Assembly: GCF_007993045.1 (NCBI RefSeq)
Contig: NZ_VOOR01000003.1
Coordinates: 1 to 64,000 of the forward strand
Source: Phaeodactylibacter luteus
Lineage (GTDB): Bacteria; Bacteroidota; Bacteroidia; Chitinophagales; Saprospiraceae
Direction: 5' to 3'
Length of the DNA: 64,000 nucleotides
Shown: positions 1 to 64,000 of the stretch, piece after piece
How the letters are laid out: the number at the start of each line of letters is the position of its first letter
Position numbering within the stretch: position 1 is the first letter of the stretch
The notes under the pieces: generated by a model
Databases searched by the model: none
What the model was told of the DNA's origin: nothing
What the model saw: only the letters and a program-made list of their open reading frames with translations
Translations under genes and position numbers: made by a program

Positions 1-148
1 ATCAGTAATATACGCACTTCCCCCCATTTGTTGCGCTTTTTCCAGGCGATGCCTAGCCCCTACCGCACCCAGCGCGCCACACTATACCCCAGACCATGAT
101 ACAAAATACAAAAAATCACAATGCCGCCTGCATGGCAATAAGGGAAAA

Positions 149-197
149 CTAGTGCCTTGTCGTACATCTCTGATAATTAAGGCCATCAAGGCTGTCC
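149..197 (+). repeat. Decayed left end of a family A TIR element
   Basis: This stretch begins with CTAG and the family A terminus GTGCCTT, and continues with the subterminal ATCTCTGATA and a TTAAG-like sequence. It then jumps to ATCAAGGCT, which lies about 20-25 bp further in within the intact copies. No matching right end is visible, so this is a solo, internally deleted remnant. The similarity was judged by eye against the intact copies at 47044 and 54867. Confidence 0.55.
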
Positions 198-238
198 GGA
201 AGGGAAATGCTGGGGCGCCGGCTCCTCGGGCTGATACC

Positions 239-335
239 GGGCTAGCGATGCGAAGGGGTGGCAGCCCGTTAGGGCCGAGCGGGCAGCGAGCCCCGTAGCG
301 TAGCGACCCGCGCCCTTGGGCGGGGGTAGCCCCCT
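239..335 (+). repeat. R1 repeat, subtype II (copy a)
   Basis: GC-rich intergenic repeat with the core GGGCCGAGCGG..CAGCGAGCCCCG. It is nearly identical to the copy at 16415, including the right-hand part with a CGCCC/GGGCG hairpin and a following CCCCCTAAAAACA. It lies downstream of the minus-strand DUF4403 gene. The rest of bases 1-461 shows no gene; open frames here are only readings of the repeat. Confidence 0.8.
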
Positions 336-461
336 AAAAACAATGCCCCGCCTGGCGCTGCCTGTGCCAGAGCAATGCGGTAAAGCTCACTTTATACCAA
401 CCGCCACTGTCCCATACTATGGCGCGGGGTGCTTGAGCACAGGAGGCAGGCCCTGGGCGGC

Positions 462-1832
462 TCAATCCTGTGCGCTGCTCAGCCCCCGGATGCGCACGTC
501 GAGGTTCCCTTTGAGGGCAAGGTCTACCATCATGCCATCGGCAGTCAGGTAGGCGTTCCTGATGTCGACTGCCTCCAATGCCCCGTTCAGGATAACCCCG
601 GTAGCTACCTCGTACTCCCTCAGCTGCTCCTGAAACTGCTCCTGCAGGTCCTTGAGGTTGTAGTCGAGCAGGAAATTGACGTTCTCGGCGATTTTGTTTT
701 TTATCGTGCTCTTCATCAGCCAGCCGGCTGAGCGGAACAGGAAGTTTTTGGTATCCAAGGTATAGGTGATGTTCTTGATTTCCAGCTTGTTGGACAGGGT
801 GTTGTAAACGGGGGTGCCGAGGAGGTATATGCTGCCGTTGTAGGTGCCGCTGAGGGTGGTGTTGATGACGATGTTGTTCCCTTGCCCAAAGAACTCGAGG
901 TCTTCTATTGTGACCGACCGCCTCCCGTAGGAGAAGGACTCGCCAATCAGCTCTTGCTTGGCGATGCGCTCGGCTTCGTCGTAAGACACTTTGGTGTTGA
1001 GGTGGAGGGTAAAGTCCAGGCCTTCAACTTCGCTGATCCGCAGCGGCGGGAGGGGGCGGGGAAAGGCAGGGTCGGGGCGCTGCCCTATTTTCACAGAAGG
1101 GCGGGTCTCTACGTAGATCGTGGCTTGGATGCGGTTGTTGCCCATTTGCACCGGGCTCATGCCAATGAACTGCGGGTTGACGGTCAGCCAGGTGTTGTAG
1201 TCTTCCGAGACCAAAATGGGGTTGAACATTTCCTTCCAGGCTTCTTCCACAGTCTTGCGCAGGTTGAACTGTTCGCGCACCACATCATCTATGGCTGTGG
1301 CAATGCGCCATTTGCTGTTGCGCAGCACAAGATCGGCGATGAAGCCCACGGGGAGGTCAATGAAGCCCATTTTGACCCTTGGCTTTTGCTGCCATTCGTA
1401 CCCGGCTACCGCTGTTTGGGTGCGGATTTCCCAATCGGCCCCGATGTCAAAGCCGGTCTTGAAGTCCAGGGTGATCTGCCCGGTAGCTTCCGCCGTGCTG
1501 ATGCCGAGGTCATAGCGGATCCAAAGGTCGAGCGGCACGCTATAGGTGATGGACTGGGAGTCGATGCCAATTTCTATATCCCCTTGTTTGACAGCCCGGA
1601 CCATCATTTTGTCCCCATCGCGGAGGTTGTTGTCTTCGTAGAGGGTCCCATAGAGTTGTTGGTTGAGCAGGGCCTGCAGCTCATCGACCGGGATATCGAT
1701 AGGGAGGTTGATAACGGAGACCTGTTCTTCAAAGGGGTCTTCATAGCTTTCCATGGGGCGCACGGGTTTGGTCACTTTGCAGCCGCTGAGGAGCAGGGGC
1801 AACAGAAAAAATAAGGGTCGGAGTCGGTTCAT
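462..1832 (-). CDS. DUF4403 family lipoprotein
   Basis: A 456-residue exported protein. The N-terminus is a lipoprotein signal with LLSGC, giving a lipid-modified Cys at residue 18, so it is probably anchored in the outer membrane or periplasm. The rest matches my recollection of the DUF4403 family of Bacteroidota, beta-rich proteins of unknown function about 450 residues long. No catalytic motif is visible. The start is an ATG directly before the signal peptide. It is flanked on both sides by R1 repeats and appears to be transcribed alone. A 310-residue open frame on the opposite strand is a GC-driven shadow. Confidence 0.85.
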   Translation of the reverse strand: MNRLRPLFFLLPLLLSGCKVTKPVRPMESYEDPFEEQVSVINLPIDIPVDELQALLNQQLYGTLYEDNNLRDGDKMMVRAVKQGDIEIGIDSQSITYSVPLDLWIRYDLGISTAEATGQITLDFKTGFDIGADWEIRTQTAVAGYEWQQKPRVKMGFIDLPVGFIADLVLRNSKWRIATAIDDVVREQFNLRKTVEEAWKEMFNPILVSEDYNTWLTVNPQFIGMSPVQMGNNRIQATIYVETRPSVKIGQRPDPAFPRPLPPLRISEVEGLDFTLHLNTKVSYDEAERIAKQELIGESFSYGRRSVTIEDLEFFGQGNNIVINTTLSGTYNGSIYLLGTPVYNTLSNKLEIKNITYTLDTKNFLFRSAGWLMKSTIKNKIAENVNFLLDYNLKDLQEQFQEQLREYEVATGVILNGALEAVDIRNAYLTADGMMVDLALKGNLDVRIRGLSSAQD

Positions 1833-2000
1833 ATCGGCACAGGTTTGCAGAGCCGAAAGTACGGCAAAGCCAACCTATTGCCAAGCGATAAAGGGCGGCA
1901 GGTGGCAAAAAAAAGTAATGGCAGCGGCTCAGCGCCTTGGCCCGCTGCGGAAAGGGAGAAGAGTAATAGGCGCGAGCCAGATTGTGTTTTTTTTGGGGTG

Positions 2001-2145
2001 GGGCCTGCCCCTGCCCGATGGCAGGTGCCGCTATGCTCCGGGGCTCGCTGTCCGCTCGGCCCTATCGGGCTTACCCCCTGCGCAGCGCTAGGCCAATGCC
2101 AGCCAAGAGCACGGAAGAGCATAAACGCGAGCGGCATCTTGGTCC
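2001..2145 (-). repeat. R1 repeat, subtype I (copy b), with an uninterrupted CTAG site
   Basis: Contains CCTGCC-CGAT-GGCAGG, the conserved GGGGCTCGC..GCTCGGCCC block and GCGCAGCGCTAGGCC. On this strand it continues to about 2145 with sequence that also flanks the copies at 28790, 39808 and 46951. The CTAG at about 2088-2091 is intact here. At the matching position in the 46951 copy a family A element is inserted. The gap 1833-2304 holds no gene. Confidence 0.85.
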
Positions 2146-2304
2146 ACGCCCGGAGAAATGGGCGCGAGCTGGATCAGCCCCCTGTAGGCGCCTGCCGGAG
2201 CCCCCTGCTGCATCAAGCCCAAATAAAAAGGGGCTGCCCAGCCAAACCCGGGCGCCCCTACAAAAGCAAATCAAATTTCAGCAGCTCTTCCCAGCTATAG
2301 CCGG

Positions 2305-3744
2305 TTAGTTCCAGCCGCCGCCCAGTGCCCGGTAGATGCCGACCTTGGCCTGCAGCTGCCCGAGCTTAGTCTCCACCAGCTCCATTTTGGCATCCAGCAC
2401 TTCTTCCTGTGTGAGCAGCACCTCGACATAATCGGCCCTGGCGTACCGGAACAAGCTGTTGGCAATGTTCACAGATTCGCTTAGCAAGGCTACTTCCCGC
2501 TTTTTGGTGTTGTAGCTGTTCGTATAGTTCTCCAGCTTGGCCAGCTGGTTCAGCACATCAGTATAGGCATTCAGCACGGCTTGCTCGTACAGGCACACCG
2601 CCTGCACCTGCTGGGCCGAAGCGATATTGAATCGGGCGCGTATCGCCTTTTTATTGACAAGCGGAGCAGCCAAGTCGCCTGCGAGGTTGAACAACAGCGA
2701 CTCTGGGGAGAGCAACAAGGTAGGATCGAAAGCCTGGAACCCAACGCCAAGGGAGATGTCGAGCCTTGGAAAAAAGCCAGCCCGGGCCACCTGTACGTCC
2801 AGGTTGGCCGCTTTGAGCTGATACTCAGCCTGCCGGATATCTGGCCGGTTGTGCATAAGCTGAGCGGGGATGCCAGCCTGCAAGCTATCGGGCGATAAGC
2901 CCATAAAGCCCGCAGTATCGCGCTCCATCCGCTCAGGGTAGCGCCCGGAAAGAAAGCGGAGGCGGTTCTCAGCTTCCGTGATCTGCTGCCGGATGCCATA
3001 CTGTAGGTTCTGGGTCTTCAGCAACTGTGCTTCAAAGCGGTTCACGGCCAGCTGATTGGCTTTGGCACGTTCTTTTTGGATTTTCACCTTGCGCAAGGCT
3101 TCCGCCTGAATAGCTGCGTTGTTACTGACAATCTCCAGCAGGTGGTCCAGTGCGATCAGTTCGTAATACGCATCAGCTATTTCCGCTACCAAGCTAGAAA
3201 CCAAGAAGTTGCGCCCCTCCGTAACGGCCAGGTAACGCAGCTGTGCGGCATCTTTTGCGTTGCGCAGCCTACGCCAGATATCGACCTCCCAGCTGGCCTG
3301 AGCACCGATCATGAAATCGCCGAGCGGCTCGGGGAACGCCCGCCCTTCATCGATTTCCAGATTATGCTCCACCGCGCCATCGCGGGTGAACCGGCCGGGC
3401 TTTTCCGCCCCAGCAGCAGCTACCCCCTGCACAAACGGCAGGTATTCCCCCGATTTGTCCAAGACCTCGTTCTGGCTCACCACCAGTTCCTGCAGCACGA
3501 TATTCAGCTCCTGATTGTGTGCAAGGGCGGTATCGATGAGGGAGGCCAGCTGCTCGTCCTGAAAATAGCTCCGCCAGTCTATTTCAGCCAAGCTAGAGGT
3601 ATCGCCCACGGCCTTGGGGCTGAATCGCTCCGGTATATCCTGACGCGGTGCCTTCAATACAGCCTCAGGGGCATTGCAGCCCGCAAAGGCCATCAAAAAG
3701 GCGAGCAGGGCTATTGAAATGATATATTTTATCGTTTGGGCCAT
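2305..3744 (-). CDS. RND efflux outer-membrane factor (NodT/OprM-like lipoprotein)
   Basis: A 479-residue TolC-type outer-membrane channel, third gene of the efflux operon. It should dock on the adaptor and the inner-membrane pump to export small molecules. The start is the ATG at 3744, one base after the permease stop. It gives a lipoprotein signal with a FAGC lipobox and acyl Cys 23. A longer reading from 3783 would sit inside the permease gene. Two long alpha-helical repeats rich in Ala, Leu and Gln, with motifs such as AEIADAYYEL and AQLMHNRPDIRQAEY, are typical of the outer-membrane efflux family. Substrate unknown. Confidence 0.93.
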   Translation of the reverse strand: MAQTIKYIISIALLAFLMAFAGCNAPEAVLKAPRQDIPERFSPKAVGDTSSLAEIDWRSYFQDEQLASLIDTALAHNQELNIVLQELVVSQNEVLDKSGEYLPFVQGVAAAGAEKPGRFTRDGAVEHNLEIDEGRAFPEPLGDFMIGAQASWEVDIWRRLRNAKDAAQLRYLAVTEGRNFLVSSLVAEIADAYYELIALDHLLEIVSNNAAIQAEALRKVKIQKERAKANQLAVNRFEAQLLKTQNLQYGIRQQITEAENRLRFLSGRYPERMERDTAGFMGLSPDSLQAGIPAQLMHNRPDIRQAEYQLKAANLDVQVARAGFFPRLDISLGVGFQAFDPTLLLSPESLLFNLAGDLAAPLVNKKAIRARFNIASAQQVQAVCLYEQAVLNAYTDVLNQLAKLENYTNSYNTKKREVALLSESVNIANSLFRYARADYVEVLLTQEEVLDAKMELVETKLGQLQAKVGIYRALGGGWN

Positions 3745-3745
3745 G

Positions 3746-6700
3746 TTAATCTTTTTTGCGGTTTCGCATCTTGAGCAAAACATCTAGTTTAGAAATCTTC
3801 TTCAACAGAGAAGCCCTTGTCGGCTCCCGGGCAAAAGACTCTGAAGCAGTAGTATGCGACTCCCCCTGCAGCAAATCCCGGCCTTCCACCAGCTTAGCCA
3901 GGGTGTAGTACAGCCCTGGGATGAGCAAGACGCCGAAAAGGGTGCCAATAAGCATGCCGCCCAGGGAAGCAGCACCGATGGTACGGTTGCCGATAGCGCC
4001 TGCGCCATGGGCCAATACCAGTGGGATGAGGCCAGCGATGAATGCGAAGGAGGTCATCAGGATAGGCCGGAAACGGACCCTCGCGCCTTCTACGGCAGCC
4101 TCCAGGATGCTCGAGCCCTCATTGTGCTTTTGGACTGCAAACTCGACGATCAGGACTGCGTTTTTGCCCAAAAGCCCCACCAGCATGATCATGCCGATCT
4201 GAGCGTAAACATCATTGGCCAGCCCCATCGCTTTCAGCAGCAGGAAGGTGCCAAATATCCCAATAGGCAGGGACAACAGGACGGCAAGCGGCAGAACGAA
4301 GCTCTCGTATTGAGCAGCAAGCACCAGATAGACAAAGAAGACCACCACCATAAAAATGTAAACCGACTCGTTGCCCCGTCCAGCTTCATCATAAGACAAC
4401 CCTTCCCAGGCAATATCGAAGCCTCTCGGCAGGTTGGCCGCCGCCACTTCCTGAATGGCAGCAACAGCATCCCCTGTGGTGTACCCCCGCGCAGGAAGCC
4501 CTCTGATGGCCGCTGAGTTGTACAAGTTGTAACGGGTGATCTCGTTGGGGCCCTGCGTTTTTTTGAATTTCATGAAAGCCGAATAGGGAACCATCTCTCC
4601 TTCCTCGTTCTTTACAAAATACTCATCAAGGTCGGAAATATACCGCCGGTACTCTGGGGCAGCCTGTGTGTAAACCTTGAAGAACCGCCCGAAACGGATG
4701 AAGCCCTGTTCGTAAGTGCTCCCGATGAGGATGTTCAAGTTTTCCATAGCCGCGCCTATGGACACCCCTTTCTGCATAGCCGCCTGATTATCGAACTCCA
4801 GCTCGAACTGCGGGTAGTTGGCCGCGTAAAAAGTGAACAGGCCGGTGAGCTCCTCTCTTTCCCGCAAAGCGTCTAGGAAATTCTGGTTGATTTTGTCAAA
4901 CTCTTGGTAGTCCGTAGCATCGGTTTTGTCCAGCATCCGGAAAGAGAAGCCGCCGGAAGAGCCAAAGCCCGGGACTGCTGGCGGTTCGAAATACTCAATG
5001 ATGGCGCCAAGGTCACGGGTTTCCTCTTCCAGTTCCTCCATCACTTCGTGTACATCCCTGCTGCGCTCCGACCAAGGCTTCAGGTTGATGAGGCAAGTAC
5101 CCGCATTGGAGCCCCGCCCCTCCGTCATGATCTCGTATCCTGCCAAAGAGGTCACAGACTCCACGCCCTCAACCTCTTCAGCAATCTTCTGAAGCTGCCG
5201 GGCCACCTCGTTCGTCTGTTCCAAGGTAGAGCCCGGGGGGGTCTGTACAATAGCATAAATGGTACCCTGATCTTCGTTGGGCACAAACCCGGCAGGCAGG
5301 ATATTGTTGGTGTAAACCAACCCGGCGACGAATAAAGCCAGCACGCCAAAGGTGACTACCCGGCGGGCGACTATTTTGTTCAGTACCCTTACATACCCGC
5401 CGGTCAGTTTTTCAAACTGCTGGTTGAAACGGTCGATCAGCCGGTCAGCCCAAGACTTCCGGGCCTTGCCATGATGGTTCTTGAGGAGCATGGCGCAGAG
5501 CACGGGCGTCAGCGTCAGTGCGACGAGGCCCGAGATAATGATAGCGCTCGCCATGGTGATGGAAAACTGCCGGTAAAAAACACCAACCGGGCCCGTCATG
5601 AAGGCTACCGGGATAAATACGGAGGCCATGACCAAAGTAATGGCGATGATGGCTCCGCTGAGCTCCCCCATTGCAGCCTTAGTGGCCTGATACGGAGTCA
5701 AACGCGCGTCTTCTTCCATTTTGGCATAGACGGCCTCCACCACCACGATGGCGTTGTCCACCACGATGCCAATAGCCAGCACCAATGCAAAAAGGGTGAT
5801 TAGGTTGATGGACATCCCGAAAAGGCGGATGAAAAAGAATGCCCCCACCAAAGAAACCGGCACCGCCAAGATAGGGATGAGCGTCGCACGCCAGTCGCCT
5901 AGGAAAAGGAATACCACTAGGGCCACCAAGATGAAAGCATCGCGGATGGTATGGGTAACCTGTTCGATGGAGGCGTCGAGGAATTTCGAGACATCGTAGC
6001 TGTACTGGTAGGTGATGCCTGCAGGGAAATCCTGCTCCAGTTCCTTCATTTTATCTTTCACTGCCTCGATGACCTTGCTGCCGTTGCTGCCTAGAGTCTG
6101 TTTGAGCACAATAGAAGAGGATGGCCTGCCGTCCAGGTTGGAGTAGATGTCAAAGAACTCGCTGCCCAGCTCTACTTCAGCTACTTGGCCCAGCTTGACC
6201 TGCTGCCCTTCCTCCGTGCTTTTCAGGATGATGCCCTTGTACTGCTCGGCGGTATTGTAGCGGCCAGCGTAAGTCAGCACAAACTCTTTGGCCTGGGCGG
6301 TCATGCCAGAGCTTCTGCCCAAACGCCCGGGGCGCCCGATCAGGCTCTGCTCCTCCAGCGCCTCCATGACCTCTTCGGCAGAAATTTTGTAGGCGCGCAT
6401 CCGATCGGGCTTAAGCCAAATCCGCATCGCATACTTGCGGGCGCCCAAGATATCGGCCCGGGCGATGCCCTTGATGCGCTGAAGCTCAGGGACAACCTTG
6501 GTATAGGCATAGTTGTATAAGAATTTTTCGTCCACCTTGCCGTTTTCTTCAGCTGCCAAGTTGACGTACAGCAGCATACTCGGTTGGATGGGTGTGATCT
6601 GAACGCCCTCCCGCTGTACCAGGGGCGGCAGGTTGGGCATTACTTGGTCTACACGGGTTTTTACCTGCACCACCGCCTGATTGGGATCTGTGCCCGGCTC

Positions 6701-6982
6701 GAAAATTACCCGGATGGTCCCTTCCCCCGCGCTAGTCGCATCAGAAGCGATGTACCGCATGCCCTGTACCCCATTGATGGCGGTCTCCAAGGGGATGATG
6801 GTCGACTTGGTGAGCACATCGGCGCTCGATCCTGGATAAGCCACAAAAATATTGACCGTGGTCGGGGCGATAGAAGGGAACTGAGAAATGGGCAGCTGGG
6901 AAATAGCCAACAGCCCTACAAAGACCAAAACGATGGAGATGACTATCGCCATCACCGGCCTTTTCAATATATTCTGAAACAT
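3746..6982 (-). CDS. RND family efflux permease (HAE1/AcrB-like)
   Basis: A 1078-residue proton-driven inner-membrane pump with twelve expected membrane spans and two large periplasmic loops. I chose the ATG at 6982, which begins MFQNILKRPV as in AcrB relatives, not a TTG three codons upstream. Proton-relay residues can be recognised. TM4 carries VVDNAIVVVE (Asp409 present, the second Asp replaced by Asn410). TM10 carries LLGKNAVLIVEF with the Lys. The RFRPILMTS segment holds the Arg and Thr positions. It lies between the adaptor (23 bp upstream) and the outer-membrane factor (1 bp downstream). HAE1 membership suggests organic or drug-like substrates; the His-rich adaptor leaves metals open. 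Confidence 0.95.
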   Translation of the reverse strand: MFQNILKRPVMAIVISIVLVFVGLLAISQLPISQFPSIAPTTVNIFVAYPGSSADVLTKSTIIPLETAINGVQGMRYIASDATSAGEGTIRVIFEPGTDPNQAVVQVKTRVDQVMPNLPPLVQREGVQITPIQPSMLLYVNLAAEENGKVDEKFLYNYAYTKVVPELQRIKGIARADILGARKYAMRIWLKPDRMRAYKISAEEVMEALEEQSLIGRPGRLGRSSGMTAQAKEFVLTYAGRYNTAEQYKGIILKSTEEGQQVKLGQVAEVELGSEFFDIYSNLDGRPSSSIVLKQTLGSNGSKVIEAVKDKMKELEQDFPAGITYQYSYDVSKFLDASIEQVTHTIRDAFILVALVVFLFLGDWRATLIPILAVPVSLVGAFFFIRLFGMSINLITLFALVLAIGIVVDNAIVVVEAVYAKMEEDARLTPYQATKAAMGELSGAIIAITLVMASVFIPVAFMTGPVGVFYRQFSITMASAIIISGLVALTLTPVLCAMLLKNHHGKARKSWADRLIDRFNQQFEKLTGGYVRVLNKIVARRVVTFGVLALFVAGLVYTNNILPAGFVPNEDQGTIYAIVQTPPGSTLEQTNEVARQLQKIAEEVEGVESVTSLAGYEIMTEGRGSNAGTCLINLKPWSERSRDVHEVMEELEEETRDLGAIIEYFEPPAVPGFGSSGGFSFRMLDKTDATDYQEFDKINQNFLDALREREELTGLFTFYAANYPQFELEFDNQAAMQKGVSIGAAMENLNILIGSTYEQGFIRFGRFFKVYTQAAPEYRRYISDLDEYFVKNEEGEMVPYSAFMKFKKTQGPNEITRYNLYNSAAIRGLPARGYTTGDAVAAIQEVAAANLPRGFDIAWEGLSYDEAGRGNESVYIFMVVVFFVYLVLAAQYESFVLPLAVLLSLPIGIFGTFLLLKAMGLANDVYAQIGMIMLVGLLGKNAVLIVEFAVQKHNEGSSILEAAVEGARVRFRPILMTSFAFIAGLIPLVLAHGAGAIGNRTIGAASLGGMLIGTLFGVLLIPGLYYTLAKLVEGRDLLQGESHTTASESFAREPTRASLLKKISKLDVLLKMRNRKKD

Positions 6983-7005
6983 GGTTTGCAATTTTGGGTG
7001 ATGGA

Positions 7006-8181
7006 CTATTCTGCGTGCAGCCCAAGCTGGCTGTATACTTCCTCTGGCGCTTTGTACTCGTACTCAATCTGATCGCCATTTTTTACTTTGCGCAGCCCCT
7101 CCAACAGGAATTGATCTTCTAGGCCAAGCCCCTCGGAAACCACGTAGAGGTTGTCCAATTCTGCAGCGATCTGGATTTCCCGGGAGGCCACCCGGCCCTC
7201 CGCTCCGACGACGAAGACGAACCGCTTATCCAGCACCTCGTAGACTGCCTTCTGCGGGATCAGCATAGCTTGCGCCAATTGTACAGGCCAGAGGATGTTG
7301 CCCGTCTGCCCGTGGCGGAGCAGCCGGCCTGGGTTATGGAAAGTAGCCCGGAAGGGGATGGTGCCGGTGGTATTGTCAAACTCTGCTTCCACGGCAGTGA
7401 CCTTGCCTTTGTAATCAAATAGTTTCCCATTGGCCAAGCGCAGCATCAGGCTGCTGGCGTCAGAGGGGTGCTCTGCATAATTCAAGTACACCGTTTCAGG
7501 CACATTGAAGTAGACCCACATTTGGCTGTTATCGGTAAGCGTGGTCAGTTCTTCGCCCTCGTCTAAGAGAGAGCCCAACCGGATATCCTCAAACCGGCCG
7601 ACAATCCCACTGAAAGGGGCCCGGATCTGTGTAAACTGAAAGTGGGCTTCCATCAAGCTCACCTCCGCCTTGGCGTTGTCCACGTTAGCTGCCGCTTTTT
7701 GGAGCTCGGCCCTGGCCAAGGCCAGCTCATTGACCGAAACGATGTTGCTGTCGGCCAGTGCTTTGATGTTATCGTACTCTACACGAGCTTTTTCGCGCTC
7801 GGCTTCTGCCTGCGCCAGCTCTGCCTGAGCTTTTTGAATCTCCGCCAGATAGATGGTGGGCTGTATTTCGAACAGCAGCTGCCCTTTTTGGACCACCTGC
7901 CCTTCGTCTACCAATACCTTTTGCAAATACCCCTTTTCCAAAGCTTTGAGCTCGATATGGTGGAAGGCCTGGATTTGAGAGACATACTCATTGTAGTACA
8001 GGGTGTCTTGCTGTATAGGGCGGGTCACTTCAAGCACGCCTGTATGATGCCCACCGCTGTGAGATGCTGAATGGTGTTCTTTTTCCCCGTGGCTGTCATG
8101 GGCCGTCGGGCTTTCGCTGTGCTGGCAGCTGGCTAAAAAGCAAGCGGCCGCTAGGCACAGTAAACCGTATTTAAAGTTCAT
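7006..8181 (-). CDS. RND efflux periplasmic adaptor (membrane fusion protein)
   Basis: A 391-residue adaptor, first gene of the efflux operon. The ATG at 8181 starts a lipoprotein signal (FLASC, acyl Cys 19); a longer open frame upstream lacks a sensible start. Residues about 28-46 form a His-rich linker with seven His, unusual for a drug-pump adaptor. Then come the half-lipoyl domain (KVLVDEGQVVQKGQLLFEI), a helical hairpin rich in Ala and Glu, the second half-lipoyl segment (IRAPFSGIVGRF) and the beta-barrel and membrane-proximal domains. It bridges pump and channel. The His-rich segment could bind metal (inference). Confidence 0.93.
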   Translation of the reverse strand: MNFKYGLLCLAAACFLASCQHSESPTAHDSHGEKEHHSASHSGGHHTGVLEVTRPIQQDTLYYNEYVSQIQAFHHIELKALEKGYLQKVLVDEGQVVQKGQLLFEIQPTIYLAEIQKAQAELAQAEAEREKARVEYDNIKALADSNIVSVNELALARAELQKAAANVDNAKAEVSLMEAHFQFTQIRAPFSGIVGRFEDIRLGSLLDEGEELTTLTDNSQMWVYFNVPETVYLNYAEHPSDASSLMLRLANGKLFDYKGKVTAVEAEFDNTTGTIPFRATFHNPGRLLRHGQTGNILWPVQLAQAMLIPQKAVYEVLDKRFVFVVGAEGRVASREIQIAAELDNLYVVSEGLGLEDQFLLEGLRKVKNGDQIEYEYKAPEEVYSQLGLHAE

Positions 8182-8538
8182 CTGATTTAAATTGATAGTA
8201 GATCGCCCGCTGGCAAGAGCAGGCAGGTAAAGAAAGTGGGAATCAGCGTTTGGCAGGATGCCAAAGAGAACCTGAAGCGGGACAAGGAAAGCGGACAGGG
8301 TGCTGAGCCAAAAGCCAGTGCAGCACCAAAGGGGCATGCAGCCTGGGCAGGCTTACAAGACGGCATACATTGGGGGGGCATTGCAGCGTTTAAAGGAGTG
8401 CTTCCCCATCCACGCTATGCCTTTTTCCAGCTACTAAGCTTGGGGTAAGCTTCTGAAAAAAGCCGGCATGTGGTTGAAAAAAGCTCATTTTCCCCACTAT
8501 ACGGAACCGACGCATCAAGCCCACAGAACAAGTCCCGA
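8182..8538. other. Intergenic gap upstream of the efflux operon
   Basis: 357 bases between the adaptor start and the small minus-strand gene. I see no gene, repeat copy or clear hairpin. It presumably holds the operon promoter, but I could not identify a convincing TAnnTTTG box on the minus strand. Confidence 0.4.
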
Positions 8539-8913
8539 TCAGGCTATGATGCCGTGCAAGAAAGATTTCCAGGAATGGAAAAGGATGAAAAGCTTGACTT
8601 TTTTAGCCTGTGGGGGATTAGGCAGCGCGGCAACGCTGCTCAGGCATTGGGCAGCAGAAGGCCACAAAGCGGGCTGGAAGCCGATAAGGCCGCCCTCTTC
8701 TTCGTCAACCTCTTCTTTTACCTCGAGATCAGCAAACCAATCGGCAGAGGAAGCTGCAGCCGGGCTTAGCAACTTAGCCAAATGGACATCCTCTCCTACT
8801 GAAAAGGATGCCGCCGAGGTATGCGCATAGGCAGTCTGCCCTTCAGCCGCCCCAAAAAGGGCAATGGCGAAGCTGCAAAACAAAGCCCAGCTGATAATCC
8901 CAATGCGGTACAT
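8539..8913 (-). CDS. Small exported protein of unknown function
   Basis: A 124-residue frame starting at an ATG with a plausible signal peptide (hydrophobic stretch at residues 4-21, then AAEGQ). The middle is acidic (KEEVDEEEGG) and the C-terminus basic and hydrophobic. I do not recognise a family. It lies upstream of the efflux adaptor on the same strand, 357 bases away, so a functional link is possible but unproven. The signal-like N-terminus argues for a real gene; short length and lack of motifs argue for caution. Confidence 0.45.
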   Translation of the reverse strand: MYRIGIISWALFCSFAIALFGAAEGQTAYAHTSAASFSVGEDVHLAKLLSPAAASSADWFADLEVKEEVDEEEGGLIGFQPALWPSAAQCLSSVAALPNPPQAKKVKLFILFHSWKSFLHGIIA

Positions 8914-9114
8914 GGCTGTCGCAATTGTGCTTTTTAAAACTTACGGGCCAAAGCTAATCCAATTAAACCGTAAATGCAATTTTTGGCTGGCCGGCAGGCA
9001 GCGTAAGAATTAATATACAGATAAAGCCCAGCTCAGCTTATTCTGTGCCGGGCCCGCTATTTTTGGGTTTTTCATTGCCCGCCCGCTACCTGCGCGGCCT
9101 ACCCTACCTGCTGT

Positions 9115-10947
9115 ATGCTCAGACAAAAGCCCCTTTTGGCGGTCACAGCCCTGGCCCTTTTCCTCCTTAGCTTTTCCAGCTACAATCGCCCGTCAGCAAC
9201 TGCCCGGATTGATGCACAGGCGCTGTACGCTTCCTTTGCCGCAGAAGCTGATACCCTCCTGGTGGTTAGCGAAGCTTACCAAAAGCTGCAAAACAGCCAG
9301 AGCAGCCTCAAAAAAGCGCTCTCGGAAACCCGGTTGGCCTACAAGCAGATCTCCTTCCTGCTCGAGTACTACTATCCTGCTTTTACAGAAGCGCACCTCA
9401 ACGGCGCCCCACTGCTGCATGCTGAAAAGTACAGCACCCACTCGCTAGTCAAGCCGCCAAAAGGGCTGCAGGTACTTGACGAAATGATCTTTGCAGAAGA
9501 CGCCGCACAACAGCGCTCAGAGATCGCTATCCTCTGCCGGGAGCTCGCCAATAAATGCCGGGAGCTGCAGCCCGAACTCAACCGCAAAACTTTTCTGTTG
9601 GAAGAAGTAGTGGAAGCCTGCCGTATGGAGCTCATCCGCCTTTTCAGCATGGGCATAGCCGGCTTCGACACCCCCGGCTCTGCAAATGCCCTACCCGAAG
9701 CGGCAAGCGCCATCGATGCCATGAAAACGGTGCTCGATGGCCAGGCCATACTACAGGGCACCCGGTACGCCGACCGGATTGCCCCCCTGTTGGAAAGCGC
9801 AAGGCAACAGCTTCTAGCTAGCCCTGATTTCGACACCTTCGACCGCCTCGCTTTTCTGAAAGCGTACATCAACCCGCTGTACCAGCAGCTGGGCCATTTG
9901 CAAAGCGATCTTGGCCTGGAAGCGGCCGTGCCCTTCCCGACCGGCCGCAATGCCCAAAGCGCCAATCTTTTCGCCCCTGATTTTCTGGACCCCTACTTCT
10001 ATACGGAACTACAACGGCAGGAAGACAATGCGAGCCTTAGAACTCTGGGCAGGCAACTGTTTTACGATGAGCGCCTGAGCCGCTCAGGAGATATAAGCTG
10101 TGCTACCTGCCATAAGCCAGAGCTGGCTTTCACCGATGGGCAGCCCAAATCCGATAGCAATGTGAAAGGCGAGACGGTGCTGCGCAATGCCCCCACCCTG
10201 CTCAATGCCGTCTATGCCGACCGCTTTTTTTATGATATGCGGGCTTTTACGCTAGAGCAGCAGGCAGAGCATGTCATCTACAATACGGATGAGTTCAATA
10301 CCGAGTATGAGGCCATCCTTAGTTTCCTCAACAAGGACAAGGGCTATGCCCGTCAGTTCAAAGCAATTTTTGGGCGGGGCCGCATCAACCGCGACCGGTT
10401 CGCTAAGGCGCTGTCCTCTTATGTACTGTCCTTGCAATCTTTTGACAGCCCCTTCGATCAGTATGTCAGGGGCGAAACAACAGCCCTCAGCGATGAGGCC
10501 AAGCTAGGGTTCAACCTTTTTATGGGCAAAGCAGCCTGTGGCACCTGCCACTTCCCGCCCACTTTCTCTGGCTTAATGCCCCCGTATTACACCAAAAATG
10601 AAAGCGAGATCCTGGGCGTGCTCCAAAGCCCTTACAGCCTGCAAAAAAAAGCTGACCCTGACCCCGGCCGGCAAAACAACGGGCTCCACTACGAGGATGT
10701 CTGGATCTACGGCCAATCTTTCCGCACACCAGGGCTGCGCAACGTGGAAAAAACTGCCCCTTACTTCCACAATGGCGCTTACCCTACCCTGGAAATGGCC
10801 CTAGAGTTTTACAACCACGGCGGCGGTGCTGGCCTTGGGCTCGACGTCCCCAACCAAACCTTGCCCCCCGATGCGCTTGGGCTTTCGCCAAAAGAGAAGG
10901 GCGCGATAGTCGCATTCCTGAAATCGCTGACCGATGTTAAGTATTGA
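9115..10947 (+). CDS. Di-haem cytochrome c peroxidase family protein with N-terminal helical domain
   Basis: A 610-residue exported protein with a Sec signal at residues 1-22. Residues about 30-290 form a helical region without a family I can name. The C-terminal half is a MauG/CcpA-type peroxidase with two haem-binding motifs, CATCH (Cys329, Cys332, His333) and CGTCH (Cys475, Cys478, His479), and the family block LGRQLFYDERLSRSG. It should act in the periplasm, reducing peroxide or oxidising a partner. Usual family length is about 350 residues, so the N-terminal domain is an addition. The next gene, on the same strand 124 bp on, is the PhoX-type protein; this may be a pair. Confidence 0.9.
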   Translation: MLRQKPLLAVTALALFLLSFSSYNRPSATARIDAQALYASFAAEADTLLVVSEAYQKLQNSQSSLKKALSETRLAYKQISFLLEYYYPAFTEAHLNGAPLLHAEKYSTHSLVKPPKGLQVLDEMIFAEDAAQQRSEIAILCRELANKCRELQPELNRKTFLLEEVVEACRMELIRLFSMGIAGFDTPGSANALPEAASAIDAMKTVLDGQAILQGTRYADRIAPLLESARQQLLASPDFDTFDRLAFLKAYINPLYQQLGHLQSDLGLEAAVPFPTGRNAQSANLFAPDFLDPYFYTELQRQEDNASLRTLGRQLFYDERLSRSGDISCATCHKPELAFTDGQPKSDSNVKGETVLRNAPTLLNAVYADRFFYDMRAFTLEQQAEHVIYNTDEFNTEYEAILSFLNKDKGYARQFKAIFGRGRINRDRFAKALSSYVLSLQSFDSPFDQYVRGETTALSDEAKLGFNLFMGKAACGTCHFPPTFSGLMPPYYTKNESEILGVLQSPYSLQKKADPDPGRQNNGLHYEDVWIYGQSFRTPGLRNVEKTAPYFHNGAYPTLEMALEFYNHGGGAGLGLDVPNQTLPPDALGLSPKEKGAIVAFLKSLTDVKY

Positions 10948-11071
10948 TTAAATGCCCTCCTTTTGCGGTGCGAGTCTGCCTGTAGACTTAATACTGAGGC
11001 CATGCCGCTTAACAAGCAGGTAAGATTCACAAGATACTTTTGGGCCAGACAAAAAACTAAAAATTGGCCTA

Positions 11072-14000
11072 ATGAACAAAACCATTACACTACTGCTGAC
11101 CGCACTCCTGATTGGGATGGCTGGCATGGCTTACAGCCAGAGCCAGATGCTCCAAGTCCAGATCAGTGCATCTTCCGACGATGCGGAAGAAAAAGGGCTA
11201 AACAGTGAAGACCCTGGAACGATGGACCTGACCAGCTCTGATGTTGAACTCGTCCGTGATGGCGGAGACGGCGATCAGTTCGTCGGCTTACGCTTTACAG
11301 GCATCAGCATCCCTTCGGGATCGCTGATACAAAACGCGTACATCCAATTTACGGTAGATGAAGACGACGACCTGCCCGGCACCGTTTTCATACAGGTAGA
11401 AGATGCAGACAACCCTCCCACCTTCAATGACACAGACGGGAATATCTCCTCCCGTACCGTGCTGAACGACACCATCGCCTGGGGCAACATACCCGTATGG
11501 AGCACCGTAGGAGAAGCCGGAGAAGATCAGCGGACGCCCGATTTGTCTGCACTGGTCCAAGCGGTAGTCAACCGCAGCGGATGGGCTGAAGGGAATGCGA
11601 TCAGCTTCATCCTCACGGGCACAGGCGAGCGCGTAGCAGAAGCCTACGATGGGGACGCCGGCTCTGCCCCTGTCCTGGTTATTGAATACACGGAGTTGGT
11701 CACGCAAACCTTCACCCTACAGTCTTCTTCTGACGATGTAGAAGTGGATGTGGCCAATGCAAGCATTGATTATGGCAGCTCTGACTTAGAGCTGACCACC
11801 GATGGCTCGAGCATGCAGCTGATTGCCCTGCGCTACGCGGGCGTAAGCATCCCGGCCGGCTCCATCGTACAAAACGCTTATGTAGCGTTTACGGTAGATG
11901 AAACAAATACAGGCTCAGACGTTGATGTGCTTATGGCTTTTGAAGATACCGGCAATGCTGCGGTCATTACAGACGCCACCAACCCCATCAACCGCAATTA
12001 CAATGACCCCATTATTTGGGACAACCTGCCCGATTGGGACGAAGTAGACGCCTCTGCCGCTGCACAGCAATCCCCCAATTTGGCTGCACAATTGCAGGAA
12101 GTCATCAGCCAGGAAGGCTGGAGCACCGGCAATGCCCTGCTCTTGGCCATGATAGACCCCGCTGTGCTAAGCGTGCCGGGCTACACCGGCAATACCTCTA
12201 AGCGCGTTGCCCGCTCCCACGATAACGACCCAGCCAAGGCCCCACGCCTTGTAGTGGCCTACTACCCGCCAGCTGAATACCAAAATGGCGCATTCCCCAT
12301 AGCTGCAGGCGCTTCCTGGAAGTATGAGGACACTGGCACCGATTTGCACAGCGAAAACTGGAACAGTTTGGGCTATGACGATACCACTTGGGATTTTGGC
12401 AATGCCATCCTCGGCTATGGCAACGGGAATGAAGCTACCCTGCTCAGCTTCGGAGAGGATGCAGACAACAAATACCCGGCCACTTACCTCCGCCATACTT
12501 TTGAGGTAGACAACGCCGCACAATACGACTCCCTGCTGTTCAATACTCGCTATGACGATGGCGTGGTGGTCTATGTCAACGGTACGGAAGCCTACCGCCT
12601 CAATATGCCAGAAGGGCCCATCGGGTACAATACGCTTGCCCTTGGCGCCATTGGCGGAGCCGATGAGGACGCTTTCACAACAGTAAAAACTGCCAACCTT
12701 CTGCAAGATGGGCTGAACCTCATCGCCGTTGAGCTGCACCAGGCCAGCGCAAGCAGCTCCGACCTGAGCTTTGACCTGGAAGTAGGCTTTACACTGCCGC
12801 CGCTTTCCCCCTCTGCATTTCCCCTCGAACAAAACTCCGCCTGGCACTACTTGGACGATGGCTCAAGCCTCGACGGCATCGCCTGGCAGGATACCGCTTT
12901 TGCTGAAACAGACGACCAATGGGCGTGGGGCTTTGGCATCTTGGGCTACGGAGACCCCGTGTCCACTGAAATCTCTTTTGGGCCCGACCCCGACAATAAG
13001 TACACGACCTACTATTTCCGTAAGGAGATCAATATCGACTTGGCCACTCTCCCGGATACCCTCGAGCTTGGGCTGTTGCGCGATGACGGCGCCATCGTCT
13101 ATCTCAATGGCGTAGAAGTAAGGCGGGACAACCTGCCTGAAGGGCCTGTAGACTACCTGACCACTGCTGTGGAAACCATCGCAGGAAGCGATGAAGACGT
13201 CTATTTCACCTCTAGGCTTCTGCCCTCCGATTTCCGTCAAGGTGTCAACACCATAGCTGTGGAAGTGCACAACCGGGACGTGTTCAGCTCAGACCTCTCC
13301 TTCGACCTTTACCTGCGGGAAGCACCGGTCACCAACCCGCCTGCTCTAGGCTGTAGCGACGGCAACGACAACCACATCGCTTGTTTCACCAGCATTGCCC
13401 CTACTGCACAGACCAGCAACCTGCTCATCCCGGAAAGCTCCCACCGCTTTCAGCAGATACACAAGCAGGGCTCCCCCTATTCTATAGGCGGAGGCAATGT
13501 GCCAGGCAATCACGACTTCACCGGCTACGTCCCCATCGACGGCAGCAGCGAGCGGGGCTACCTCTCTATCAACCACGAAAACACTCCGGGCGGTGTGTCT
13601 ATGCTCGGCCTGCATTACGATGCCGATAGCCACCTTTGGGCCGTCGATTCTTCCCAGGCTGTAGATTTTTACAATGACGACCTGGTGACTACCACCCGGA
13701 ACTGTTCCGGCGGGATTACCCCTTGGGGCACCATCCTTACCGCAGAAGAAACCTATAACAACGGGGATGCCAACAATGACGGCTATACCGATGTTGGCTG
13801 GCTGGTAGAAATTGACCCCGTTACCGCACAAGTGATGGAATATGGCAATGGCAAACAGGAGAAACTTTGGGCGATCGGCCGCATCTCTCACGAAAACGCA
13901 GTTGTGCTTGACGACCAGGTGACACTGTTCACCGGTGAGGACGGCGGCTCTAGTGCTGTTTTCAAATTCATTGCCGACAATCCGGCCGACCTGAGCAGTG

Positions 14001-15190
14001 GCGCCCTTTATGCTTTGCAGCTCGATGCCCCTCTCGCAGGCGGAGAGCCGACCGGCACTACCGGCACTTGGATCCCAATCCCGAACGAGACCCAGGAAGA
14101 CCGCAACAATACCCGCTCCCTGGCTATCGCCTTGGGCGCCACCAACTTCAACGGCGTAGAAGACATCGAGGTGCACCCGCTTACCGGGCAGCTCTACTTC
14201 ACCGCCAAAGGCAACGACCGCGTTTACCGCTTCACCAATGAAGACCTGACCGTAAGTGGGTTTGAGACTTTTGTCGGAGGGCAGCCTTATGTCCTGAACA
14301 CCGAGGAAGGCGTATTTACTGAGCCCTGGGGCGGCGGCAACGACAACCTTACCTTTGATGATCAGGGCAACCTGTGGGTCTTGCAGGATGGCGGCCGGAA
14401 TTACATTTGGGTAGTGCGCCCTGACCACACTCAGGCCGCTCCTAAGGTAGAGCTCTTCAGTTCCATGCCAATCGGGTCTGAGCCGACCGGGCTGACCTTC
14501 TCCCCCGACTACCGCTTCGGGTTCCTCTCCGTGCAGCACCCAAGCAGCGGCAATACCCCACAAACCGATGCAACAGGCAATGAAGTAGCCTTTGACGCTT
14601 CCGCCACCATCATTATTTCCAGGTCTGAAAACCTGGGGCTACAGCTCCCTGTCTCCGACTTCGCTTCAGATGTGCAGACGGTAATGGCAGGCAGCCCTGT
14701 GACATTCTTCGACATGAGCGCCAATGCGCCTTCGGGCTGGGAATGGACTTTTGAAGGCGGCACTCCGGCCACCTCTTCCGAAGAGAGCCCAACCGTGACT
14801 TACAATGAAGAAGGGGTATACGATGTTTCCCTGTTGACTTCTAACGCTGCGGGAAGTGGCAACCTAGAAGCCAAGGAAGATTACATCGTTGTCACCCCAA
14901 TGACAAGCACCTCCGCTGAGCCAACAGATTTCAACCTGAGCGTCTTCCCCAACCCCACATCGGGCAAAGTCAGCATCAGAATGGACCTCAACGGCAGCGA
15001 GCAGGTGCAGATTCAAGTGCTCGACCTCATGGGAAGGGCCCTCGCCGACTACGGCTATACCACCGCTGTGCAGGGCACCGACATCTGGACGCTAGACCTT
15101 ACCGGACAGGTAGGCGGCAATCAGATGCTTGTACTGAAAATCACAGTTGACGGCCAGGTCATCGACCGGCTGATACAGGTCGCCCGCTAA
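11072..15190 (+). CDS. Modular secreted PhoX-type phosphatase with T9SS C-terminal domain
   Basis: A 1372-residue secreted protein. Signal peptide at 1-22. Residues about 27-208 and 210-400 are two related beta modules (each with VGLRF/IALRY, SIPxGS and QNAY motifs). About 408-580 and 590-745 are two jelly-roll-like modules (DDGVVVYVNG and DDGAIVYLNG). About 750-1225 is a DUF839/PhoX domain with NHE at 834-836 and Cys878 in NCSGGITPWGT, equivalent to the iron-binding region of PhoX phosphatases, plus VEDIEVHPLTGQLYF and NLTFDDQGNLWV. A PKD-like domain and a Por secretion tail (VFPNPTSGK) follow. Likely a surface or released calcium/iron phosphatase for phosphate scavenging. Specificity is inferred from family only. 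Confidence 0.85.
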   Translation: MNKTITLLLTALLIGMAGMAYSQSQMLQVQISASSDDAEEKGLNSEDPGTMDLTSSDVELVRDGGDGDQFVGLRFTGISIPSGSLIQNAYIQFTVDEDDDLPGTVFIQVEDADNPPTFNDTDGNISSRTVLNDTIAWGNIPVWSTVGEAGEDQRTPDLSALVQAVVNRSGWAEGNAISFILTGTGERVAEAYDGDAGSAPVLVIEYTELVTQTFTLQSSSDDVEVDVANASIDYGSSDLELTTDGSSMQLIALRYAGVSIPAGSIVQNAYVAFTVDETNTGSDVDVLMAFEDTGNAAVITDATNPINRNYNDPIIWDNLPDWDEVDASAAAQQSPNLAAQLQEVISQEGWSTGNALLLAMIDPAVLSVPGYTGNTSKRVARSHDNDPAKAPRLVVAYYPPAEYQNGAFPIAAGASWKYEDTGTDLHSENWNSLGYDDTTWDFGNAILGYGNGNEATLLSFGEDADNKYPATYLRHTFEVDNAAQYDSLLFNTRYDDGVVVYVNGTEAYRLNMPEGPIGYNTLALGAIGGADEDAFTTVKTANLLQDGLNLIAVELHQASASSSDLSFDLEVGFTLPPLSPSAFPLEQNSAWHYLDDGSSLDGIAWQDTAFAETDDQWAWGFGILGYGDPVSTEISFGPDPDNKYTTYYFRKEINIDLATLPDTLELGLLRDDGAIVYLNGVEVRRDNLPEGPVDYLTTAVETIAGSDEDVYFTSRLLPSDFRQGVNTIAVEVHNRDVFSSDLSFDLYLREAPVTNPPALGCSDGNDNHIACFTSIAPTAQTSNLLIPESSHRFQQIHKQGSPYSIGGGNVPGNHDFTGYVPIDGSSERGYLSINHENTPGGVSMLGLHYDADSHLWAVDSSQAVDFYNDDLVTTTRNCSGGITPWGTILTAEETYNNGDANNDGYTDVGWLVEIDPVTAQVMEYGNGKQEKLWAIGRISHENAVVLDDQVTLFTGEDGGSSAVFKFIADNPADLSSGALYALQLDAPLAGGEPTGTTGTWIPIPNETQEDRNNTRSLAIALGATNFNGVEDIEVHPLTGQLYFTAKGNDRVYRFTNEDLTVSGFETFVGGQPYVLNTEEGVFTEPWGGGNDNLTFDDQGNLWVLQDGGRNYIWVVRPDHTQAAPKVELFSSMPIGSEPTGLTFSPDYRFGFLSVQHPSSGNTPQTDATGNEVAFDASATIIISRSENLGLQLPVSDFASDVQTVMAGSPVTFFDMSANAPSGWEWTFEGGTPATSSEESPTVTYNEEGVYDVSLLTSNAAGSGNLEAKEDYIVVTPMTSTSAEPTDFNLSVFPNPTSGKVSIRMDLNGSEQVQIQVLDLMGRALADYGYTTAVQGTDIWTLDLTGQVGGNQMLVLKITVDGQVIDRLIQVAR

Positions 15191-15215
15191 GCAGCGGACC
15201 CCAACCAAAGGAAAC

Positions 15216-15255
15216 AGCCTGGGCCTGCAATTGCGGGCTCAGGCTTTCCTTTCCT
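15216..15255 (+). terminator. Terminator after the PhoX-type gene
   Basis: Ten-pair stem AGCCTGGGCC / GGCTCAGGCT with one G-T pair and a ten-base loop, followed by TTTCCTTTCC. It begins 26 bp after the stop codon. Confidence 0.7.
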
Positions 15256-15284
15256 GAAGGCAATTCATTTCACACCATACTGCT

Positions 15285-16187
15285 ATGAAGTATTTGGCAT
15301 CTATTTTTTTGTTCCTTTGCGCGCTACGGGCACAAGCTCAGTACGCCAATCAGGACCTGCCTGTTTATGACGGCCTGCACGCCGCACTGACTGCAGCGCC
15401 CCCTGCCCTGCAGCTCAACCTGAGAGACCAACGGCTTTTTTCGCTGGACAGCCAAATCGTAACGCTCACTGAGCTGCGCTACCTCAGCCTTATGCGCAAT
15501 AACCTGGAAATTTGGGACACTGACCTTTTCCAGCTGCAAGCACTAGAGGTGCTCAACCTATACGAAAACCAGCTCAGGGAAATTCCTCCTTCGGTTGAAA
15601 GCCTGCAGCAGCTGCAACGGCTAGACCTTGGGAAAAACAAAATCGCGCTGCTGCCCCCTGCTATTGGCAACTTACGGCAGCTGCGTTACCTACACCTGCC
15701 GCTGAACAACTTAGTACAACTTGCAACGGAAATCGGGAACTGCAACCGCCTTGAAGTATTGGAAGTGCAAGGCAACGAGCTCAGCCAACTGCCGCAAAGC
15801 CTAGAACGGCTCAGACAGCTGAAAAGGCTCAACGCCGGCTATAATCAGCTGCGCGCAATGGAAGCCGCTTGGTGCAGGTTGGTGAACCTGCAAGAGCTCA
15901 ACCTAGAATTCAATTTCATACGCCGCTTGCCACCGGAGATCAAAAAGCTGAACGCCCTGAAAACCCTCATACTGACGGGCAACCAACTACAGGAGCTGCC
16001 GGAACAGATCACCCGCCTAAGCAACCTGGAGCTGCTCGTCCTGAGCGGCAATCAAATCCGCCGGATGCCGGAGCGCCTCGGGCGTATGACAGGGCTGCGC
16101 ACCCTCATCCTGAAAGGCAACCCTATCCCGGCTGAAGAACAAGCGCGCATCCGAAGGTTGCTGCCCGGCTGCCATGTTTACTTCTAG
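15285..16187 (+). CDS. Secreted leucine-rich repeat protein
   Basis: A 300-residue protein with a signal peptide (residues 1-18, ending AQAQ) and then about ten consecutive 23-residue leucine-rich repeats of the form LxxLxLxxNxLxxLPxxIxxL. Examples are LQRLDLGKNKIALLPPAIGN and LETLVL-like units near the C-terminus. Such proteins make curved binding surfaces; no enzyme motif is present. No T9SS tail is visible, so it probably stays periplasmic or is surface-attached some other way. It follows the PhoX-type gene on the same strand, but a terminator separates them. Confidence 0.9.
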   Translation: MKYLASIFLFLCALRAQAQYANQDLPVYDGLHAALTAAPPALQLNLRDQRLFSLDSQIVTLTELRYLSLMRNNLEIWDTDLFQLQALEVLNLYENQLREIPPSVESLQQLQRLDLGKNKIALLPPAIGNLRQLRYLHLPLNNLVQLATEIGNCNRLEVLEVQGNELSQLPQSLERLRQLKRLNAGYNQLRAMEAAWCRLVNLQELNLEFNFIRRLPPEIKKLNALKTLILTGNQLQELPEQITRLSNLELLVLSGNQIRRMPERLGRMTGLRTLILKGNPIPAEEQARIRRLLPGCHVYF

Positions 16188-16414
16188 CAGGCGCAAACCA
16201 ACAGCAGGGAGCCGTTGGCTGTGCCCAGGCAGGCAGCACGGCGGGTTTATAGGGGCTAGGCCAAATACAACTATTCCGCTGTTATGATGCCATTTGATAA
16301 ACTATTCGATTCAAATAGACCTGGCACACAACTCGCCACTATACGCCCCCCAACGAGTTGCGCTCTTGCCCGGCAGTGGGCATCCGGCAAAGACATGCGG
16401 AGGCCCTGCCACCG

Positions 16415-16512
16415 GGCTAGCGATGCGAAGGGGTGGAAGCCCGTTAGGGCCGAGCGGGCAGCGAGCCCCGCAGCGTAGCGACCCGCGCCCTTAGGCGGGG
16501 GTAGCCCCCTAA
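16415..16512 (+). repeat. R1 repeat, subtype II (copy c)
   Basis: Near-identical to the copy at 239 over about 95-120 bases, from GCTAGCGATGCGAAGGGG through the CGCCC/GGCG hairpin to CCCCCTAAAAACA. It lies between the convergent LRR and gliding-type genes, in a 453-base gap with no gene. Confidence 0.85.
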
Positions 16513-16640
16513 AAACATTGCCCTGCCCGGCCCAGGCTGTGCCCAAGCGCTTGCTTATAGCGTTTTCGCAACGAAAATCAAAGGCTAATGCCAGCCTGCT
16601 GTCCCAGTACGGCCGGCAGGGCTGTAGCCATTTCGCGTGC

Positions 16641-18110
16641 TCAGCGCAGGAGCTGCACTTCGCCCCGCCAAATTTGTTGCGCCCCACTCTTCAGCAGCAG
16701 CACGGCTTGGCAAATATAGAGCCCGGCCTCACAATCCTGCCCGGCAGAACGCCCGTCCCAGGCCTCTTCTCCGCTTTGCGACTGAAACACCAGCCCGCCC
16801 CAGCGGTGGTACACCTGCAGCTGTAGTACCTGCGCTACACAAGGGCCATAAAAAAGCTGGAAGGTATCGTTGCGCCCATCCCCATTCGGAGAGAATGCGG
16901 TGGGGATGTAGACGGCTTGGCAGGGCACTACTTCTATCAGCTGCTGCAGCCTGACCTGACAGCCGGTAATGCTGTCGCGCACCGTAAGCTCATAGTTGGT
17001 CGTCTGAACCGGCCTGGCATCCGTCTCCGGGCAATCGGGGCAGTCTACGCTGCCCTCGGGCTGCCAAGACCAAATCAAGGGCCCGTCCCCCTCGGCACTG
17101 CCCGCCAAGCGTACTGCCTCCCCAGCATAAACCGTATCTTGGGAAGCTGTGAGCCAAGCCGTCAGGGAGGCCGGCGAGAGCTGTGCGCGCACGATGCTGT
17201 CACACCCCAGCGAGCTGAGCAGGGTATCTACATAAAACCCAGGCTCGGCATACGCCTTGCCCCCCACCGAGAAGGTACTGCCCTCGCAGATAAAAGTATC
17301 GATCGCCACTTCTTCCCCTGCCCCATCCAATATCTCCGTAAGCAGAATGCTGTCGTTGCAGAACTGTGCGCCCGGCAAAGTATCCCGGTACAAGCCAGGG
17401 GCCGCATACTCCCGCCCATCAATCACTACCGGCCCACTGCCGCAGCGTGTAGCCGTTTGTGACCGCACCGGGTTGCAAATGCTCAGGCTGATATCATCTA
17501 TGGCCACATCATTGCCACAGCCTCCTGCCGCAGTATTGATCAGGAGCAGGCGCACCGCATCCTGATCGGGGGGCAGGGTGAACGCCATGCCATATTGCTC
17601 CCACCGCAGAAATGCCCCCGTGGGTATCGGCCCGGTCTGAATACTGCTCAGCAGGGCGTCCGTAGAGGGGTCGCGCAGCTCAAAACGCACATTCGGCAAT
17701 ATGCTTTGCCCGCCACAGGCAGAAGGCGTCACCACATTGGCCAGGTACGCACTGAACTCATAGCGGGTGCCCGGGCAAAGGCCGTCTAAGACCAGATTGA
17801 AGAACTCCCCCGGCGCATCTGTCGCGTCAAACAACAGCATATAGCCAAACCCGTCATCGGGCGTGTTATCCAGGCCAGGGTGCCAGCTTGCACCGTTGAG
17901 CTGTGTCCTATTGGTGACCATATAAGTGCCCCCTGCCGGAGAAGTGTTGTTGTAACTGTAGGTCGTGACGCCCGCCGGCAAAGGCGGCCCGAAGTTGGAG
18001 CCCTGCCCAAAAGACTCTGTAAATGCGGCAGCTCCCGGGATGCCCTCGCACAGCTGTGCGCCCGCCAGCAGGGGGAGCAATGCCCAAAAAAATGAAAACC
18101 AGTATTTCAT
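16641..18110 (-). CDS. Secreted protein with gliding-motility-associated C-terminal domain
   Basis: A 489-residue secreted protein. The ATG at 18110 gives a clean signal peptide (MKYWFSFFWALLPLLAGAQ); a longer frame runs into an R1 repeat and is not used. The N-terminal 200 residues resemble a carbohydrate-binding-like jelly roll (DDISLSICN). Cys-containing repeats of the form DTLPGAQFCNDSIL and DTLLSSLGCDSIV follow. The last 85 residues are the gliding-associated/type B sorting domain (YIPTAFSPNGDGRNDTFQLF, VYHRWGGLVFQS, WDG). This domain directs T9SS export and surface attachment in the family. Cargo function is unknown. Confidence 0.88.
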   Translation of the reverse strand: MKYWFSFFWALLPLLAGAQLCEGIPGAAAFTESFGQGSNFGPPLPAGVTTYSYNNTSPAGGTYMVTNRTQLNGASWHPGLDNTPDDGFGYMLLFDATDAPGEFFNLVLDGLCPGTRYEFSAYLANVVTPSACGGQSILPNVRFELRDPSTDALLSSIQTGPIPTGAFLRWEQYGMAFTLPPDQDAVRLLLINTAAGGCGNDVAIDDISLSICNPVRSQTATRCGSGPVVIDGREYAAPGLYRDTLPGAQFCNDSILLTEILDGAGEEVAIDTFICEGSTFSVGGKAYAEPGFYVDTLLSSLGCDSIVRAQLSPASLTAWLTASQDTVYAGEAVRLAGSAEGDGPLIWSWQPEGSVDCPDCPETDARPVQTTNYELTVRDSITGCQVRLQQLIEVVPCQAVYIPTAFSPNGDGRNDTFQLFYGPCVAQVLQLQVYHRWGGLVFQSQSGEEAWDGRSAGQDCEAGLYICQAVLLLKSGAQQIWRGEVQLLR

Positions 18111-18224
18111 ACCGTTTTTGCTTTTTACCGATAGTAAAGACGGCAAAAGCTCCGGTTTGTTGAACACAGCCCCCTTTTTTGCCCATTCGGCCCAGCCCAG
18201 TTCCTTGCCCCTGAAAAGGGTTGT

Positions 18225-18320
18225 GGGGCCTCCCCTGCCCAATGGCAGGGGGCGCTACGCTACGGGGCTCGCTATCCGCTCGGCCCTGCCGGGCTTGCAC
18301 CCCTCCGCATCGCTGGCCCG
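18225..18320 (-). repeat. R1 repeat, subtype I (copy d)
   Basis: CCTGCC-CAAT-GGCAGG stem-loop followed by GGGGCTCGCTATCCGCTCGGCCC. It lies upstream of the gliding-type protein gene, in the gap before the small membrane protein gene. Confidence 0.8.
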
Positions 18321-18378
18321 GGCACAGCGTGGGCAGCAGCGCTATTGCTGCAAGGCCGTTTGCACCACAGCTAGCCTA

Positions 18379-18541
18379 GTGCCTCAAGCCACAAATCCTT
18401 GACAACCCAAGTTTCGTTCTTTTCCGCCTACTCTTCGTTAAAGAACCGCTCCTTTAGCTCGGGCTAAAGTCGCGAACCTTCGCCTCGATTAGCCAGAAAA
18501 CAACTTCAGCTTAAGTATCAGAGATTTATGACTTAAGGCAC
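18379..18541 (-). mobile_element. Family A TIR element, copy A1 (163 bp)
   Basis: Begins GTGCCTCAAGCC and ends CTTAAGGCAC, flanked by CTAG at 18376-18379 and 18541-18544. Inside are CTACTCTTCGTT, the central CTTTAGC/GCTAAAG hairpin and a CGCCTCGATTAGCC variant of the second core motif. There is no coding capacity, so it is a non-autonomous (MITE-like) element. Its right end lies over the 3' end of the 18533-18784 gene and supplies its stop codon. Confidence 0.85.
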
Positions 18542-18784
18542 TAGCCCCCGCTCCTCCAGCAAGGCGTCAACCTCTTTTTTCTTAGCCCGGTTCCTCCCAG
18601 CTATAGGAAAGTAAACCAAAGGCAGGAACGTAAGGATGCCTATACCGTTGTTTGCCGCGCTATAAATGGCTACCCCGGCGAGCAGCCCGACAATGACCGC
18701 ATCATAAACCGGAGTGCGCTCCATTTCTTTCGCTAGTTTCAGCAGCTCTTCATCAGAGCAGGCAGCAAGGTCTTTCTGCTTCAT
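18533..18784 (-). CDS. Small membrane protein of unknown function
   Basis: An 83-residue protein. The N-terminal 25 residues are charged (MKQKDLAACSDEELLKLAKE). Two hydrophobic segments (about 29-44 and 48-62) are separated by SAANNGIG, followed by a basic patch (GRNRAKKK) and a short helix ending EERG. I do not recognise the family by name. The final codons (Leu-Val-Pro-stop) come from the CTAG site and the end of family A element A1, so the original C-terminus has been replaced or shortened. Confidence 0.7.
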   Translation of the reverse strand: MKQKDLAACSDEELLKLAKEMERTPVYDAVIVGLLAGVAIYSAANNGIGILTFLPLVYFPIAGRNRAKKKEVDALLEERGLVP

Positions 18785-19246
18785 TTTCCGTCCGTATTAG
18801 GTTGAGAACAAGCCCGAATTTGTGTTTTGCACTTTGCAGGCAGAACGGCCCGCCTGTACAATTTACTCAATTTCCTGAAATGCAGCGGCCTATTGCTCAG
18901 GGGCAGCAGCCCAAGAGGGCATGCGCCTACTTTATTGCCCTGGCAAAACATCACCACAACTCATTTAGCTGGCCAAGTCAGGTTTGGGGGTGACATCCGG
19001 CAGCTACTTCAGCCATTGTAGCTGTTCGCGCAGCTGCTTGCTTTCGTCTCGGCTAAGCGGCAAGGAACCGGTTTAGCAGCAGCCCGAAACAAAAAGCACT
19101 CATTTTCATTGTGTTGTATGGCAGCAGTAGGCTATGGCTGCTGCTGCCTCTCGCTTTCTGCAAGCTTTATGTTTTTTTAAAGAAAAAACGGTGCCGCTGC
19201 AACGTTTGGCCCACAAATGCACAATAGATAAGCAAAAACTACCATC
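18785..19246. other. Intergenic gap with one inverted repeat
   Basis: 462 bases between divergent genes and without a coding signal I trust. The only structure seen is GGCAGCAG (19120-19127) facing CTGCTGCC (19141-19148) with a 13-base loop, about 100 bp upstream of the next gene. No T run follows directly, so it is not called a terminator. Function unknown. Confidence 0.4.
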
Positions 19247-19837
19247 ATGCAACGAATTACAATCTGTTTATGGGCCATCGTCTATATCGCGCTAGTCAGC
19301 TGCGAACGGGAGAACTTCCTCGAGATTACGGAGGCCCCCGAAGCGGCCCCTCCTACCACTATTGAATACCAACAAGGATTTGCCCTAAAGGCACAGGAAG
19401 GGGATGTCTTCATTGCCGAAGGCACCGCCAAACGGATAACTGGGGCAGGCGGCTTTACCTCCTACGCCATATCCTCAGGGGCCATCATTTGCGAAGGGGG
19501 CAGCGCTTACAGCACGAGCTACACCGGAGAAAACTTTTTCGTGCTTGAATTTTACGAATTCGAGGGGGAGCACTACGTCACTCAGGCCGGCATCACCACG
19601 GAAGTAGATGGGCAGCCTACGGTTTTGTTCAGCCTAGTGCCCCCCGGCAGCGGCTGCCAGGAGCAAACCGCAGCGGTGACGATCAACGCGATTACTGAAA
19701 CCGAGATCAGCGGGACATTCACCGGCGATTTTTTCAGGATGGATGGGCCGGTAGGCAATGACCTGCCCTGTGGCGGTTTCGTTTACGTTGATGAGTATAC
19801 GGCCTCCTTCAGCCTGTCATACGAAGACTGCGAATAA
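19247..19837 (+). CDS. Lipoprotein of unknown function
   Basis: A 196-residue protein with a lipoprotein signal (YIALVSC, acyl Cys 19). A Pro-rich linker follows, then a beta-rich domain with four Cys that could form disulfides. The C-terminal part (VTINAITETEISGTFTGDFF) looks like lipocalin-like or calycin-type surface lipoproteins of Bacteroidota, but I do not recognise a named family. The ECF sigma factor gene starts 10 bp after its stop, so the three genes may form one unit and this lipoprotein may belong to the same response. Confidence 0.7.
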   Translation: MQRITICLWAIVYIALVSCERENFLEITEAPEAAPPTTIEYQQGFALKAQEGDVFIAEGTAKRITGAGGFTSYAISSGAIICEGGSAYSTSYTGENFFVLEFYEFEGEHYVTQAGITTEVDGQPTVLFSLVPPGSGCQEQTAAVTINAITETEISGTFTGDFFRMDGPVGNDLPCGGFVYVDEYTASFSLSYEDCE

Positions 19838-19847
19838 GCAGCGCCCA

Positions 19848-20399
19848 ATGGATACCGCTACCCTCATCCAAAAATGCCTTAAGGGCAATGCCCGTTCACA
19901 GCAGTGGCTTTATGAGCAATACCTGCCTTATGTACTGGCCATTGTACGGCGGTTTGGCATCAGCCCCTCTGAAGAGCGGGACCTCGTCCAAGACATTTTT
20001 ATCGCGGTATTTCAGGGCCTAGACCGGTTCAACCCCAAAAAAGGGGATTTGCACCAATGGATCCGAGGGTTGGCGATTCATAAAACTATTGCTTTCCAGC
20101 GAAAGCTGCAGCGCCTCAGGGCGGAGGAGCTCCTGGCTGGCGAACAGGCAGCGCTTACGACAAGTATCGACCTGTCCTTTTTTGAGGCGGAGTACCTGTT
20201 GGAGCTCATCGCGCAATTGCCTGTGGGCGCCCGTACCGTATTCAACCTTTATGTGGTGGACGGGTATACCCATGAGGAGATCGGGAAGATGCTGGACATC
20301 AGCCCGGTTGGGTCTCGGTCGCAATTATCGCGCGCAAAAAAACTCCTAAGGGAAGCGCTGGAAGCACAAAAAACAGAAGGCCGTTATGGAATCATTTGA
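19848..20399 (+). CDS. ECF-type RNA polymerase sigma factor
   Basis: A 183-residue sigma-70 family protein of extracytoplasmic-function type. Region 2 is seen in residues about 22-85 (LYEQYLPYVLAIVRRFGI, EERDLVQDIFIAVFQGLDRF). Region 4 is residues about 125-170 with the helix-turn-helix YTHEEIGKMLDISPVGSRSQ and the following LSRAKKLLREAL. The ATG at 19848 is chosen because a longer frame overlaps the preceding gene and adds nothing family-like. It overlaps the next gene by 14 bases, which suggests translational coupling with a membrane partner that may control it. Confidence 0.92.
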   Translation: MDTATLIQKCLKGNARSQQWLYEQYLPYVLAIVRRFGISPSEERDLVQDIFIAVFQGLDRFNPKKGDLHQWIRGLAIHKTIAFQRKLQRLRAEELLAGEQAALTTSIDLSFFEAEYLLELIAQLPVGARTVFNLYVVDGYTHEEIGKMLDISPVGSRSQLSRAKKLLREALEAQKTEGRYGII

Positions 20400-21687
20400 T
20401 CAACGAGGCGGGCTCGACGGCAAGCTGGGCCGGCATCAGGCAAAAGACATCCCTGCTGGCCTGAGCTGGGGGCAGATGGGCCCGGGGATCAGAGCAGGGC
20501 TGAAGCCTAAACGCCGGAGGCGGCGGTTCTGGTGGTGGCTGCCGGTTGGCTTATCCGTTGCCTTGGCTATTGTTGGCTACTTCAGCTTCTTCGGTGAGCG
20601 TGCCAGATTGGGTTATTTCCCGGTGCCCGGGCAACCCGTAGGTACAACTCCAGCTATAGCTAAAACTGCAACGGAGATGCCTGAAGAAATAAAGGGAGCT
20701 AATAAGGCGGGCATTGCCATCTCACCGGATGGCCCGAAAGCAAAAGGCGGTCCGAATGGACTGGTTGCTTCGTCCAACCCTGCGGAGAGAAAAGCTTCAG
20801 TGCCATCAACCTCAAAGGCGGCCTCAACACCAACAAATCCTTTAAACGAACTTAAAGAAAGTCAGGCTGTGTCAGCTGATAAGGCACAGGATAAACTGGT
20901 CGGTTTAGACCTGCTAAATCAAATTGAAGCGTTGGCACCGGGACCGGTGGTCAGCCTCGATTCAACTACCCCATATCCGGAAGTGCAGAAAATGCAGGCT
21001 GTTCGCGACCCCTGGATTGTGGAAGCCGGGATTGGGCTGGCCTTCAACCTGAGCCCGGATATTTACAGTGCGAAATTGCCCAATACCACCATCGACCCAC
21101 TAAGCGGGCTTGCCGCAAGCCTTCGGATAGGGTACGCACTTCCGCAACGCCCTTACACCCTTTGGGGCGGCATCGAAATGGAAGAACTGGTGCAGCGGGA
21201 GCGTTTGCAGGAAGCTTTCCCCATTCAGCTATACCAACCCAATACCGTAGATACCATTTTCCGGAATACCATCACCGGAGAAGAATTTACTTCCACCACT
21301 GATTCCATACCCGGCATCAGGCAGGTCAATATACAGCAGCACAGCACCTTCCGCTCCTGGTCGATACCTGTACTGATTGGCAGGGCCTGGGCTGCAGCCG
21401 GCTGGCAACTGGAAGGTAAAGCCGGATTCGACTTCAACTTGTCTTCCTGGCGTTCGGGCGGTTATTTGACCGAGGGGTATACGGTGGCAAGCGCCAGCAA
21501 CCGATACCAAACCGGATGGGCCCTACGCCTAGAGGGGCAGCTGTTATTGCCGCCTGTACGGTTTGGGCGCTTGTTTCTTCGGGGTGGCTACCGCCGTTCC
21601 CTGAGTCAGCAGGAAGGGTTGGTGCAGGGTAGCCTTTTCCGCCCGGAAGCTATAGGGTTAACAATGGGGTGGCGGGTGGAGTGGTAA
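20386..21687 (+). CDS. Single-span membrane protein with beta-barrel-like C-terminus, sigma-factor partner
   Basis: A 433-residue protein. Residues 1-45 are cytosolic-like and end in KPKRRRRRF. A membrane span (about 51-68) is followed by a low-complexity, Ala/Pro/Lys-rich linker (about 75-190). About 200-433 is beta-rich with alternating hydrophobics, glycine and aromatic residues, ending in Trp like an outer-membrane beta-barrel (LFLRGGYRRSLS, GLTMGWRVEW). The gene overlaps the sigma factor gene by 14 bases. By position the N-terminal segment may act as an anti-sigma region; the combined inner-membrane anchor and barrel-like domain is odd. Alternatively the C-terminal domain is a periplasmic beta-sandwich. 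Confidence 0.7.
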   Translation: MESFDQRGGLDGKLGRHQAKDIPAGLSWGQMGPGIRAGLKPKRRRRRFWWWLPVGLSVALAIVGYFSFFGERARLGYFPVPGQPVGTTPAIAKTATEMPEEIKGANKAGIAISPDGPKAKGGPNGLVASSNPAERKASVPSTSKAASTPTNPLNELKESQAVSADKAQDKLVGLDLLNQIEALAPGPVVSLDSTTPYPEVQKMQAVRDPWIVEAGIGLAFNLSPDIYSAKLPNTTIDPLSGLAASLRIGYALPQRPYTLWGGIEMEELVQRERLQEAFPIQLYQPNTVDTIFRNTITGEEFTSTTDSIPGIRQVNIQQHSTFRSWSIPVLIGRAWAAAGWQLEGKAGFDFNLSSWRSGGYLTEGYTVASASNRYQTGWALRLEGQLLLPPVRFGRLFLRGGYRRSLSQQEGLVQGSLFRPEAIGLTMGWRVEW

Positions 21688-21715
21688 AGCTATAGTGAAC
21701 TAAACGGCCTTTAGC

Positions 21716-22159
21716 TTAAGGTTTAAGCAACGCTTCTGCCTCCGCCTTCATCGCCAAAACCCCTTCCAAGCTCTCCCGCTGAATATTGAGCATGTGCTCA
21801 GGGGTGGCTTCCGGCATTTTTTTCCCATGCGTATGCTCATGCTCATGCCCATCATGATGGTGATGTGCATGCCCGAACCCGGGGACCTCGATGCGATCTT
21901 CCCTCCACTGCGCGTAGCGGACCTGCAGCGTGCTCACATTCTCCAAAAAGGACTGCTCCGCTGATGTCAGCGCCCGGCCCTGAACGCTCAAGCGGTTGTA
22001 CTGCTGCTCTAAGCTGTTGAGCAAAGGCTGAAGCGCTTCCTCCTCGCTCAGGGCTTGTTCATAAAGGCTAGCTGCCTCTTCGAGCAGCGGGTTGGCTTTT
22101 TCCCCAGAGCTACAAGCAACGGCCGCCAGCCATAAAAAACAGATGGGTAAAATTCTCAT
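21716..22159 (-). CDS. His-rich lipoprotein, possibly metal-binding
   Basis: A 147-residue lipoprotein (LAAVAC, acyl Cys 16; ATG at 22159 chosen over an upstream in-frame ATG at 22198). It is mostly helical with a His cluster near residues 97-115 (HAHHHHDGHEHEHTHG), a likely site for zinc, copper or nickel. Its start overlaps the stop of the DUF3299-like gene by four bases (ATGA), so the two are translationally coupled. The His cluster and this neighbour suggest a role in metal handling at the envelope (inference). No named family recognised. Confidence 0.7.
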   Translation of the reverse strand: MRILPICFLWLAAVACSSGEKANPLLEEAASLYEQALSEEEALQPLLNSLEQQYNRLSVQGRALTSAEQSFLENVSTLQVRYAQWREDRIEVPGFGHAHHHHDGHEHEHTHGKKMPEATPEHMLNIQRESLEGVLAMKAEAEALLKP

Positions 22160-22392
22160 TGTTGGTGAAATTCTGCGCCTTTTAAAATATAATTGCAATG
22201 GTCCAAATCATTGACATTGAGAAGCAGCGTGCCTTTAAAGGACAACTGCTCATCCATGCGGTAACGCTTTACCGCTTCTGGTTTCAGCTGAAGCTCCACG
22301 ACTGTCTCCGGGCCTGCTGCCCCGCAAAAGTAGCAGGAAGACAAGGGGTAACGCGATAAAATGAAAAACATTTTCTGCTCATTTATGCTCAA
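22156..22392 (-). CDS. Short DUF3299-like protein, probably lacking the N-terminal half
   Basis: A 78-residue frame with ILSRYPLSSCYFCGAAGPE and a C-terminal GTLLLNVNDLDHCNYILKGA. Both match the C-terminal half of a Bacteroidota envelope family I associate with DUF3299, whose members are usually about 150 residues with a CxxC (here CYFC). The first half is absent. A TTG at 22392 overlaps the preceding stop as TTGA; an ATG at 22371 is the alternative and gives 71 residues. It could be a truncated gene or a short natural variant. It is coupled to the His-rich lipoprotein gene downstream. Confidence 0.55.
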   Translation of the reverse strand: MSINEQKMFFILSRYPLSSCYFCGAAGPETVVELQLKPEAVKRYRMDEQLSFKGTLLLNVNDLDHCNYILKGAEFHQQ

Positions 22393-23684
22393 CGGGGCTG
22401 AGTCTTGAACCGGACCACCTTTGGCTGCAAGGGCCGAAGGTCTGCCGTACGGTAGCCGGAATTGATGACAAAATCATAGGCCTTGCCCGGTTCTAAGTCC
22501 ATCTCATAAACCATAGTCCGCCCATCCTCTGAAAAGGTCAATGCTGTGATGGCAGGGAAAGCGCTTTCCCCTGCCTCCCCGTACCCGGTAGACCAAAACC
22601 TCCTGTCCATGGGCTCTGAAAAACGGACTGCCATCGCGGCTTTCCCGTAAGGGACGGACTCGAGATTATCCCCCAGCCCTTCTACGGCTTCCACTACCGG
22701 GCGGCGGGCATCAAAAGCTGCTTGGTAAACGGAGAGCGGCTCAGGGAACACCCCGGTTGCTTCTACCAGAGCGGCGACGGCAGCGGGCGACTCGAAGTCC
22801 AGCTCTACCAGAGCCTTTATGGCCTTTGTCTTGTCTTTCTGCTTTTCGTAATAGGCTTCTGCGAGGGTATACCCTACAAAATACCCGAGGTCCCTCACCC
22901 CAAACTCATTGTCTGAGCTGTTATACAGCCAGTGATAATAAAAAGGGTTGTGCATTTCTTCCGCAAAACGCGCCAAGACCTCCTCCCGGTGCAGAGCGCC
23001 ATAAGCGAAAGCGGGCTGCACGGAAGCCTGCCCAGTAGAAAGGCTGGCCAAGAATTCAGGTATGCCCTCAAAAAGGGACTGCGAGAGCAGGTCGTATGCA
23101 TAGGCTGCAGACTGTTGGGTGTGCACATATTCATGCACAGCCAAAAATACCAGCCCATCGATCGGGTTCTGTTGGGCATAAGCCCGAACATAATCCATTG
23201 AGGCTGGCAGCTCCCAACAAACCGTGGCCGTATCTGCAAAAGACAATTCTGCCCCGATGACGACCACGCCGTCTACCGCTGTGCCCGGTGTACGGAACAC
23301 CCCGGGCTCAAAATAAATGGCAGCTGAGGCCCCATCCGGGTACAGCTGCCGGAAGCGCTGCAGCCCGGCTGCTATCTCAGGGATATAAGCCAAGGCCCTC
23401 GCCTCGTTCCTACGGATGCTTTCCCAATACGCAGGGTAGTTGCGTATTGCAGCCACATAGTCTTCAGCGGTATAGCGGCGGGCTTGTTGTATAGCCTTCA
23501 GCCCAGGAGTCCCCCTATCCTGTAGCAGCTCCTGGAAAAGGGGGAGATGGGCATTGGTATCGGGCTCCTGCCGGATGGCATCGTAAGCTTCCCAAAAGTA
23601 GGCAAGGTCGTCAGTGACGATGTCTTGCGCGCGCAAGGCGGAGAACGGAACGGACAGCAGCAGCAAAAAGATAGGCGAGCGCAT
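22389..23684 (-). CDS. Secreted zinc metallopeptidase-like protein with HExxH and Ig-like domain
   Basis: A 431-residue exported protein; the ATG at 23684 is chosen since it opens directly into a signal peptide (MRSPIFLLLLSVPFSALRAQ). The motif FLAVHEYVHTQQ gives His184, Glu185 and His188, a zincin active site of the DUF2268/GldB-related type. A downstream FEGIPEFLASL may supply the third ligand Glu. The C-terminal about 90 residues (AVRFSEPMDRR, LEPGKAYDFVINSGY) resemble an SbsA-type Ig-like domain. First gene of a three-gene minus-strand unit with the DUF3299-like and His-rich genes. Peptidase activity is predicted, not shown. Confidence 0.8.
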   Translation of the reverse strand: MRSPIFLLLLSVPFSALRAQDIVTDDLAYFWEAYDAIRQEPDTNAHLPLFQELLQDRGTPGLKAIQQARRYTAEDYVAAIRNYPAYWESIRRNEARALAYIPEIAAGLQRFRQLYPDGASAAIYFEPGVFRTPGTAVDGVVVIGAELSFADTATVCWELPASMDYVRAYAQQNPIDGLVFLAVHEYVHTQQSAAYAYDLLSQSLFEGIPEFLASLSTGQASVQPAFAYGALHREEVLARFAEEMHNPFYYHWLYNSSDNEFGVRDLGYFVGYTLAEAYYEKQKDKTKAIKALVELDFESPAAVAALVEATGVFPEPLSVYQAAFDARRPVVEAVEGLGDNLESVPYGKAAMAVRFSEPMDRRFWSTGYGEAGESAFPAITALTFSEDGRTMVYEMDLEPGKAYDFVINSGYRTADLRPLQPKVVRFKTQPR

Positions 23685-23766
23685 GGGTGTAGGCATTGGT
23701 GTTGGTTGAAGATGTATTGATGCTAAGTTGGCCATTTTTGACGGCTTTGGCAAACCCCGCATCCCT

Positions 23767-23811
23767 GAAAAACAAACAGGCGTGCTGCCTTTGCCCTACA
23801 GCCAACACGCC
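23767..23811 (-). terminator. Terminator after the 146-residue lipoprotein gene
   Basis: On the minus strand a nine-pair stem (GGCGTGTTG / CAGCACGCC, one mismatch) is followed by TGTTTGTTTTT. It lies about 30 bp past the stop codon at 23842. Confidence 0.65.
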
Positions 23812-23841
23812 CGCTCCTGTTTTGCCCTCAAAGAGTACCAA

Positions 23842-24282
23842 CTACAGCCGCTCCAGCCACAGCCTGTCTCCCTCATCATCAAATTTGATGATGCCCTGAT
23901 CAATGGAAATAAAGTACCAGTCATCATTGAGCTCAGCAAAATTAGCCGTATTCGGAAAAGACATGCGGAGCTCTACACGGCCATCGTCCCGGAACACAGC
24001 GTAGGTGCCCTCCACAGTGCGGTCTGCATTGGCTGCGCTGACCGTGCCGCTATCGCTAAAATTAAAAGTGTAGGAATCGAAGTAATAGGTCTCGTCCTCC
24101 GCATCATCTGTCAGCAGGGTTATGGCCAGCCCATTGCTGTGAAGAAGAAACTCAGAAACGGTGTCTGTTCCGCTCATTGAGGAAGCAGCACTGTTGCTGT
24201 CTTCACAAGCTGAAGCAAACACGAACAACAACAGTAGAGAGATGTTAGCCGCAGTGGCTTTGCAATCAAACCCAATAGTCAT
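23842..24282 (-). CDS. Lipoprotein of unknown function
   Basis: A 146-residue protein with a lipoprotein signal (FVFASAC, acyl Cys 26), a Ser-rich linker and a beta-rich domain with EGTYAVFRDDGRVELRMSF. This looks like small lipocalin-like lipoproteins that read out a deviation between model and observed structure only in fold; no ligand or enzyme motif is seen. It seems to be transcribed alone, with its own terminator. No named family recognised. Confidence 0.7.
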   Translation of the reverse strand: MTIGFDCKATAANISLLLLFVFASACEDSNSAASSMSGTDTVSEFLLHSNGLAITLLTDDAEDETYYFDSYTFNFSDSGTVSAANADRTVEGTYAVFRDDGRVELRMSFPNTANFAELNDDWYFISIDQGIIKFDDEGDRLWLERL

Positions 24283-24412
24283 ACTTGTATTTTTTAAGCT
24301 AAAATAACAAGGACACCTTATGACCGCATTTTGTTCCCGTTAGGCGTTGGCTGTGCCTATGAGTTAACGCAAAATTAACCCCTTGACCCTGCAGCTTTAC
24401 CGCTCCCTCCTT

Positions 24413-24429
24413 TACTTTCGTAAACGAAA
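24413..24429 (+). promoter_or_regulatory. Candidate -7 box and palindrome upstream of the 24449 gene
   Basis: TACTTTCG at 24413-24420 differs by one base from the Bacteroidota -7 consensus TAnnTTTG. It merges into the palindrome TTTCGT-AA-ACGAAA (24416-24429), about 20 bp before the start codon, which could be an operator. No matching -33 element at the expected distance was found. Confidence 0.35.
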
Positions 24430-24448
24430 CCATAAAAGCATCAAAAAC

Positions 24449-25252
24449 ATGAAAAAAACTTTACTACTCCCTGCGGCTTGCTTGGCTTTTTCTGCCCTGA
24501 ATGCACAAGACGTCCTGCTCAATGAAACCTTTGATGACGGCACCCTTGGCGTTTTCACCGAGTTCAGCGCTGAGGGCGACGATCAGTTTTGGGCAGCCCG
24601 CTCCTTCGGCGACCGGCAGTTTGCCCAAATGAACGGTTTTGACGATGGCGTGCAGGATAACGAAGACTGGCTCATCTCCCCTGCCCTTAACATGGATCAG
24701 TACGCCGACGAAGTCCTTACTTTTGAGAATGCAGCCAACTTCAACGGCCCGGACTTGGAGGTCCTCGTATCCACCAACTACGATGGGGAAAGCGACCCCA
24801 ATACAGCCGATTGGACTGACCTCTCTGATCAAGTGGCCTTTTCAGGAGGCGGGTACGAGTACGTCAGCTCAGGCGAGATCAACCTGTCTGGGTTCGAAGG
24901 AACGGCTTACCTAGCCTTCAAGTACGTATCCAGCAATGTCCTGCAAGCTAAACTTTGGCAGCTAGACAACATCATGGTGACGGCGAGCGTCCTGAGCAGC
25001 ACAGTGAAGCACAACCCCGGGCTGCTCCGTATCATCAACCCTGAAAATGGCGGGCTGCATTTTACCGCCGAGCTGCCCATTGAGGGCACCTATAGCGTGC
25101 TCAACCTCGCGGGCCAGGCGCTGTATCGGGGCCGGCTGCCCAAAGGCGGCGCTGCCGTTCGCGTAGCGATGGATGAAGCGCCAAAAGGCTTGTACATTCT
25201 GAGCTTGCAAGCCGGGCAACAGCAGTACAGCCGCAAGTTCTGGCTGCCGTAG
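24449..25252 (+). CDS. Secreted adhesin-like protein with T9SS tail
   Basis: A 267-residue secreted protein; the ATG at 24449 gives a clean signal peptide (LLLPAACLAFSALNAQ). Residues about 25-185 match the choice-of-anchor J / cleaved-adhesin type jelly roll (LNETFDDGTLGVFTEFS, NEDWLISPALNM, LWQLDNIMVTA). The last 75 residues are a short Por sorting domain (GTYSVLNLAGQALYRGRL, KGLYILSLQAGQQQYSRKF). It should be exported by T9SS and bind a surface ligand or polymer. A strong hairpin follows the stop. Confidence 0.85.
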   Translation: MKKTLLLPAACLAFSALNAQDVLLNETFDDGTLGVFTEFSAEGDDQFWAARSFGDRQFAQMNGFDDGVQDNEDWLISPALNMDQYADEVLTFENAANFNGPDLEVLVSTNYDGESDPNTADWTDLSDQVAFSGGGYEYVSSGEINLSGFEGTAYLAFKYVSSNVLQAKLWQLDNIMVTASVLSSTVKHNPGLLRIINPENGGLHFTAELPIEGTYSVLNLAGQALYRGRLPKGGAAVRVAMDEAPKGLYILSLQAGQQQYSRKFWLP

Positions 25253-25261
25253 GCAAATGCC

Positions 25262-25303
25262 CCCCTGGCACATCCTCATGATAAGGCTGTGCCAGGGGTT
25301 TAG
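25262..25303 (+). terminator. Terminator after the adhesin-like gene
   Basis: Perfect eleven-pair stem CCCCTGGCACA / TGTGCCAGGGG with a 15-base loop, starting 10 bp after the stop codon and followed by TTT. Confidence 0.7.
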
Positions 25304-25380
25304 CGGCCTGCCGGCAAAACGTAAGAAGGATAGGGCAATACAGCAACACAATCCCCTTCCCCATTCCCCGTTGAATAATC

Positions 25381-25824
25381 ATGCGCTACACCTTCCTCCT
25401 GTCCGCCCTCCTGTCCGCCCCAATGCTCTTTGGGCAAAACGCCCTGCCCGACTCCCTGTGGCAAGGCCGCCCCGCTACCCTGCTCTTCTTCACCCATACT
25501 TGGTGCGCCCCCTGCTGGGCCGCCTACGAACCGCTTAGGGCTGCCGAGCAGTCTTGCCCAGAACAGCTCAGCGTCTGGGCCCTCCACCTCGATACCGAAC
25601 AGAAGGACTGGCTAAAGATCGCTAACCGAAAGGGGGTGTCAGCGCCCCTGAGGCACAGCTGGGAAGCAGGCCGCAATCAGGCATGGGCCGATGCGCTCGG
25701 CTACCCCGGCATCCCCTTCTTTGTCCTCCTCGATGCCAGCGGGAATGTCCAAAAACGCTGGCTAGGCGCTCGCATGCGGAAGCTCAGGCGCACCCTGAGG
25801 AAGGCCTGCCGCCCTGAGCGATAA
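25381..25824 (+). CDS. Periplasmic thioredoxin-like protein
   Basis: A 147-residue exported protein with a signal peptide (residues 1-19, MLFGQ). The thioredoxin-fold active site is WCAPC with Cys42 and Cys45, and the cis-proline loop is GIPFFVLLD. The short length and architecture fit the TlpA/DsbE-like or thioredoxin_7 group. Likely role is reduction or exchange of disulfides in exported proteins. It ends with a very basic tail (RMRKLRRTLRKACRPER). It lies between the adhesin-like gene and the GH32 gene on the same strand. Confidence 0.85.
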   Translation: MRYTFLLSALLSAPMLFGQNALPDSLWQGRPATLLFFTHTWCAPCWAAYEPLRAAEQSCPEQLSVWALHLDTEQKDWLKIANRKGVSAPLRHSWEAGRNQAWADALGYPGIPFFVLLDASGNVQKRWLGARMRKLRRTLRKACRPER

Positions 25825-25847
25825 GCAAAAACACCAAGCCATAGCCC

Positions 25848-25875
25848 TTGCCTTGCCAGAAGCAGCCTATATTTG
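25848..25875 (+). promoter_or_regulatory. Bacteroidota-type promoter of the GH32 gene
   Basis: A perfect -7 box TATATTTG (TAnnTTTG) at 25868-25875, with a TTG at 25848-25850 as the -33 element and 17 bases between them. The start codon is 32 bp downstream. Confidence 0.55.
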
Positions 25876-25907
25876 GCACATTGGACATTTCTGAAACCAA
25901 CCAACGT

Positions 25908-27509
25908 ATGAAAAAACTAATTTTGCTGGCCTGGACAGCCCTGGCAGGGCTGACACTGGGCTGCCAACAGCAGCCGACAGGCCCCGAGGCCGCACCTTCT
26001 GCTTACTATCAGGAGCCCTACCGCCCTCAGTTCCACTTTTCGCCAGACAGCATGTGGATGAACGACCCCAATGGCATGGTCTTCCACAACGGAGCCTACC
26101 ACCTCTTCTACCAGTACTACCCCGACAGCAACGTTTGGGGGCCCATGCACTGGGGCCACGCCATCAGCCAAGACCTCCTGAGCTGGGAGCACCTGCCTAT
26201 TGGCCTCTATCCCGACAGCCTCGGCTGGATCTTCTCCGGCAGCGCTGTACACGATGCCAACAACACCTCCGGCCTGGGCCAAAACGGCAAAGGACCGCTC
26301 ATCGCTATATTCACCCACCACAATGACCCCCTCGCGAAAGCTGGCAGTGATGCTTTCCAGTACCAAAGCCTCGCTTATAGCCTCGATGAGGGCCAGTCGT
26401 GGTCCAAGTACGCAGGCAATCCGGTGCTGCCCAACCCAGGCATCAAAGACTTCCGCGACCCCAAAGTGTTCTGGCATCAGCCTTCTGAGCAGTGGGTCAT
26501 GGCCCTTGCCGTCCAAGACCGCATCCAATTCTACAGCTCTCCCAACCTCTTGCAGTGGGCCTACCTCAGCGAGTTCGGCCAGGGGCTGGGCGCACAGGGG
26601 GGCGTATGGGAATGCCCAGACCTTATCTCCCTCGACCTGCCCGGAAAAGACAGCACCGTCTGGGCGCTGCTCGTCAGCATCAATCCAGGCGGCCCCAATG
26701 GCGGCTCCGCTACACAGTACTTCCTGGGGGATTTCGATGGCACCACCTTCTCCCCCTTCCCCCAATTCATGGCAGCCGTCGCTGCGGATACCCTTTCGGG
26801 CAACCCATACTGGATAGACTATGGGCGGGACAATTACGCTGGGGTGACTTGGTCGGGCGCAGGCAACCGCCAAGAACGGCTCTTCATGGGGTGGATGAGC
26901 AATTGGGACTACGCACAACAGGTGCCTACCCAACGCTGGCGAAGTGCCATGACCCTGCCACGGGCTTTGTTCCTGGCAGAAAGCCCCGATGGGCTCCGAT
27001 TGGGCAGCAGGCCGGCCGATGCCCTGCAACACTTGCGCCAACAAGCGCAGCGCTTTGCGCTCGAAACGGGCGAAGAACCGCTTAGCCTTGCTGCCATCCC
27101 CTCAGCTGCCCCAGGGCTCGAATTGGACATCCGCTTGTCTTGGGATACCGCTCAGCCTCCTGCTCAGGTCATTATCCGTGCAGAAAATGAAGCAGGCGAA
27201 CACTTCGATATCGGGGTTGCCCCAAATGAAGCCCTGCTCTTTGCAGACCGCTCCAATGCTGGGCCAAATGGCTTCTCTGAGCAATTTGCCCGGGGCGCCA
27301 AAGCTCCATTGCTGTCTGCTCCGGGGGAGGCTAGGCTCAGGCTGTTCTACGACCGGGCCTCCTGCGAAGCCTTTACCACAGATGGGCTGACGGCAATGAC
27401 GAACTTGTTTTTCCCAAGCCAGCCCTTCACCTCCTTCCGTATACTTGCACAGGGCGGCAGGGTTAAGGCAGAAGGCGAATTTTGGGAGCTGAGCCGCATT
27501 TGGGATTAA
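25908..27509 (+). CDS. GH32 family lipoprotein (levanase/inulinase/invertase-like)
   Basis: A 533-residue glycoside hydrolase of family 32 that should split beta-fructosides such as levan, inulin or sucrose. The ATG at 25908 opens a lipoprotein signal (LTLGC, acyl Cys 19), so it is held on the cell surface or in the periplasm. All three catalytic motifs are present: WMNDPNG (nucleophile Asp53), FRDPK (Asp184) and WECPD (acid/base Glu235). A five-bladed propeller is followed by the usual beta-sandwich domain (about 370-533). No fructan transporter or regulator lies beside it. A matching promoter and terminator make it a single-gene unit. Confidence 0.95.
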   Translation: MKKLILLAWTALAGLTLGCQQQPTGPEAAPSAYYQEPYRPQFHFSPDSMWMNDPNGMVFHNGAYHLFYQYYPDSNVWGPMHWGHAISQDLLSWEHLPIGLYPDSLGWIFSGSAVHDANNTSGLGQNGKGPLIAIFTHHNDPLAKAGSDAFQYQSLAYSLDEGQSWSKYAGNPVLPNPGIKDFRDPKVFWHQPSEQWVMALAVQDRIQFYSSPNLLQWAYLSEFGQGLGAQGGVWECPDLISLDLPGKDSTVWALLVSINPGGPNGGSATQYFLGDFDGTTFSPFPQFMAAVAADTLSGNPYWIDYGRDNYAGVTWSGAGNRQERLFMGWMSNWDYAQQVPTQRWRSAMTLPRALFLAESPDGLRLGSRPADALQHLRQQAQRFALETGEEPLSLAAIPSAAPGLELDIRLSWDTAQPPAQVIIRAENEAGEHFDIGVAPNEALLFADRSNAGPNGFSEQFARGAKAPLLSAPGEARLRLFYDRASCEAFTTDGLTAMTNLFFPSQPFTSFRILAQGGRVKAEGEFWELSRIWD

Positions 27510-27529
27510 CACGGTGCTCGATCAATCAG

Positions 27530-27569
27530 AAGTGCCTGGGGGGACAAACGTCACCACAGGCACTTTTTT
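27530..27569 (+). terminator. Terminator after the GH32 gene
   Basis: Nine-pair stem AAGTGCCTG / CAGGCACTT with an 18-base loop, running into TTTT. It starts 20 bp after the stop. Confidence 0.85.
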
Positions 27570-27673
27570 CCTTTACAACCTCTACCCCAGAGCCCATAGC
27601 GCAACCCATATCCTCCTTTTTGAGCCTGCCCAGCTTGCTTCTCGTGATAGGCCTGCCCCTGACGTAAGGAAGA

Positions 27674-27772
27674 GGGGCCTGCCCCTGCCTCACGGCAGGA
27701 GCCGCTATGCTACGGGGCTCGCTGTCCGCTCGGCCCTATCGGGCTTCACACCCCTCCGCAGCGCTAGGCCAA
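27674..27772 (-). repeat. R1 repeat, subtype I (copy e)
   Basis: CCTGCC-TCAC-GGCAGG stem-loop, GGGGCTCGCTGTCCGCTCGGCCC block and GCAGCGCTAGGCC end. It lies between the convergent GH32 and YkuK genes, just after the GH32 terminator. Confidence 0.85.
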
Positions 27773-27827
27773 AACTACCATAATAGCGGTGAGATATTTC
27801 AGCCAAGGGCCAGAGCCGGCAAACAGA

Positions 27828-28304
27828 TCAGACCACCTTGTCTGCACAAGAAGAACTGGCGAACGCATTGGGCTTAGCCTTGAAAACAAAGCCCATGCTC
27901 AAGATATACCCCATCGCCTCCTTCAAAGCTACATTAGACTGGAACTCAGGGTCGGTATTGATGTCGGCGTGGACTTCTAGCTCAACGTTGTGCTTATCGA
28001 GCAGATCGCAAAGGGCATAAGCCGTCTCCACCGACTTAGCTACCTCTGTGATCATGCGCTCCTTCAGCCCCATCCCCTTCCGTTCCCTAGAATTGTGGAT
28101 GTACATGAACCCGCCTTTTTTCTCGCGCAGGAAGACGATGACCGTTGCAAACTCGATGTGGGCGCCCCTGACCTGAGAGTCGGAGCCAATACACACCTTC
28201 AGCCGGTGACCGCTGGCTTTTTCCCTTAAGATGGTCTGCTCTACTGCCTCCTTGATGGGAAGGTCGATGCGCTCGCCGTTAAGCTTTCTCCATTTTGTTG
28301 CCAT
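27828..28304 (-). CDS. YkuK/DUF458 RNase H-like protein
   Basis: A 158-residue cytoplasmic protein of the DUF458 (YkuK) family, which has a predicted RNase H-like fold. Visible motifs are VCIGSDSQVRGAHIEFATVI in the first strand pair and LEVHADINTDPEFQSN, each contributing acidic residues of a likely metal site. I chose the ATG at 28304 (MATKWRKLNGE) over one 11 codons upstream. The family's reaction is unknown to me. It is isolated, with repeats on both sides. Confidence 0.88.
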   Translation of the reverse strand: MATKWRKLNGERIDLPIKEAVEQTILREKASGHRLKVCIGSDSQVRGAHIEFATVIVFLREKKGGFMYIHNSRERKGMGLKERMITEVAKSVETAYALCDLLDKHNVELEVHADINTDPEFQSNVALKEAMGYILSMGFVFKAKPNAFASSSCADKVV

Positions 28305-28789
28305 GGCTGATTTTTGATAAAAATAAAAAATATGCAAACCATACGCCCTACGGCTTGCATGAAATAAAACAGAATTAATGTTTGATTAACAAAAAATCAA
28401 ACCCTAACTGCCCCGCGAAGGTTCCAAAAAGGCCTATTTTTATCGCCCGCCCAACAACCAAAATATACAACAGCTTGTAAATCAATTTTTTAGACAAGAC
28501 ACAGTATTCCTCTTTTCTAAACAGCCCTGATTATCAACCCTTTCTGCTATTGCCCAATGAATGGCCAGCAACACCGCCTTGAATGCCTCGTCCTTTCAAA
28601 GCCCCCTGCTGTGCCTGCCCTGCAGCCCAAGCCCAGAGCAGCGACAACAGCACAGACCGCTCAGCCAAACTTAGCGCTTGCCTGTAGCGGTTTCATCATG
28701 ACAATCAAGGATTCATGCCCGCCTGGCCGGTAGGGTTCTAGCGAAAGCGCTACGGAGTGCAGCAGGCAAGATGGGAACATAGTGAGGAA
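28305..28789. other. Intergenic gap, AT-rich near the YkuK start
   Basis: 485 bases without a gene. The first 250 are clearly more AT-rich than the surroundings. They hold two inverted repeats: ATGCAA/TTGCAT near 28332-28360, and TTTGATT/AATCAAA near 28381-28401. These could belong to the YkuK promoter or 5' leader. The rest shows nothing I can name. Confidence 0.4.
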
Positions 28790-28965
28790 GGGGGTGAGCC
28801 AAAATGCCGCAGGTGTTTATGCTTTTCGGGCTTTAGCCTGGCAATGGACTAGCGCTGCGCAGGGGTGGCCGAAGGCCAGACCCGACGCCTGTAGGGCGAG
28901 GGGCCGAGCGGACAGCGAGCCCCGTAGCATAGCGGCACCTGCCCGCAGGCAGGGGCAGGCCCATC
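28790..28965 (+). repeat. R1 repeat, subtype I (copy f, long form)
   Basis: A long R1 copy: GAGCCAAAATGCCGC..GTTTATGC..TTCGGGCTTTAGCCTGGCAATGG leads into CTAGCGCTGCGCAGGGG, the GGGCCGAGCGG core and a CCTGCC-CGCA-GGCAGG hairpin. It carries an extra segment (GAAGGCCAGACCCGACGC) inside the core. The left part shows the uninterrupted form of the site where element A2 sits near 39842. Confidence 0.8.
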
Positions 28966-28980
28966 CCACAAAGCAGGCTA

Positions 28981-29143
28981 GTGGTCTGTCAAGGCTAAAA
29001 CTAGGGGTTGCCTGCGGCGACTTTTGAGGCTACTCTTCGTTGGACAACCCCTTACGTAGCGCTGCTATGCGCGGGAACATCCGCCTTGATTAGCCTCAAA
29101 ATTCGCTCCCACTCAACCCATAAATTAACACTTGACAGACCAC
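28981..29143. mobile_element. Family B TIR element, copy B1 (163 bp)
   Basis: Perfect 13-base terminal inverted repeats (GTGGTCTGTCAAG and its complement) flanked by CTAG at 28978-28981 and 29143-29146. It has the same length as family A, with CTACTCTTCGTT at the same offset (50-61) and CGCCTTGATTA one base earlier (102-112). Terminal, subterminal (TTTTGAGGCT/AGCCTCAAAA) and central (CGTAGC/GCTATG) stems occupy the same places as in family A but have different sequence. Non-coding. Confidence 0.85.
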
Positions 29144-29303
29144 TAGGCAGGCAAAAAAACGACAATCTGGTTTGCGCCCGTGAGGGAGCCATGTCCATAA
29201 AGCATTGGTTTGCAATAGGAACAAGCCCTAAACACGCGCCCAGCAGTACAGGCTGCCTGCTAAAGCCCCAACAGCGCTCAACAGCCCACTAGCGCTGCTG
29301 CTA

Positions 29304-30707
29304 CTAATAGCCGAGGATACGGAGCATCTCTTCTGCAGACTGCTCCTCCTGGTACAGCTCATCAACTAGATTGCCTTGAGCATCTTTGTACACCAAGATA
29401 TGCTTTGGAGAAGGGATGAGGCAGTGCTTGATACCGCCATAACCACTGATAGAGTCCTGATAAGCGCCCGTGTGGAAGAAGCCCAAGTAAAGGGGCTCTT
29501 CATCTGAGGCAGAAAAGGCAGGCAGGTACACTTGGCTCTCGTGCACTTCCGAGTTGTAATAATCCGAATTATCGCAGCTGAGGCCACCGATATTGACCCG
29601 GCGGTAATCGTTGTACCACTTATTGATAGGCAGCAGTATGAAACGCTCCCCTATGCCCCAGGTGTCCGGCAGCGTGGTCATCAGAGAATTGTCGATCATG
29701 TACCACATTTCTGAATCGTTCTGCAGCTTTTGGTCGAGCACCGAAAAGATAGTCGCCCCGCTTTCGCCCACCGTATATTTGCCGAACTCTGTGAAAATAT
29801 CCGGCTCTGGGATTTCTTCCTCCTCGCAAGCTTGAGAGATCAAGCTGACAATCTCCTTGACCATGTATTTATAATCGAACTCAAAGCCCAGGGAATTCCG
29901 GATAGGCATCCCGCCGCCTATATTGATAGCATGCAGGTCTTCGCTATCGCGCTTGAGCTCACAATACAGCTTAATGGCTTTTTTGAGCTCCCCCCAGTAG
30001 TAGAGAGAATCTTTGATGCCAGTATCCACAAAGAAGTGGAGCATCCTGAGCCTGAACTTGTCGTTGTCCTTGATGCGCTCCTGGAAAAAGCGGAGGACGT
30101 CTGCATGACGGATGCCAAGGCGGGAGGTGTAAAACTCAAAATTAGGCTCTTCTTCGGTGGCCACGCGCAGCCCGATATTACAGCGCCCTTTGACGTTCGC
30201 TTCGTAATAATCAAGCTCCCGCATATTGTCGCAGACCGGGATCACATTTTCAAACCCATCGTTGATCAGGGCAACGATACGCTCTAGGTAACCCTGCGTT
30301 TTGAAGCCATTGCAAACGATGATCGTCTCTTTCTTGAGGTTGCCCTGCTGATAGAGCCGCCGGACCAGGTCGATGTCAAAAGCCGACGAAGTTTCTATTT
30401 GTACTTCATGCCGGGTGACCTCGTTCAGCACATAGCTAAAATGGCAGCTTTTGGTGCAATAGCAATAGTAGTATTTCCCCCTATACCCCATAGCTTTCAT
30501 AGCACGGGTAAACATATTGCGCGCCTTCTTGATCTGAGAGCCTATTTTAGGCAGGTAGGTCAGCTTCAAAGGCGTACCGTACTTTTTTATCAGATAACTC
30601 AGAGGCACCCCATTGAACACCAGATAGCCCTGTTCAATGTCGAAGCCGTCCTGAGGGAAGTAAAAAGTTTGGTCGATCAGGTCGAAATAGCGGTTCGTTG
30701 CAGCCAA
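29304..30707 (-). CDS. speA: Biosynthetic-type arginine decarboxylase, PLP-dependent (TTG start)
   Basis: A 467-residue fold-type III decarboxylase that should turn arginine into agmatine, the first step to putrescine and spermidine. It matches the short Bacteroidota form (YFDLIDQTFYFPQ at the N-terminus, YLPKIGSQI). The likely PLP lysine is Lys86 in YCTKSCHF; NIGGGMP is the phosphate-binding loop. No ATG lies near the conserved N-terminus and an in-frame TAA sits five codons upstream, so the TTG at 30707 is the likely start. The weak start may limit expression. No other polyamine genes are adjacent. Confidence 0.9.
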   Translation of the reverse strand: MAATNRYFDLIDQTFYFPQDGFDIEQGYLVFNGVPLSYLIKKYGTPLKLTYLPKIGSQIKKARNMFTRAMKAMGYRGKYYYCYCTKSCHFSYVLNEVTRHEVQIETSSAFDIDLVRRLYQQGNLKKETIIVCNGFKTQGYLERIVALINDGFENVIPVCDNMRELDYYEANVKGRCNIGLRVATEEEPNFEFYTSRLGIRHADVLRFFQERIKDNDKFRLRMLHFFVDTGIKDSLYYWGELKKAIKLYCELKRDSEDLHAINIGGGMPIRNSLGFEFDYKYMVKEIVSLISQACEEEEIPEPDIFTEFGKYTVGESGATIFSVLDQKLQNDSEMWYMIDNSLMTTLPDTWGIGERFILLPINKWYNDYRRVNIGGLSCDNSDYYNSEVHESQVYLPAFSASDEEPLYLGFFHTGAYQDSISGYGGIKHCLIPSPKHILVYKDAQGNLVDELYQEEQSAEEMLRILGY

Positions 30708-31010
30708 TGTACCAGTAGTTTAGATGAATGGATGAATCAATGACGCTGCCTGTACAGCACAGCAGCCGGGCATCAATAAGCAGGCTCTTTTGCCAGCGCA
30801 CCGATCATACCAGGTGGATAATGAAAGCCTCTTGGCTTTTGTTCCGCCATTGCCCAGACAAGATAGGGATTAGCCCAAAAAACGCGCAAAAGTAGGCGCA
30901 TTATTCCATACACAAAAGGAAGAGGCACATTAAATTGTTCAGTACAGCCGCCACCTTGGTTTTCCCCCTCAAGGGCCTTACTTTGCGCCCGCAAACCAAA
31001 CCGCATCTTT
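30708..31010. other. Divergent intergenic region
   Basis: 303 bases between the arginine decarboxylase and MazG-like genes. A TTACTTTG at about 30970-30977, one mismatch from TAnnTTTG, is a candidate -7 box for the plus-strand gene. Nothing else is recognisable; a 178-residue minus-strand frame crossing this region is a shadow of the MazG-like gene. Confidence 0.35.
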
Positions 31011-31490
31011 ATGGAACAGCCCAATACGCTCGAACTCGTCGCAGCCTTCCACCGTACTTTCCAACATCCTATAGAAGACCACCCCTGCATCCCATCTGCC
31101 AAGCGCTGCCAACTCCGGGTGGCCCTGCTCGCCGAAGAGCTCAAAGAGCTTGAACAGGCCATAGCCGACCAAGACCTGACCGAAATTGCAGATGCCCTCT
31201 GCGACCTGCAGTACGTCCTTTCTGGCGCTATCCTGGAATTTGGGCTGGGAGCATCTTTCAAAGCCCTCTTCGATGAAGTGCAGCGCTCCAATATGAGCAA
31301 AGCCTGCAACTCTAGAGCAGAAGCAGAGCAAACTATGGCCCACTACAAGGCCACTAAAGGGTTTGACAGCTATACTGTCGAAAAAGATGGGAAGTTTCTG
31401 GTGTACCGAAAAGGGGACGACAAGACCCTGAAATCCATTAATTATGAAGCAGCAGACTTAAAGGGGATCTTGAGCAGGGAGCGCAGTTGA
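31011..31490 (+). CDS. MazG-like nucleoside triphosphate pyrophosphohydrolase family protein
   Basis: A 159-residue all-alpha NTP pyrophosphatase family protein. The metal-binding pattern is visible as EELKELEQA in helix 2 and EIADALCDLQYV in helix 3 (ExxE then ExxD). Family members hydrolyse nucleotides to monophosphate and pyrophosphate; HisE-type and house-cleaning members share this fold. A C-terminal extension (DSYTVEKDGKFLVYRKGDDK) is common in the phosphoribosyl-ATP-type branch of Bacteroidota. No his genes are nearby, so nucleotide clean-up is the better guess. Confidence 0.85.
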   Translation: MEQPNTLELVAAFHRTFQHPIEDHPCIPSAKRCQLRVALLAEELKELEQAIADQDLTEIADALCDLQYVLSGAILEFGLGASFKALFDEVQRSNMSKACNSRAEAEQTMAHYKATKGFDSYTVEKDGKFLVYRKGDDKTLKSINYEAADLKGILSRERS

Positions 31491-31498
31491 CAGGCGGG

Positions 31499-31762
31499 CT
31501 AGGCAGCATGCCCAGGTTGTAAAATAGCCGTGAGCCAGCCCTGTACTTCTGCCCGCGTAGGAAGGGCACGCCCATCATAAACGACCTGCCCACCTACAAG
31601 CACAGCAGGGATGGCATCTACACCGGAGGCTAGTATCACCTCAATATCCATAACCTGCTCTACCGGTATGGCCAAGCCCATCCGCTCCAATTCCTGCTCC
31701 AAAAGGTGGGTGAGCTGCCGGTGCCTATTATTCCCTAAGCCAAGTACCTGTATCGTTTTCAT
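31499..31762 (-). CDS. Small thioredoxin-fold protein lacking the CxxC motif
   Basis: An 87-residue protein with the plan of the 'redox-active disulfide protein 2' family: MKTIQVLGLG, a helix, EQVMDIEVILASGVDAIPAV with the cis-proline, then VVYDGRALPTRAEV. The family's usual CPKC after the first strand is NNRH here, and the protein has no cysteine at all. It cannot do thiol chemistry, so a binding or scaffolding role is more likely. It converges with the MazG-like gene (8 bp apart). Confidence 0.75.
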   Translation of the reverse strand: MKTIQVLGLGNNRHRQLTHLLEQELERMGLAIPVEQVMDIEVILASGVDAIPAVLVGGQVVYDGRALPTRAEVQGWLTAILQPGHAA

Positions 31763-31935
31763 CGTTCATCGGGCTTTATTGTACCTGCAAGGTGGGGCTA
31801 TCCTAACCCAACCCACATGACATTCGTCAAAAATTGCTTTGAACTTTATCAATAGGTTTCTACAGCTCTCATTTGGCAGGATGTGCTGTATGCCATTATC
31901 TTTACCGGGCAACCAATGCTCAAAAGCCTGACTCA

Positions 31936-33891
31936 ATGCCTGACAAGGACAACCGCACTCCTCTGTTTTCCAACCCTGCAGACCTCATCAGCCAACACCA
32001 GGCGGCACTGCTCGCTGTTGCTGAAGACGGCTCGGTAACCCTTGCAGACGAGAGGGCCCAAACCTTGCTCTCCACAAACCCTGCTGCCCTCTATGGCCAA
32101 AATATTTTCGGCTTTATCAGCGGGCTGCCCGCCATCTCAGATTGGGCCGGCCGGCCCGATATCTGCAATGTAACCCTCCCCTCTGGCCTCAATGCCCGCT
32201 GCGCGCTCTTCCCCGCAAAAGGGGAAGGGGCCAGGTATTGGTTTGTCGCCCTCTATACCGACAATGATGCACAGGACAGCCTGGCTTTTTATAATGCCAT
32301 GCTGGAGTGGGTCCCCGTGCCCATCCTCATCTTCAGCCAGCTGCAGCAGGCTGTCATTGGCGCCAACGACGCCTTGGTCCGCATGTTCGGCAGCAACAGC
32401 CGGGAGCACTTCCTTTCACACGGGCCGCTTTCCCCTGACAAAGGCAACCCCCTCCGCGATGCTTTGATGGCAGGGGGCCTTAACGCGCCCTTCGAAATCC
32501 AAACCCCTCACCCGGCCCGGCGTTCCATCTGCCTGCAATGTGCACCGGCCCCCCTCCCAGCTTTCGAAGAAACCCATCAGATTGTCCTCCTCAACGACAT
32601 CACGGCACAGCGGGAGGGCGCTCAGGAGCTACAACGGAGCAAAAACACCCTGCAGGCCATCATTTCCAATGCAGTAGATGGCATCATCATTATCGACTCC
32701 AAAGGCCTCATCCAAATGACTAACGAGGCCACCACCCGCCTGTTTGGCTACCAAGAGGAGGAAATGATCGGGCAGAACATCCGAATGCTCATGCCTGAGC
32801 CGCACCGCAGTAAGCATGACGGCTATATCCAGAATTACCACAATACCGGCGTCGGCCAGATCATTGGTATAGGTAGAGAGGTGAAAGGCAAAAAGAAAGA
32901 CGGCACCTACTTCCCCTTCCGGCTTGGCGTCTCCAAAATCGAAACCGAAGAAGGTTTGCTCTTCACGGGGGTCATCCATGACCTGACCGAAGAGAAAATA
33001 GCAGAAGAAAAAATCATCAGCCTAAATCGGGAGCTAGAGCAAAAGGTAGAAGAAAGAACGGAAAAACTGACAGAGGTCGTCAATAAACTCCTGCAGTCTA
33101 ACCTGCAGCTCGAACAGGAAATCAAGGAGCGGAAGGCTGCCGAAGATGCCTTAAGGGCCAACGAAGAAGAGCTCCGCAAGGCCCTCGAAAGGGAAAAGGA
33201 GCTCAGCGAGCTCAAGTCTAGGTTTGTTTCCATGGCTTCCCATGAGTTCCGCACCCCCCTGACCACTATCGCCTCCTCTTCGGAGCTCATTGGCCTGTAC
33301 ACTTCCGGCGATCAGCAGGAAAAAAGGGAGAAGCACCTCAAGCGCATCCGGTCTGCAGTGACCAACCTCACCGGCATCTTGGGCGATTTTCTTTCCCTCA
33401 GCAAGCTCGAAGAGGGCAAAATACACAATGCCCCTACTGCTTTTGTCCTTGAAAACCTGCTGGCTGAAATTGAAGACGACATGCACACCCTGCTCAAAAC
33501 CGGGCAGAAACTAGAAAAGGTGCTCGTGGGGGTAAGGCAGGAGATACGGTTAGACCAAAAAATCCTAAAAAACATCTTCATCAACCTGTTGTCGAACGCC
33601 ATCAAATACTCCCCTCCCGGCTCGGCCATACAGCTCAAAGCCAGCCTGGAAGGCGGGAAGTTGACCGCCCACATCAAAGATGAAGGCATTGGCATACCAG
33701 AAAGCGACCAAAAACACCTGTTCAGCCGGTTTTTCCGGGCTGAAAACGCGGTCAATATCCAGGGCACTGGGCTGGGCCTCAATATCGTGCACCGCTACCT
33801 CGAGCTGCTCAATGGGCAGATTAGCTTTGAGAGCACAGAGGGCAAGGGGACAACCTTCTTCTTTGAAATCCCATTGGACCAAAGCGGCTAA
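31936..33891 (+). CDS. Sensor histidine kinase with FixL-like haem-PAS domain
   Basis: A 651-residue cytoplasmic sensor kinase; no membrane span. The ATG at 31936 (MPDKDNR) is chosen over a TTG upstream. Residues about 15-100 and 105-220 are PAS-like. Residues about 228-345 are a PAS domain of FixL type with RSKHDGYI (His294, the haem ligand position) and IIGIGR (Arg314, the ligand-sensing Arg), spaced 20 residues apart as in FixL. A coiled coil (about 355-425) leads to HisKA with SHEFRTPL (His436) and HATPase (NLLSNAIKYS, GTGLGLNIV). It should autophosphorylate in response to oxygen or NO. No response regulator is adjacent. Confidence 0.85.
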   Translation: MPDKDNRTPLFSNPADLISQHQAALLAVAEDGSVTLADERAQTLLSTNPAALYGQNIFGFISGLPAISDWAGRPDICNVTLPSGLNARCALFPAKGEGARYWFVALYTDNDAQDSLAFYNAMLEWVPVPILIFSQLQQAVIGANDALVRMFGSNSREHFLSHGPLSPDKGNPLRDALMAGGLNAPFEIQTPHPARRSICLQCAPAPLPAFEETHQIVLLNDITAQREGAQELQRSKNTLQAIISNAVDGIIIIDSKGLIQMTNEATTRLFGYQEEEMIGQNIRMLMPEPHRSKHDGYIQNYHNTGVGQIIGIGREVKGKKKDGTYFPFRLGVSKIETEEGLLFTGVIHDLTEEKIAEEKIISLNRELEQKVEERTEKLTEVVNKLLQSNLQLEQEIKERKAAEDALRANEEELRKALEREKELSELKSRFVSMASHEFRTPLTTIASSSELIGLYTSGDQQEKREKHLKRIRSAVTNLTGILGDFLSLSKLEEGKIHNAPTAFVLENLLAEIEDDMHTLLKTGQKLEKVLVGVRQEIRLDQKILKNIFINLLSNAIKYSPPGSAIQLKASLEGGKLTAHIKDEGIGIPESDQKHLFSRFFRAENAVNIQGTGLGLNIVHRYLELLNGQISFESTEGKGTTFFFEIPLDQSG

Positions 33892-33909
33892 AGCCCCCTG
33901 CCTCAGCCG

Positions 33910-34302
33910 TCAATCTTTTTTTGAAAACAGCCGGCCTAGCCCGCCCCCCTTTGCTTTCCGGGCTTTCTCCGTCTTCTTTACGGCCCGTTTCTCCGCCCGG
34001 GCAGCTTTGCGGTCGGCACGGATGGCTTTTTTCCGCGCCTTGGCTGCTTTTTCCCGCGCCTCCGCAGCTTTGCGCTCCTTGCGGGCAGAGCGGTGGGTGC
34101 CCCGGGCGTCCCTGTGGCCCTCCCTCAAGTCTTTGCGCTCCGCCTTATTCCCCTTTAGCCAGGCCCGCAGCGTACCCTGCTCTGCCTCCTCTCCCCTGCC
34201 TGCCTCCTCCTGGCTAGCCTTACGCCCAAAAACCTGGGCCTCCACATCTGGAGCAGCGCACAGAAAAAGGGCGGCTAGGATGATCAATCGATAATGGCTC
34301 AT
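33910..34302 (-). CDS. Exported, very basic low-complexity protein
   Basis: A 130-residue protein with a signal peptide (LIILAALFLCAAPDVEAQ). A short acidic stretch (EEAGRGEEAEQG) is followed by about 75 residues dominated by Lys, Arg, Ala and Glu, with repeated RKAARAEKR-like heptads that would form a charged helix. It ends GLGRLFSKKD. I do not recognise a family. It may bind nucleic acid, lipopolysaccharide or peptidoglycan by charge (speculative). It converges with the kinase gene 18 bp away. Confidence 0.6.
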   Translation of the reverse strand: MSHYRLIILAALFLCAAPDVEAQVFGRKASQEEAGRGEEAEQGTLRAWLKGNKAERKDLREGHRDARGTHRSARKERKAAEAREKAAKARKKAIRADRKAARAEKRAVKKTEKARKAKGGGLGRLFSKKD

Positions 34303-34351
34303 GTCGTTCGTTTTTAATAGTTGAAAACCAAATTGCTATTCCTGTAGGCCT

Positions 34352-34448
34352 TGGGGCCTGCCCCTGCCTAACGGCAGGTGCCGCTATGCTGCGGGGCTCG
34401 CTGTCCGCTCGGCCCTATCGGGCTTCCACCCCTCCGCAGCGCTAGGCC
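34352..34448 (-). repeat. R1 repeat, subtype I (copy g)
   Basis: CCTGCC-TAAC-GGCAGG stem-loop, the GGGGCTCGCTGTCCGCTCGGCCC block and GCAGCGCTAGGCC. It lies between the divergent basic-protein and M28 peptidase genes. Confidence 0.85.
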
Positions 34449-34545
34449 ATCAAAAAGCCCGTAAAGGCTAAAAACTCGCGGCATTTTCCTTTGCGCGGCT
34501 CTTCGTTGATGGACTGCATAACGCAATCGCCACACAGTTTCTTGC
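34445..34545 (+). repeat. Decayed remnant resembling a family A/B element
   Basis: Directly after the CTAG of the R1 copy comes AGGCTAAAAACTCGCGGCATTTTCC, then GGCTCTTCGTTGATGGA. These resemble the left half of element B1, including the CTCTTCGTT core motif. The right half and a matching terminus are not visible. By-eye similarity only. Confidence 0.4.
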
Positions 34546-34593
34546 CACAAAGCATATTGATTTCTGATCATTAGCTTATTTTTAGGAAAGAAC

Positions 34594-36183
34594 ATGCTCA
34601 ACAAAAACCCAATCCTTATGCGCCCATTTTTCGCCCTAGCTTTGGCCACCGCCCTTCAGCTAAGCCTCTACGCCCAAAACCAGCCGCCACAAGTGGCCAT
34701 CACCGGCATGGCTACCGACCCGCAAAATCAGACCGTCACCCTGACCTTCAACCTTTCTGACCCAGATGATGAAGCGCTAGACGTCTACCTTCGCGCAGCC
34801 CCAACGGGCAGTGCCCGGTTCAATATCATCCCCGCTCAGGTCAGTGGCAACATCGGGTTCCCCGTCGCCCCCGGCGATGGCCTTCAGCTAACTTGGGCGT
34901 ACGCCGGGGAACTGGCCGAGGCCACTGCCCTAGACCTCAAAATCATTGCCGACGACCGCTACGAAATCCCCATCAGCGAAATGGTGGCCCAGGTAGACTC
35001 CCAATTGCTCAGGGCCCGGCTCCAACAAATTGACGGGCCCCGCCACTTCGCTGCAGCCCCTGCCACACTTAACCTCTGCCGGGATACGATCATGAATGCC
35101 TTCCAGGCTTACGGGCTCTCGGCCTACCGCCAAAATTTCCCCTACGCCAATACTATCGGGCAAAACCTCATTGCAGACCATTGGGGGGATATCAACGGCC
35201 ATTCCACAGTGATCATTGATGGCCACTACGATACCGTATCTGATGCACCCGGGGCAGATGACAACGGCTCCGCTGTAGCAGGCATGCTCGAGGCCGCCCG
35301 CATCCTGTCCGCCTACCACTTCCGCAACAACTTGCGCTTCATTGGCTTTGACCTGGAGGAAGCAGGCCTACGGGGCAGCATCCATTATGTTGGCAACCGC
35401 CCAGAAGCTGAAGATATCCTTGGGGTGCTGAACATGGAAATGATCGGCTACTTCAGCGATGCGCCCAACAGCCAAACCCTGCCAGATGGGTTCGCCCTAC
35501 TGTTCCCACAAGCCAGCGCAGAAGTGGCTGCTCAGCAAAACCGGGGCAACTTCCTGACCAATGTCGCCATACAATCTAGCGAGCCGCTCCGCCAAGCTTT
35601 TGATGCCGCTGCAGCAGCTTATGTGCCGGAGCTCCGGGTCATCTCCCTCCAAGCCCCCGATGGCCTGGTGCCCCCTGACCTCGCCCGGAGCGATCATGCC
35701 CCATTCTGGGGGGCTGGCCTACCTGCCCTTATGCTGACCGATGGCGCAGACTTCCGCAACCCGCATTACCATGAGCCTTCTGACACCATCGGCACCCTCA
35801 ATTTTGCCTTCATGTCCAATTGTGTGAAAGCCGTAGTGGCTACCGCAGCCGAACTGGCAGAGCCCATCCACATCGGTGAAGCGGTGGCCAGCAACCTCGT
35901 CCTTACCCATTCGGAAGGGCACCTGCACCATTTCCCCTTATCTTACACCCTCTCCCCCAACCCCGCAAATGGCCAGCTCTTCATTCAGTTTGGGAAAGGC
36001 CCAGCCCTCCAGCTAGAGGCCAGGCTGCTCGACCTGCAAGGGCGGAGTGTTTGGCGCTCCGCTCACGCTACTGCCCAAGGCAGCTTAGCCATCCCTTTAC
36101 AGGCTTTGCCAGCAGGCACTTATTGGGTACAGCTCACCGACGGGCACCACTACAGCGCCCAGCAGGTTGTCGTGGCGCATTAG
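34594..36183 (+). CDS. Secreted M28 family zinc aminopeptidase with T9SS tail
   Basis: A 529-residue secreted peptidase. Signal peptide near residues 9-27 (an ATG eight codons in is an alternative start). About 30-125 is a fibronectin-like domain. About 130-420 is the M28 di-zinc domain: GHYDTV (His211, Asp213), GADDNGSA (Asp222/Asp223), DLEEAGLRGS (Glu255/Glu256), RSDHAPFW and PHYHEPSDT with further zinc ligands. The C-terminal 80 residues are a Por sorting domain (YTLSPNPANGQLFIQF, LPAGTYWVQL). It should trim peptides outside the cell or on its surface. Standard family apart from the added FN3-like domain. Confidence 0.93.
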   Translation: MLNKNPILMRPFFALALATALQLSLYAQNQPPQVAITGMATDPQNQTVTLTFNLSDPDDEALDVYLRAAPTGSARFNIIPAQVSGNIGFPVAPGDGLQLTWAYAGELAEATALDLKIIADDRYEIPISEMVAQVDSQLLRARLQQIDGPRHFAAAPATLNLCRDTIMNAFQAYGLSAYRQNFPYANTIGQNLIADHWGDINGHSTVIIDGHYDTVSDAPGADDNGSAVAGMLEAARILSAYHFRNNLRFIGFDLEEAGLRGSIHYVGNRPEAEDILGVLNMEMIGYFSDAPNSQTLPDGFALLFPQASAEVAAQQNRGNFLTNVAIQSSEPLRQAFDAAAAAYVPELRVISLQAPDGLVPPDLARSDHAPFWGAGLPALMLTDGADFRNPHYHEPSDTIGTLNFAFMSNCVKAVVATAAELAEPIHIGEAVASNLVLTHSEGHLHHFPLSYTLSPNPANGQLFIQFGKGPALQLEARLLDLQGRSVWRSAHATAQGSLAIPLQALPAGTYWVQLTDGHHYSAQQVVVAH

Positions 36184-36321
36184 AACCGCAGATGGGCGCT
36201 GAATGGCAAGTTTTCGGCGCCCTTCTGCCAAAGCTATTGCGAGAAAAAAATCCCCTTTTATGCTCCTCTCCTGCCCCCTCTATTGCCATTTTTCCCTAAT
36301 TTCCTCCAAAACGGAAAACCA

Positions 36322-37692
36322 ATGAGCGACAAACTGAACCGAAGGAGTTTCCTCCAGAAATCCACCCTTGCAGGAGCAAGCCTTACCGGGCTACCTTTTG
36401 CTGCCATCGCCGCAAGCGATGCCCCGCTTTCCAAAAAAGAAGGGGACCCACTCCGGGTGGGCATTATCGGCAGTGGGCTGCGCGGGCAAGGCCACCTCGA
36501 CTTGCTGCTGCGGCGCAAAGACAGCATCGTCACCGCCATTTGCGATATTGACGAGCGCATGATCGCCCGCAGCCTTGAGATAGCCCAAAAGCACAATGCC
36601 AAAGCACCTGAGGTATACAAGGGGGAATATGCCTACCTTGAGCTCGTACAGCGCCCAGATATCGATGCGGTCCTGATCGCCACGCCCTGGCGCTGGCATA
36701 CCCAACAGGCTGTTGCCGCTATGCAAGCCGGCAAATATGTAGGCATGGAAGTAAGCGGGGCTTTTTCCATAGACGAATGCTGGCAGCTGGTCAATACACA
36801 TGAAGCTACCGGCACCCCATTGTTTTTCCTGGAAAATGTCTGCTACCGGCGGGATGTCATGGCGGTACTTCAGATGGTCAGAGCAGGCTTGTTCGGAGAG
36901 CTCGTCCATTTAGAATGCGGCTATCAGCACGACTTGAGGGGCGTGAAATTCAATGACGGGGAAACGCCTTACAACAGTGGGGCTGAATTTGGGGAGAAGG
37001 CTTTCAGCGAAGCCCGCTGGCGGACCCGCCACTCGGTGCACCGCAACGGAGACCTCTACCCTACCCACGGCATAGGCCCCGTAGCCCAGTACATCAACCT
37101 CAACCGGGGCAACCGCATGACCTACCTGACCTCCACCGCCACCAAATCTAGAGGGCTGCACGACTACATCGTCAACCATCCCAAAGGAGGCCAAAACCAC
37201 CCCAATGCCAAGGTGGAATTTGAATTGGGCGACATCATCACCACTGTGGTGAAAACGGCTAAGGGCGAGAGCATCATCATCAGCCATGACACCAACCTGC
37301 CACGCCCCTACTCCCTGGGGTTCCGTGTGCAAGGCACAAAAGGGCTATGGATGGACCTCAACGACAGCATACACCTCGAGGGGGCAAGCCCTGCTCACCG
37401 TTGGGAGAATGCCCAGCCCTATCTTGACCGCTATGACCACCCGCTGTGGAAAAAATACGCTTCTGATGCTGAGGGCGCAGGCCACGGAGGCATGGACTGG
37501 TTCCTGATCAACGATTTTGTCATCAGTGCAAGAGAAGGCACCCGCCCCCCTATCGATGTATACGATGCTGCATCGTGGCTCGCTATTACGCCATTGTCAG
37601 AGCAATCTATTGCGGGGGGCAGCCAGCCCATGGCCTTCCCAGACTTCACCCGCGGGCGCTGGATGGAGTGGGAAAACACCTTCGCGCTTTGA
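36322..37692 (+). CDS. Gfo/Idh/MocA oxidoreductase, GH109-like, with Tat signal
   Basis: A 456-residue NAD-dependent protein. The ATG at 36322 opens a twin-arginine signal (NRRSFLQK), so it is exported folded with its cofactor. The Rossmann motif VGIIGSGLRGQGH, then ATPWRWHTQQAVAAMQAGK and DLYPTHGIGPVAQ fit the GH109 group, which removes alpha-N-acetylgalactosamine by a redox mechanism. Other Gfo/Idh members have similar layout, so the substrate is uncertain. Its stop overlaps the TTG start of the next gene by four bases. Confidence 0.88.
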   Translation: MSDKLNRRSFLQKSTLAGASLTGLPFAAIAASDAPLSKKEGDPLRVGIIGSGLRGQGHLDLLLRRKDSIVTAICDIDERMIARSLEIAQKHNAKAPEVYKGEYAYLELVQRPDIDAVLIATPWRWHTQQAVAAMQAGKYVGMEVSGAFSIDECWQLVNTHEATGTPLFFLENVCYRRDVMAVLQMVRAGLFGELVHLECGYQHDLRGVKFNDGETPYNSGAEFGEKAFSEARWRTRHSVHRNGDLYPTHGIGPVAQYINLNRGNRMTYLTSTATKSRGLHDYIVNHPKGGQNHPNAKVEFELGDIITTVVKTAKGESIIISHDTNLPRPYSLGFRVQGTKGLWMDLNDSIHLEGASPAHRWENAQPYLDRYDHPLWKKYASDAEGAGHGGMDWFLINDFVISAREGTRPPIDVYDAASWLAITPLSEQSIAGGSQPMAFPDFTRGRWMEWENTFAL

Positions 37693-38537
37693 TAAAAGGC
37701 TCTCTACTCCACGAAATCCTTTCCCTACCCTTCTTCTGGGCACAGTCGGTAGGCAGCAACCTGCCGCGGGCCCGGGCGGAGCGGTTGTTTTATGGGCCCG
37801 GGCGCAGGCAGTATTACCTCCTGGCCAAACCCTCCGCAGCAGCGGCCAAAGCCCCGCTTTTGGTCTACCTCCACGGCGGGAGCTGGCGCTGGGGCAAGCC
37901 TGAGTTTTTCCTTGCCCATGCCGCTGTGCTCAACCAGTTGGGCTATACGGTCGCCCTTCCCACCTATCGCCCTACGCCGGAGGCTAATTATGCAGCGATA
38001 CGGGAGGACCTTGCAGCCATGCTCCGCCATCTGGCTGGAGCGCTCAAGATGGGCTTTGAAAGCCTGCCCGGCACCGAGCTGGGCGGGATGTCAGCCGGGG
38101 GGCACCTAGCGGCCATGATTGCGCTAGACCCCCAATTGAGGGCGGAAGCGGGGCTTCCGGCCCAAGCTTTCCGAAGGTTTGCTGTGCTTGGCGCACCACT
38201 CGACCTCGAGCTGATGCCAGACAATTTTATCATCCGGAGCCTCGCCGGGCCCAGAGGGGAGCACGCTTTCCGGGAAGCCAACCCCGCCTTTTGGGCACAA
38301 AAGGACAGCGGGCAACACCTGAGCGGACTGCTCGTGCACGGCACACACGATGGCATGGTGCCCCTTGCCAGCGCAATGTCTTTTGCAAAGTGCTGGCCCA
38401 AAGGGGCTCCCCTCCAAATTGCCAGGGAAGAAAAGGGGACCCACCTGAGCGCAGCATCTTGGTTTTTCAAAACAGGGGCCCCAAGGCAAGCCCTGATGAA
38501 ATGGTGGGGCACCGCAGCAGCCGGCAGTACAGGCTGA
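37689..38537 (+). CDS. Alpha/beta hydrolase (esterase-like), TTG start coupled to the previous gene
   Basis: A 282-residue hydrolase of the carboxylesterase/BD-FAE type. VYLHGGSWRWG carries the oxyanion HGG, GGMSAGGHLAA the nucleophile Ser, HGTHDGMVP the Asp and KGTHLSAAS the His. No ATG fits; the TTG at 37689 overlaps the GH109-like stop as TTGA and gives IKGSLLHEILSLPFF, so translation is probably coupled. No signal peptide is obvious. It may deacetylate or de-esterify sugars related to its neighbour's substrate (inference). Confidence 0.85.
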   Translation: MIKGSLLHEILSLPFFWAQSVGSNLPRARAERLFYGPGRRQYYLLAKPSAAAAKAPLLVYLHGGSWRWGKPEFFLAHAAVLNQLGYTVALPTYRPTPEANYAAIREDLAAMLRHLAGALKMGFESLPGTELGGMSAGGHLAAMIALDPQLRAEAGLPAQAFRRFAVLGAPLDLELMPDNFIIRSLAGPRGEHAFREANPAFWAQKDSGQHLSGLLVHGTHDGMVPLASAMSFAKCWPKGAPLQIAREEKGTHLSAASWFFKTGAPRQALMKWWGTAAAGSTG

Positions 38538-38543
38538 AATCCT

Positions 38544-38551
38544 TACCTTCG
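38544..38551 (+). promoter_or_regulatory. Candidate -7 box of miaA
   Basis: TACCTTCG, one mismatch from TAnnTTTG, 16 bp before the start codon. No -33 element was identified. Confidence 0.35.
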
Positions 38552-38567
38552 CAGCAAAGTTGAATGC

Positions 38568-39803
38568 ATGTCCAAATTCCTCCTCGTAATTGGCGGGCCA
38601 ACGGCAAGCGGCAAGACCGGGCTGGCCATACGCCTAGCGAAGCATTTCAATACCGCTATCGTCTCTGCCGACAGCAGGCAGCTTTTCCAAGAGATGCGCA
38701 TCGGGACAGCCAGGCCTACTGCCGAAGAGCTGGCCCAAGCCCCACACTACCTCATCGGGAGCCACAGCATATCGGAGGGCTATAGTGTGGGGCAGTACGA
38801 AGCAGATGCCCTACGTGCACTACAGTTGATTTTTGCCCATCATGACTACGCCGTGCTCGTCGGCGGGTCAGGGCTTTACATCAATGCCGTTTGCCAGGGG
38901 CTCGACCACTTCCCTCCGGTCAGTGCAGGTGTACAAGAAGCCCTGCAAGCCGTTTTTGAGTCCGAAGGGCTAGCCCCTTTGCAACAAGAGCTGCAAGAGC
39001 TCGACCCAGCCTACTATCAGGAAGTAGACCGCTCCAACCCGCACCGGCTCATCCGGGCACTTTCCATCATTAGGAGCAGTGGGCAGCCTTTTTCCTCCTT
39101 TCGGAAAAAGCAAAAAAGCCAAAGGCCGTTTACCCCCATTTACCTGCAGCTGCAGCGGCCTAGGGAGGAATTGTACAGCCGCATAGATCAGCGGGTAGAG
39201 CAGATGCTCGAAGAAGGGCTTGAGATGGAGGCCCGCTCGCTTTTTGCCCACAGGCACCATACCGCTCTGCAGACGGTGGGCTATCAGGAGCTATTCGATT
39301 ACTTTGGCGGGCGGCACGACCTGAGCACAGCCGTTGAGCTTGTCAAGAGGAACAGCCGCAGGTACGCCAAAAGGCAGATGACCTGGTTCCGCAGGGATGG
39401 GCATTGGAAGCTGATCGGCCCAGATGATTGGGAAGTAGCGCTGCAGTTCATCAGCATGGCGGCTGAAGAGGGCCTGTCTATCCATCAGCCTTTCCATAAA
39501 GAAGGCCAGGTACAAGCGCTTGCTTGGGATAAAAACGGGCAGCCCTCTAACCGGGGCAGGCGGTTCGTGTTCAAAGGCGGCAGCACATCTGTCATCCAGC
39601 AGCTGGATAAAGGGCCTGCAGGGAGTTTGTTGCTCCATCAGCTGAGCCTGCTTACCATAGACGAAAAAGAAGCCCATCTGCTGCTGCCGGCAGACGCTCA
39701 GGGAGCAAGCGGCTGGGACAGGCAGCACCCCGGCTGCCCTCCCCCCAAATACGATGCCCCTCTGCCCGAGCCACTGCCCTGGAGCCATTGGCGGAGGGCG
39801 TAA
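38568..39803 (+). CDS. miaA: tRNA dimethylallyltransferase with C-terminal extension
   Basis: MiaA adds a dimethylallyl group to A37 of tRNAs reading UNN codons. The P-loop GGPTASGKT (residues 9-17), SADSRQLF (33-40), VGGSGLYINAV and the late motif QTVGYQELFDYF with RRYAKRQMTWFRRD are all present, so it should be active. MiaA is usually about 300 residues; this protein reads on for another 110 residues (about 301-411), Gln-, Pro- and Gly-rich and unlike anything I recognise. The extension may be a late gain by loss of a stop. Confidence 0.93.
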   Translation: MSKFLLVIGGPTASGKTGLAIRLAKHFNTAIVSADSRQLFQEMRIGTARPTAEELAQAPHYLIGSHSISEGYSVGQYEADALRALQLIFAHHDYAVLVGGSGLYINAVCQGLDHFPPVSAGVQEALQAVFESEGLAPLQQELQELDPAYYQEVDRSNPHRLIRALSIIRSSGQPFSSFRKKQKSQRPFTPIYLQLQRPREELYSRIDQRVEQMLEEGLEMEARSLFAHRHHTALQTVGYQELFDYFGGRHDLSTAVELVKRNSRRYAKRQMTWFRRDGHWKLIGPDDWEVALQFISMAAEEGLSIHQPFHKEGQVQALAWDKNGQPSNRGRRFVFKGGSTSVIQQLDKGPAGSLLLHQLSLLTIDEKEAHLLLPADAQGASGWDRQHPGCPPPKYDAPLPEPLPWSHWRRA

Positions 39804-39807
39804 ACCA

Positions 39808-40113
39808 GAACATCGCAGGCGTTTATGCTCTTCGGGCTCTAGTGCCTCAAGCCATAAATCCTTGCCACCCCGAGCTTCGTTCTTTTCCGCCTACTCTTCG
39901 TTAAAGAACCGCTCCTTTAGCTCGGGCTAAAGTCGCGAACCTTCGCCTTGATTAACCGGAAAATAACTTCAACTTAAGTATCAGAGATTTATGGCTTAAG
40001 GCACTAGCCTGGCATTGGCCTAGCGCTGCGCAGGGGTGTCAAGCCCGTTAGGGCCGAGCGGATAGCGAGCCCCGAAGCATAGCGGCACCTGCCATCGGGC
40101 AGGGGCAGGCCCC
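39808..40113 (+). repeat. R1 repeat, subtype I (copy h), split by element A2
   Basis: The left arm (CATCGCAGGCGTTTATGC..TTCGGGCTCTAG, 39808-39842) is interrupted by element A2 and resumes at 40005 with TAGCCTGGCATTGGCCTAGCGCTGCGCAGGGG, the GGGCCGAGCGG core and CCTGCC-ATCG-GGCAGG. The uninterrupted version is the copy at 28790. A short extra GGAGGGGGCAGGCCC follows. The gap 39804-40279 holds no gene. Confidence 0.8.
39842..40004 (-). mobile_element. Family A TIR element, copy A2 (163 bp)
   Basis: Termini GTGCCTCAAGCCATAAATC and GATTTATGGCTTAAGGCAC pair over 19 bases with one mismatch. CTAG flanks at 39839-39842 and 40004-40007. It has TTTTCCG/CGGAAAA as subterminal stem, CTTTAGC-TCGG-GCTAAAG as central hairpin and the core motifs CTACTCTTCGTT and CGCCTTGATTA. 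Same orientation as A1. Non-coding. Confidence 0.9.
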
Positions 40114-40279
40114 TATCCTTGCGGAGGGGGCAGGCCCAAAAAACGGCCCTCTGTTTGCGCCCTTGGCTGAAGCCTTAGCCCAGCCAAGACATCCTGCCGC
40201 CGCAGTTAAACTTCCACCAGGCTTTTGCGTTGGGATGTATGAAATATTGCCCGCCAGTTGCCATTTTCAAATTGATTTT

Positions 40280-41572
40280 ATGAGCCCACTTCGACAGGTC
40301 GTTTCGGGGTACCGGAACGTCCCCCGTCCAATTATTTCAATCATTACTGCCCAATTCTTTGTGCAGGGGGTCAATACCGCTTTTTTCCTCCTCCTCAATT
40401 ACTACATGGCACGGGAAGGTTTTGCAGACTTTGAAGTAGCGGATGTGCTGTCTTACCGTTTCCTGGCTGTCTTTCTGCTCGCCTTCCCGATCGGGCTTTT
40501 CATCAAAGGGCGCAAGCTTAAACCATTTTTCCTTGCGGCCACCCTGCTTACGCCGATCACATCACACCTTATGTTGTGGTCTATAGCAGAGGGCTGGGGC
40601 ACCTTGCTCAACCTTTCAGCCATGGCATGGGGGCTGGCTTTCACCTGCATGCAGGTGACAGTATTGCCCTATCTGCTGCTCAATGCGCCCCCTAAAGCCC
40701 ACTCTGAAGCCATCTCCCTCTCCTTCCTCTCCTTTTCAGCAACCATTTGCCTGGTCGGCTTCCTCAACTTTGCGCTCAACCGCATAGCACCTGATTTCTT
40801 CACCGAGCAGCGCGTGCTCCAACTCGTCTCTACCTTCGCCTTAGTTGGGGCATGGTTTGTTTTCCGGGTAAAGACCCCGGAAGAGGTGACACCAAAAATC
40901 CCATTCCGGAAAATTTGGCAAGGCTATGACTGGAAGGCCATCGCAGGAGCCCTCGCCCCCACCTTGATCATTGCCATCGGGGCAGGGTTCACTATTCCAG
41001 TCATCAATTTGTTTTTCCTGAACATCCACGACCTGCCCTCCAGGGCTTTTTCTCTGGTCGGCGCAGGCACCTTCCTGCTCGTAGCCATAGTCGTCACCCT
41101 AATGCCCTACATCAAGCGTACCTTTGGCTACCGCATCGCCATCACAGGTTTTCAGACCGCCTCTATCCTGGCACTGGCCATACTCGCTACTACCGAATAC
41201 TACGCAGGCTGGCAGGGCGCACTTGGGGTGGCCATCGCTGCTTACATCATCAGGCAGCCGTTGATGAGCGCTGCAGCGCCTATGACTTCAGAGCTGACCA
41301 TGTATTATGTAGGGCCCAAAAACCAAGAGATCATGAGCGCCCTAAATGCCTCTATCTGGTCAGGGTCTTGGTTTATTTCTATGAAGCTATTCGGCTGGCT
41401 GCGCCAAATGGATTTCAGATACGTCAGTATTTTCCTCATCACAGTTGGGCTGTACGTGATAGGGGTTGCCTGGTATGCATGGCTTATCCACAAGTACGAG
41501 CGCAAAAAAGCACCTGTTGGTGCTCAGCTTGCAGCAGCCCCATGCCGAACAGCTGCGCTATCAAAAAAATAA
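40280..41572 (+). CDS. Major facilitator superfamily transporter
   Basis: A 430-residue integral membrane protein with about twelve hydrophobic spans in two halves and a central loop (FRVKTPEEVTPKIPFRKIWQ). The ATG at 40280 (MSPLRQVV) is chosen; an upstream ATG adds 15 non-hydrophobic residues. No strong MFS signature narrows the substrate. It lies downstream of the repeat-rich gap and is followed by a coiled-coil protein gene 146 bp on. Confidence 0.85.
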   Translation: MSPLRQVVSGYRNVPRPIISIITAQFFVQGVNTAFFLLLNYYMAREGFADFEVADVLSYRFLAVFLLAFPIGLFIKGRKLKPFFLAATLLTPITSHLMLWSIAEGWGTLLNLSAMAWGLAFTCMQVTVLPYLLLNAPPKAHSEAISLSFLSFSATICLVGFLNFALNRIAPDFFTEQRVLQLVSTFALVGAWFVFRVKTPEEVTPKIPFRKIWQGYDWKAIAGALAPTLIIAIGAGFTIPVINLFFLNIHDLPSRAFSLVGAGTFLLVAIVVTLMPYIKRTFGYRIAITGFQTASILALAILATTEYYAGWQGALGVAIAAYIIRQPLMSAAAPMTSELTMYYVGPKNQEIMSALNASIWSGSWFISMKLFGWLRQMDFRYVSIFLITVGLYVIGVAWYAWLIHKYERKKAPVGAQLAAAPCRTAALSKK

Positions 41573-41718
41573 ACCGGGCCTGTGCAATACCCGCGACAAA
41601 GCATCCGTTATTGCCGTGTCTTTTCTGCAGCCTACAGCTTTGTGCCCCATCTCGGCCCAATCAGCAATGGGCGCCAAAAGGCATCCTTACTAAACACTAC
41701 TAACCAAACCACTCAAAC

Positions 41719-42762
41719 ATGGCAACCACTCCTTCCAACCCTACTCCTTCAGGACCAACCCCTGGACAGAACCCTGGGCCAGCAAAAAAGGACGATGGCC
41801 AGCAGAAACTGAAAATCGCAGCTATTGCCACTATCGCCATTTTGTCAATCGTCTGCATTGTATTGGTGATCAACCTGGTCAATAAAAATAAAACCAACGA
41901 CAGCCTGACTTATCAGCTGGATGAATCCGAACAGCTCAAGGCGGAAGTTGAAAAGCAGTATTACGAAGCGCTTTCTGAGCTGGAAGAGCTGCGCGGCAGC
42001 AACGAAGAGCTGAATGCCCTCATAGATGCACAGAAAAATGAGCTCAAGGAATCCAAAGACCGTATTGATGTGCTCCTGCGCGACAGCCGCAACCTTGGCA
42101 AAGCCCGAAAGGAGATCAAAGGGCTCACCGCACAGGTTGAGCAATACCTGGCAGAGATCAATCAGCTGCGGCAGGAAAACGAAGAGCTGACCGTGCGCAC
42201 TACACAGCTGAGCGAGGAGAACAACCAACTTTACAACAACCTGGACTCTGCACGCAGCCGCAATATGGAGCTTTCTTCTGCCCGCGCTGCCCTGGTGAGC
42301 GAGAAAGAAGCCCTTGAGGCCGACCGTGCCCGATTGGCCCGCAAGGTAAACATCGCCTCTGTGGTGAAAGTCGCTAACGTAGAAGCGGAAGGGCTGAAAA
42401 TCCGCAATAACGGGAAGACGACTTCCCGTAAAAGTGCAAAAAGCGTAGATCAACTGCAGGTTTGCTTTACCACTACAGCCAATCAGGTAGCAGAGCCCGG
42501 GACAGAAGAGTTCCTTATCCGTATCCTGAACCCGCTTGGTGAAACCCTAGCGGTCGAGTCTATGGGCTCTGGCGTATTCGTCAACAACGCCAGCGGCGAC
42601 CAAATCCGCTTCACTATGGCAAAGGATGTTGATTATGACCAGGACGAGCAGCGCATCTGCATGGTATGGGCACCAAGCCAGGCGTTCCAAGAAGGCAATT
42701 ACGAAATCGAAGTGTACAACAAAGGCCATCTTGCTGGAGCGACCTCCATTCAGCTGAAATAG
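41719..42762 (+). CDS. Membrane-anchored coiled-coil protein of unknown function
   Basis: A 347-residue protein: a short Pro/Gly-rich cytosolic tail (1-32), one membrane span (about 33-54), a long coiled coil (about 60-210, heptads rich in Glu, Leu and Asn), then a beta-rich C-terminal domain (about 215-347, LQVCFTTTANQ, FLIRILNPLGE, NYEIEVYNKG). This layout recurs in Bacteroidota hypothetical proteins, but I know no assigned function. It probably spans the periplasm from the inner membrane. A strong terminator follows. Confidence 0.8.
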   Translation: MATTPSNPTPSGPTPGQNPGPAKKDDGQQKLKIAAIATIAILSIVCIVLVINLVNKNKTNDSLTYQLDESEQLKAEVEKQYYEALSELEELRGSNEELNALIDAQKNELKESKDRIDVLLRDSRNLGKARKEIKGLTAQVEQYLAEINQLRQENEELTVRTTQLSEENNQLYNNLDSARSRNMELSSARAALVSEKEALEADRARLARKVNIASVVKVANVEAEGLKIRNNGKTTSRKSAKSVDQLQVCFTTTANQVAEPGTEEFLIRILNPLGETLAVESMGSGVFVNNASGDQIRFTMAKDVDYDQDEQRICMVWAPSQAFQEGNYEIEVYNKGHLAGATSIQLK

Positions 42763-42792
42763 TGCAGTACAGCAACTACTAAAATCGTGATG

Positions 42793-42836
42793 AAAGCCGG
42801 TGCCTCTCTTTTGAAAGGCACCGGCTTTTACTTTTC
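42793..42836 (+). terminator. Strong intrinsic terminator
   Basis: Stem AAAGCCGGTGCCT / AGGCACCGGCTTT, thirteen perfect pairs with a 10-base loop, followed by TACTTTT. It begins 30 bp after the coiled-coil gene. Confidence 0.92.
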
Positions 42837-42960
42837 CAACCATTGAACAATTCCGGCCCTGTGGCTATTCATTGAGGTATATGAGCTGGCACGAGTACAG
42901 GCCGCCCAACCACAACCCCCTCTGTACCTGATGCCGCACAAAATTCGTCACATTTGATTT

Positions 42961-43425
42961 ATGGATAAGGAAAAACAGGCCCGGGAATCTATCATCAACC
43001 CCATCGACCCAGATAAGATCGCAGCATCCCCTCACAACCTGCCGTATGCACATACAGTTGGCGGGGTAGAAATCAGGCCCATAGACAAAGGCAAGGTCAA
43101 AGGGCGGGCGGTCAAGGCTATGTACAAGCAGACCGATATGCAGCTCGGCCAGATCAAAAAGCAGATTGAGCTGCTGGCCGAGCAAGCCCAGAAGATTCAG
43201 GACCGCATCGTGGTATCGGAGCAGATTTATAATGCCCAGATGAACTTCGAGCCGCTCATTGGCTTCACCTACCACCTTTATGAGCGAAAAGGGGCAGAAG
43301 AATATGTCCTTTCCATGGTCAGCCCGGAAGAATGGGGGCCTAACCCTCCTTACCGCTTCATCGCTACGGTGGAAATGCTGGCCGACCACACTTGGGATGT
43401 GCTCCGTATGCATGATGAAGGTTAA
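42961..43425 (+). CDS. DUF2452 family protein
   Basis: A 154-residue cytoplasmic protein matching DUF2452, known mostly from Bacteroidota: AHTVGGVEIRPIDKGKVKGRA, then a helical middle (QLGQIKKQIELLAEQAQKI) and YHLYERKGAEEYVLSMVSPE followed by EWG. No function is assigned to the family. It starts an apparent two-gene unit with the DUF1573 gene 9 bp downstream. Confidence 0.88.
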   Translation: MDKEKQARESIINPIDPDKIAASPHNLPYAHTVGGVEIRPIDKGKVKGRAVKAMYKQTDMQLGQIKKQIELLAEQAQKIQDRIVVSEQIYNAQMNFEPLIGFTYHLYERKGAEEYVLSMVSPEEWGPNPPYRFIATVEMLADHTWDVLRMHDEG

Positions 43426-43434
43426 ATACTGCCT

Positions 43435-43809
43435 ATGAAAGCGCTCTTTGCCTTTTGTTTCCTGTCGCTATTGGCTACCGCCCGCTCTACCCCAGTTGAG
43501 GCACAGGTTGTCGCCTGGAGGGATACCACCGAGGCCGACTTGGGCGATATCCTGCACTTGCAACCAGCCACTCACGACTTCTATTTCACCAATACCTCTA
43601 CCGATACCCTGCGCATCGACAATGTCCGCCCCTCCTGCGGCTGTACTTCCCCGGAATGGGCAGCGGCAGCTATCCCTCCGGGGGGAGAGGGCTCAATACG
43701 CATTACTTATGATGCCAGGGATGTTGGCTACTTCCGCAAAAAGATAAAAGTCTACTTCAGCCGGCAGCGGAAGGCAGAACTGCTCTTCATCTCCGGGTTT
43801 GTAGAATAG
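43435..43809 (+). CDS. DUF1573 family exported protein
   Basis: A 124-residue protein with a signal peptide (about 1-24) and one DUF1573 Ig-like domain: DLGDILHLQPATHDFYFTNT, then SCGCTSPEWAAAAIPPGGEG and RKKIKVYF. Such domains are found in envelope-associated proteins of Bacteroidota; function unknown. It lies 9 bp after the DUF2452 gene and converges with the GT2 gene 6 bp away. Confidence 0.9.
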   Translation: MKALFAFCFLSLLATARSTPVEAQVVAWRDTTEADLGDILHLQPATHDFYFTNTSTDTLRIDNVRPSCGCTSPEWAAAAIPPGGEGSIRITYDARDVGYFRKKIKVYFSRQRKAELLFISGFVE

Positions 43810-43815
43810 CCCTGC

Positions 43816-44721
43816 TCAAAAGCGGGTATTGAGCCAAAGGCCAAGCTTGTACAGATCAAATGCCCACATCGGGGCCCTGCCGGTGCACAGCCACCGCTCA
43901 AGCGAAGGCTCCAATATTTTTAGCACGGCTGCTGAAAGGCGGCCAGCGCCCCAGCTTTCTACCTTTGCCCCCAGGTTGGACAAACGGGTAGACACCCGCT
44001 CTCCCCGGCCAATGAGCTTTCTAAGGTTAGCCACCCCCTGCCTGGTCTTCTCCAAGAACACCGCTGCCGGCTCAAGCCCCAAATGGGCCACGGGGTTGTC
44101 GAGGTGAATGACCGCTATCCCTGCGTCTCTGAGCTGTGCCCCAAAACGCGTATCCTCATGGCCATAGCCCTCAAGAGACTCATCAAATGGGAAGCGCAGG
44201 GCTATATCCCTGGGGATGAGAAAATTATTGGTCATAAATGCATGGTATGGCCGGGCTTTGCGGGCCGCCACTGACATAGACTCCCGCTCTGCCCCATAGC
44301 GCCAGTGGAAGAGCAGCGCCGGGTCTGCAGGTGGCTCGCGCTCATAAACCCGGCCGCCGTAAAGGACAGCTGCCGGTTGGAGGTGGGCAGCATAGCACTG
44401 CAGGAAGTCGGTACGGGCAAGCCCCCCATCCCCATCCAGGAACAATAGGTAAGGGCAGCTGGCCCGCTGCGCCATGATGTTGCGGATACGGGAACGGCCC
44501 ACATTGGCAGGCAGCTCCTCCCAGCGGATGCCCTTTTCAGCCCGCATATCGCTGTTGATGGCTTTCCAGTGTTCGCCAGAGCCGTCATCCAGCGCAAAAA
44601 CCTCCACAGGGAAAGGGCAAGATGTTGCCTGATCGCGCAGCCCGCACAAAAAAGTACGGACGTCATAATTGTAAACCGGCACCAGCACGCTGATGCCTTT
44701 CTGCCATGCTTCCTTCTCCAT
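43816..44721 (-). CDS. Family 2 glycosyltransferase
   Basis: A 301-residue GT-A fold glycosyltransferase. Visible are VLVPVYNYDVRTFL at the nucleotide-binding start, ALDDGSGEH, the metal-binding FLDGDGG, and GYGHEDTRFGAQLRDAG with the catalytic-base ED. It transfers a sugar from an activated nucleotide donor to an unknown acceptor. No further glycan genes are nearby, so pathway assignment is not possible. The start at 44721 gives MEKEAWQKGISVLVPVYN. Confidence 0.93.
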   Translation of the reverse strand: MEKEAWQKGISVLVPVYNYDVRTFLCGLRDQATSCPFPVEVFALDDGSGEHWKAINSDMRAEKGIRWEELPANVGRSRIRNIMAQRASCPYLLFLDGDGGLARTDFLQCYAAHLQPAAVLYGGRVYEREPPADPALLFHWRYGAERESMSVAARKARPYHAFMTNNFLIPRDIALRFPFDESLEGYGHEDTRFGAQLRDAGIAVIHLDNPVAHLGLEPAAVFLEKTRQGVANLRKLIGRGERVSTRLSNLGAKVESWGAGRLSAAVLKILEPSLERWLCTGRAPMWAFDLYKLGLWLNTRF

Positions 44722-45055
44722 CTTCGAAAATTAGGCAATCCTTTAGAATTCCCACAGGATTAAACTTGCCAGCTCCGGGCATAGCCCTTAACTTTAAGAG
44801 CGTATTGGGACTTTAGCAATCGGTCTATCCCGCTAGACAGCGGGACACTTTTTCGCTTATACCAGGCTACTGAAGCCCAGCAAGCTGGCCAAAAAAACAC
44901 AGTGCGGCTGCCTGCCTTCCTCAAAAAACTTATATCCAGCCCAGGCAAAGGGGAAGGCCATGCCCTAAGCCTCGGGCGGTACTTAGCAAGCCCATCATCC
45001 AAAACGCTTTTGAGCAGAAGCTGGCCTGGCAAAAAGCCAGCAACAACCGGTCATC
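44722..45055. other. Divergent intergenic region with a short hairpin
   Basis: 334 bases between the GT2 gene and the GH13-like gene. It contains TCCCGCT-AGAC-AGCGGGA (44828-44845) followed by CACTTTTT, which looks like a terminator on the plus strand, although no plus-strand gene ends upstream. It could be a leader attenuator for the GH13-like gene or a relic. Nothing else is seen. Confidence 0.4.
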
Positions 45056-46915
45056 ATGAAAACACCACGCCTCCTTCTTTTATTGCTTGCCCTGGCTGCC
45101 CACACTGGCCTGCAGGCCCAAGACTTCCTGCTGCAGGGCTGCTATTGGAACTGTCCGGAGGATGAGCCCGGCAGCTTGCCGGATTCAGCCACGCTCAGTT
45201 TCTGGCTGGACAAGATGGCCAATCAGGCGCCAGAGCTGACGCACGCCGGCTTCACTGCCATCTGGCTCCCCAACCTTGCCCCCTCTTCCCCTCCTGAGGT
45301 CAAGAGTTTTCTGCGCAGCCTGGAACAGCAGGGGCTACTGCCAGTAGCACAAGCCAAACCCCCTTCCGATTCCCTATCCCGCCTGGCCAGCTACCTGACA
45401 GCCTTCCGGGATAGCCTTGGCGTAACCGATTTTACATTTGGGGCCGCCCGGCCTTCCCCCTCAGCATTTGCCAGCCTGGCCCGCGAGCTAGAACGCCAAG
45501 CCCTCACGCCAGGGCTGTTGATCGTTGAAGCCGGACAGCCCTCCGGCAGCAGAAACCTGCCTAAATGGCTCATCAGCACTCTGGCCGAACTGCGCGACAG
45601 TGCTTCTACCGTTTCGCCCAGGGTCTATGATTATGAACTGCGGGAGGCCCTCCGCCGGGCTTCAGCCGACAGCACTTTCGACGCAAGGCTGGTTTTCGAG
45701 CGCAGCCTGCGCGATGCGCACGCCCTTTCTGGTTATCATGTGGTCACCCTCGCCAACCATCCTATCTATAAAAACCAGAACGGGAAAATGGGCGATGCAG
45801 ACGACCTTATGCAAGACCCTCTGCTTGCCTATGCCTACCTGCTCACCAATAACCAAATTGGCTTGCCCAGCATTTACTACGGCGATTACTACGGCGCAGA
45901 TGCAGAGCTGGCAGAATTCCTCGATAAGCCTGCACTGCAGCAGCACATCAACCAATTGATCAGTATTCATCAGCAGTACATCTTCAACGCCACTTCCGTA
46001 GAGTACCTCAATGCCCGGGCATCTGGCCGACGCTCAGCGTATCTGCAGGGCGACTCCACCCGAGCCTTGGTTTTCCAGCTTGATGGGGCTGCTACCCCGG
46101 CGGGGAAAAGCAAATACCCCAAGGGCAGCAAAGATGTGGTTGTCGCTATCAATTTTGGGGCAGATACTTTGGACCTCTGGCAGCACATCAATGCGGCACA
46201 TGCCCAGCCAGGAGATTTTTTTGAGGACGTGACAGGGCTCGCCCTCGCTCCCCGGCTTACCATCGAGCCGGCAGACAGCGCAAACGGCACCTACGAGCGG
46301 GTACACATACAGGTGCCGCCCAAATCCTATGGCATTTGGGTACAAGGGCGTACGCCCAAGGTAGTGCCCAGCAGGGTAAAACTGACTACGGAGCCTTACA
46401 CCAACCGGGTAGAGCTGACTTGGGAGGTTGCGTACGAGCGCAAAGTACTAGGGTATGAAGTAGAGCGGTCGATCAATGGAGGGCCCTACCAAAAAATCAA
46501 AAGCCTTGCCCCCATTGGCAAAGGCAAGGAAGCCGCTTCCTACCTCTTCCTTGACCAAGATGTTTTCCCAGAAGAGGAGCTCCGCTACCGGGTTAAACTG
46601 TTGGACACAGAGGGCGGAGTAGAGATGAGCCCGCCGTGTACAACCCGCCTGCTGCGCCCTGTGCTTCAATTTGAGCTCCTACAGCCCCCTGGGCAGCACA
46701 TCTGCGCGGTCAGGGTAAAGAGCAACTACAAAGGTAAAACACGGATCGGGGTGTTTGATGTCCGTGGGCGACCGGTATTTGAACAAGACCAAAACTTAAA
46801 CCGGGGGGAGAACACGACGCAAATCAACCTGCAGCAGCTGCCAAGCGGGGTGTACTATGTCAAATTCTTGGAAGAAGGGAAAGCCCTATGGAGCACCAAG
46901 GTGGTAAAGCTATAG
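45056..46915 (+). CDS. Degenerate GH13 (alpha-amylase-like) secreted protein, T9SS tail
   Basis: A 619-residue secreted protein with a signal peptide (about 1-21). Residues about 24-420 follow the alpha-amylase barrel plan: DFLLQGCYWNCPED, HAGFTAIWLPNL, DFTFGAARPS, LLIVEAGQ, RVYDYELREALRRA, VVTLANHPIYKNQN and GLPSIYYGDYYG. The nucleophile Asp is Gly129 and the third catalytic Asp after NH is Pro236; only Glu158 remains. The segment normally holding the B domain is missing. An FN3-like domain (about 435-530) and a Por sorting tail follow. Likely a starch- or glucan-binding non-enzyme. Confidence 0.75.
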   Translation: MKTPRLLLLLLALAAHTGLQAQDFLLQGCYWNCPEDEPGSLPDSATLSFWLDKMANQAPELTHAGFTAIWLPNLAPSSPPEVKSFLRSLEQQGLLPVAQAKPPSDSLSRLASYLTAFRDSLGVTDFTFGAARPSPSAFASLARELERQALTPGLLIVEAGQPSGSRNLPKWLISTLAELRDSASTVSPRVYDYELREALRRASADSTFDARLVFERSLRDAHALSGYHVVTLANHPIYKNQNGKMGDADDLMQDPLLAYAYLLTNNQIGLPSIYYGDYYGADAELAEFLDKPALQQHINQLISIHQQYIFNATSVEYLNARASGRRSAYLQGDSTRALVFQLDGAATPAGKSKYPKGSKDVVVAINFGADTLDLWQHINAAHAQPGDFFEDVTGLALAPRLTIEPADSANGTYERVHIQVPPKSYGIWVQGRTPKVVPSRVKLTTEPYTNRVELTWEVAYERKVLGYEVERSINGGPYQKIKSLAPIGKGKEAASYLFLDQDVFPEEELRYRVKLLDTEGGVEMSPPCTTRLLRPVLQFELLQPPGQHICAVRVKSNYKGKTRIGVFDVRGRPVFEQDQNLNRGENTTQINLQQLPSGVYYVKFLEEGKALWSTKVVKL

Positions 46916-46950
46916 GGCGCAAACCAGATTCCCGTTTTTTGCCGTTAATA

Positions 46951-47270
46951 TGGGGCCTGCCCCTGCCAGCGGGCAGGTGCCGCTATGCTCCGGGGCTCGC
47001 TATCCGCTCGGCCCTGTCGGGCTTGCCACCCCTGCGCAGCGCTAGTGCCTTAAGTCATAAACCTCTGATACTTAAGTTGAAGTTATTTTCCGGCTAATCA
47101 AGGCTAAGGTTCGCTCCTTTAGCCCGAGCTAAAGGAGCGGTTCTTTAACGAAGAGTAGGCGGAAAAGAACGAAACTTGGGGTGGCAAGGATTTATGGCTT
47201 GAGGCACTAGGCCAATGCCAAGCTAAAGCCCGAAAAACATAATCGCCAGCGACATTTTGGCCTACGCCCA
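46951..47270 (-). repeat. R1 repeat, subtype I (copy i), split by element A3
   Basis: CCTGCC-AGCG-GGCAGG, the GGGGCTCGC..GCTCGGCCC block and GCGCAGCGCTAG run to 47044. After element A3 the repeat resumes with TAGGCCAATGCCAAGCTAAAGCCCG and continues to about 47270. The copy at 2001 is the uninterrupted form. It lies between the convergent GH13-like and rimM genes. Confidence 0.85.
47044..47207 (+). mobile_element. Family A TIR element, copy A3 (about 164 bp), inserted in R1
   Basis: Begins GTGCCTTAAGTCATAAA and ends TTTATGGCTTGAGGCAC. CTAG lies at 47041-47044 and 47207-47210. The central hairpin is longest here: GCTCCTTTAGC / GCTAAAGGAGC. Orientation is opposite to A1 and A2. Its surrounding R1 sequence shows both the site and its duplication. 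Confidence 0.92.
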
Positions 47271-47275
47271 AGAAG

Positions 47276-47788
47276 CTATAGCTCAAGCAAGCCTTCGGGC
47301 AGGTCCATAAGCACCCGCTTACCTTCTGGGTCAATGGCTTCGATGAAAGCTTCATGCAGCGGGACAAGGACTTCGCGCTCCCCATACCTGACCGTGGCCA
47401 TAATCTGCTGCGGGTACTCCTCTATCCTGATGATGGGCCCAATTTCGCCAGTGCTTGCTTCATCCAGTATGAACCCTTCCAGCAGGTGGAAATCTTCGGC
47501 CTCCTCTAGTTCGAGATCTGTACTCCGCATCAGGATGTCCTGCCCGATCAGTGGCTGGGCTTCTTCTTTTTTCCCTATGTCTTCAAACTTAAGGACCAAA
47601 GGGTTCGAGAGCAGCGTCTTCTCTAGGAAAAAGGGCGCAGGGTGGCCCCCAACGGTAGCAAAAAGCACGGTCGCATTGAGCAGTGCTTGCTCGTAAGCTT
47701 CCGCTACCTGTACCCGTATCCCACCTTCGTGCCCGTGGGTCTTCCCAAACCGGCCGACCTTTACAAACTCTGTTCCTCCCTGGCTCAT
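47276..47788 (-). CDS. rimM: 16S rRNA processing factor RimM
   Basis: A 170-residue ribosome maturation factor that helps assemble the head of the 30S subunit around protein S19. The N-terminal barrel starts FVKVGRFGKTHGHEGGIRV; the second domain (PRC barrel) holds DFHLLEGFILDEASTGEIG and VLVPLHEAFIEAIDPEGKRV. The ATG at 47788 is chosen because it overlaps the preceding stop by four bases (ATGA); a longer frame lies inside that gene. Usual partners rpsP and trmD are absent. It is the last gene of the mnmA unit. Confidence 0.95.
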   Translation of the reverse strand: MSQGGTEFVKVGRFGKTHGHEGGIRVQVAEAYEQALLNATVLFATVGGHPAPFFLEKTLLSNPLVLKFEDIGKKEEAQPLIGQDILMRSTDLELEEAEDFHLLEGFILDEASTGEIGPIIRIEEYPQQIMATVRYGEREVLVPLHEAFIEAIDPEGKRVLMDLPEGLLEL

Positions 47789-48585
47789 TGCTCGAATTTT
47801 AACAACTGCTGCCGGAACGTAAACCCACGCTCTGCGCGCTCCGGCCAGGGCAATGCCCCGCAATCTACATCATCGTTGATATCATAGGTATTGTTGCCAT
47901 CGGTATCGCAGCAAGTTACGCAAGTGCTGAAAAGCATAGCCACTTCCCGCTGTACCAGCCCGATCCCTCTTGCATATTGAGCCCGGTACTGCCTCAGCTC
48001 CCGGTCGGATACGTCCAAGGCGGCCTCCTCCACTGCGACTACCTCCTGCAGCACCGTATCTGGCAGTGCATAAGCCCGTTGATCATCTACAACCTGTAGT
48101 TCCAGCCCCACGAACAAAGGCAGCGCCTCCCCTGCTACATCCACTAAGGTATACTCATCGAAGTAGAGATGGAAGGGCCAGCGGGCACCTGGCCGAGGCG
48201 GGAAGGTGAGTTCCAGCATCCTGAGGTTGCCTTCGGTGCGCAAGGCTTGTTGCTCATTTTGTGAAAGCAAAAAAGAAGAAATAGGCGCCCAGGGCAAAGT
48301 ATCTGCTGCTCTTTGGTAGCGCTCCACCCGGTAAAGGACCTCTCCAGAAGGGCTTTCGAGCGAGTCGGCCACCACTTCCCGTATAAAAGTCGAGGTGCTG
48401 TCCCGGTTGGCCTGCCCCTGCCCCGGGAACCACACAATGGAATCAACCCGATATTCCCAAACATTGCCCGTTGCCAACGGGAAATAACTGAGGCCAAGGT
48501 CAGGGCTGACAGCCTCCGTTTCCCGCAAGCTTTCGCAACAGAGCAGGGTACACAAGGGCAAAAACAAAAAGAAGTGGCGCAACAT
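47785..48585 (-). CDS. Lipoprotein of unknown function in the mnmA-rimM unit
   Basis: A 266-residue lipoprotein (TLLCC, acyl Cys 16 or 17). The body is beta-rich: LGLSYFPLATGNVWEYRVDSI, then GEVLYRVERYQR and FPPRPGARWPFHLYFDEY, a form common in Bacteroidota surface lipoproteins of unknown role. Near the C-terminus a Cys-rich TCVTCCDTDGNN is striking. It is coupled to rimM by ATGA and starts 9 bp after mnmA, so it is co-expressed with tRNA and ribosome genes, with no evident link. Confidence 0.8.
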   Translation of the reverse strand: MLRHFFLFLPLCTLLCCESLRETEAVSPDLGLSYFPLATGNVWEYRVDSIVWFPGQGQANRDSTSTFIREVVADSLESPSGEVLYRVERYQRAADTLPWAPISSFLLSQNEQQALRTEGNLRMLELTFPPRPGARWPFHLYFDEYTLVDVAGEALPLFVGLELQVVDDQRAYALPDTVLQEVVAVEEAALDVSDRELRQYRAQYARGIGLVQREVAMLFSTCVTCCDTDGNNTYDINDDVDCGALPWPERAERGFTFRQQLLKFEQ

Positions 48586-48594
48586 ACCTATGTG

Positions 48595-49710
48595 TTAGTT
48601 TTGCCGGAGCCCGTCCATGAAGCTGCCGTGGATGATACCACCACCCACCACATCGTCGCCTTCATAAAAAACAGCTGACTGCCCGGGCGCGACCCCCTGC
48701 ACATTAGCATAAAAGTCGACCTGTACATTATTGCCCATGTTCGTAAGCTGGCTCATCGCCCCTTGGTCCTTATAGCGGATGCGGGTCACCGCTTCGAGCC
48801 CATCGGGAATGCGCTCGTACTTCATGTGGTTGACCTGCCCCACCTGCATGCCATTGCGGATGAGCTCGTCTTGAGTGCCCAGCACCACCGTATTCGTTTC
48901 CGGCTTGATTTCGGTCACGAACATCGGTTGCCCAAAGGCTACGCCTAGCCCTTTGCGCTGGCCAATCGTATAAAAAGGATAACCTTTGTGAGTGCCGATG
49001 ACCTCCCCGCTCGTATTGACAAATTGCCCACCGCTGACCCGCTCCTCCAGGCCATCTACCCGGCGCTTGAGGAACCCACGATAGTCATTGTCCGGCACAA
49101 AACAGATTTCATAGCTCTCAGCCTTCTTAGACAGCTCCGTATACCCCCAGTCTGCAGCCATTTGACGGACTTCAGGCTTGGTGTAAGGGCCGAGCGGGAA
49201 ACGGCTGCGCTGTAGGCATTCCTGACTGAGCCCCCAAAGCACGTAAGACTGATCTTTGTGCTCATCCTTGGCTTTGCTGATGTAATGCCGACCACCGCCC
49301 TGATTGATGAGGGCGTAATGCCCCGTGGCTATGAATTCGCAGTCGAGCGCATCAGCCCGTTTCAGCAGGGCGTTCCATTTGATGTGCGTATTGCAGAGCA
49401 CACAAGGGTTGGGGGTACGCCCCGCCAGGTATTCGTCCACAAAATTATCGATGACATAATCACCGAACTCCTCCCGGATATCTATGATAAAGTGATGGAA
49501 ACCGACCTTCACGGCTACCTCCCGGGCATCGTTGATGGAATCGAGGCTGCAACAGCCCGTTTCCTTTTTCGACCCTCCGGAGTTGGCGTAGTCCCAAGTT
49601 TTCATGGTAATGCCTACCACCTCATACCCCATGTCGTGCATCATCATAGCGGTGACCGTGCTGTCGATCCCTCCGCTCATGGCCACCAATACTCTTCCGT
49701 GCTTACTCAT
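48595..49710 (-). CDS. mnmA: tRNA-specific 2-thiouridylase MnmA
   Basis: A 371-residue enzyme that thiolates U34 of Lys, Glu and Gln tRNAs with sulfur from a persulfide relay. SGGIDST (residues 12-18) is the ATP pyrophosphatase loop. Cys106 in NPCVLCN and Cys203 in SYEICFVPD are the catalytic pair. The central and C-terminal beta domains (YPFYTIGQRKGLG, GQSAVFYEGDDVVGGG) are complete. It is the first gene of a three-gene minus-strand unit with a lipoprotein and rimM. A TACTTTTG box lies about 57 bp upstream. Confidence 0.97.
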   Translation of the reverse strand: MSKHGRVLVAMSGGIDSTVTAMMMHDMGYEVVGITMKTWDYANSGGSKKETGCCSLDSINDAREVAVKVGFHHFIIDIREEFGDYVIDNFVDEYLAGRTPNPCVLCNTHIKWNALLKRADALDCEFIATGHYALINQGGGRHYISKAKDEHKDQSYVLWGLSQECLQRSRFPLGPYTKPEVRQMAADWGYTELSKKAESYEICFVPDNDYRGFLKRRVDGLEERVSGGQFVNTSGEVIGTHKGYPFYTIGQRKGLGVAFGQPMFVTEIKPETNTVVLGTQDELIRNGMQVGQVNHMKYERIPDGLEAVTRIRYKDQGAMSQLTNMGNNVQVDFYANVQGVAPGQSAVFYEGDDVVGGGIIHGSFMDGLRQN

Positions 49711-50003
49711 GTTTGTAAATTCTTCACATTTGGCAGAGCGCTTGTCATCGCTCCGCTTTAACCGTACAAAAGTACAAATTTAGCCTTCGAATAGTTTAGC
49801 CGGACCGGAAGTATCCGGCCTGTAAATCAGGCCGCTGTACCTCTTGATGCCACACAAGGGCACAGACACGCCCTCCGGAATACAATTTTGTGCTATATTT
49901 GAAATGACACTGTTAAAAGATTCGTTCTTGAACTGCGCATTCATTTCTTCATGGAGCCCCTTGCCCCTAACGGCTCGGCGGCTGCCTAAAAACAGCAAGT
50001 GAT
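49711..50003. other. Divergent intergenic region between mnmA and the RlpA-like gene
   Basis: 293 bases. Apart from the candidate mnmA -7 boxes I find no certain element. A 72-codon minus-strand frame (49780-49998) has no start context or family resemblance and is not called. Confidence 0.4.
49767..49782 (-). promoter_or_regulatory. Candidate -7 boxes upstream of mnmA
   Basis: On the minus strand TAAATTTG and TACTTTTG lie side by side, each a perfect TAnnTTTG. The nearer is 57 bp from the mnmA start. No -33 element at normal spacing was recognised, so the exact start site is open. Confidence 0.45.
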
Positions 50004-50846
50004 ATGAAATTTCCCATCCGATTTTTGACCCTGGCCCTGCTACTGACTGCCTCTACCCTATTGGCACAGGAGGAATTTGGCGTAGCCTCTTATTACCACG
50101 ACAGCTTCCACGGCAATGAGACCGCTTATGGCGTCAAGTACGACAAAAAACAGCTGACTGCCGCACACCGGCAGCACCCTTTCGGCACCATGCTCAAGGT
50201 CACCCGCCTCGATGACAACCGCTCTGTGGTAGTAAAAGTGACCGATAAGGGGCCATACAAAAGGGGGCGTATCATTGACCTTTCCCGGGCTGCCGCCGAA
50301 AAAATAGGGCTGATCCGGGACGGGCTGACGGAGGTCAAAGTAGAGATTGTGGGCAGTGCCCCAAAAACTGAAGTAGCCAACAAAAGCCAAAAAACTAAAG
50401 AGCCCACTGTTGCCGCTAAAAACCAAGCAGCAGCTACCGCTGAAGTGGCTAAACCTGCCAAAAAGGCGACAGCAATAGCGGCGGATACCCAAGACAAAGG
50501 GGAAGCCCCCGCCCCCAAGCTTGTCGGCAAGGAATACCAGAAGTATGGCTTGTACAAGGTTTCTATCGAGCAGCCCGGGCAAACAGGCTTTGCTGTGCAG
50601 GTGGCGTCCCTGACCAACTACGAAAACGTCTTTAAGCAAGTAGCAGACCTGCAGGGCAAGTGGTTCGACAACGTCCTCATCAGCATAGAGGATGCCGGTA
50701 CGATCCCCATCTATAAAATCATGCTCGGCCCATTCGAGTCGGAAGCTGCAGCCAGCAATTACCGCAAGAACCTCCAAAAGAAACACAAAATCAAAGGCTT
50801 TGTGGTAGACCTCAACACCATTGAGTACAACAACCCCAAGCCCTAG
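50004..50846 (+). CDS. RlpA-like double-psi barrel protein with SPOR domain
   Basis: A 280-residue exported protein with a signal peptide (LALLLTASTLLAQ). Residues about 25-115 form the RlpA barrel: GVASYYHDSFHGNETAYG, HPFGTMLKVTRLD and KVTDKGPYKRGRIIDLS. In RlpA the Asp-containing segments serve glycan cleavage; here the Asp of VTDKGP is kept. A Lys/Ala-rich linker (about 116-185) leads to a SPOR domain (about 190-275, FAVQVASLTNYENVFKQVAD) that binds denuded septal peptidoglycan. Expected role: cell-wall remodelling at division. Confidence 0.92.
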   Translation: MKFPIRFLTLALLLTASTLLAQEEFGVASYYHDSFHGNETAYGVKYDKKQLTAAHRQHPFGTMLKVTRLDDNRSVVVKVTDKGPYKRGRIIDLSRAAAEKIGLIRDGLTEVKVEIVGSAPKTEVANKSQKTKEPTVAAKNQAAATAEVAKPAKKATAIAADTQDKGEAPAPKLVGKEYQKYGLYKVSIEQPGQTGFAVQVASLTNYENVFKQVADLQGKWFDNVLISIEDAGTIPIYKIMLGPFESEAAASNYRKNLQKKHKIKGFVVDLNTIEYNNPKP

Positions 50847-50896
50847 ATGTGCTAGGCCAGCCTCTCGTTCAAGATGGGTTAGGAAGCCTTAGGGTA

Positions 50897-50933
50897 AAAG
50901 AGGGGGCAGCGCGAAAGCCTTGCCCCCTCTTTT
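50897..50933. terminator. Bidirectional terminator
   Basis: Perfect twelve-pair stem AAAGAGGGGGCA / TGCCCCCTCTTT with a 12-base loop, with A and T runs at its two ends. It lies between the convergent RlpA-like and cohesin-like genes and can serve both. Confidence 0.92.
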
Positions 50934-50948
50934 GCGCTCAATGCGCAG

Positions 50949-51557
50949 CTATTCTACGCTTACCTGCCCGGCCTGTGGCTGCAAGCTCACGAGCTCTTCA
51001 TCGAGGTTGACCACTTCTATCGCGGTAGGGCTGTCTACAATCTGCAAAGGGCTGACCTGGCCGGCTTTGCCGATCACCTCAAAACAAACAGCATACAATG
51101 TACTGCCATCGGGGATAGTCGTCCCTTTTAGGGCATTGTCGATCCAGACTACAGGCATGACGCCCTCTGCTGCCCGTGTTGCGCCAAAATTTTGCCCACT
51201 GAGGTAAGGGAGGCCAAAGTTGGCCACCTCTTTGAGCTTAAGCACTGCGGGGTCCCAGGCTACCGTGTATTGCATGGAAAGCAGGCGGGTGAACTGTGTA
51301 GCTTTCAGGTCTACACATACCGTACCGCCGGCCTTGGCCACCGTTTCGGCGAAAGCCAGTTGGAGGACAGCATTGCTGATAGGCGGGGTGTAAAACGCTG
51401 AAGACTCTACAGCCGGGGTGTTTTCATCCACTGCCGGCGCCTCAGCAACGGGCGCAGCTTTTTCCTCTGCCCCGCTTTTCCCCTCTCCAGAGGGCTCAGC
51501 TTGGCAAGACATCACACTTAGGTTCAACAACAGGGCCCAAAAGAAAATCCGGTTCAT
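50949..51557 (-). CDS. Lipoprotein with cohesin-like domain
   Basis: A 202-residue lipoprotein (LSVMSC, acyl Cys 18; ATG at 51557 chosen over a TTG upstream). A Glu/Ala/Pro linker (about 20-50) is followed by a cohesin-type beta-sandwich (about 60-200): GTVCVDLKATQFTRLLSMQY, then WDPAVLKLKEV and GTTIPDGSTLYAVCFEVIG. Cohesins bind dockerins; no dockerin is recognisable in this window. In Bacteroidota such domains often stand alone, with unknown ligands. Confidence 0.85.
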   Translation of the reverse strand: MNRIFFWALLLNLSVMSCQAEPSGEGKSGAEEKAAPVAEAPAVDENTPAVESSAFYTPPISNAVLQLAFAETVAKAGGTVCVDLKATQFTRLLSMQYTVAWDPAVLKLKEVANFGLPYLSGQNFGATRAAEGVMPVVWIDNALKGTTIPDGSTLYAVCFEVIGKAGQVSPLQIVDSPTAIEVVNLDEELVSLQPQAGQVSVE

Positions 51558-51708
51558 ATACTTTTTGCCCAAAGGTAGGAATCCTTGCCGAAATTGCCGA
51601 CCGCGCGAGCCCCTGCTGCTTTCGCAAATAGGAATAACTTATTACCTTGTGCAGGGCTTTGTCCATTCGGATTCAAAGCTTGTTGCCCCACAAAAAATCC
51701 TAACACCA

Positions 51709-52704
51709 ATGATCAAGCGATACCTTCTGTCTTTCCTATTGCCCGCAGTGGCCCTTACCAGCTGTGTAACCAAAAAGGAATTCCAGGAAATGGAAGACCT
51801 CAAAGCCTATTACGAGCAGGAGGCACAAGCAGTAGATTCACTCCAAAACGAATACAACAAACTGGCGGAGGAAAAACGGCAACTGGAAATAGAGGTGAGG
51901 AACACCCGCCTAGAGCTGGAGGAGTACGTGGTGACCAACCAAAGCCTTTACCGCAGCTACCAAAATGCCGTAGAACAGATCAACCAGCTGGCGCAAGAGC
52001 GCAATGAACTTGATGAAACCACCGCCTACGAAAAGACCAATCTGCAGAAGCAGCTCTCCAGCCAACAGAACTACCTGGACCAGAGCCAGGAGAAGCTCGA
52101 AGGGCTCGAATATGAGCTTTACCAGAAAGCCAACCGCCTCACGGCAATGGAGTACGACTATTCCGGCATGCAAGGCAGTTTGCGGCAGAAAGAAGCCCGC
52201 ATTACAGAGCTGGAGCAAATGCTGGGCGAAAAAGGCGACAACATGGCCAATGTCCGCAATAGCCTGAACGACTTGGTCGATCAGTTTTCCAACCGTGGGC
52301 TTTCTGTGGAACAGCGGGGCGGCAAACTGTACCTTTCTCTGAGCGCTGACCTTTTGTTCCCCAGCGGCAGCACCCGGATTGACCAAGCGGGGCAGGAGGC
52401 CCTCCGCCAACTAGCCAATGCACTGAAGAACAACCCAGACATTGACATCCTCGTAGAAGGCCATACCGATGCCGACGGTGGCGCCCTGGCCAACTGGAAA
52501 TTGAGCACAGAGCGGGCCGTAGCCGTTACCCAGATCCTGACCCAGAACGGCGTTCAGGCCGAAAGGCTTACCGCTGCGGGCCGGGGCGAGCACGTGCCTG
52601 TAGCATCCAATCAGACGGCAAGCGGAAAAGCACAGAACCGGCGTACTGAAATTGTGATCTCCCCAAAGCTGGATGAAGTGTACGAATTCCTGAGCAATGA
52701 GTAA
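51709..52704 (+). CDS. OmpA-family lipoprotein with coiled coil
   Basis: A 331-residue lipoprotein (VALTSC, acyl Cys 19). The ATG at 51709 is used; a frame running from 51418 overlaps the cohesin-like gene on the other strand. A coiled coil (about 25-190) carries repeated Gln/Glu/Leu heptads. An OmpA-like peptidoglycan-binding domain (about 215-325) follows: LLFPSGSTRIDQAGQEALRQ, LVEGHTDADGG and AQNRRTEIVI. It should tether the outer membrane to the wall. The next gene starts 8 bases before its stop. Confidence 0.92.
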   Translation: MIKRYLLSFLLPAVALTSCVTKKEFQEMEDLKAYYEQEAQAVDSLQNEYNKLAEEKRQLEIEVRNTRLELEEYVVTNQSLYRSYQNAVEQINQLAQERNELDETTAYEKTNLQKQLSSQQNYLDQSQEKLEGLEYELYQKANRLTAMEYDYSGMQGSLRQKEARITELEQMLGEKGDNMANVRNSLNDLVDQFSNRGLSVEQRGGKLYLSLSADLLFPSGSTRIDQAGQEALRQLANALKNNPDIDILVEGHTDADGGALANWKLSTERAVAVTQILTQNGVQAERLTAAGRGEHVPVASNQTASGKAQNRRTEIVISPKLDEVYEFLSNE

Positions 52705-53857
52705 AGCCCCCCTGGCCTTGCTGCTCGGGGCCATTGGGATGGCTTTTGCCCTCAATACAGCAGCCGGGCAGGCCCGCTGTATGGCAGATGCCCATCTGCC
52801 CCATCCTTTGCCAGCCCGGGGGCCAGCAGATGAGCTGCTGCTCCCCGTCGTAGTGCATGTGGTATGGCACTCCCCCGAGGAGAACATCAGCGATGCTCAA
52901 ATCCATTCCCAGATTGAAGTGCTCAATGAAGACTTCAGCGGGCAGGCTGCAGCAGATTTCGATGTCCCTTCGTTTTTCCAGCCGTTGGTCCACGATAGCC
53001 AAATTCAATTTTGCCTGGTTGGCATTACCCGGACTTATACCTCTGTTGAAGGCATTGCCTCTGTTTTCCAAAACGGGAAAAGGAGGGTTTGCTATGCTGA
53101 GCTGGGCGGGCAGGACGCTATCATGCCAGAGCAGGTGCTCAATATCTGGGTTTCTGGCAGAGGGGACGGCACCCTGGGCAGCGCCACCTTCCCTTGGGAA
53201 GCAGCAGACAAGCCACTGGAAGACGGCGTGTTTATCCCCCCCCAATATTTTGGCCGCTTGGGGACGGTAGCCCCCCCCTATCACTTGGGCAAGACCTGTA
53301 CCCATGAAGTGGGGCATTACCTAGGCCTCAGGCACCTCTGGGGCCCCGGTGCCAATAATTTTGACTGTAACGAGGATGACGGCATTGTGGACACGCCCCT
53401 ACAGGCCGATACTTACCAAGGGCTCTGCCCCCCCTTCCCCCTAAGCTCCTGTGGGACAGCAGACCTCTACCTCAATTTTATGAATTTTACAGACGATGCC
53501 TGCCTGGCGCTCTTCACTCCTGGCCAAACCAGCCAAATGCATGCTTCGGCCGCTGCTTTCCGGCCGGGGCTGCTAGGTGCCGATTGCAGCCCGGTAAGCA
53601 CGCAAGAAGAAAATTGGACAGCAGGTGTCCAAGTTTACCCTAACCCTTCAACAGCAGGCTGTACAATCAGCTTTCCGGATGATCAGCCGTGGGCCATTAC
53701 AATTTTCGCCCCTGACGGCCGTTTACTTCATCGGCAAAGAGGCCGTGGCACAGCAAGGCTGGGCACAGAAACAGTGCCTGCCAGCGCTGGCATTTGTTAT
53801 ATAAAAATATCGTATAGGAATAAAATGCTCTTCAAAAAGCTTATTATTGCCCGGTAA
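52697..53857 (+). CDS. Secreted M43-type zinc metalloprotease with T9SS tail
   Basis: A 386-residue secreted protease of the pappalysin (M43) family with a signal peptide (about 1-24). The zinc site is HEVGHYLGLRH (His203, Glu204, His207, His213), with the Met-turn LNFMNFTDD. Typical Cys pairs (FCLVG, RVCYAE) are present. The last 75 residues are a Por sorting domain (VQVYPNPSTAG, AGICYIKISYRNK). It overlaps the OmpA-lipoprotein gene by 8 bases, so the two are co-translated. Members degrade peptides or collagen-like proteins. Confidence 0.92.
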   Translation: MSKAPLALLLGAIGMAFALNTAAGQARCMADAHLPHPLPARGPADELLLPVVVHVVWHSPEENISDAQIHSQIEVLNEDFSGQAAADFDVPSFFQPLVHDSQIQFCLVGITRTYTSVEGIASVFQNGKRRVCYAELGGQDAIMPEQVLNIWVSGRGDGTLGSATFPWEAADKPLEDGVFIPPQYFGRLGTVAPPYHLGKTCTHEVGHYLGLRHLWGPGANNFDCNEDDGIVDTPLQADTYQGLCPPFPLSSCGTADLYLNFMNFTDDACLALFTPGQTSQMHASAAAFRPGLLGADCSPVSTQEENWTAGVQVYPNPSTAGCTISFPDDQPWAITIFAPDGRLLHRQRGRGTARLGTETVPASAGICYIKISYRNKMLFKKLIIAR

Positions 53858-53911
53858 TCCCATGCGCAGCCTGCAGCCATTCCTCTGTCCATTTAACCAA
53901 ACTACATCCTA

Positions 53912-54739
53912 ATGCGAAATCAACACTTCCTCCCCCCCGGGAAATTGATGGCCTTCTTGGCAGTAATGGCGCTCGCCTTGGCATTTCAGGGCTGCGGGTC
54001 GCCAGCCAGCGTCAGCCTGAGCAAGTTAGCGCCTGTCATTTCTATGTCTAAAGGCCCTTGTTACGGCAGGTGCCCGGTATTTACGCTGACGGTTTACGAC
54101 AATGGCATCGCCAGCTATAAGGGGGAAATGCATACAGAGCGCCTGGGCACCTATGTGCGCAAGCTGGAAAAAGGCGAGATGGAAAAGCTCCTGAGCGAGT
54201 TCAAGCGTGCCAACCTTTGGCAATATAGGGATACCTACCGGGGGCACATCCCGGATATGCAAAGCGTGTCCATCACCTACCACGAAAATGGCCGCCAAAA
54301 GACCGTAGCAGGCAAGGAGATACGCCCGAATGCTGTGAAATGGCTGGAAACTCAACTAGACCAGTTGGCACTGACTGATGGCTGGATACTGAAGGAGCCC
54401 GCAGCTGCCCAACAGCCAGACTACCTCATCCCCAATCAGCTGTTGGTAGAGCTGCAAGGCGGCACCGACCCGGAAGAATGGGCCTCAGGCTACACGGCTT
54501 ACGAGATGAGCTACCGCCGCTTTTTGCCGGATACGGATTTCGCCATCTTTTCGTTTGATGACAGCCTGATCAGCCCGGAGGAAATGCTGGGCCAGGTGCG
54601 GATGGACGAGGCGGTGCTCAGTGCTGAGTTCAACAAGAAGATTTATGAGGATTTGGGCGAAGAAGCCCCCAAAAGCGAAAAGCCGGAGGCTCCAGAGCAG
54701 AAGGCGGCCCCTTCCGGGAAAACAGGCGGCAGCAGATAG
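53912..54739 (+). CDS. DUF6438 domain lipoprotein
   Basis: A 275-residue lipoprotein (ALAFQGC, acyl Cys 28; an ATG at residue 13 is a possible start). Residues about 38-155 match DUF6438: SKGPCYGRCPVFTLTVYDNG with two Cys, then GEMHTERLGTYVRKL and DMQSVSITYHENG. A second domain (about 170-255) starts YLIPNQLLVELQGG. The C-terminus is Glu/Lys/Pro-rich. Function unknown. Confidence 0.85.
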   Translation: MRNQHFLPPGKLMAFLAVMALALAFQGCGSPASVSLSKLAPVISMSKGPCYGRCPVFTLTVYDNGIASYKGEMHTERLGTYVRKLEKGEMEKLLSEFKRANLWQYRDTYRGHIPDMQSVSITYHENGRQKTVAGKEIRPNAVKWLETQLDQLALTDGWILKEPAAAQQPDYLIPNQLLVELQGGTDPEEWASGYTAYEMSYRRFLPDTDFAIFSFDDSLISPEEMLGQVRMDEAVLSAEFNKKIYEDLGEEAPKSEKPEAPEQKAAPSGKTGGSR

Positions 54740-54866
54740 GTGCTGCTGTGCTTAGCCCTCCCGGTCAGGAGCTCGGGCTTATGCGGCAGGCAAGGTGAAA
54801 ATGTGGCTGTTTTGCTGAGGCGGAGCACGTCAAAATAGCATCCTCATCATTGAAGGGCAAATACTA

Positions 54867-55029
54867 GTGCCTTAAGTCATAAATCTCTGATACTTAAGCT
54901 GAAGTTATTTCCCGGCTAACCAAGGCGAAGGTTCGCTCCTTTAGCCCGAGCTAAAGGGGTGGTTCTTTAACGAAGAGTAGGCGGAAAAGAACGAAACTTG
55001 GGGTGTCAAGGATTTGTGGGTTGAGACAC
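54867..55029 (+). mobile_element. Family A TIR element, copy A4 (163 bp)
   Basis: Begins GTGCCTTAAGTCATAAATC and ends GATTTGTGGGTTGAGACAC, with CTAG at 54864-54867 and 55029-55032. Both core motifs are kept (one base change in the second). The right terminus has several substitutions, so this is the most diverged A copy. Same orientation as A3. An R1 copy follows 23 bp downstream. Confidence 0.88.
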
Positions 55030-55051
55030 TAGGGCTTCAGGGTGGCACCGG

Positions 55052-55146
55052 ACTAGCGCTGCGCAGGGGTGTCAAGCCCGTTAGGGCCGAGCGGATAGCG
55101 AGCCCCGGAGCATAGCGGCACCTGCCGCGAGGCAGGGGCAGGCCCC
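55052..55146 (+). repeat. R1 repeat, subtype I (copy j)
   Basis: CTAGCGCTGCGCAGGGG, the GGGCCGAGCGG core and CCTGCC-GCGA-GGCAGG. It lies in the 489-base gap between the convergent DUF6438 and membrane protein genes; no gene is visible there. Confidence 0.85.
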
Positions 55147-55228
55147 ATCACATTGTGCAGCAGGGGCAGGACAAAAAAAAAACGGCAATCAGGTTGGCTC
55201 CATTCTCATTAGGGGCTATCGAAAAGCG

Positions 55229-56131
55229 CTAGGCCCGGTCAGGCCGCAACGCCAATTGCAAAGGACGGGGCAAGCTCGGCGATTGCTGTCCGACGATTAA
55301 CAACAGCGCAAGGGGGAGGAGGAAATGTGGCGCCCGCATAACCGCTTCGTGCAGCCATTGCAATAAGACCGTATCCCAAGCCGCTACCTGTGCATAAGCT
55401 AGCGGCCGGGCCAATGTCGTAGCCAAGCCCCACAACACTGCATAGCCAACAAAAGGGCGGGCCCATTTCGCAGGCAGGAAGATGAAAGCGCTCAACACAA
55501 AATCCAGCGCGCCTGCAACGATTAAAAACTGCACCGCGGTATTGTCGTCTACCCCCAAAATGCTCATGGTCATGAACACAAACTGCCCGGGCCGGGGGTA
55601 GTACCCGAAGGCGTACAGCCCGTGACAGGTAAAAGTCAGGGCAATACCGATAGCCAGCGCCCAACGTATCGGGGCCTCCTCCAAACGTGCTGTGCGGGCA
55701 GCCGCCCATGCCAATAAGGCTGGTGAAGCGAACTGCAAGGTGTACTCAAAAAATTGGCCGGCAAAAAAGAACTTCTCTTTGCAGTACAGCCCAGCCAAAA
55801 ATAACAAGCTGATGCTGCTCAGGTACAAAACAGACCGGCCTGCTGCCCCAGCTTTATGGATAAAGGCTGCCGACAACGCGCCCAGCAAATAGAATAGCCC
55901 AGTGCCCCATACGGCCCACTGCACGAAAAGGTCAGTAGCCGGCGAGGTCGCGTAAGTGGCCCAATCTACGCCCAAAAGCCAGCGCACAGGGCCTTCCATC
56001 CATTCTTGATCCCAAAAGAGCGTCCGGTAGGGGGCATCCCAGTACAAATGCTGCCAAGCGCGGCCCAACAGCACGGCTGCCGCAGACCACTGCAAAATTC
56101 TGAATACTATTGTTGAACGCTTTGGCTGCAT
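55229..56131 (-). CDS. Multi-pass membrane protein of unknown function
   Basis: A 300-residue protein with about eight hydrophobic spans and little soluble part. Notable motifs are WQHLYWDAPYRTLFWDQEWM in the first loop, YCKEKFFFAGQFFEYTLQF, and CHGLYAFGYYPRPGQF with a His and aromatic residues near the membrane edge. I do not recognise a named family. It lies downstream of prfB on the same strand, but a terminator separates them. Confidence 0.8.
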   Translation of the reverse strand: MQPKRSTIVFRILQWSAAAVLLGRAWQHLYWDAPYRTLFWDQEWMEGPVRWLLGVDWATYATSPATDLFVQWAVWGTGLFYLLGALSAAFIHKAGAAGRSVLYLSSISLLFLAGLYCKEKFFFAGQFFEYTLQFASPALLAWAAARTARLEEAPIRWALAIGIALTFTCHGLYAFGYYPRPGQFVFMTMSILGVDDNTAVQFLIVAGALDFVLSAFIFLPAKWARPFVGYAVLWGLATTLARPLAYAQVAAWDTVLLQWLHEAVMRAPHFLLPLALLLIVGQQSPSLPRPLQLALRPDRA

Positions 56132-56214
56132 CTTTTTCCCTTAATAACGCGAGCTTGAGCACTGCGTATTGTTTGAACGAGTGAGAACAGCACATATAGC
56201 GGGCAGAGCGGAGC

Positions 56215-56250
56215 GAAAATTGGGGGTGCCCTGCACGAGCACCCCCAAAG
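56215..56250 (-). terminator. Terminator after prfB
   Basis: On the minus strand a perfect ten-pair stem TTGGGGGTGC / GCACCCCCAA with a nine-base loop runs into a short T run (TTTTCGC). It begins 29 bp after the prfB stop. Confidence 0.85.
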
Positions 56251-56276
56251 CGAAGCTTAGCGCATGTTTGGAGCGC

Positions 56277-57369
56277 TTATGCTTTCCCCTCTACGGGGCC
56301 ATTCATCAAGAACGCCTTAAGGAATTCGTCCAGGTCGCCGTCGAGCACGGCGTCTGTCTGCGAGGTCTGATAATTGGTCCGATGATCTTTGACCCTGCGG
56401 TCGTCAAGCACATAGGAACGGATTTGCGCGCCCCACTCGTTCTTCATCTTACCAGCTTCTACCTTATCTTTTTCTGCCATCTGACGTTCAAGCTCCCGTT
56501 CGTACAGGCGGCTTTTGAGCATCTGCAGGGCTTTCTCCCGGTTCATGTGCTGAGATCGTTCCTGCTGACACTCGACCACAATCCCGCTAGGCAGGTGGCG
56601 CACCCGCACGGCTGACTCCGTTTTATTGACGTGCTGCCCTCCGGCACCGCTCGATCTGAAGGTGTCCCAGTCCAAGTCTGCAGGATTGACCTCTACTTCG
56701 ATGCGGTCATCGATCATAGGGTGCACAAAAACGGATGCGAAGGAGGTCATGCGCTTGCCCTGTGAGTTGTAAGGGCTGATCCTTACCAGCCGGTGTACGC
56801 CGTTCTCCCCTTTCAACAGGCCATAGGCAAAATCGCCATCAATCTCCAATGCACAAGACTTGATGCCGGCGACATCTCCATCTTGCCGGTTGAGCTCGGA
56901 GATTTTGTATCCTTTGCGCTCGGCCCACATGATGTACATGCGCTGCAGCATTTCCGCCCAGTCGTTGGCCTCTGTACCGCCGGCCCCTGCGTTGATTTCC
57001 AGGATGGCGCTCAGCTCGTCTTTTTGTTTGTTTAGGGTAGACCGGAACTCCAAGTCTTCCAGCGCAGCTGTAGCGTTGGCGAAGCGGTCGTCCACTTCGG
57101 CTTCTGTCCCCTCCCCTTCCTTTAAAAATTCATAGACGACTTCCAGGTCTTCGATTGTAGTCTCTAGCTCCTGAAAAGCCGCCACCCACTTTTTGTGGCT
57201 TTTGATTTCTTTCTGAATCGCTTCAGCCCGCTTGGGGTCATCCCAAAAATTGGGATTCATAGTTTGCTGTTCTTTGTCTTCGATTTCGAGTAGCCGTCTA
57301 TCGACGTCAAAGATACCTCCGCAAACCAGCCAGGCGGTCCTGCAGCTCCTTAAGTTGATCTGCTGTCAT
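56277..57369 (-). CDS. prfB: Peptide chain release factor 2, programmed +1 frameshift
   Basis: RF2 ends translation at UGA and UAA. The gene is in two frames: 57369-57310 encodes MTADQLKELQDRLAGLRRYL and stops at UGA (57309-57307). Skipping one base at CTT-TGA-C continues as DVDRRLLEIEDKEQQTMNPN and on to 56277, giving 363 residues, the normal RF2 length. GGAGG stands three bases before the slippery CTT, as in the E. coli signal. The catalytic GAGGQ and the domain with REKALQMLKSRLYERE are intact. Low RF2 causes the shift, so the protein regulates itself. Confidence 0.96.
57306..57322 (-). promoter_or_regulatory. RF2 frameshift site
   Basis: On the minus strand GGAGG-TAT-CTT-TGA-C: an internal Shine-Dalgarno-like stimulator, three bases, the slippery CTT, the stop and the following C. 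The zero frame ends here and the +1 frame carries the rest of prfB. Confidence 0.93.
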
Positions 57370-57487
57370 GATATTGCCTTCTGTCTTGGTTTGGGAAAGC
57401 CGAGGGCTTTCCACAATAGTTATTAGAAATGAAAGCTGGTGCGGGCTTCCCCTTACCAGCCTGTTGTGCTTATCCGGATGAAAGCGC

Positions 57488-58381
57488 TTACTTAGCGCTG
57501 ACCAATTCAACGTAAAACATCAGTTCAGCGTTCGCGGGGATGCGCGGCGGCGACCCTGCTGCTCCATAAGCCAGATCGGATGGGATGAACAAAGTAGCTT
57601 TCGCGCCTTCTTTCAACAATGCGATGCCCTCGTCCCAGCCTGGGATCACACGGCCCTGCCCAAGTGGGAACTCGATAGGGTTGCCGCGGGAGAAAGAGCC
57701 GTCAAATTTAGAGCCATCGGAAGTCAGCGCGCCATAGTAATGTACGCCTACCAGCTTGCCCGCTTCAGCCTGTGCGCCGCTGCCCTGCTCGTGGATGATG
57801 TACTTCAGCCCTGAAGGGGTAGTCTGCAGTTCGCCTTCCAAGCTTCCTGCTTTGTAGGCGGCGAGGGTCTCCTGAGCCATAGCTTCCACCTCCGGAGCAC
57901 GCTCACGGACCACAGCAGCTTCCGCTTCCATTGCGGCCTGCTTCTCTTTTTGTTCTGCCATGTAATCGTCTGCCGACTGTATTTTGGTCAGGACCAAATC
58001 GTAGATGATCTCATCTGAATCTTTGAAGCCCATCGGTTTATTAGGCATCGTATCTATCCTGATAAAGACCGTAGCGCTATCTCCGACCCCAATCAGACGC
58101 AGGACCTCTTCAACAGGGGAAGGGTTGCGCCCGGGCAGGTCGTTTACGGGTATTTGCATAGAGGGGGCCTGGCCAGACTCCCGGCTGCTGATGACTACGG
58201 AGTCTTGGTTGCGCATTTGCGCATGGAAGGTGACATAATCGCCTGGGATAGGTTTTTGGCCACCGTTATCGGTGTGTACGACATACTCGTAACCGCTTGC
58301 AGTAGTTTGCCGGGATGCTTCCTTTTGGCAGGAAACCACAGCCAAGGCTGCGATCAGAACGAGCAAATGTTGGATTCTCAT
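57488..58381 (-). CDS. FKBP-type peptidyl-prolyl isomerase lipoprotein with two domains
   Basis: A 297-residue lipoprotein (LAVVSC, acyl Cys 18). An N-terminal FKBP-like domain (about 30-135, PGDYVTFHAQMRNQDSVVIS) is diverged. A helical linker (about 138-180) leads to a canonical FKBP domain (about 183-297): VGVHYYGALTSDGSKFDGSF, PLGQGRVIPGWDEGIALLKE, IPSDLAYGAAG. It should assist folding of envelope proteins. It lies between the DHH gene and prfB on the same strand, 118 bp from prfB. Confidence 0.92.
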   Translation of the reverse strand: MRIQHLLVLIAALAVVSCQKEASRQTTASGYEYVVHTDNGGQKPIPGDYVTFHAQMRNQDSVVISSRESGQAPSMQIPVNDLPGRNPSPVEEVLRLIGVGDSATVFIRIDTMPNKPMGFKDSDEIIYDLVLTKIQSADDYMAEQKEKQAAMEAEAAVVRERAPEVEAMAQETLAAYKAGSLEGELQTTPSGLKYIIHEQGSGAQAEAGKLVGVHYYGALTSDGSKFDGSFSRGNPIEFPLGQGRVIPGWDEGIALLKEGAKATLFIPSDLAYGAAGSPPRIPANAELMFYVELVSAK

Positions 58382-58481
58382 AAAGGATTTATTGAATTGA
58401 GATATGATGAATACGATTCTGTTGTGGCTGCCTGTGCAGGCCAGGCAAAGGTAAGGTGCTTCCTTTACATTTTCACCTGTG

Positions 58482-59495
58482 CTAAACGGTAGTCGCCTCC
58501 AATTTGGATTTGTACTGCGGCAACAGCGCTTTGAACCTCTTGAGCGTCACCTCCAGCGGCTGAAAAGAAAAGCCGCCAGAGGCATTTTGATGCCCCCCGC
58601 CCTTAAAGTGTTTACGTGCGATCTCCTGAACAGAAAAGTCGCCTTTAGACCTCAGCGAAATCTTGACGATCGTCGGCTGCTCGGTAATAAAAGCAGCCAT
58701 TTTAACTTCTTTGACTTTCAGCAGATAGTTGACGATCCCCTCTGTATCCCCACGCTGAATATCGAAGTCTTCGTAATCCTTCTTTGTCAGGTAAATGATG
58801 CCGGTGTGGTACTCCGGCAAAATCTCCATTCGGTTGTTGAGGCAGTGCCCAAGGAGCTTGAGGTGCTTTTCGCGCAGGCTGTTATTGATGTAGTCCTGCA
58901 CCTTGTAATCATCAACTCCCAGCTCTACCAGATTGGCCACCGTACGGTACAGCTTGGGTGAAGTGCTGTAGCGGAAAGAGCCCGTATCGGTAATGATGCC
59001 CGTAAACAGGCAAGCGCCTATGACATCATCCAGCTCCTGCTCCTGCCCCAGCAGGTGGACAAAATCAAAGACCAGCTCGCAGGTGGAGCTTGCGGAGGTG
59101 TCCGAAAGCACAAAGTCAGCGAAGCCTTCGGGGTACAGGTGGTGGTCGATCATGACCTTTTCGGCTTTAGCCGGCCCCACCAGCTCCCCCAGTTTGTCAA
59201 TGCGGTCGAGGGCATTGAAATCCAGGCAAAAAATCAGGTCGGCCCGGCCGACCAGCTCTTCGGAGTACTCCGGGTCTAAGTCATAGATGGTAATCCGCTC
59301 TGCATCGGGCATCCAAGCGAAGGCCTCAGGGTATTCGGAAGGCGTAATGACCCGCACGGTATGCCCGCCCTTGTTCAGAAAATGATACAGGCCCAAAGAA
59401 GAGCCCATTGCATCGCCATCAGGGTTCCTGTGCGTAGTGATTACAATATCGCGCGGTGTTCCCAAGAGCGCTTTCAGGTCGTTTATGTTATCCAT
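58482..59495 (-). CDS. DHH family phosphoesterase (NrnA/pAp phosphatase-like)
   Basis: A 337-residue DHH/DHHA1 protein that should degrade nano-RNA or 3'-phosphoadenosine 5'-phosphate. The ATG at 59495 ([11 protein letters not shown]) is chosen; a longer frame has no family match. Metal-binding motifs are [29 protein letters not shown] (the DHH) and the DHHA1 motif [10 protein letters not shown]. The order and length fit NrnA of Bacteroidota. It is the first gene of a minus-strand series with FKBP and prfB. Confidence 0.93.
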
Positions 59496-59670
59496 ATGAT
59501 GGTAAAAGCTATGGCCGGGAGGGTATTTTGGTCTGAAATAAATAGGACGGCAGCACCCCGGCAAGGGCAAATTGGCAGCACTTGCCCGCTGCTTGTCCGC
59601 GAAGTTGACAAAAAAAGTGAATTTAACCAAAATATAAGGTTGCCCGTTCACAGGTTTACAGTGCTTTCCT

Positions 59671-59678
59671 TACTTTTG
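59671..59678 (+). promoter_or_regulatory. -7 box of ndk
   Basis: TACTTTTG, a perfect TAnnTTTG, 33 bp before the ndk start. A clear -33 element was not found. Confidence 0.5.
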
Positions 59679-59711
59679 CAGCGCTTTTTAAAAACCAGAA
59701 AAAACAAAAAA

Positions 59712-60131
59712 ATGGCTGGAAACAGAACTTTCACCATGATCAAGCCGGACGCAGTCAAAGCCGGGCATATCGGAGGTATCCTTGCAAAAATCAACGACGC
59801 AGGTTTCCGCATCGTTGCCATGAAGCTGACCAAGCTGTCTACTGAAAAAGCCGGTGAGTTTTACGAAGTGCACAAGGAGCGCCCTTTCTATGGCGAACTC
59901 GTTGAGTTCATGTCTTCTGGCCCCATCGTAGCGGCTGTCCTTGAAAAAGACAACGCCGTGGAAGATTTCCGCACCCTGATCGGCGCTACCAACCCGGCTG
60001 AAGCTGCGCCAGGCACTATCCGTGCCCTTTATGCCAAGAGCATAGGCGAAAATGCAGTACACGGCGCAGACTCTGACGAGAATGCAGCCCGGGAAGCCAG
60101 CTTCCACTTCGCGGCTACTGAAATGTTCTAA
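59712..60131 (+). CDS. ndk: Nucleoside diphosphate kinase
   Basis: A 139-residue enzyme that passes phosphate from ATP to other nucleoside diphosphates through a phosphohistidine. The start [18 protein letters not shown] is typical, and His117 in [10 protein letters not shown] is the phosphorylated residue. [19 protein letters not shown] is also well kept. The ATG at 59712 is preferred over a long upstream frame. A -7 box precedes it and a strong terminator follows, so it is a single-gene unit. Confidence 0.98.
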
Positions 60132-60168
60132 CGAACCGCTGCACCACCCAGAAGGGCATGCAGCACAA

Positions 60169-60204
60169 GCGCCAACTGGCAAATTTGCCGGTTGGCGTTT
60201 TTTT
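60169..60204 (+). terminator. Strong terminator after ndk
   Basis: CGCCAAC-TGGCAAATTTGCCG-GTTGGCG: an outer seven-pair stem with an inner GGCAAATTTGCC palindrome, followed by TTTTTTT. It begins 38 bp after the stop. Confidence 0.95.
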
Positions 60205-60391
60205 ATACTGCCCGCAAACATCTCCGATTGCCCATCCGTTCCTATCTTAGAGCAGTCTTGAGCCTGTATAACTATCGACAGCCCCTACCCTATAGCTCTA
60301 CATAATCATAAACAACTGGCTAACAACTAGTTAAAAGGCCCAGACACACGCTTAGCTCCGTAACCTGAACAGCACAACAACCATCATCGCC

Positions 60392-63300
60392 TTGCCCAAC
60401 CAACGCTTGCATTTATTGTGGAAATGGACCTGGCGCATGCTCGCGGCCCTGCTCATCCTCTTGGCTGTGCTCTGGGGCGCTCTTCAGCTGCCTGCTGTCC
60501 AAAACCGTATTGCCCGGGAAACGGCCAGCTACCTCTCGCACAAGCTCGGCACACCGTTCTCGCTCGACCGGGTTTACATTGATTTTTTCAACCAGCTGAC
60601 CCTGGAAGGCCTCTACTTGGAAGACTTACAAGGTGATACCTTGCTCTATGCTGGCCGGCTGCAAGTACAGCTCAGCCTCTTCGCCCCTCTACAACAGCAG
60701 ATCACAGTTGACAATATCGCGCTATCCAATGCTCGTGCGCGGGTCTACAACAACCGCACTGATGCTACCTTCAACTACCAATTCTTGGTTGATGCCTTTG
60801 CATCTGATGCCCCCACAGATACTACTGCCCAAACTTCCCCGTGGGCCATCGGCCTCAAGGATATTTCCCTCCGAGATATCCGCTTGTCCTTCGCAGACAG
60901 CCTGCAGGAAGCTTACTACTATAGCCAAATTGGGCAGCTGGAACTACAGGCCCAGTCATTTGACCTGGAGCAACAAACCATAGCTATCCGTGACCTCTTA
61001 TGGTCTGACAGCTACCTCGAAGTCAAAGTCAGGTCAGAACCGAGCGTGGCAGAAACGCCTGCCCAGGCGCAAGCTACTGGTTTTTCCTGGCCCTACACCG
61101 GATGGGATATCTCATTGGGGCAAATGGAATGGGCCAACCTCAGCGTAGCATTCGATGACTTCGGGAGCCCTCCTTTGCCCTATGGTAATTTCGACCCAGC
61201 CCATATCCATCTGGAGGAGCTGTCGCTAAAAGGCGAAGGATTATCCTGGTCTTCGGCCCAGCTGTCTGCAGGCCTTACCCAGCTTGCTTTCCGCGAACAG
61301 AACGGCTTCGAGCTCAGGGCTCTGAGCTTTCAGGCAAACCTTACTCCTCAATCGGCCCAACTGGCCAAGCTGCAGTTCGCTACGCCATACTCTAGCCTGG
61401 CCCCCTCTACCGCCAGCCTTTCATTTGATGACCTAAACGCCCTATCTGCCCTCAAGCCAAATACTGGGCTGTCTCTTGATGTCCCTCAGCTCACCCTTGC
61501 ACGCCAAGACCTTAGCTACTGGGCAGGGGCCTTGCCGGTGATCTCCAATGAAAAAGACTGGGCCATCAACAGCACAGCCACCCTGAACGGTAGCCTTGCA
61601 CAGATCAAGGGCAAGGTGAGCGCTCAGGCGGGGAAAGCATTTGCGCTAAACCTTTCCGGCCAGGTGAGCGCGCCTGCACAGGCAGGCCTCCTATCTTATG
61701 AGGGGGAAACACGGGCAGAGGGAGACTTTGCACTGCTGAAGCCGCTGTTGCAAAAAGGGGCCCTGCCAGATAGCCTTGTGCAATGGGGGCGATTTGCCTT
61801 CAGCGCCACGCTCAGAGGAAGCCTAGAAAAGCTGGACATTCCGGTTTTGGAGCTAAAAACCGCAGCTTCAACTTCCCTACTGGGGCAGGTAAAACTGGAT
61901 ATCCCTTCACAGAACCGCCCTTTGGCCTACGCCTTTCAATGCCAGGCCCTGCAAAGCTCAGCCGAAGACCTACGCCCTTTCATCGGTACAATAACAGAGC
62001 TGGAGCGCATGGGCCCCTTAAACTGGTCTGGGCTCATCAAGGGCAATGCTGATAGTATTTTTATCGATGGCTCGCTCCAAACAGCCGCCGGCCAGTTGGC
62101 GCCAAGCCTGTCTTTGTCCTTTGTAGGCCCAATAGCCTACTCCGGCTCCCTCAACGTGCCCTCCTTCAACCTGGGGCAAGTGCTTGCTGCCCCCACACTT
62201 GGGGAGGTTAGCCTAAATGCCCGATTCGAAGGGTCAGGGGCATCCCCCGACAACCTTATTGCCAACCTGCAGCTGGATGTTCAGCAGGCAGGATACAACG
62301 GCTACACTTATCGGGGCTTGCAAATACGCGCCAAAGCAGCGCAAGGCGTTTACGAAGGAAGCATCTCTGCTGACGATCCGCTTGCAGACCTCAGCCTTAC
62401 TGGACAATACCGATCGGACTCCCTTATGCCAGCCATAGCCCTTGAAGGGGAAATCCGCTACCTTGATATGCAGCAGCTCAACCTCTACCCTGCCCCCCTT
62501 GCCTTGTCTGTCAGCCCATCTGTCAACATTCAAGGGCTCCACCCCGATGACCTTAACGGGCAGGCGCTCCTGCTTGGGCTACGCTTGGTGCAGGAGGAAA
62601 AGCAACTCGTTGCAGACCGTATCGCCTTACAAGCCCAGGCTCCGGAAGGTTCACAGCCCGGAGAGATACGCCTTTCCTCCCCCTTTGCAGACGCAACCCT
62701 ATCCGGCAGCTACGAACTGGGGGTTTTCCCAAAGCACTTGATGGCTTTTGCCGATACTTTTTTCCCGCTCGGCCGGCTGCTAGGGCAGGATGTCAAATCA
62801 GATACCCTCCCCCTGCCTGCACAAGCTTTCGAGGCCAGCATCAAGCTCAAAGATACGCAGGCCTTTACAGACCTTTTCCTTCCTGCCCTCCGCCTGCCCG
62901 CAGGGGCCGCCTTTCAGGCTCGGTTTGACAGCGAGGCCAGGCTGCTCAATGCCGAGCTATCGGTTGAAGCATTGCAATATGGCCTTTTCAAAGCTGACAC
63001 CGTGGCTTGGGCAGTATATGGCGACACAGCGGGCATTAGGCAGCTGCTGAGTGCAGAAAAAGTCTGGCAAGACACCACAACATTAGCGCAACAGCTCCGC
63101 ATAGGGGGCGAACTACTCCGGGACAGCTTATTTGGGGCTTTTTCTGTCGGCCCTGCTGACGCCCCCCCTAGGCTTAGAGCAGGTATGTATGTAAAAGCGG
63201 TAGACAGTTTGTTCCAACTCCGGCTAAGCCCTCCGTTTTTCCTCAATGGCAAAGAGTGGCAGATCCCGGAGCGCCACAGCCTGCTGTTTGGGCCAGGCTA

Positions 63301-64000
63301 CTTGTATGCTCACCAAGTAGGGATAGCCCGGAACGGCAACCGCGTCACCCTCCAAAGCGATAGTGCAAGCACCGAAATGCCCATCCCCCCGCTAGGGCTC
63401 TTTTTCGAAGATTTCCGCTTGCAAGAGCTCTCCCAGGCCATTGGGCTCGAGGCTGGATACCTTAGCGGGAAACTGAACGGGAGCGCAACGGTGAGCCCTG
63501 CCGACAGCCTTCAGCCTTACCGGGCTGACCTCGGCATTTACGACCTGACACTTGACAAGGTGAAGCTAGGGGACCTGACGCTGAAAGGGGCGCCGGACAC
63601 TAAAGGCAACCGAATAAATGCGATGGCCAAGCTGCAGTCCGGCAGCCAGGCCCGTTTGATAGCCAACTTGGAATATGACCTCAACACCAGCCAGGCTAAC
63701 GGCACAATCAAAGCTGACCGTATGCCGGTCAGCCCGTTCGATTTCTTTGCCCAGGGCAGCATACGGGACAGCAGGGGGTACCTAAGCGCCGACCTCAAGC
63801 TTGCCCCTGCGGGCGAGGCCCTGCCACAGGTCACAGGCACCGTATCAGCCGATAGCCTGTCTACCTTTATAGATTACCTGCAGGCCCGTTTCACCATCCC
63901 ACAGCACCAGATCAATTTCCAGCCCGGGCAAATCCTCCTGGGCCGTGTCCCTTTGGTTGATGAAACCGGGCAGCGGGCTTCCCTTAGCGGAGACATTGCC
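60392..64000 (+). CDS. TamB-like (DUF490/AsmA superfamily) envelope protein, 3' end outside the window
   Basis: At least 1203 residues, open to the window edge. Start is uncertain: a TTG at 60392 gives a basic leader (PNQRLHLLWKWTWR) before the membrane span; the first ATG is at 60437 (MLAALLILLAVLWGALQL). The sequence after the span, QLPAVQNRIARETASYLSHK, then FFNQLTLEGLYLEDLQGDTL, is the standard opening of Bacteroidota TamB-like proteins. Long beta-repeat stretches follow. Such proteins bridge inner and outer membrane and move lipid or help outer-membrane protein assembly. No partner tamA is visible. Confidence 0.85.
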   Translation, partial: MPNQRLHLLWKWTWRMLAALLILLAVLWGALQLPAVQNRIARETASYLSHKLGTPFSLDRVYIDFFNQLTLEGLYLEDLQGDTLLYAGRLQVQLSLFAPLQQQITVDNIALSNARARVYNNRTDATFNYQFLVDAFASDAPTDTTAQTSPWAIGLKDISLRDIRLSFADSLQEAYYYSQIGQLELQAQSFDLEQQTIAIRDLLWSDSYLEVKVRSEPSVAETPAQAQATGFSWPYTGWDISLGQMEWANLSVAFDDFGSPPLPYGNFDPAHIHLEELSLKGEGLSWSSAQLSAGLTQLAFREQNGFELRALSFQANLTPQSAQLAKLQFATPYSSLAPSTASLSFDDLNALSALKPNTGLSLDVPQLTLARQDLSYWAGALPVISNEKDWAINSTATLNGSLAQIKGKVSAQAGKAFALNLSGQVSAPAQAGLLSYEGETRAEGDFALLKPLLQKGALPDSLVQWGRFAFSATLRGSLEKLDIPVLELKTAASTSLLGQVKLDIPSQNRPLAYAFQCQALQSSAEDLRPFIGTITELERMGPLNWSGLIKGNADSIFIDGSLQTAAGQLAPSLSLSFVGPIAYSGSLNVPSFNLGQVLAAPTLGEVSLNARFEGSGASPDNLIANLQLDVQQAGYNGYTYRGLQIRAKAAQGVYEGSISADDPLADLSLTGQYRSDSLMPAIALEGEIRYLDMQQLNLYPAPLALSVSPSVNIQGLHPDDLNGQALLLGLRLVQEEKQLVADRIALQAQAPEGSQPGEIRLSSPFADATLSGSYELGVFPKHLMAFADTFFPLGRLLGQDVKSDTLPLPAQAFEASIKLKDTQAFTDLFLPALRLPAGAAFQARFDSEARLLNAELSVEALQYGLFKADTVAWAVYGDTAGIRQLLSAEKVWQDTTTLAQQLRIGGELLRDSLFGAFSVGPADAPPRLRAGMYVKAVDSLFQLRLSPPFFLNGKEWQIPERHSLLFGPGYLYAHQVGIARNGNRVTLQSDSASTEMPIPPLGLFFEDFRLQELSQAIGLEAGYLSGKLNGSATVSPADSLQPYRADLGIYDLTLDKVKLGDLTLKGAPDTKGNRINAMAKLQSGSQARLIANLEYDLNTSQANGTIKADRMPVSPFDFFAQGSIRDSRGYLSADLKLAPAGEALPQVTGTVSADSLSTFIDYLQARFTIPQHQINFQPGQILLGRVPLVDETGQRASLSGDIA

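Follow-up and report, generated by a model that had tools for sequence, protein, structure and literature searches.

How can two families of repeats in one genome share a core and a fold when the sequences of their stems differ, and which part of them is under selection? This question is raised by element B1 of family B and by the copies of family A in the genome of Phaeodactylibacter luteus. Both families are found in the window, which is the whole stretch of 64,000 nucleotides that was analysed (contig NZ_VOOR01000003.1, positions 1 to 64,000).

B1 is a 163-bp ERIC-type hairpin MITE at positions 28981..29143, with its folded core on the minus strand; loops and stems are described here for the strand opposite to the printed one. 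The TA target duplication, to which no strand is assigned, lies at 28979..28980 on the left, in a CTAG site, and at 29144..29145 on the right. On the minus strand, the conserved internal loop has AUCAAGGC on its 5' side (29083..29090) and AACGAAGAG on its 3' side (29033..29041). The loop lies between stem 1, formed by UUUUGAGGCUA on the 5' side (29091..29101) and UAGCCUCAAAA on the 3' side (29022..29032) of the folded strand, and a part that holds stems 2 and 3 and the apical loop (29042..29082); both stem 1 and this inner part covary. The family A copy at 39842..40004 (minus) is inserted within the CTAG of a larger repeat and has the AACGAAGAG loop strand at 39894..39902 and the AUCAAGGC loop strand at 39945..39952, both on the minus strand. 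Other family A copies are found at 47045..47207 (core on the plus strand), at 18379..18541 (minus; loop AUCGAGGC) and at 54867..55029 (plus; loop altered to ACCAAGGC).

A sequence-only reading of this DNA had described both elements as exactly 163 bp long, with a common fold and differing stem sequences. This description is borne out; A and B each form one long hairpin with an equal series of stems and loops. The reading also gave two common strings. The first, CTACTCTTCGTT, is at offset 50-61 in both families; the second, given at offset 102-113, is likewise present in both as CGCCTTGATTA, but its offsets differ by one base (102-112 for B, 103-113 for A). Ungapped identity between A and B is 62/163 (shuffles, 41.4 +/- 5.5), and the likeness is concentrated at offsets 41-122, which are 71% identical (E 1.5e-5). 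Predicted folding is stronger on the strand opposite to the printed one, at -76.9 versus -51.5 kcal/mol for family A and -83.9 versus -72.2 kcal/mol for family B. A and B1 are flanked by CTA on the left and TAG on the right; these bound nearly all listed A and B copies, which have the TA ends and TA target duplication that are typical of ERIC.

The core matches are not confined to the B1 copy; such confinement would have refuted the sequence-only reading. Family B has 40 copies in the genome with 98-100% identity and is also present in four of the five other genomes of the genus, and the exact core pattern occurs 170 times in the 6.0-Mb genome. A covariance model for which A and B were the sole input accepted each of the 150 candidates supplied to it. 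The 72 distinct A or B copies that were checked are all located outside ORFs. Their orientation relative to neighbouring genes is approximately random (15 same, 21 opposite, 14 convergent and 18 divergent); a cis-regulatory role in the sense of the neighbouring genes is unsupported, as there is no orientation bias among the 72 copies. Tandem copies have a single TA in common, as expected of TA-targeted insertion. In a third family of the same genome, C, the pair that closes the loop is G-C instead of A-U, a compensatory change.

Several further repeats were noticed. Family A is located at the same CTAG of the larger repeat in 16 of 20 loci examined, compared with 1 of 20 for B (window positions 39806-40120 and about 28816-28970); the larger repeat also exists without A, which gives a near-empty site (CGGGCTTTAGCCTGGCA). 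Directly to the right of B, the loci L016 and L017 contain family D, a 195-bp TA-flanked hairpin that lacks the AUCRAGGC/AACGAAGAG loop. B-family elements longer than 163 bp, of 187 and 224 bp (L051, L048), occur in other genomes of the genus; in L051, a hairpin is inserted within the core.

The constant part of the folded strand is the internal loop 5'-AUCRAGGC / 5'-AACGAAGAG. Among 50 aligned cores from about 25 genera, all 27 stem pairs have changes on both sides; a lack of covariation, which would have refuted the sequence-only reading, is not what is seen. Cells with changes on both sides number 393 against 131 expected and at most 135 in slid controls, and 90.6% of stem cells are paired; as the 50-row alignment was fitted to the structure of the model, these counts lean towards it. 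The covariation score is 0.714, compared with 0.178 for shuffled rows and at most 0.174 for slid partners (50 rows; a 53-row alignment was also run), and covariation is seen again in 12 long forms. Since the flanking stems are kept only as pairing, the alignment establishes selection on a predicted folded single strand, either RNA or ssDNA. G.U pairs outnumber A.C mismatches on the folded strand (110 versus 37; by rows, 37 versus 8), and an excess of this kind on one strand indicates that this is the strand that folds.

In the same alignment the loop bases are fixed while the stems covary; most rows were gathered by the exact loop motif, and the invariance is therefore partly ascertained. A relaxed-motif scan of 0.82 Mb gave 69 exact matches and no structural matches with one to three mismatches, in loci that had themselves been chosen by exact motif. 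The loop can vary, as is demonstrated by variants that were retrieved through the model or through similarity, namely ACCAAGGC in the family A copy at 54867-55029, and AGCAAGGC/AACGCAGTG in locus L095.

Covariation might also be a by-product of palindrome correction, in which template switching maintains complementarity between the arms, with the loop passed on unselected. Palindrome correction is known for quasi-palindromes, and the elements are long near-perfect hairpins. However, the mismatched loop would be the first part to be corrected away, yet the same 17 bases are found across phyla while the stems turn over completely; this explanation is very unlikely. If a nucleoid or transposition protein bound the core as duplex DNA, like IHF in Correia elements, this would account for the high sequence conservation of the core, and bacterial MITEs that contain an IHF site have been described (PMC2229807). 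Such a site is scarcely credible for a core in which two conserved blocks are split by stems that are free in sequence and kept in pairing, because a duplex site needs no distant pairing. By eye, an IHF site (no consensus) and an attC site (no R-box at the 3' end) were considered and dropped. The core is a folded module that is conserved in its own right.

Flavo-1 RNA (Rfam RF01705) is a structured Bacteroidetes repeat with a superficially similar loop; Flavo-1 and the core are both hairpins of Bacteroidota, and the core of family C aligns with Flavo-1 end to end. That the core is a divergent Flavo-1 is nevertheless extremely improbable. The alignment, at 23.9 bits the best obtained, is below the gathering score of 42 and concerns one core variant only, while none of 20 other core loci matches at E values up to 10. 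The Rfam search of the window gave no match at the gathering cut-off, and filing the element as Flavo-1 was rejected since the weak family C match did not extend to the 20 other loci. Better-scoring Flavo-1 matches in the family, among those examined, belong to a different repeat. These Saprospiraceae matches (L118-L136) seem to represent another conserved repeat, of the form GCGTGARGGATAG-hairpin-AGCGGATAGCCYGACC-hairpin-GGGCACGCCC, which apparently makes up a three-way junction.

A single DDE_3 protein is present in the genome; NCBIfam identifies it as an IS630 transposase (9e-38). It is encoded within a 1260-bp TA-flanked element with two overlapping ORFs (L117:1339-2598), whose ends, GTGGTCTGTCAA...GGGGTTG, are B-like. 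P. xiamenensis contains the same 1260-bp IS, once directly adjoining a B element, and a second IS630 with family A-like ends. The 25-base ends of 15 MITEs were compared with those of eight IS630 elements; shuffled ends reached a maximum of 17 in 4800 trials. The best matches are with an IS630 of the same genome or genus. The B ends, which in B1 are GTGGTCTGTCAAGGCTAAAACTAGGGGTTG on the left (28981..29010, plus strand) and GTGGTCTGTCAAGTG... on the right (29114..29143, minus strand), match the resident IS630 (L117) at 22/25 bases, and the A ends match the P. xiamenensis IS at 20/25. Further matches within genome or genus are found for family D (18/25, with a P. xiamenensis IS630), G079 (23/25) and Flammeovirga (19/25). 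Across genera, the B-type IS gives 19 with a B-like MITE from G067, and a G067 IS gives 18 with the L166 MITE of G140. Among the eight IS630 elements there is no clear partner for C, G019, G125, G140 L108 or G175; no family A-matching IS630 was found in this assembly, and the closest is that of P. xiamenensis.

A and B share with IS630/Tc1-mariner transposons the TA target, the CTAG site and matching ends. Unlike A and B, these transposons carry transposase genes and do not contain the hairpin core; it is absent from the IS630 elements compared. With ends that match an IS630 of the same genome or genus at a TA site, A and B have the properties of IS630-mobilised MITEs, and they are probably mobilised in trans. 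The ends differ between families because each family appears to follow a different IS630. The earlier view that selection acts on folded RNA or ssDNA, and not only on transposase-binding ends, is supported: the stems covary, and the ends follow the resident IS630 independently of the core. To our knowledge, the AUCRAGGC/AACGAAGAG loop is not known in RUP (Streptococcus pneumoniae) or Correia/NEMIS elements (Neisseria), which are likened to A and B by description. Both are short TA-flanked MITEs whose transcripts fold, and RUP ends match IS630-Spn1 (PMC2229807). IS630-like ends have been reported for MITEPlu5, an ERIC relative in Photorhabdus (PMC6267812); matching ends to IS630 thus extends a known observation.

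The elements are modular. The element at L117:2760-2921, which adjoins the IS630, is a chimera with its junction at the core; its left arm is 90% identical to A, and its apex/core and right arm are 100% identical to B. A mosaic in P. xiamenensis (L264) has A-like arms (77-83%) and a B-like apex (93%), with a stem 1 that is new yet self-complementary. These two elements indicate that families exchange arms and apices within the common core.

The core is widely distributed. In the family, the pattern ATCRAGGC-N32..60-AACGAAGAG is present in 30 of 149 sampled genomes and 26 of 112 genera; a reversed-pattern control in the same genomes gave almost no matches. An exact-pattern scan of named species genomes matched many Saprospiraceae, other Bacteroidota (Flammeovirga, Flavobacteriales, Psychroflexus), Campylobacterota (Sulfurimonas, Hydrogenimonas, Campylobacterales), Victivallaceae, relatives of Bdellovibrio (Bdellovibrionales) and Gammaproteobacteria (Shewanella, Vibrio, Cellvibrionaceae, Aliiglaciecola, Kangiella, Legionella). 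Nearly all of these matches have paired stems on both sides despite differing stem sequences; a match in Sporosarcina (L192) has no stems and is regarded as a chance match. Model R2, for which only Saprospiraceae were used in training, recovers elements outside this family with E values of 1e-14 to 3e-4, and finds 112 copies in Flammeovirga aprica, 28 in Vibrio superstes and 10 in each of two further genomes, one from Victivallaceae and one from Hydrogenimonas. Viral spread was considered and rejected, as two forms of the pattern gave just one and zero matches in viral contigs.

Some copies are located in transcribed places, namely tRNA neighbourhoods and rRNA operons. An ERIC-type element lies antisense between tRNA-Ile and 23S in an rRNA operon of Aliiglaciecola (L217:1784-1865), and another lies about 30 bases upstream of 23S in an rRNA operon of Legionella (L259:102-202). 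An ERIC-type core and a tRNA in a Saprospiraceae contig (G140:C659) are adjoined by a sequence that matches the 3' part of GOLLD RNA (L166:1-95, E 5e-9).

ERIC (IRU, RU-1) of enterobacteria and Vibrio, including MITEEc1 and MITEPlu5, resembles A and B in being an intergenic long-hairpin MITE with TA ends and TA duplication. It also has the same internal loop (RAGGC/AACG), in register and with covarying stems. In contrast to ERIC, A and B are 163 bp and not 127 bp long, have different terminal repeats (GTGGTCTGTCAAG or GTGCCTYAAGCC), are hosted by Bacteroidota, and have a shorter apex without the ERIC primer sequences. They do not contain the ERIC central palindrome AGGAGCTTACATnnGTAAGTGACT (ERIC1R/ERIC2), a form of which is present in the gammaproteobacterial long forms; in several of these the apex GGAGCnUACAUnnGUAnGUGAC is the ERIC central palindrome. 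A and B are consequently not ERIC in the strict sense. On its other strand, the published E. coli ERIC consensus (PMC2759123) has the loop AGCAAGGC / AACGCAGCU, which differs from AUCRAGGC/AACGAAGAG in three ways: G-C takes the place of U-A, A-U that of an A.G mismatch, and C that of one A. A Saprospiraceae element (L095:1254-1337) has the loop AGCAAGGC/AACGCAGTG.

Model R3 was built from 12 long forms, all gammaproteobacterial (including Legionella) except for one from Sulfurimonas, without ERIC and without Saprospiraceae. It recovers A, B and C (E values 1.1e-7, 2.2e-9 and 4.4e-12) as well as elements of the other 22 sources, in each case on the expected strand. It also matches genuine ERICs across its entire length, with the loop in register, at E values of 1.4e-8 for Pantoea, 6.8e-8 for Klebsiella aerogenes, 2.2e-7 and 1.1e-5 for Citrobacter, 1.7e-5 for Klebsiella and 1.3e-3 for Salmonella. 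The individual ERIC copies from E. coli that were compared match in the apical hairpin only (E 0.005), and the Yersinia ERIC has no full-length match (E 2.4). Model R2 matches ERIC in register with E values of only 0.03-0.09, and direct BLAST of ERIC against eight gammaproteobacterial genomes gave short matches only. A model from which both groups were left out thus recovers both in the same register and on the same strand, except for full-length matches to the E. coli and Yersinia copies, and the stems around the loop are conserved as pairing only (27/27 pairs). These two properties mark the ERIC structural superfamily as it is defined here, and A and B have both. ERIC copies are known in Vibrio and Yersinia (PMC2267715); in the part of the literature that was searched, no report was found that places ERIC relatives outside Gammaproteobacteria.

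A and B are probably IS630-mobilised MITEs of the ERIC structural superfamily, with a separately selected core that may be recognised at the RNA level. The sequence-only reading was right about selection on the folded strand; neither the kinship with ERIC nor the mobilising IS630 was noticed in it. More tentatively, and with some doubt, it is possible that the loop and its covarying stems are a structured-RNA module common to ERIC and to repeats of Bacteroidota, Campylobacterota, Victivallaceae, Bdellovibrionales and other Gammaproteobacteria; a conserved cellular factor would recognise this module, different IS630s would have captured it repeatedly, and ERIC would be the enterobacterial tip of a cross-phylum family.

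Judging from the ends, the TA duplications and the resident transposons, an IS630 transposase would bind the terminal inverted repeats and bring about insertion at TA, in the present case within CTAG. The body forms one long imperfect hairpin with the internal loop AUCRAGGC/AACGAAGAG (in ERIC, AGCAAGGC/AACGCAGCU) mid-way, and recombination in the common core swaps arms and apex between families, as in the two mosaics. In the weakest step, a widespread cellular RNA-binding or RNA-processing factor would recognise the hairpin in read-through transcripts. Such recognition would make insertions between or beside co-transcribed genes tolerable, in a manner comparable to the effects of Yersinia ERIC RNA. 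By this analogy, RNA-level processing or tolerance is our best guess for the role of the loop; it ranks first because Yersinia ERIC RNA influences the stability of mRNA (summaries in PMC2229807 and PMC10969869) and copies are found in transcribed places.

A role of the hairpin as single-stranded DNA also has to be considered, as the copies are not biased in orientation relative to genes. The hairpin would form in DNA during lagging-strand synthesis or transposition, and a factor of the host or of transposition would bind the loop and raise transposition frequency. The element is mobile, any folded single strand would account for covariation and for more G.U than A.C, and some copies are antisense in transcribed units, as in the Aliiglaciecola rRNA operon (L217). 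However, IS630/Tc1-mariner transposases work on double-stranded ends, and G-T pairs are weaker in DNA, which makes a strong one-strand bias less expected. ISY100 is described as requiring nothing beyond its transposase (PMC2170065). We consider this role rather unlikely and prefer recognition of the core as RNA.

ERIC, a TA-ended hairpin, has been in use for typing for decades, and a review notes that, apart from its terminal repeats, it had yielded no sequence motif (PMC2229807). The internal-loop motif and the covarying stems across phyla provide a concrete target for finding the RNA or ssDNA binder of ERIC. Ends that follow the transposase while the core stays constant describe a modular evolution of bacterial MITEs, and the persistence of ERIC-type repeats becomes testable through 17 loop bases. 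As far as sequence comparison goes, a loop that is constant across several phyla points to a previously unrecognised structured-RNA or ssDNA module.
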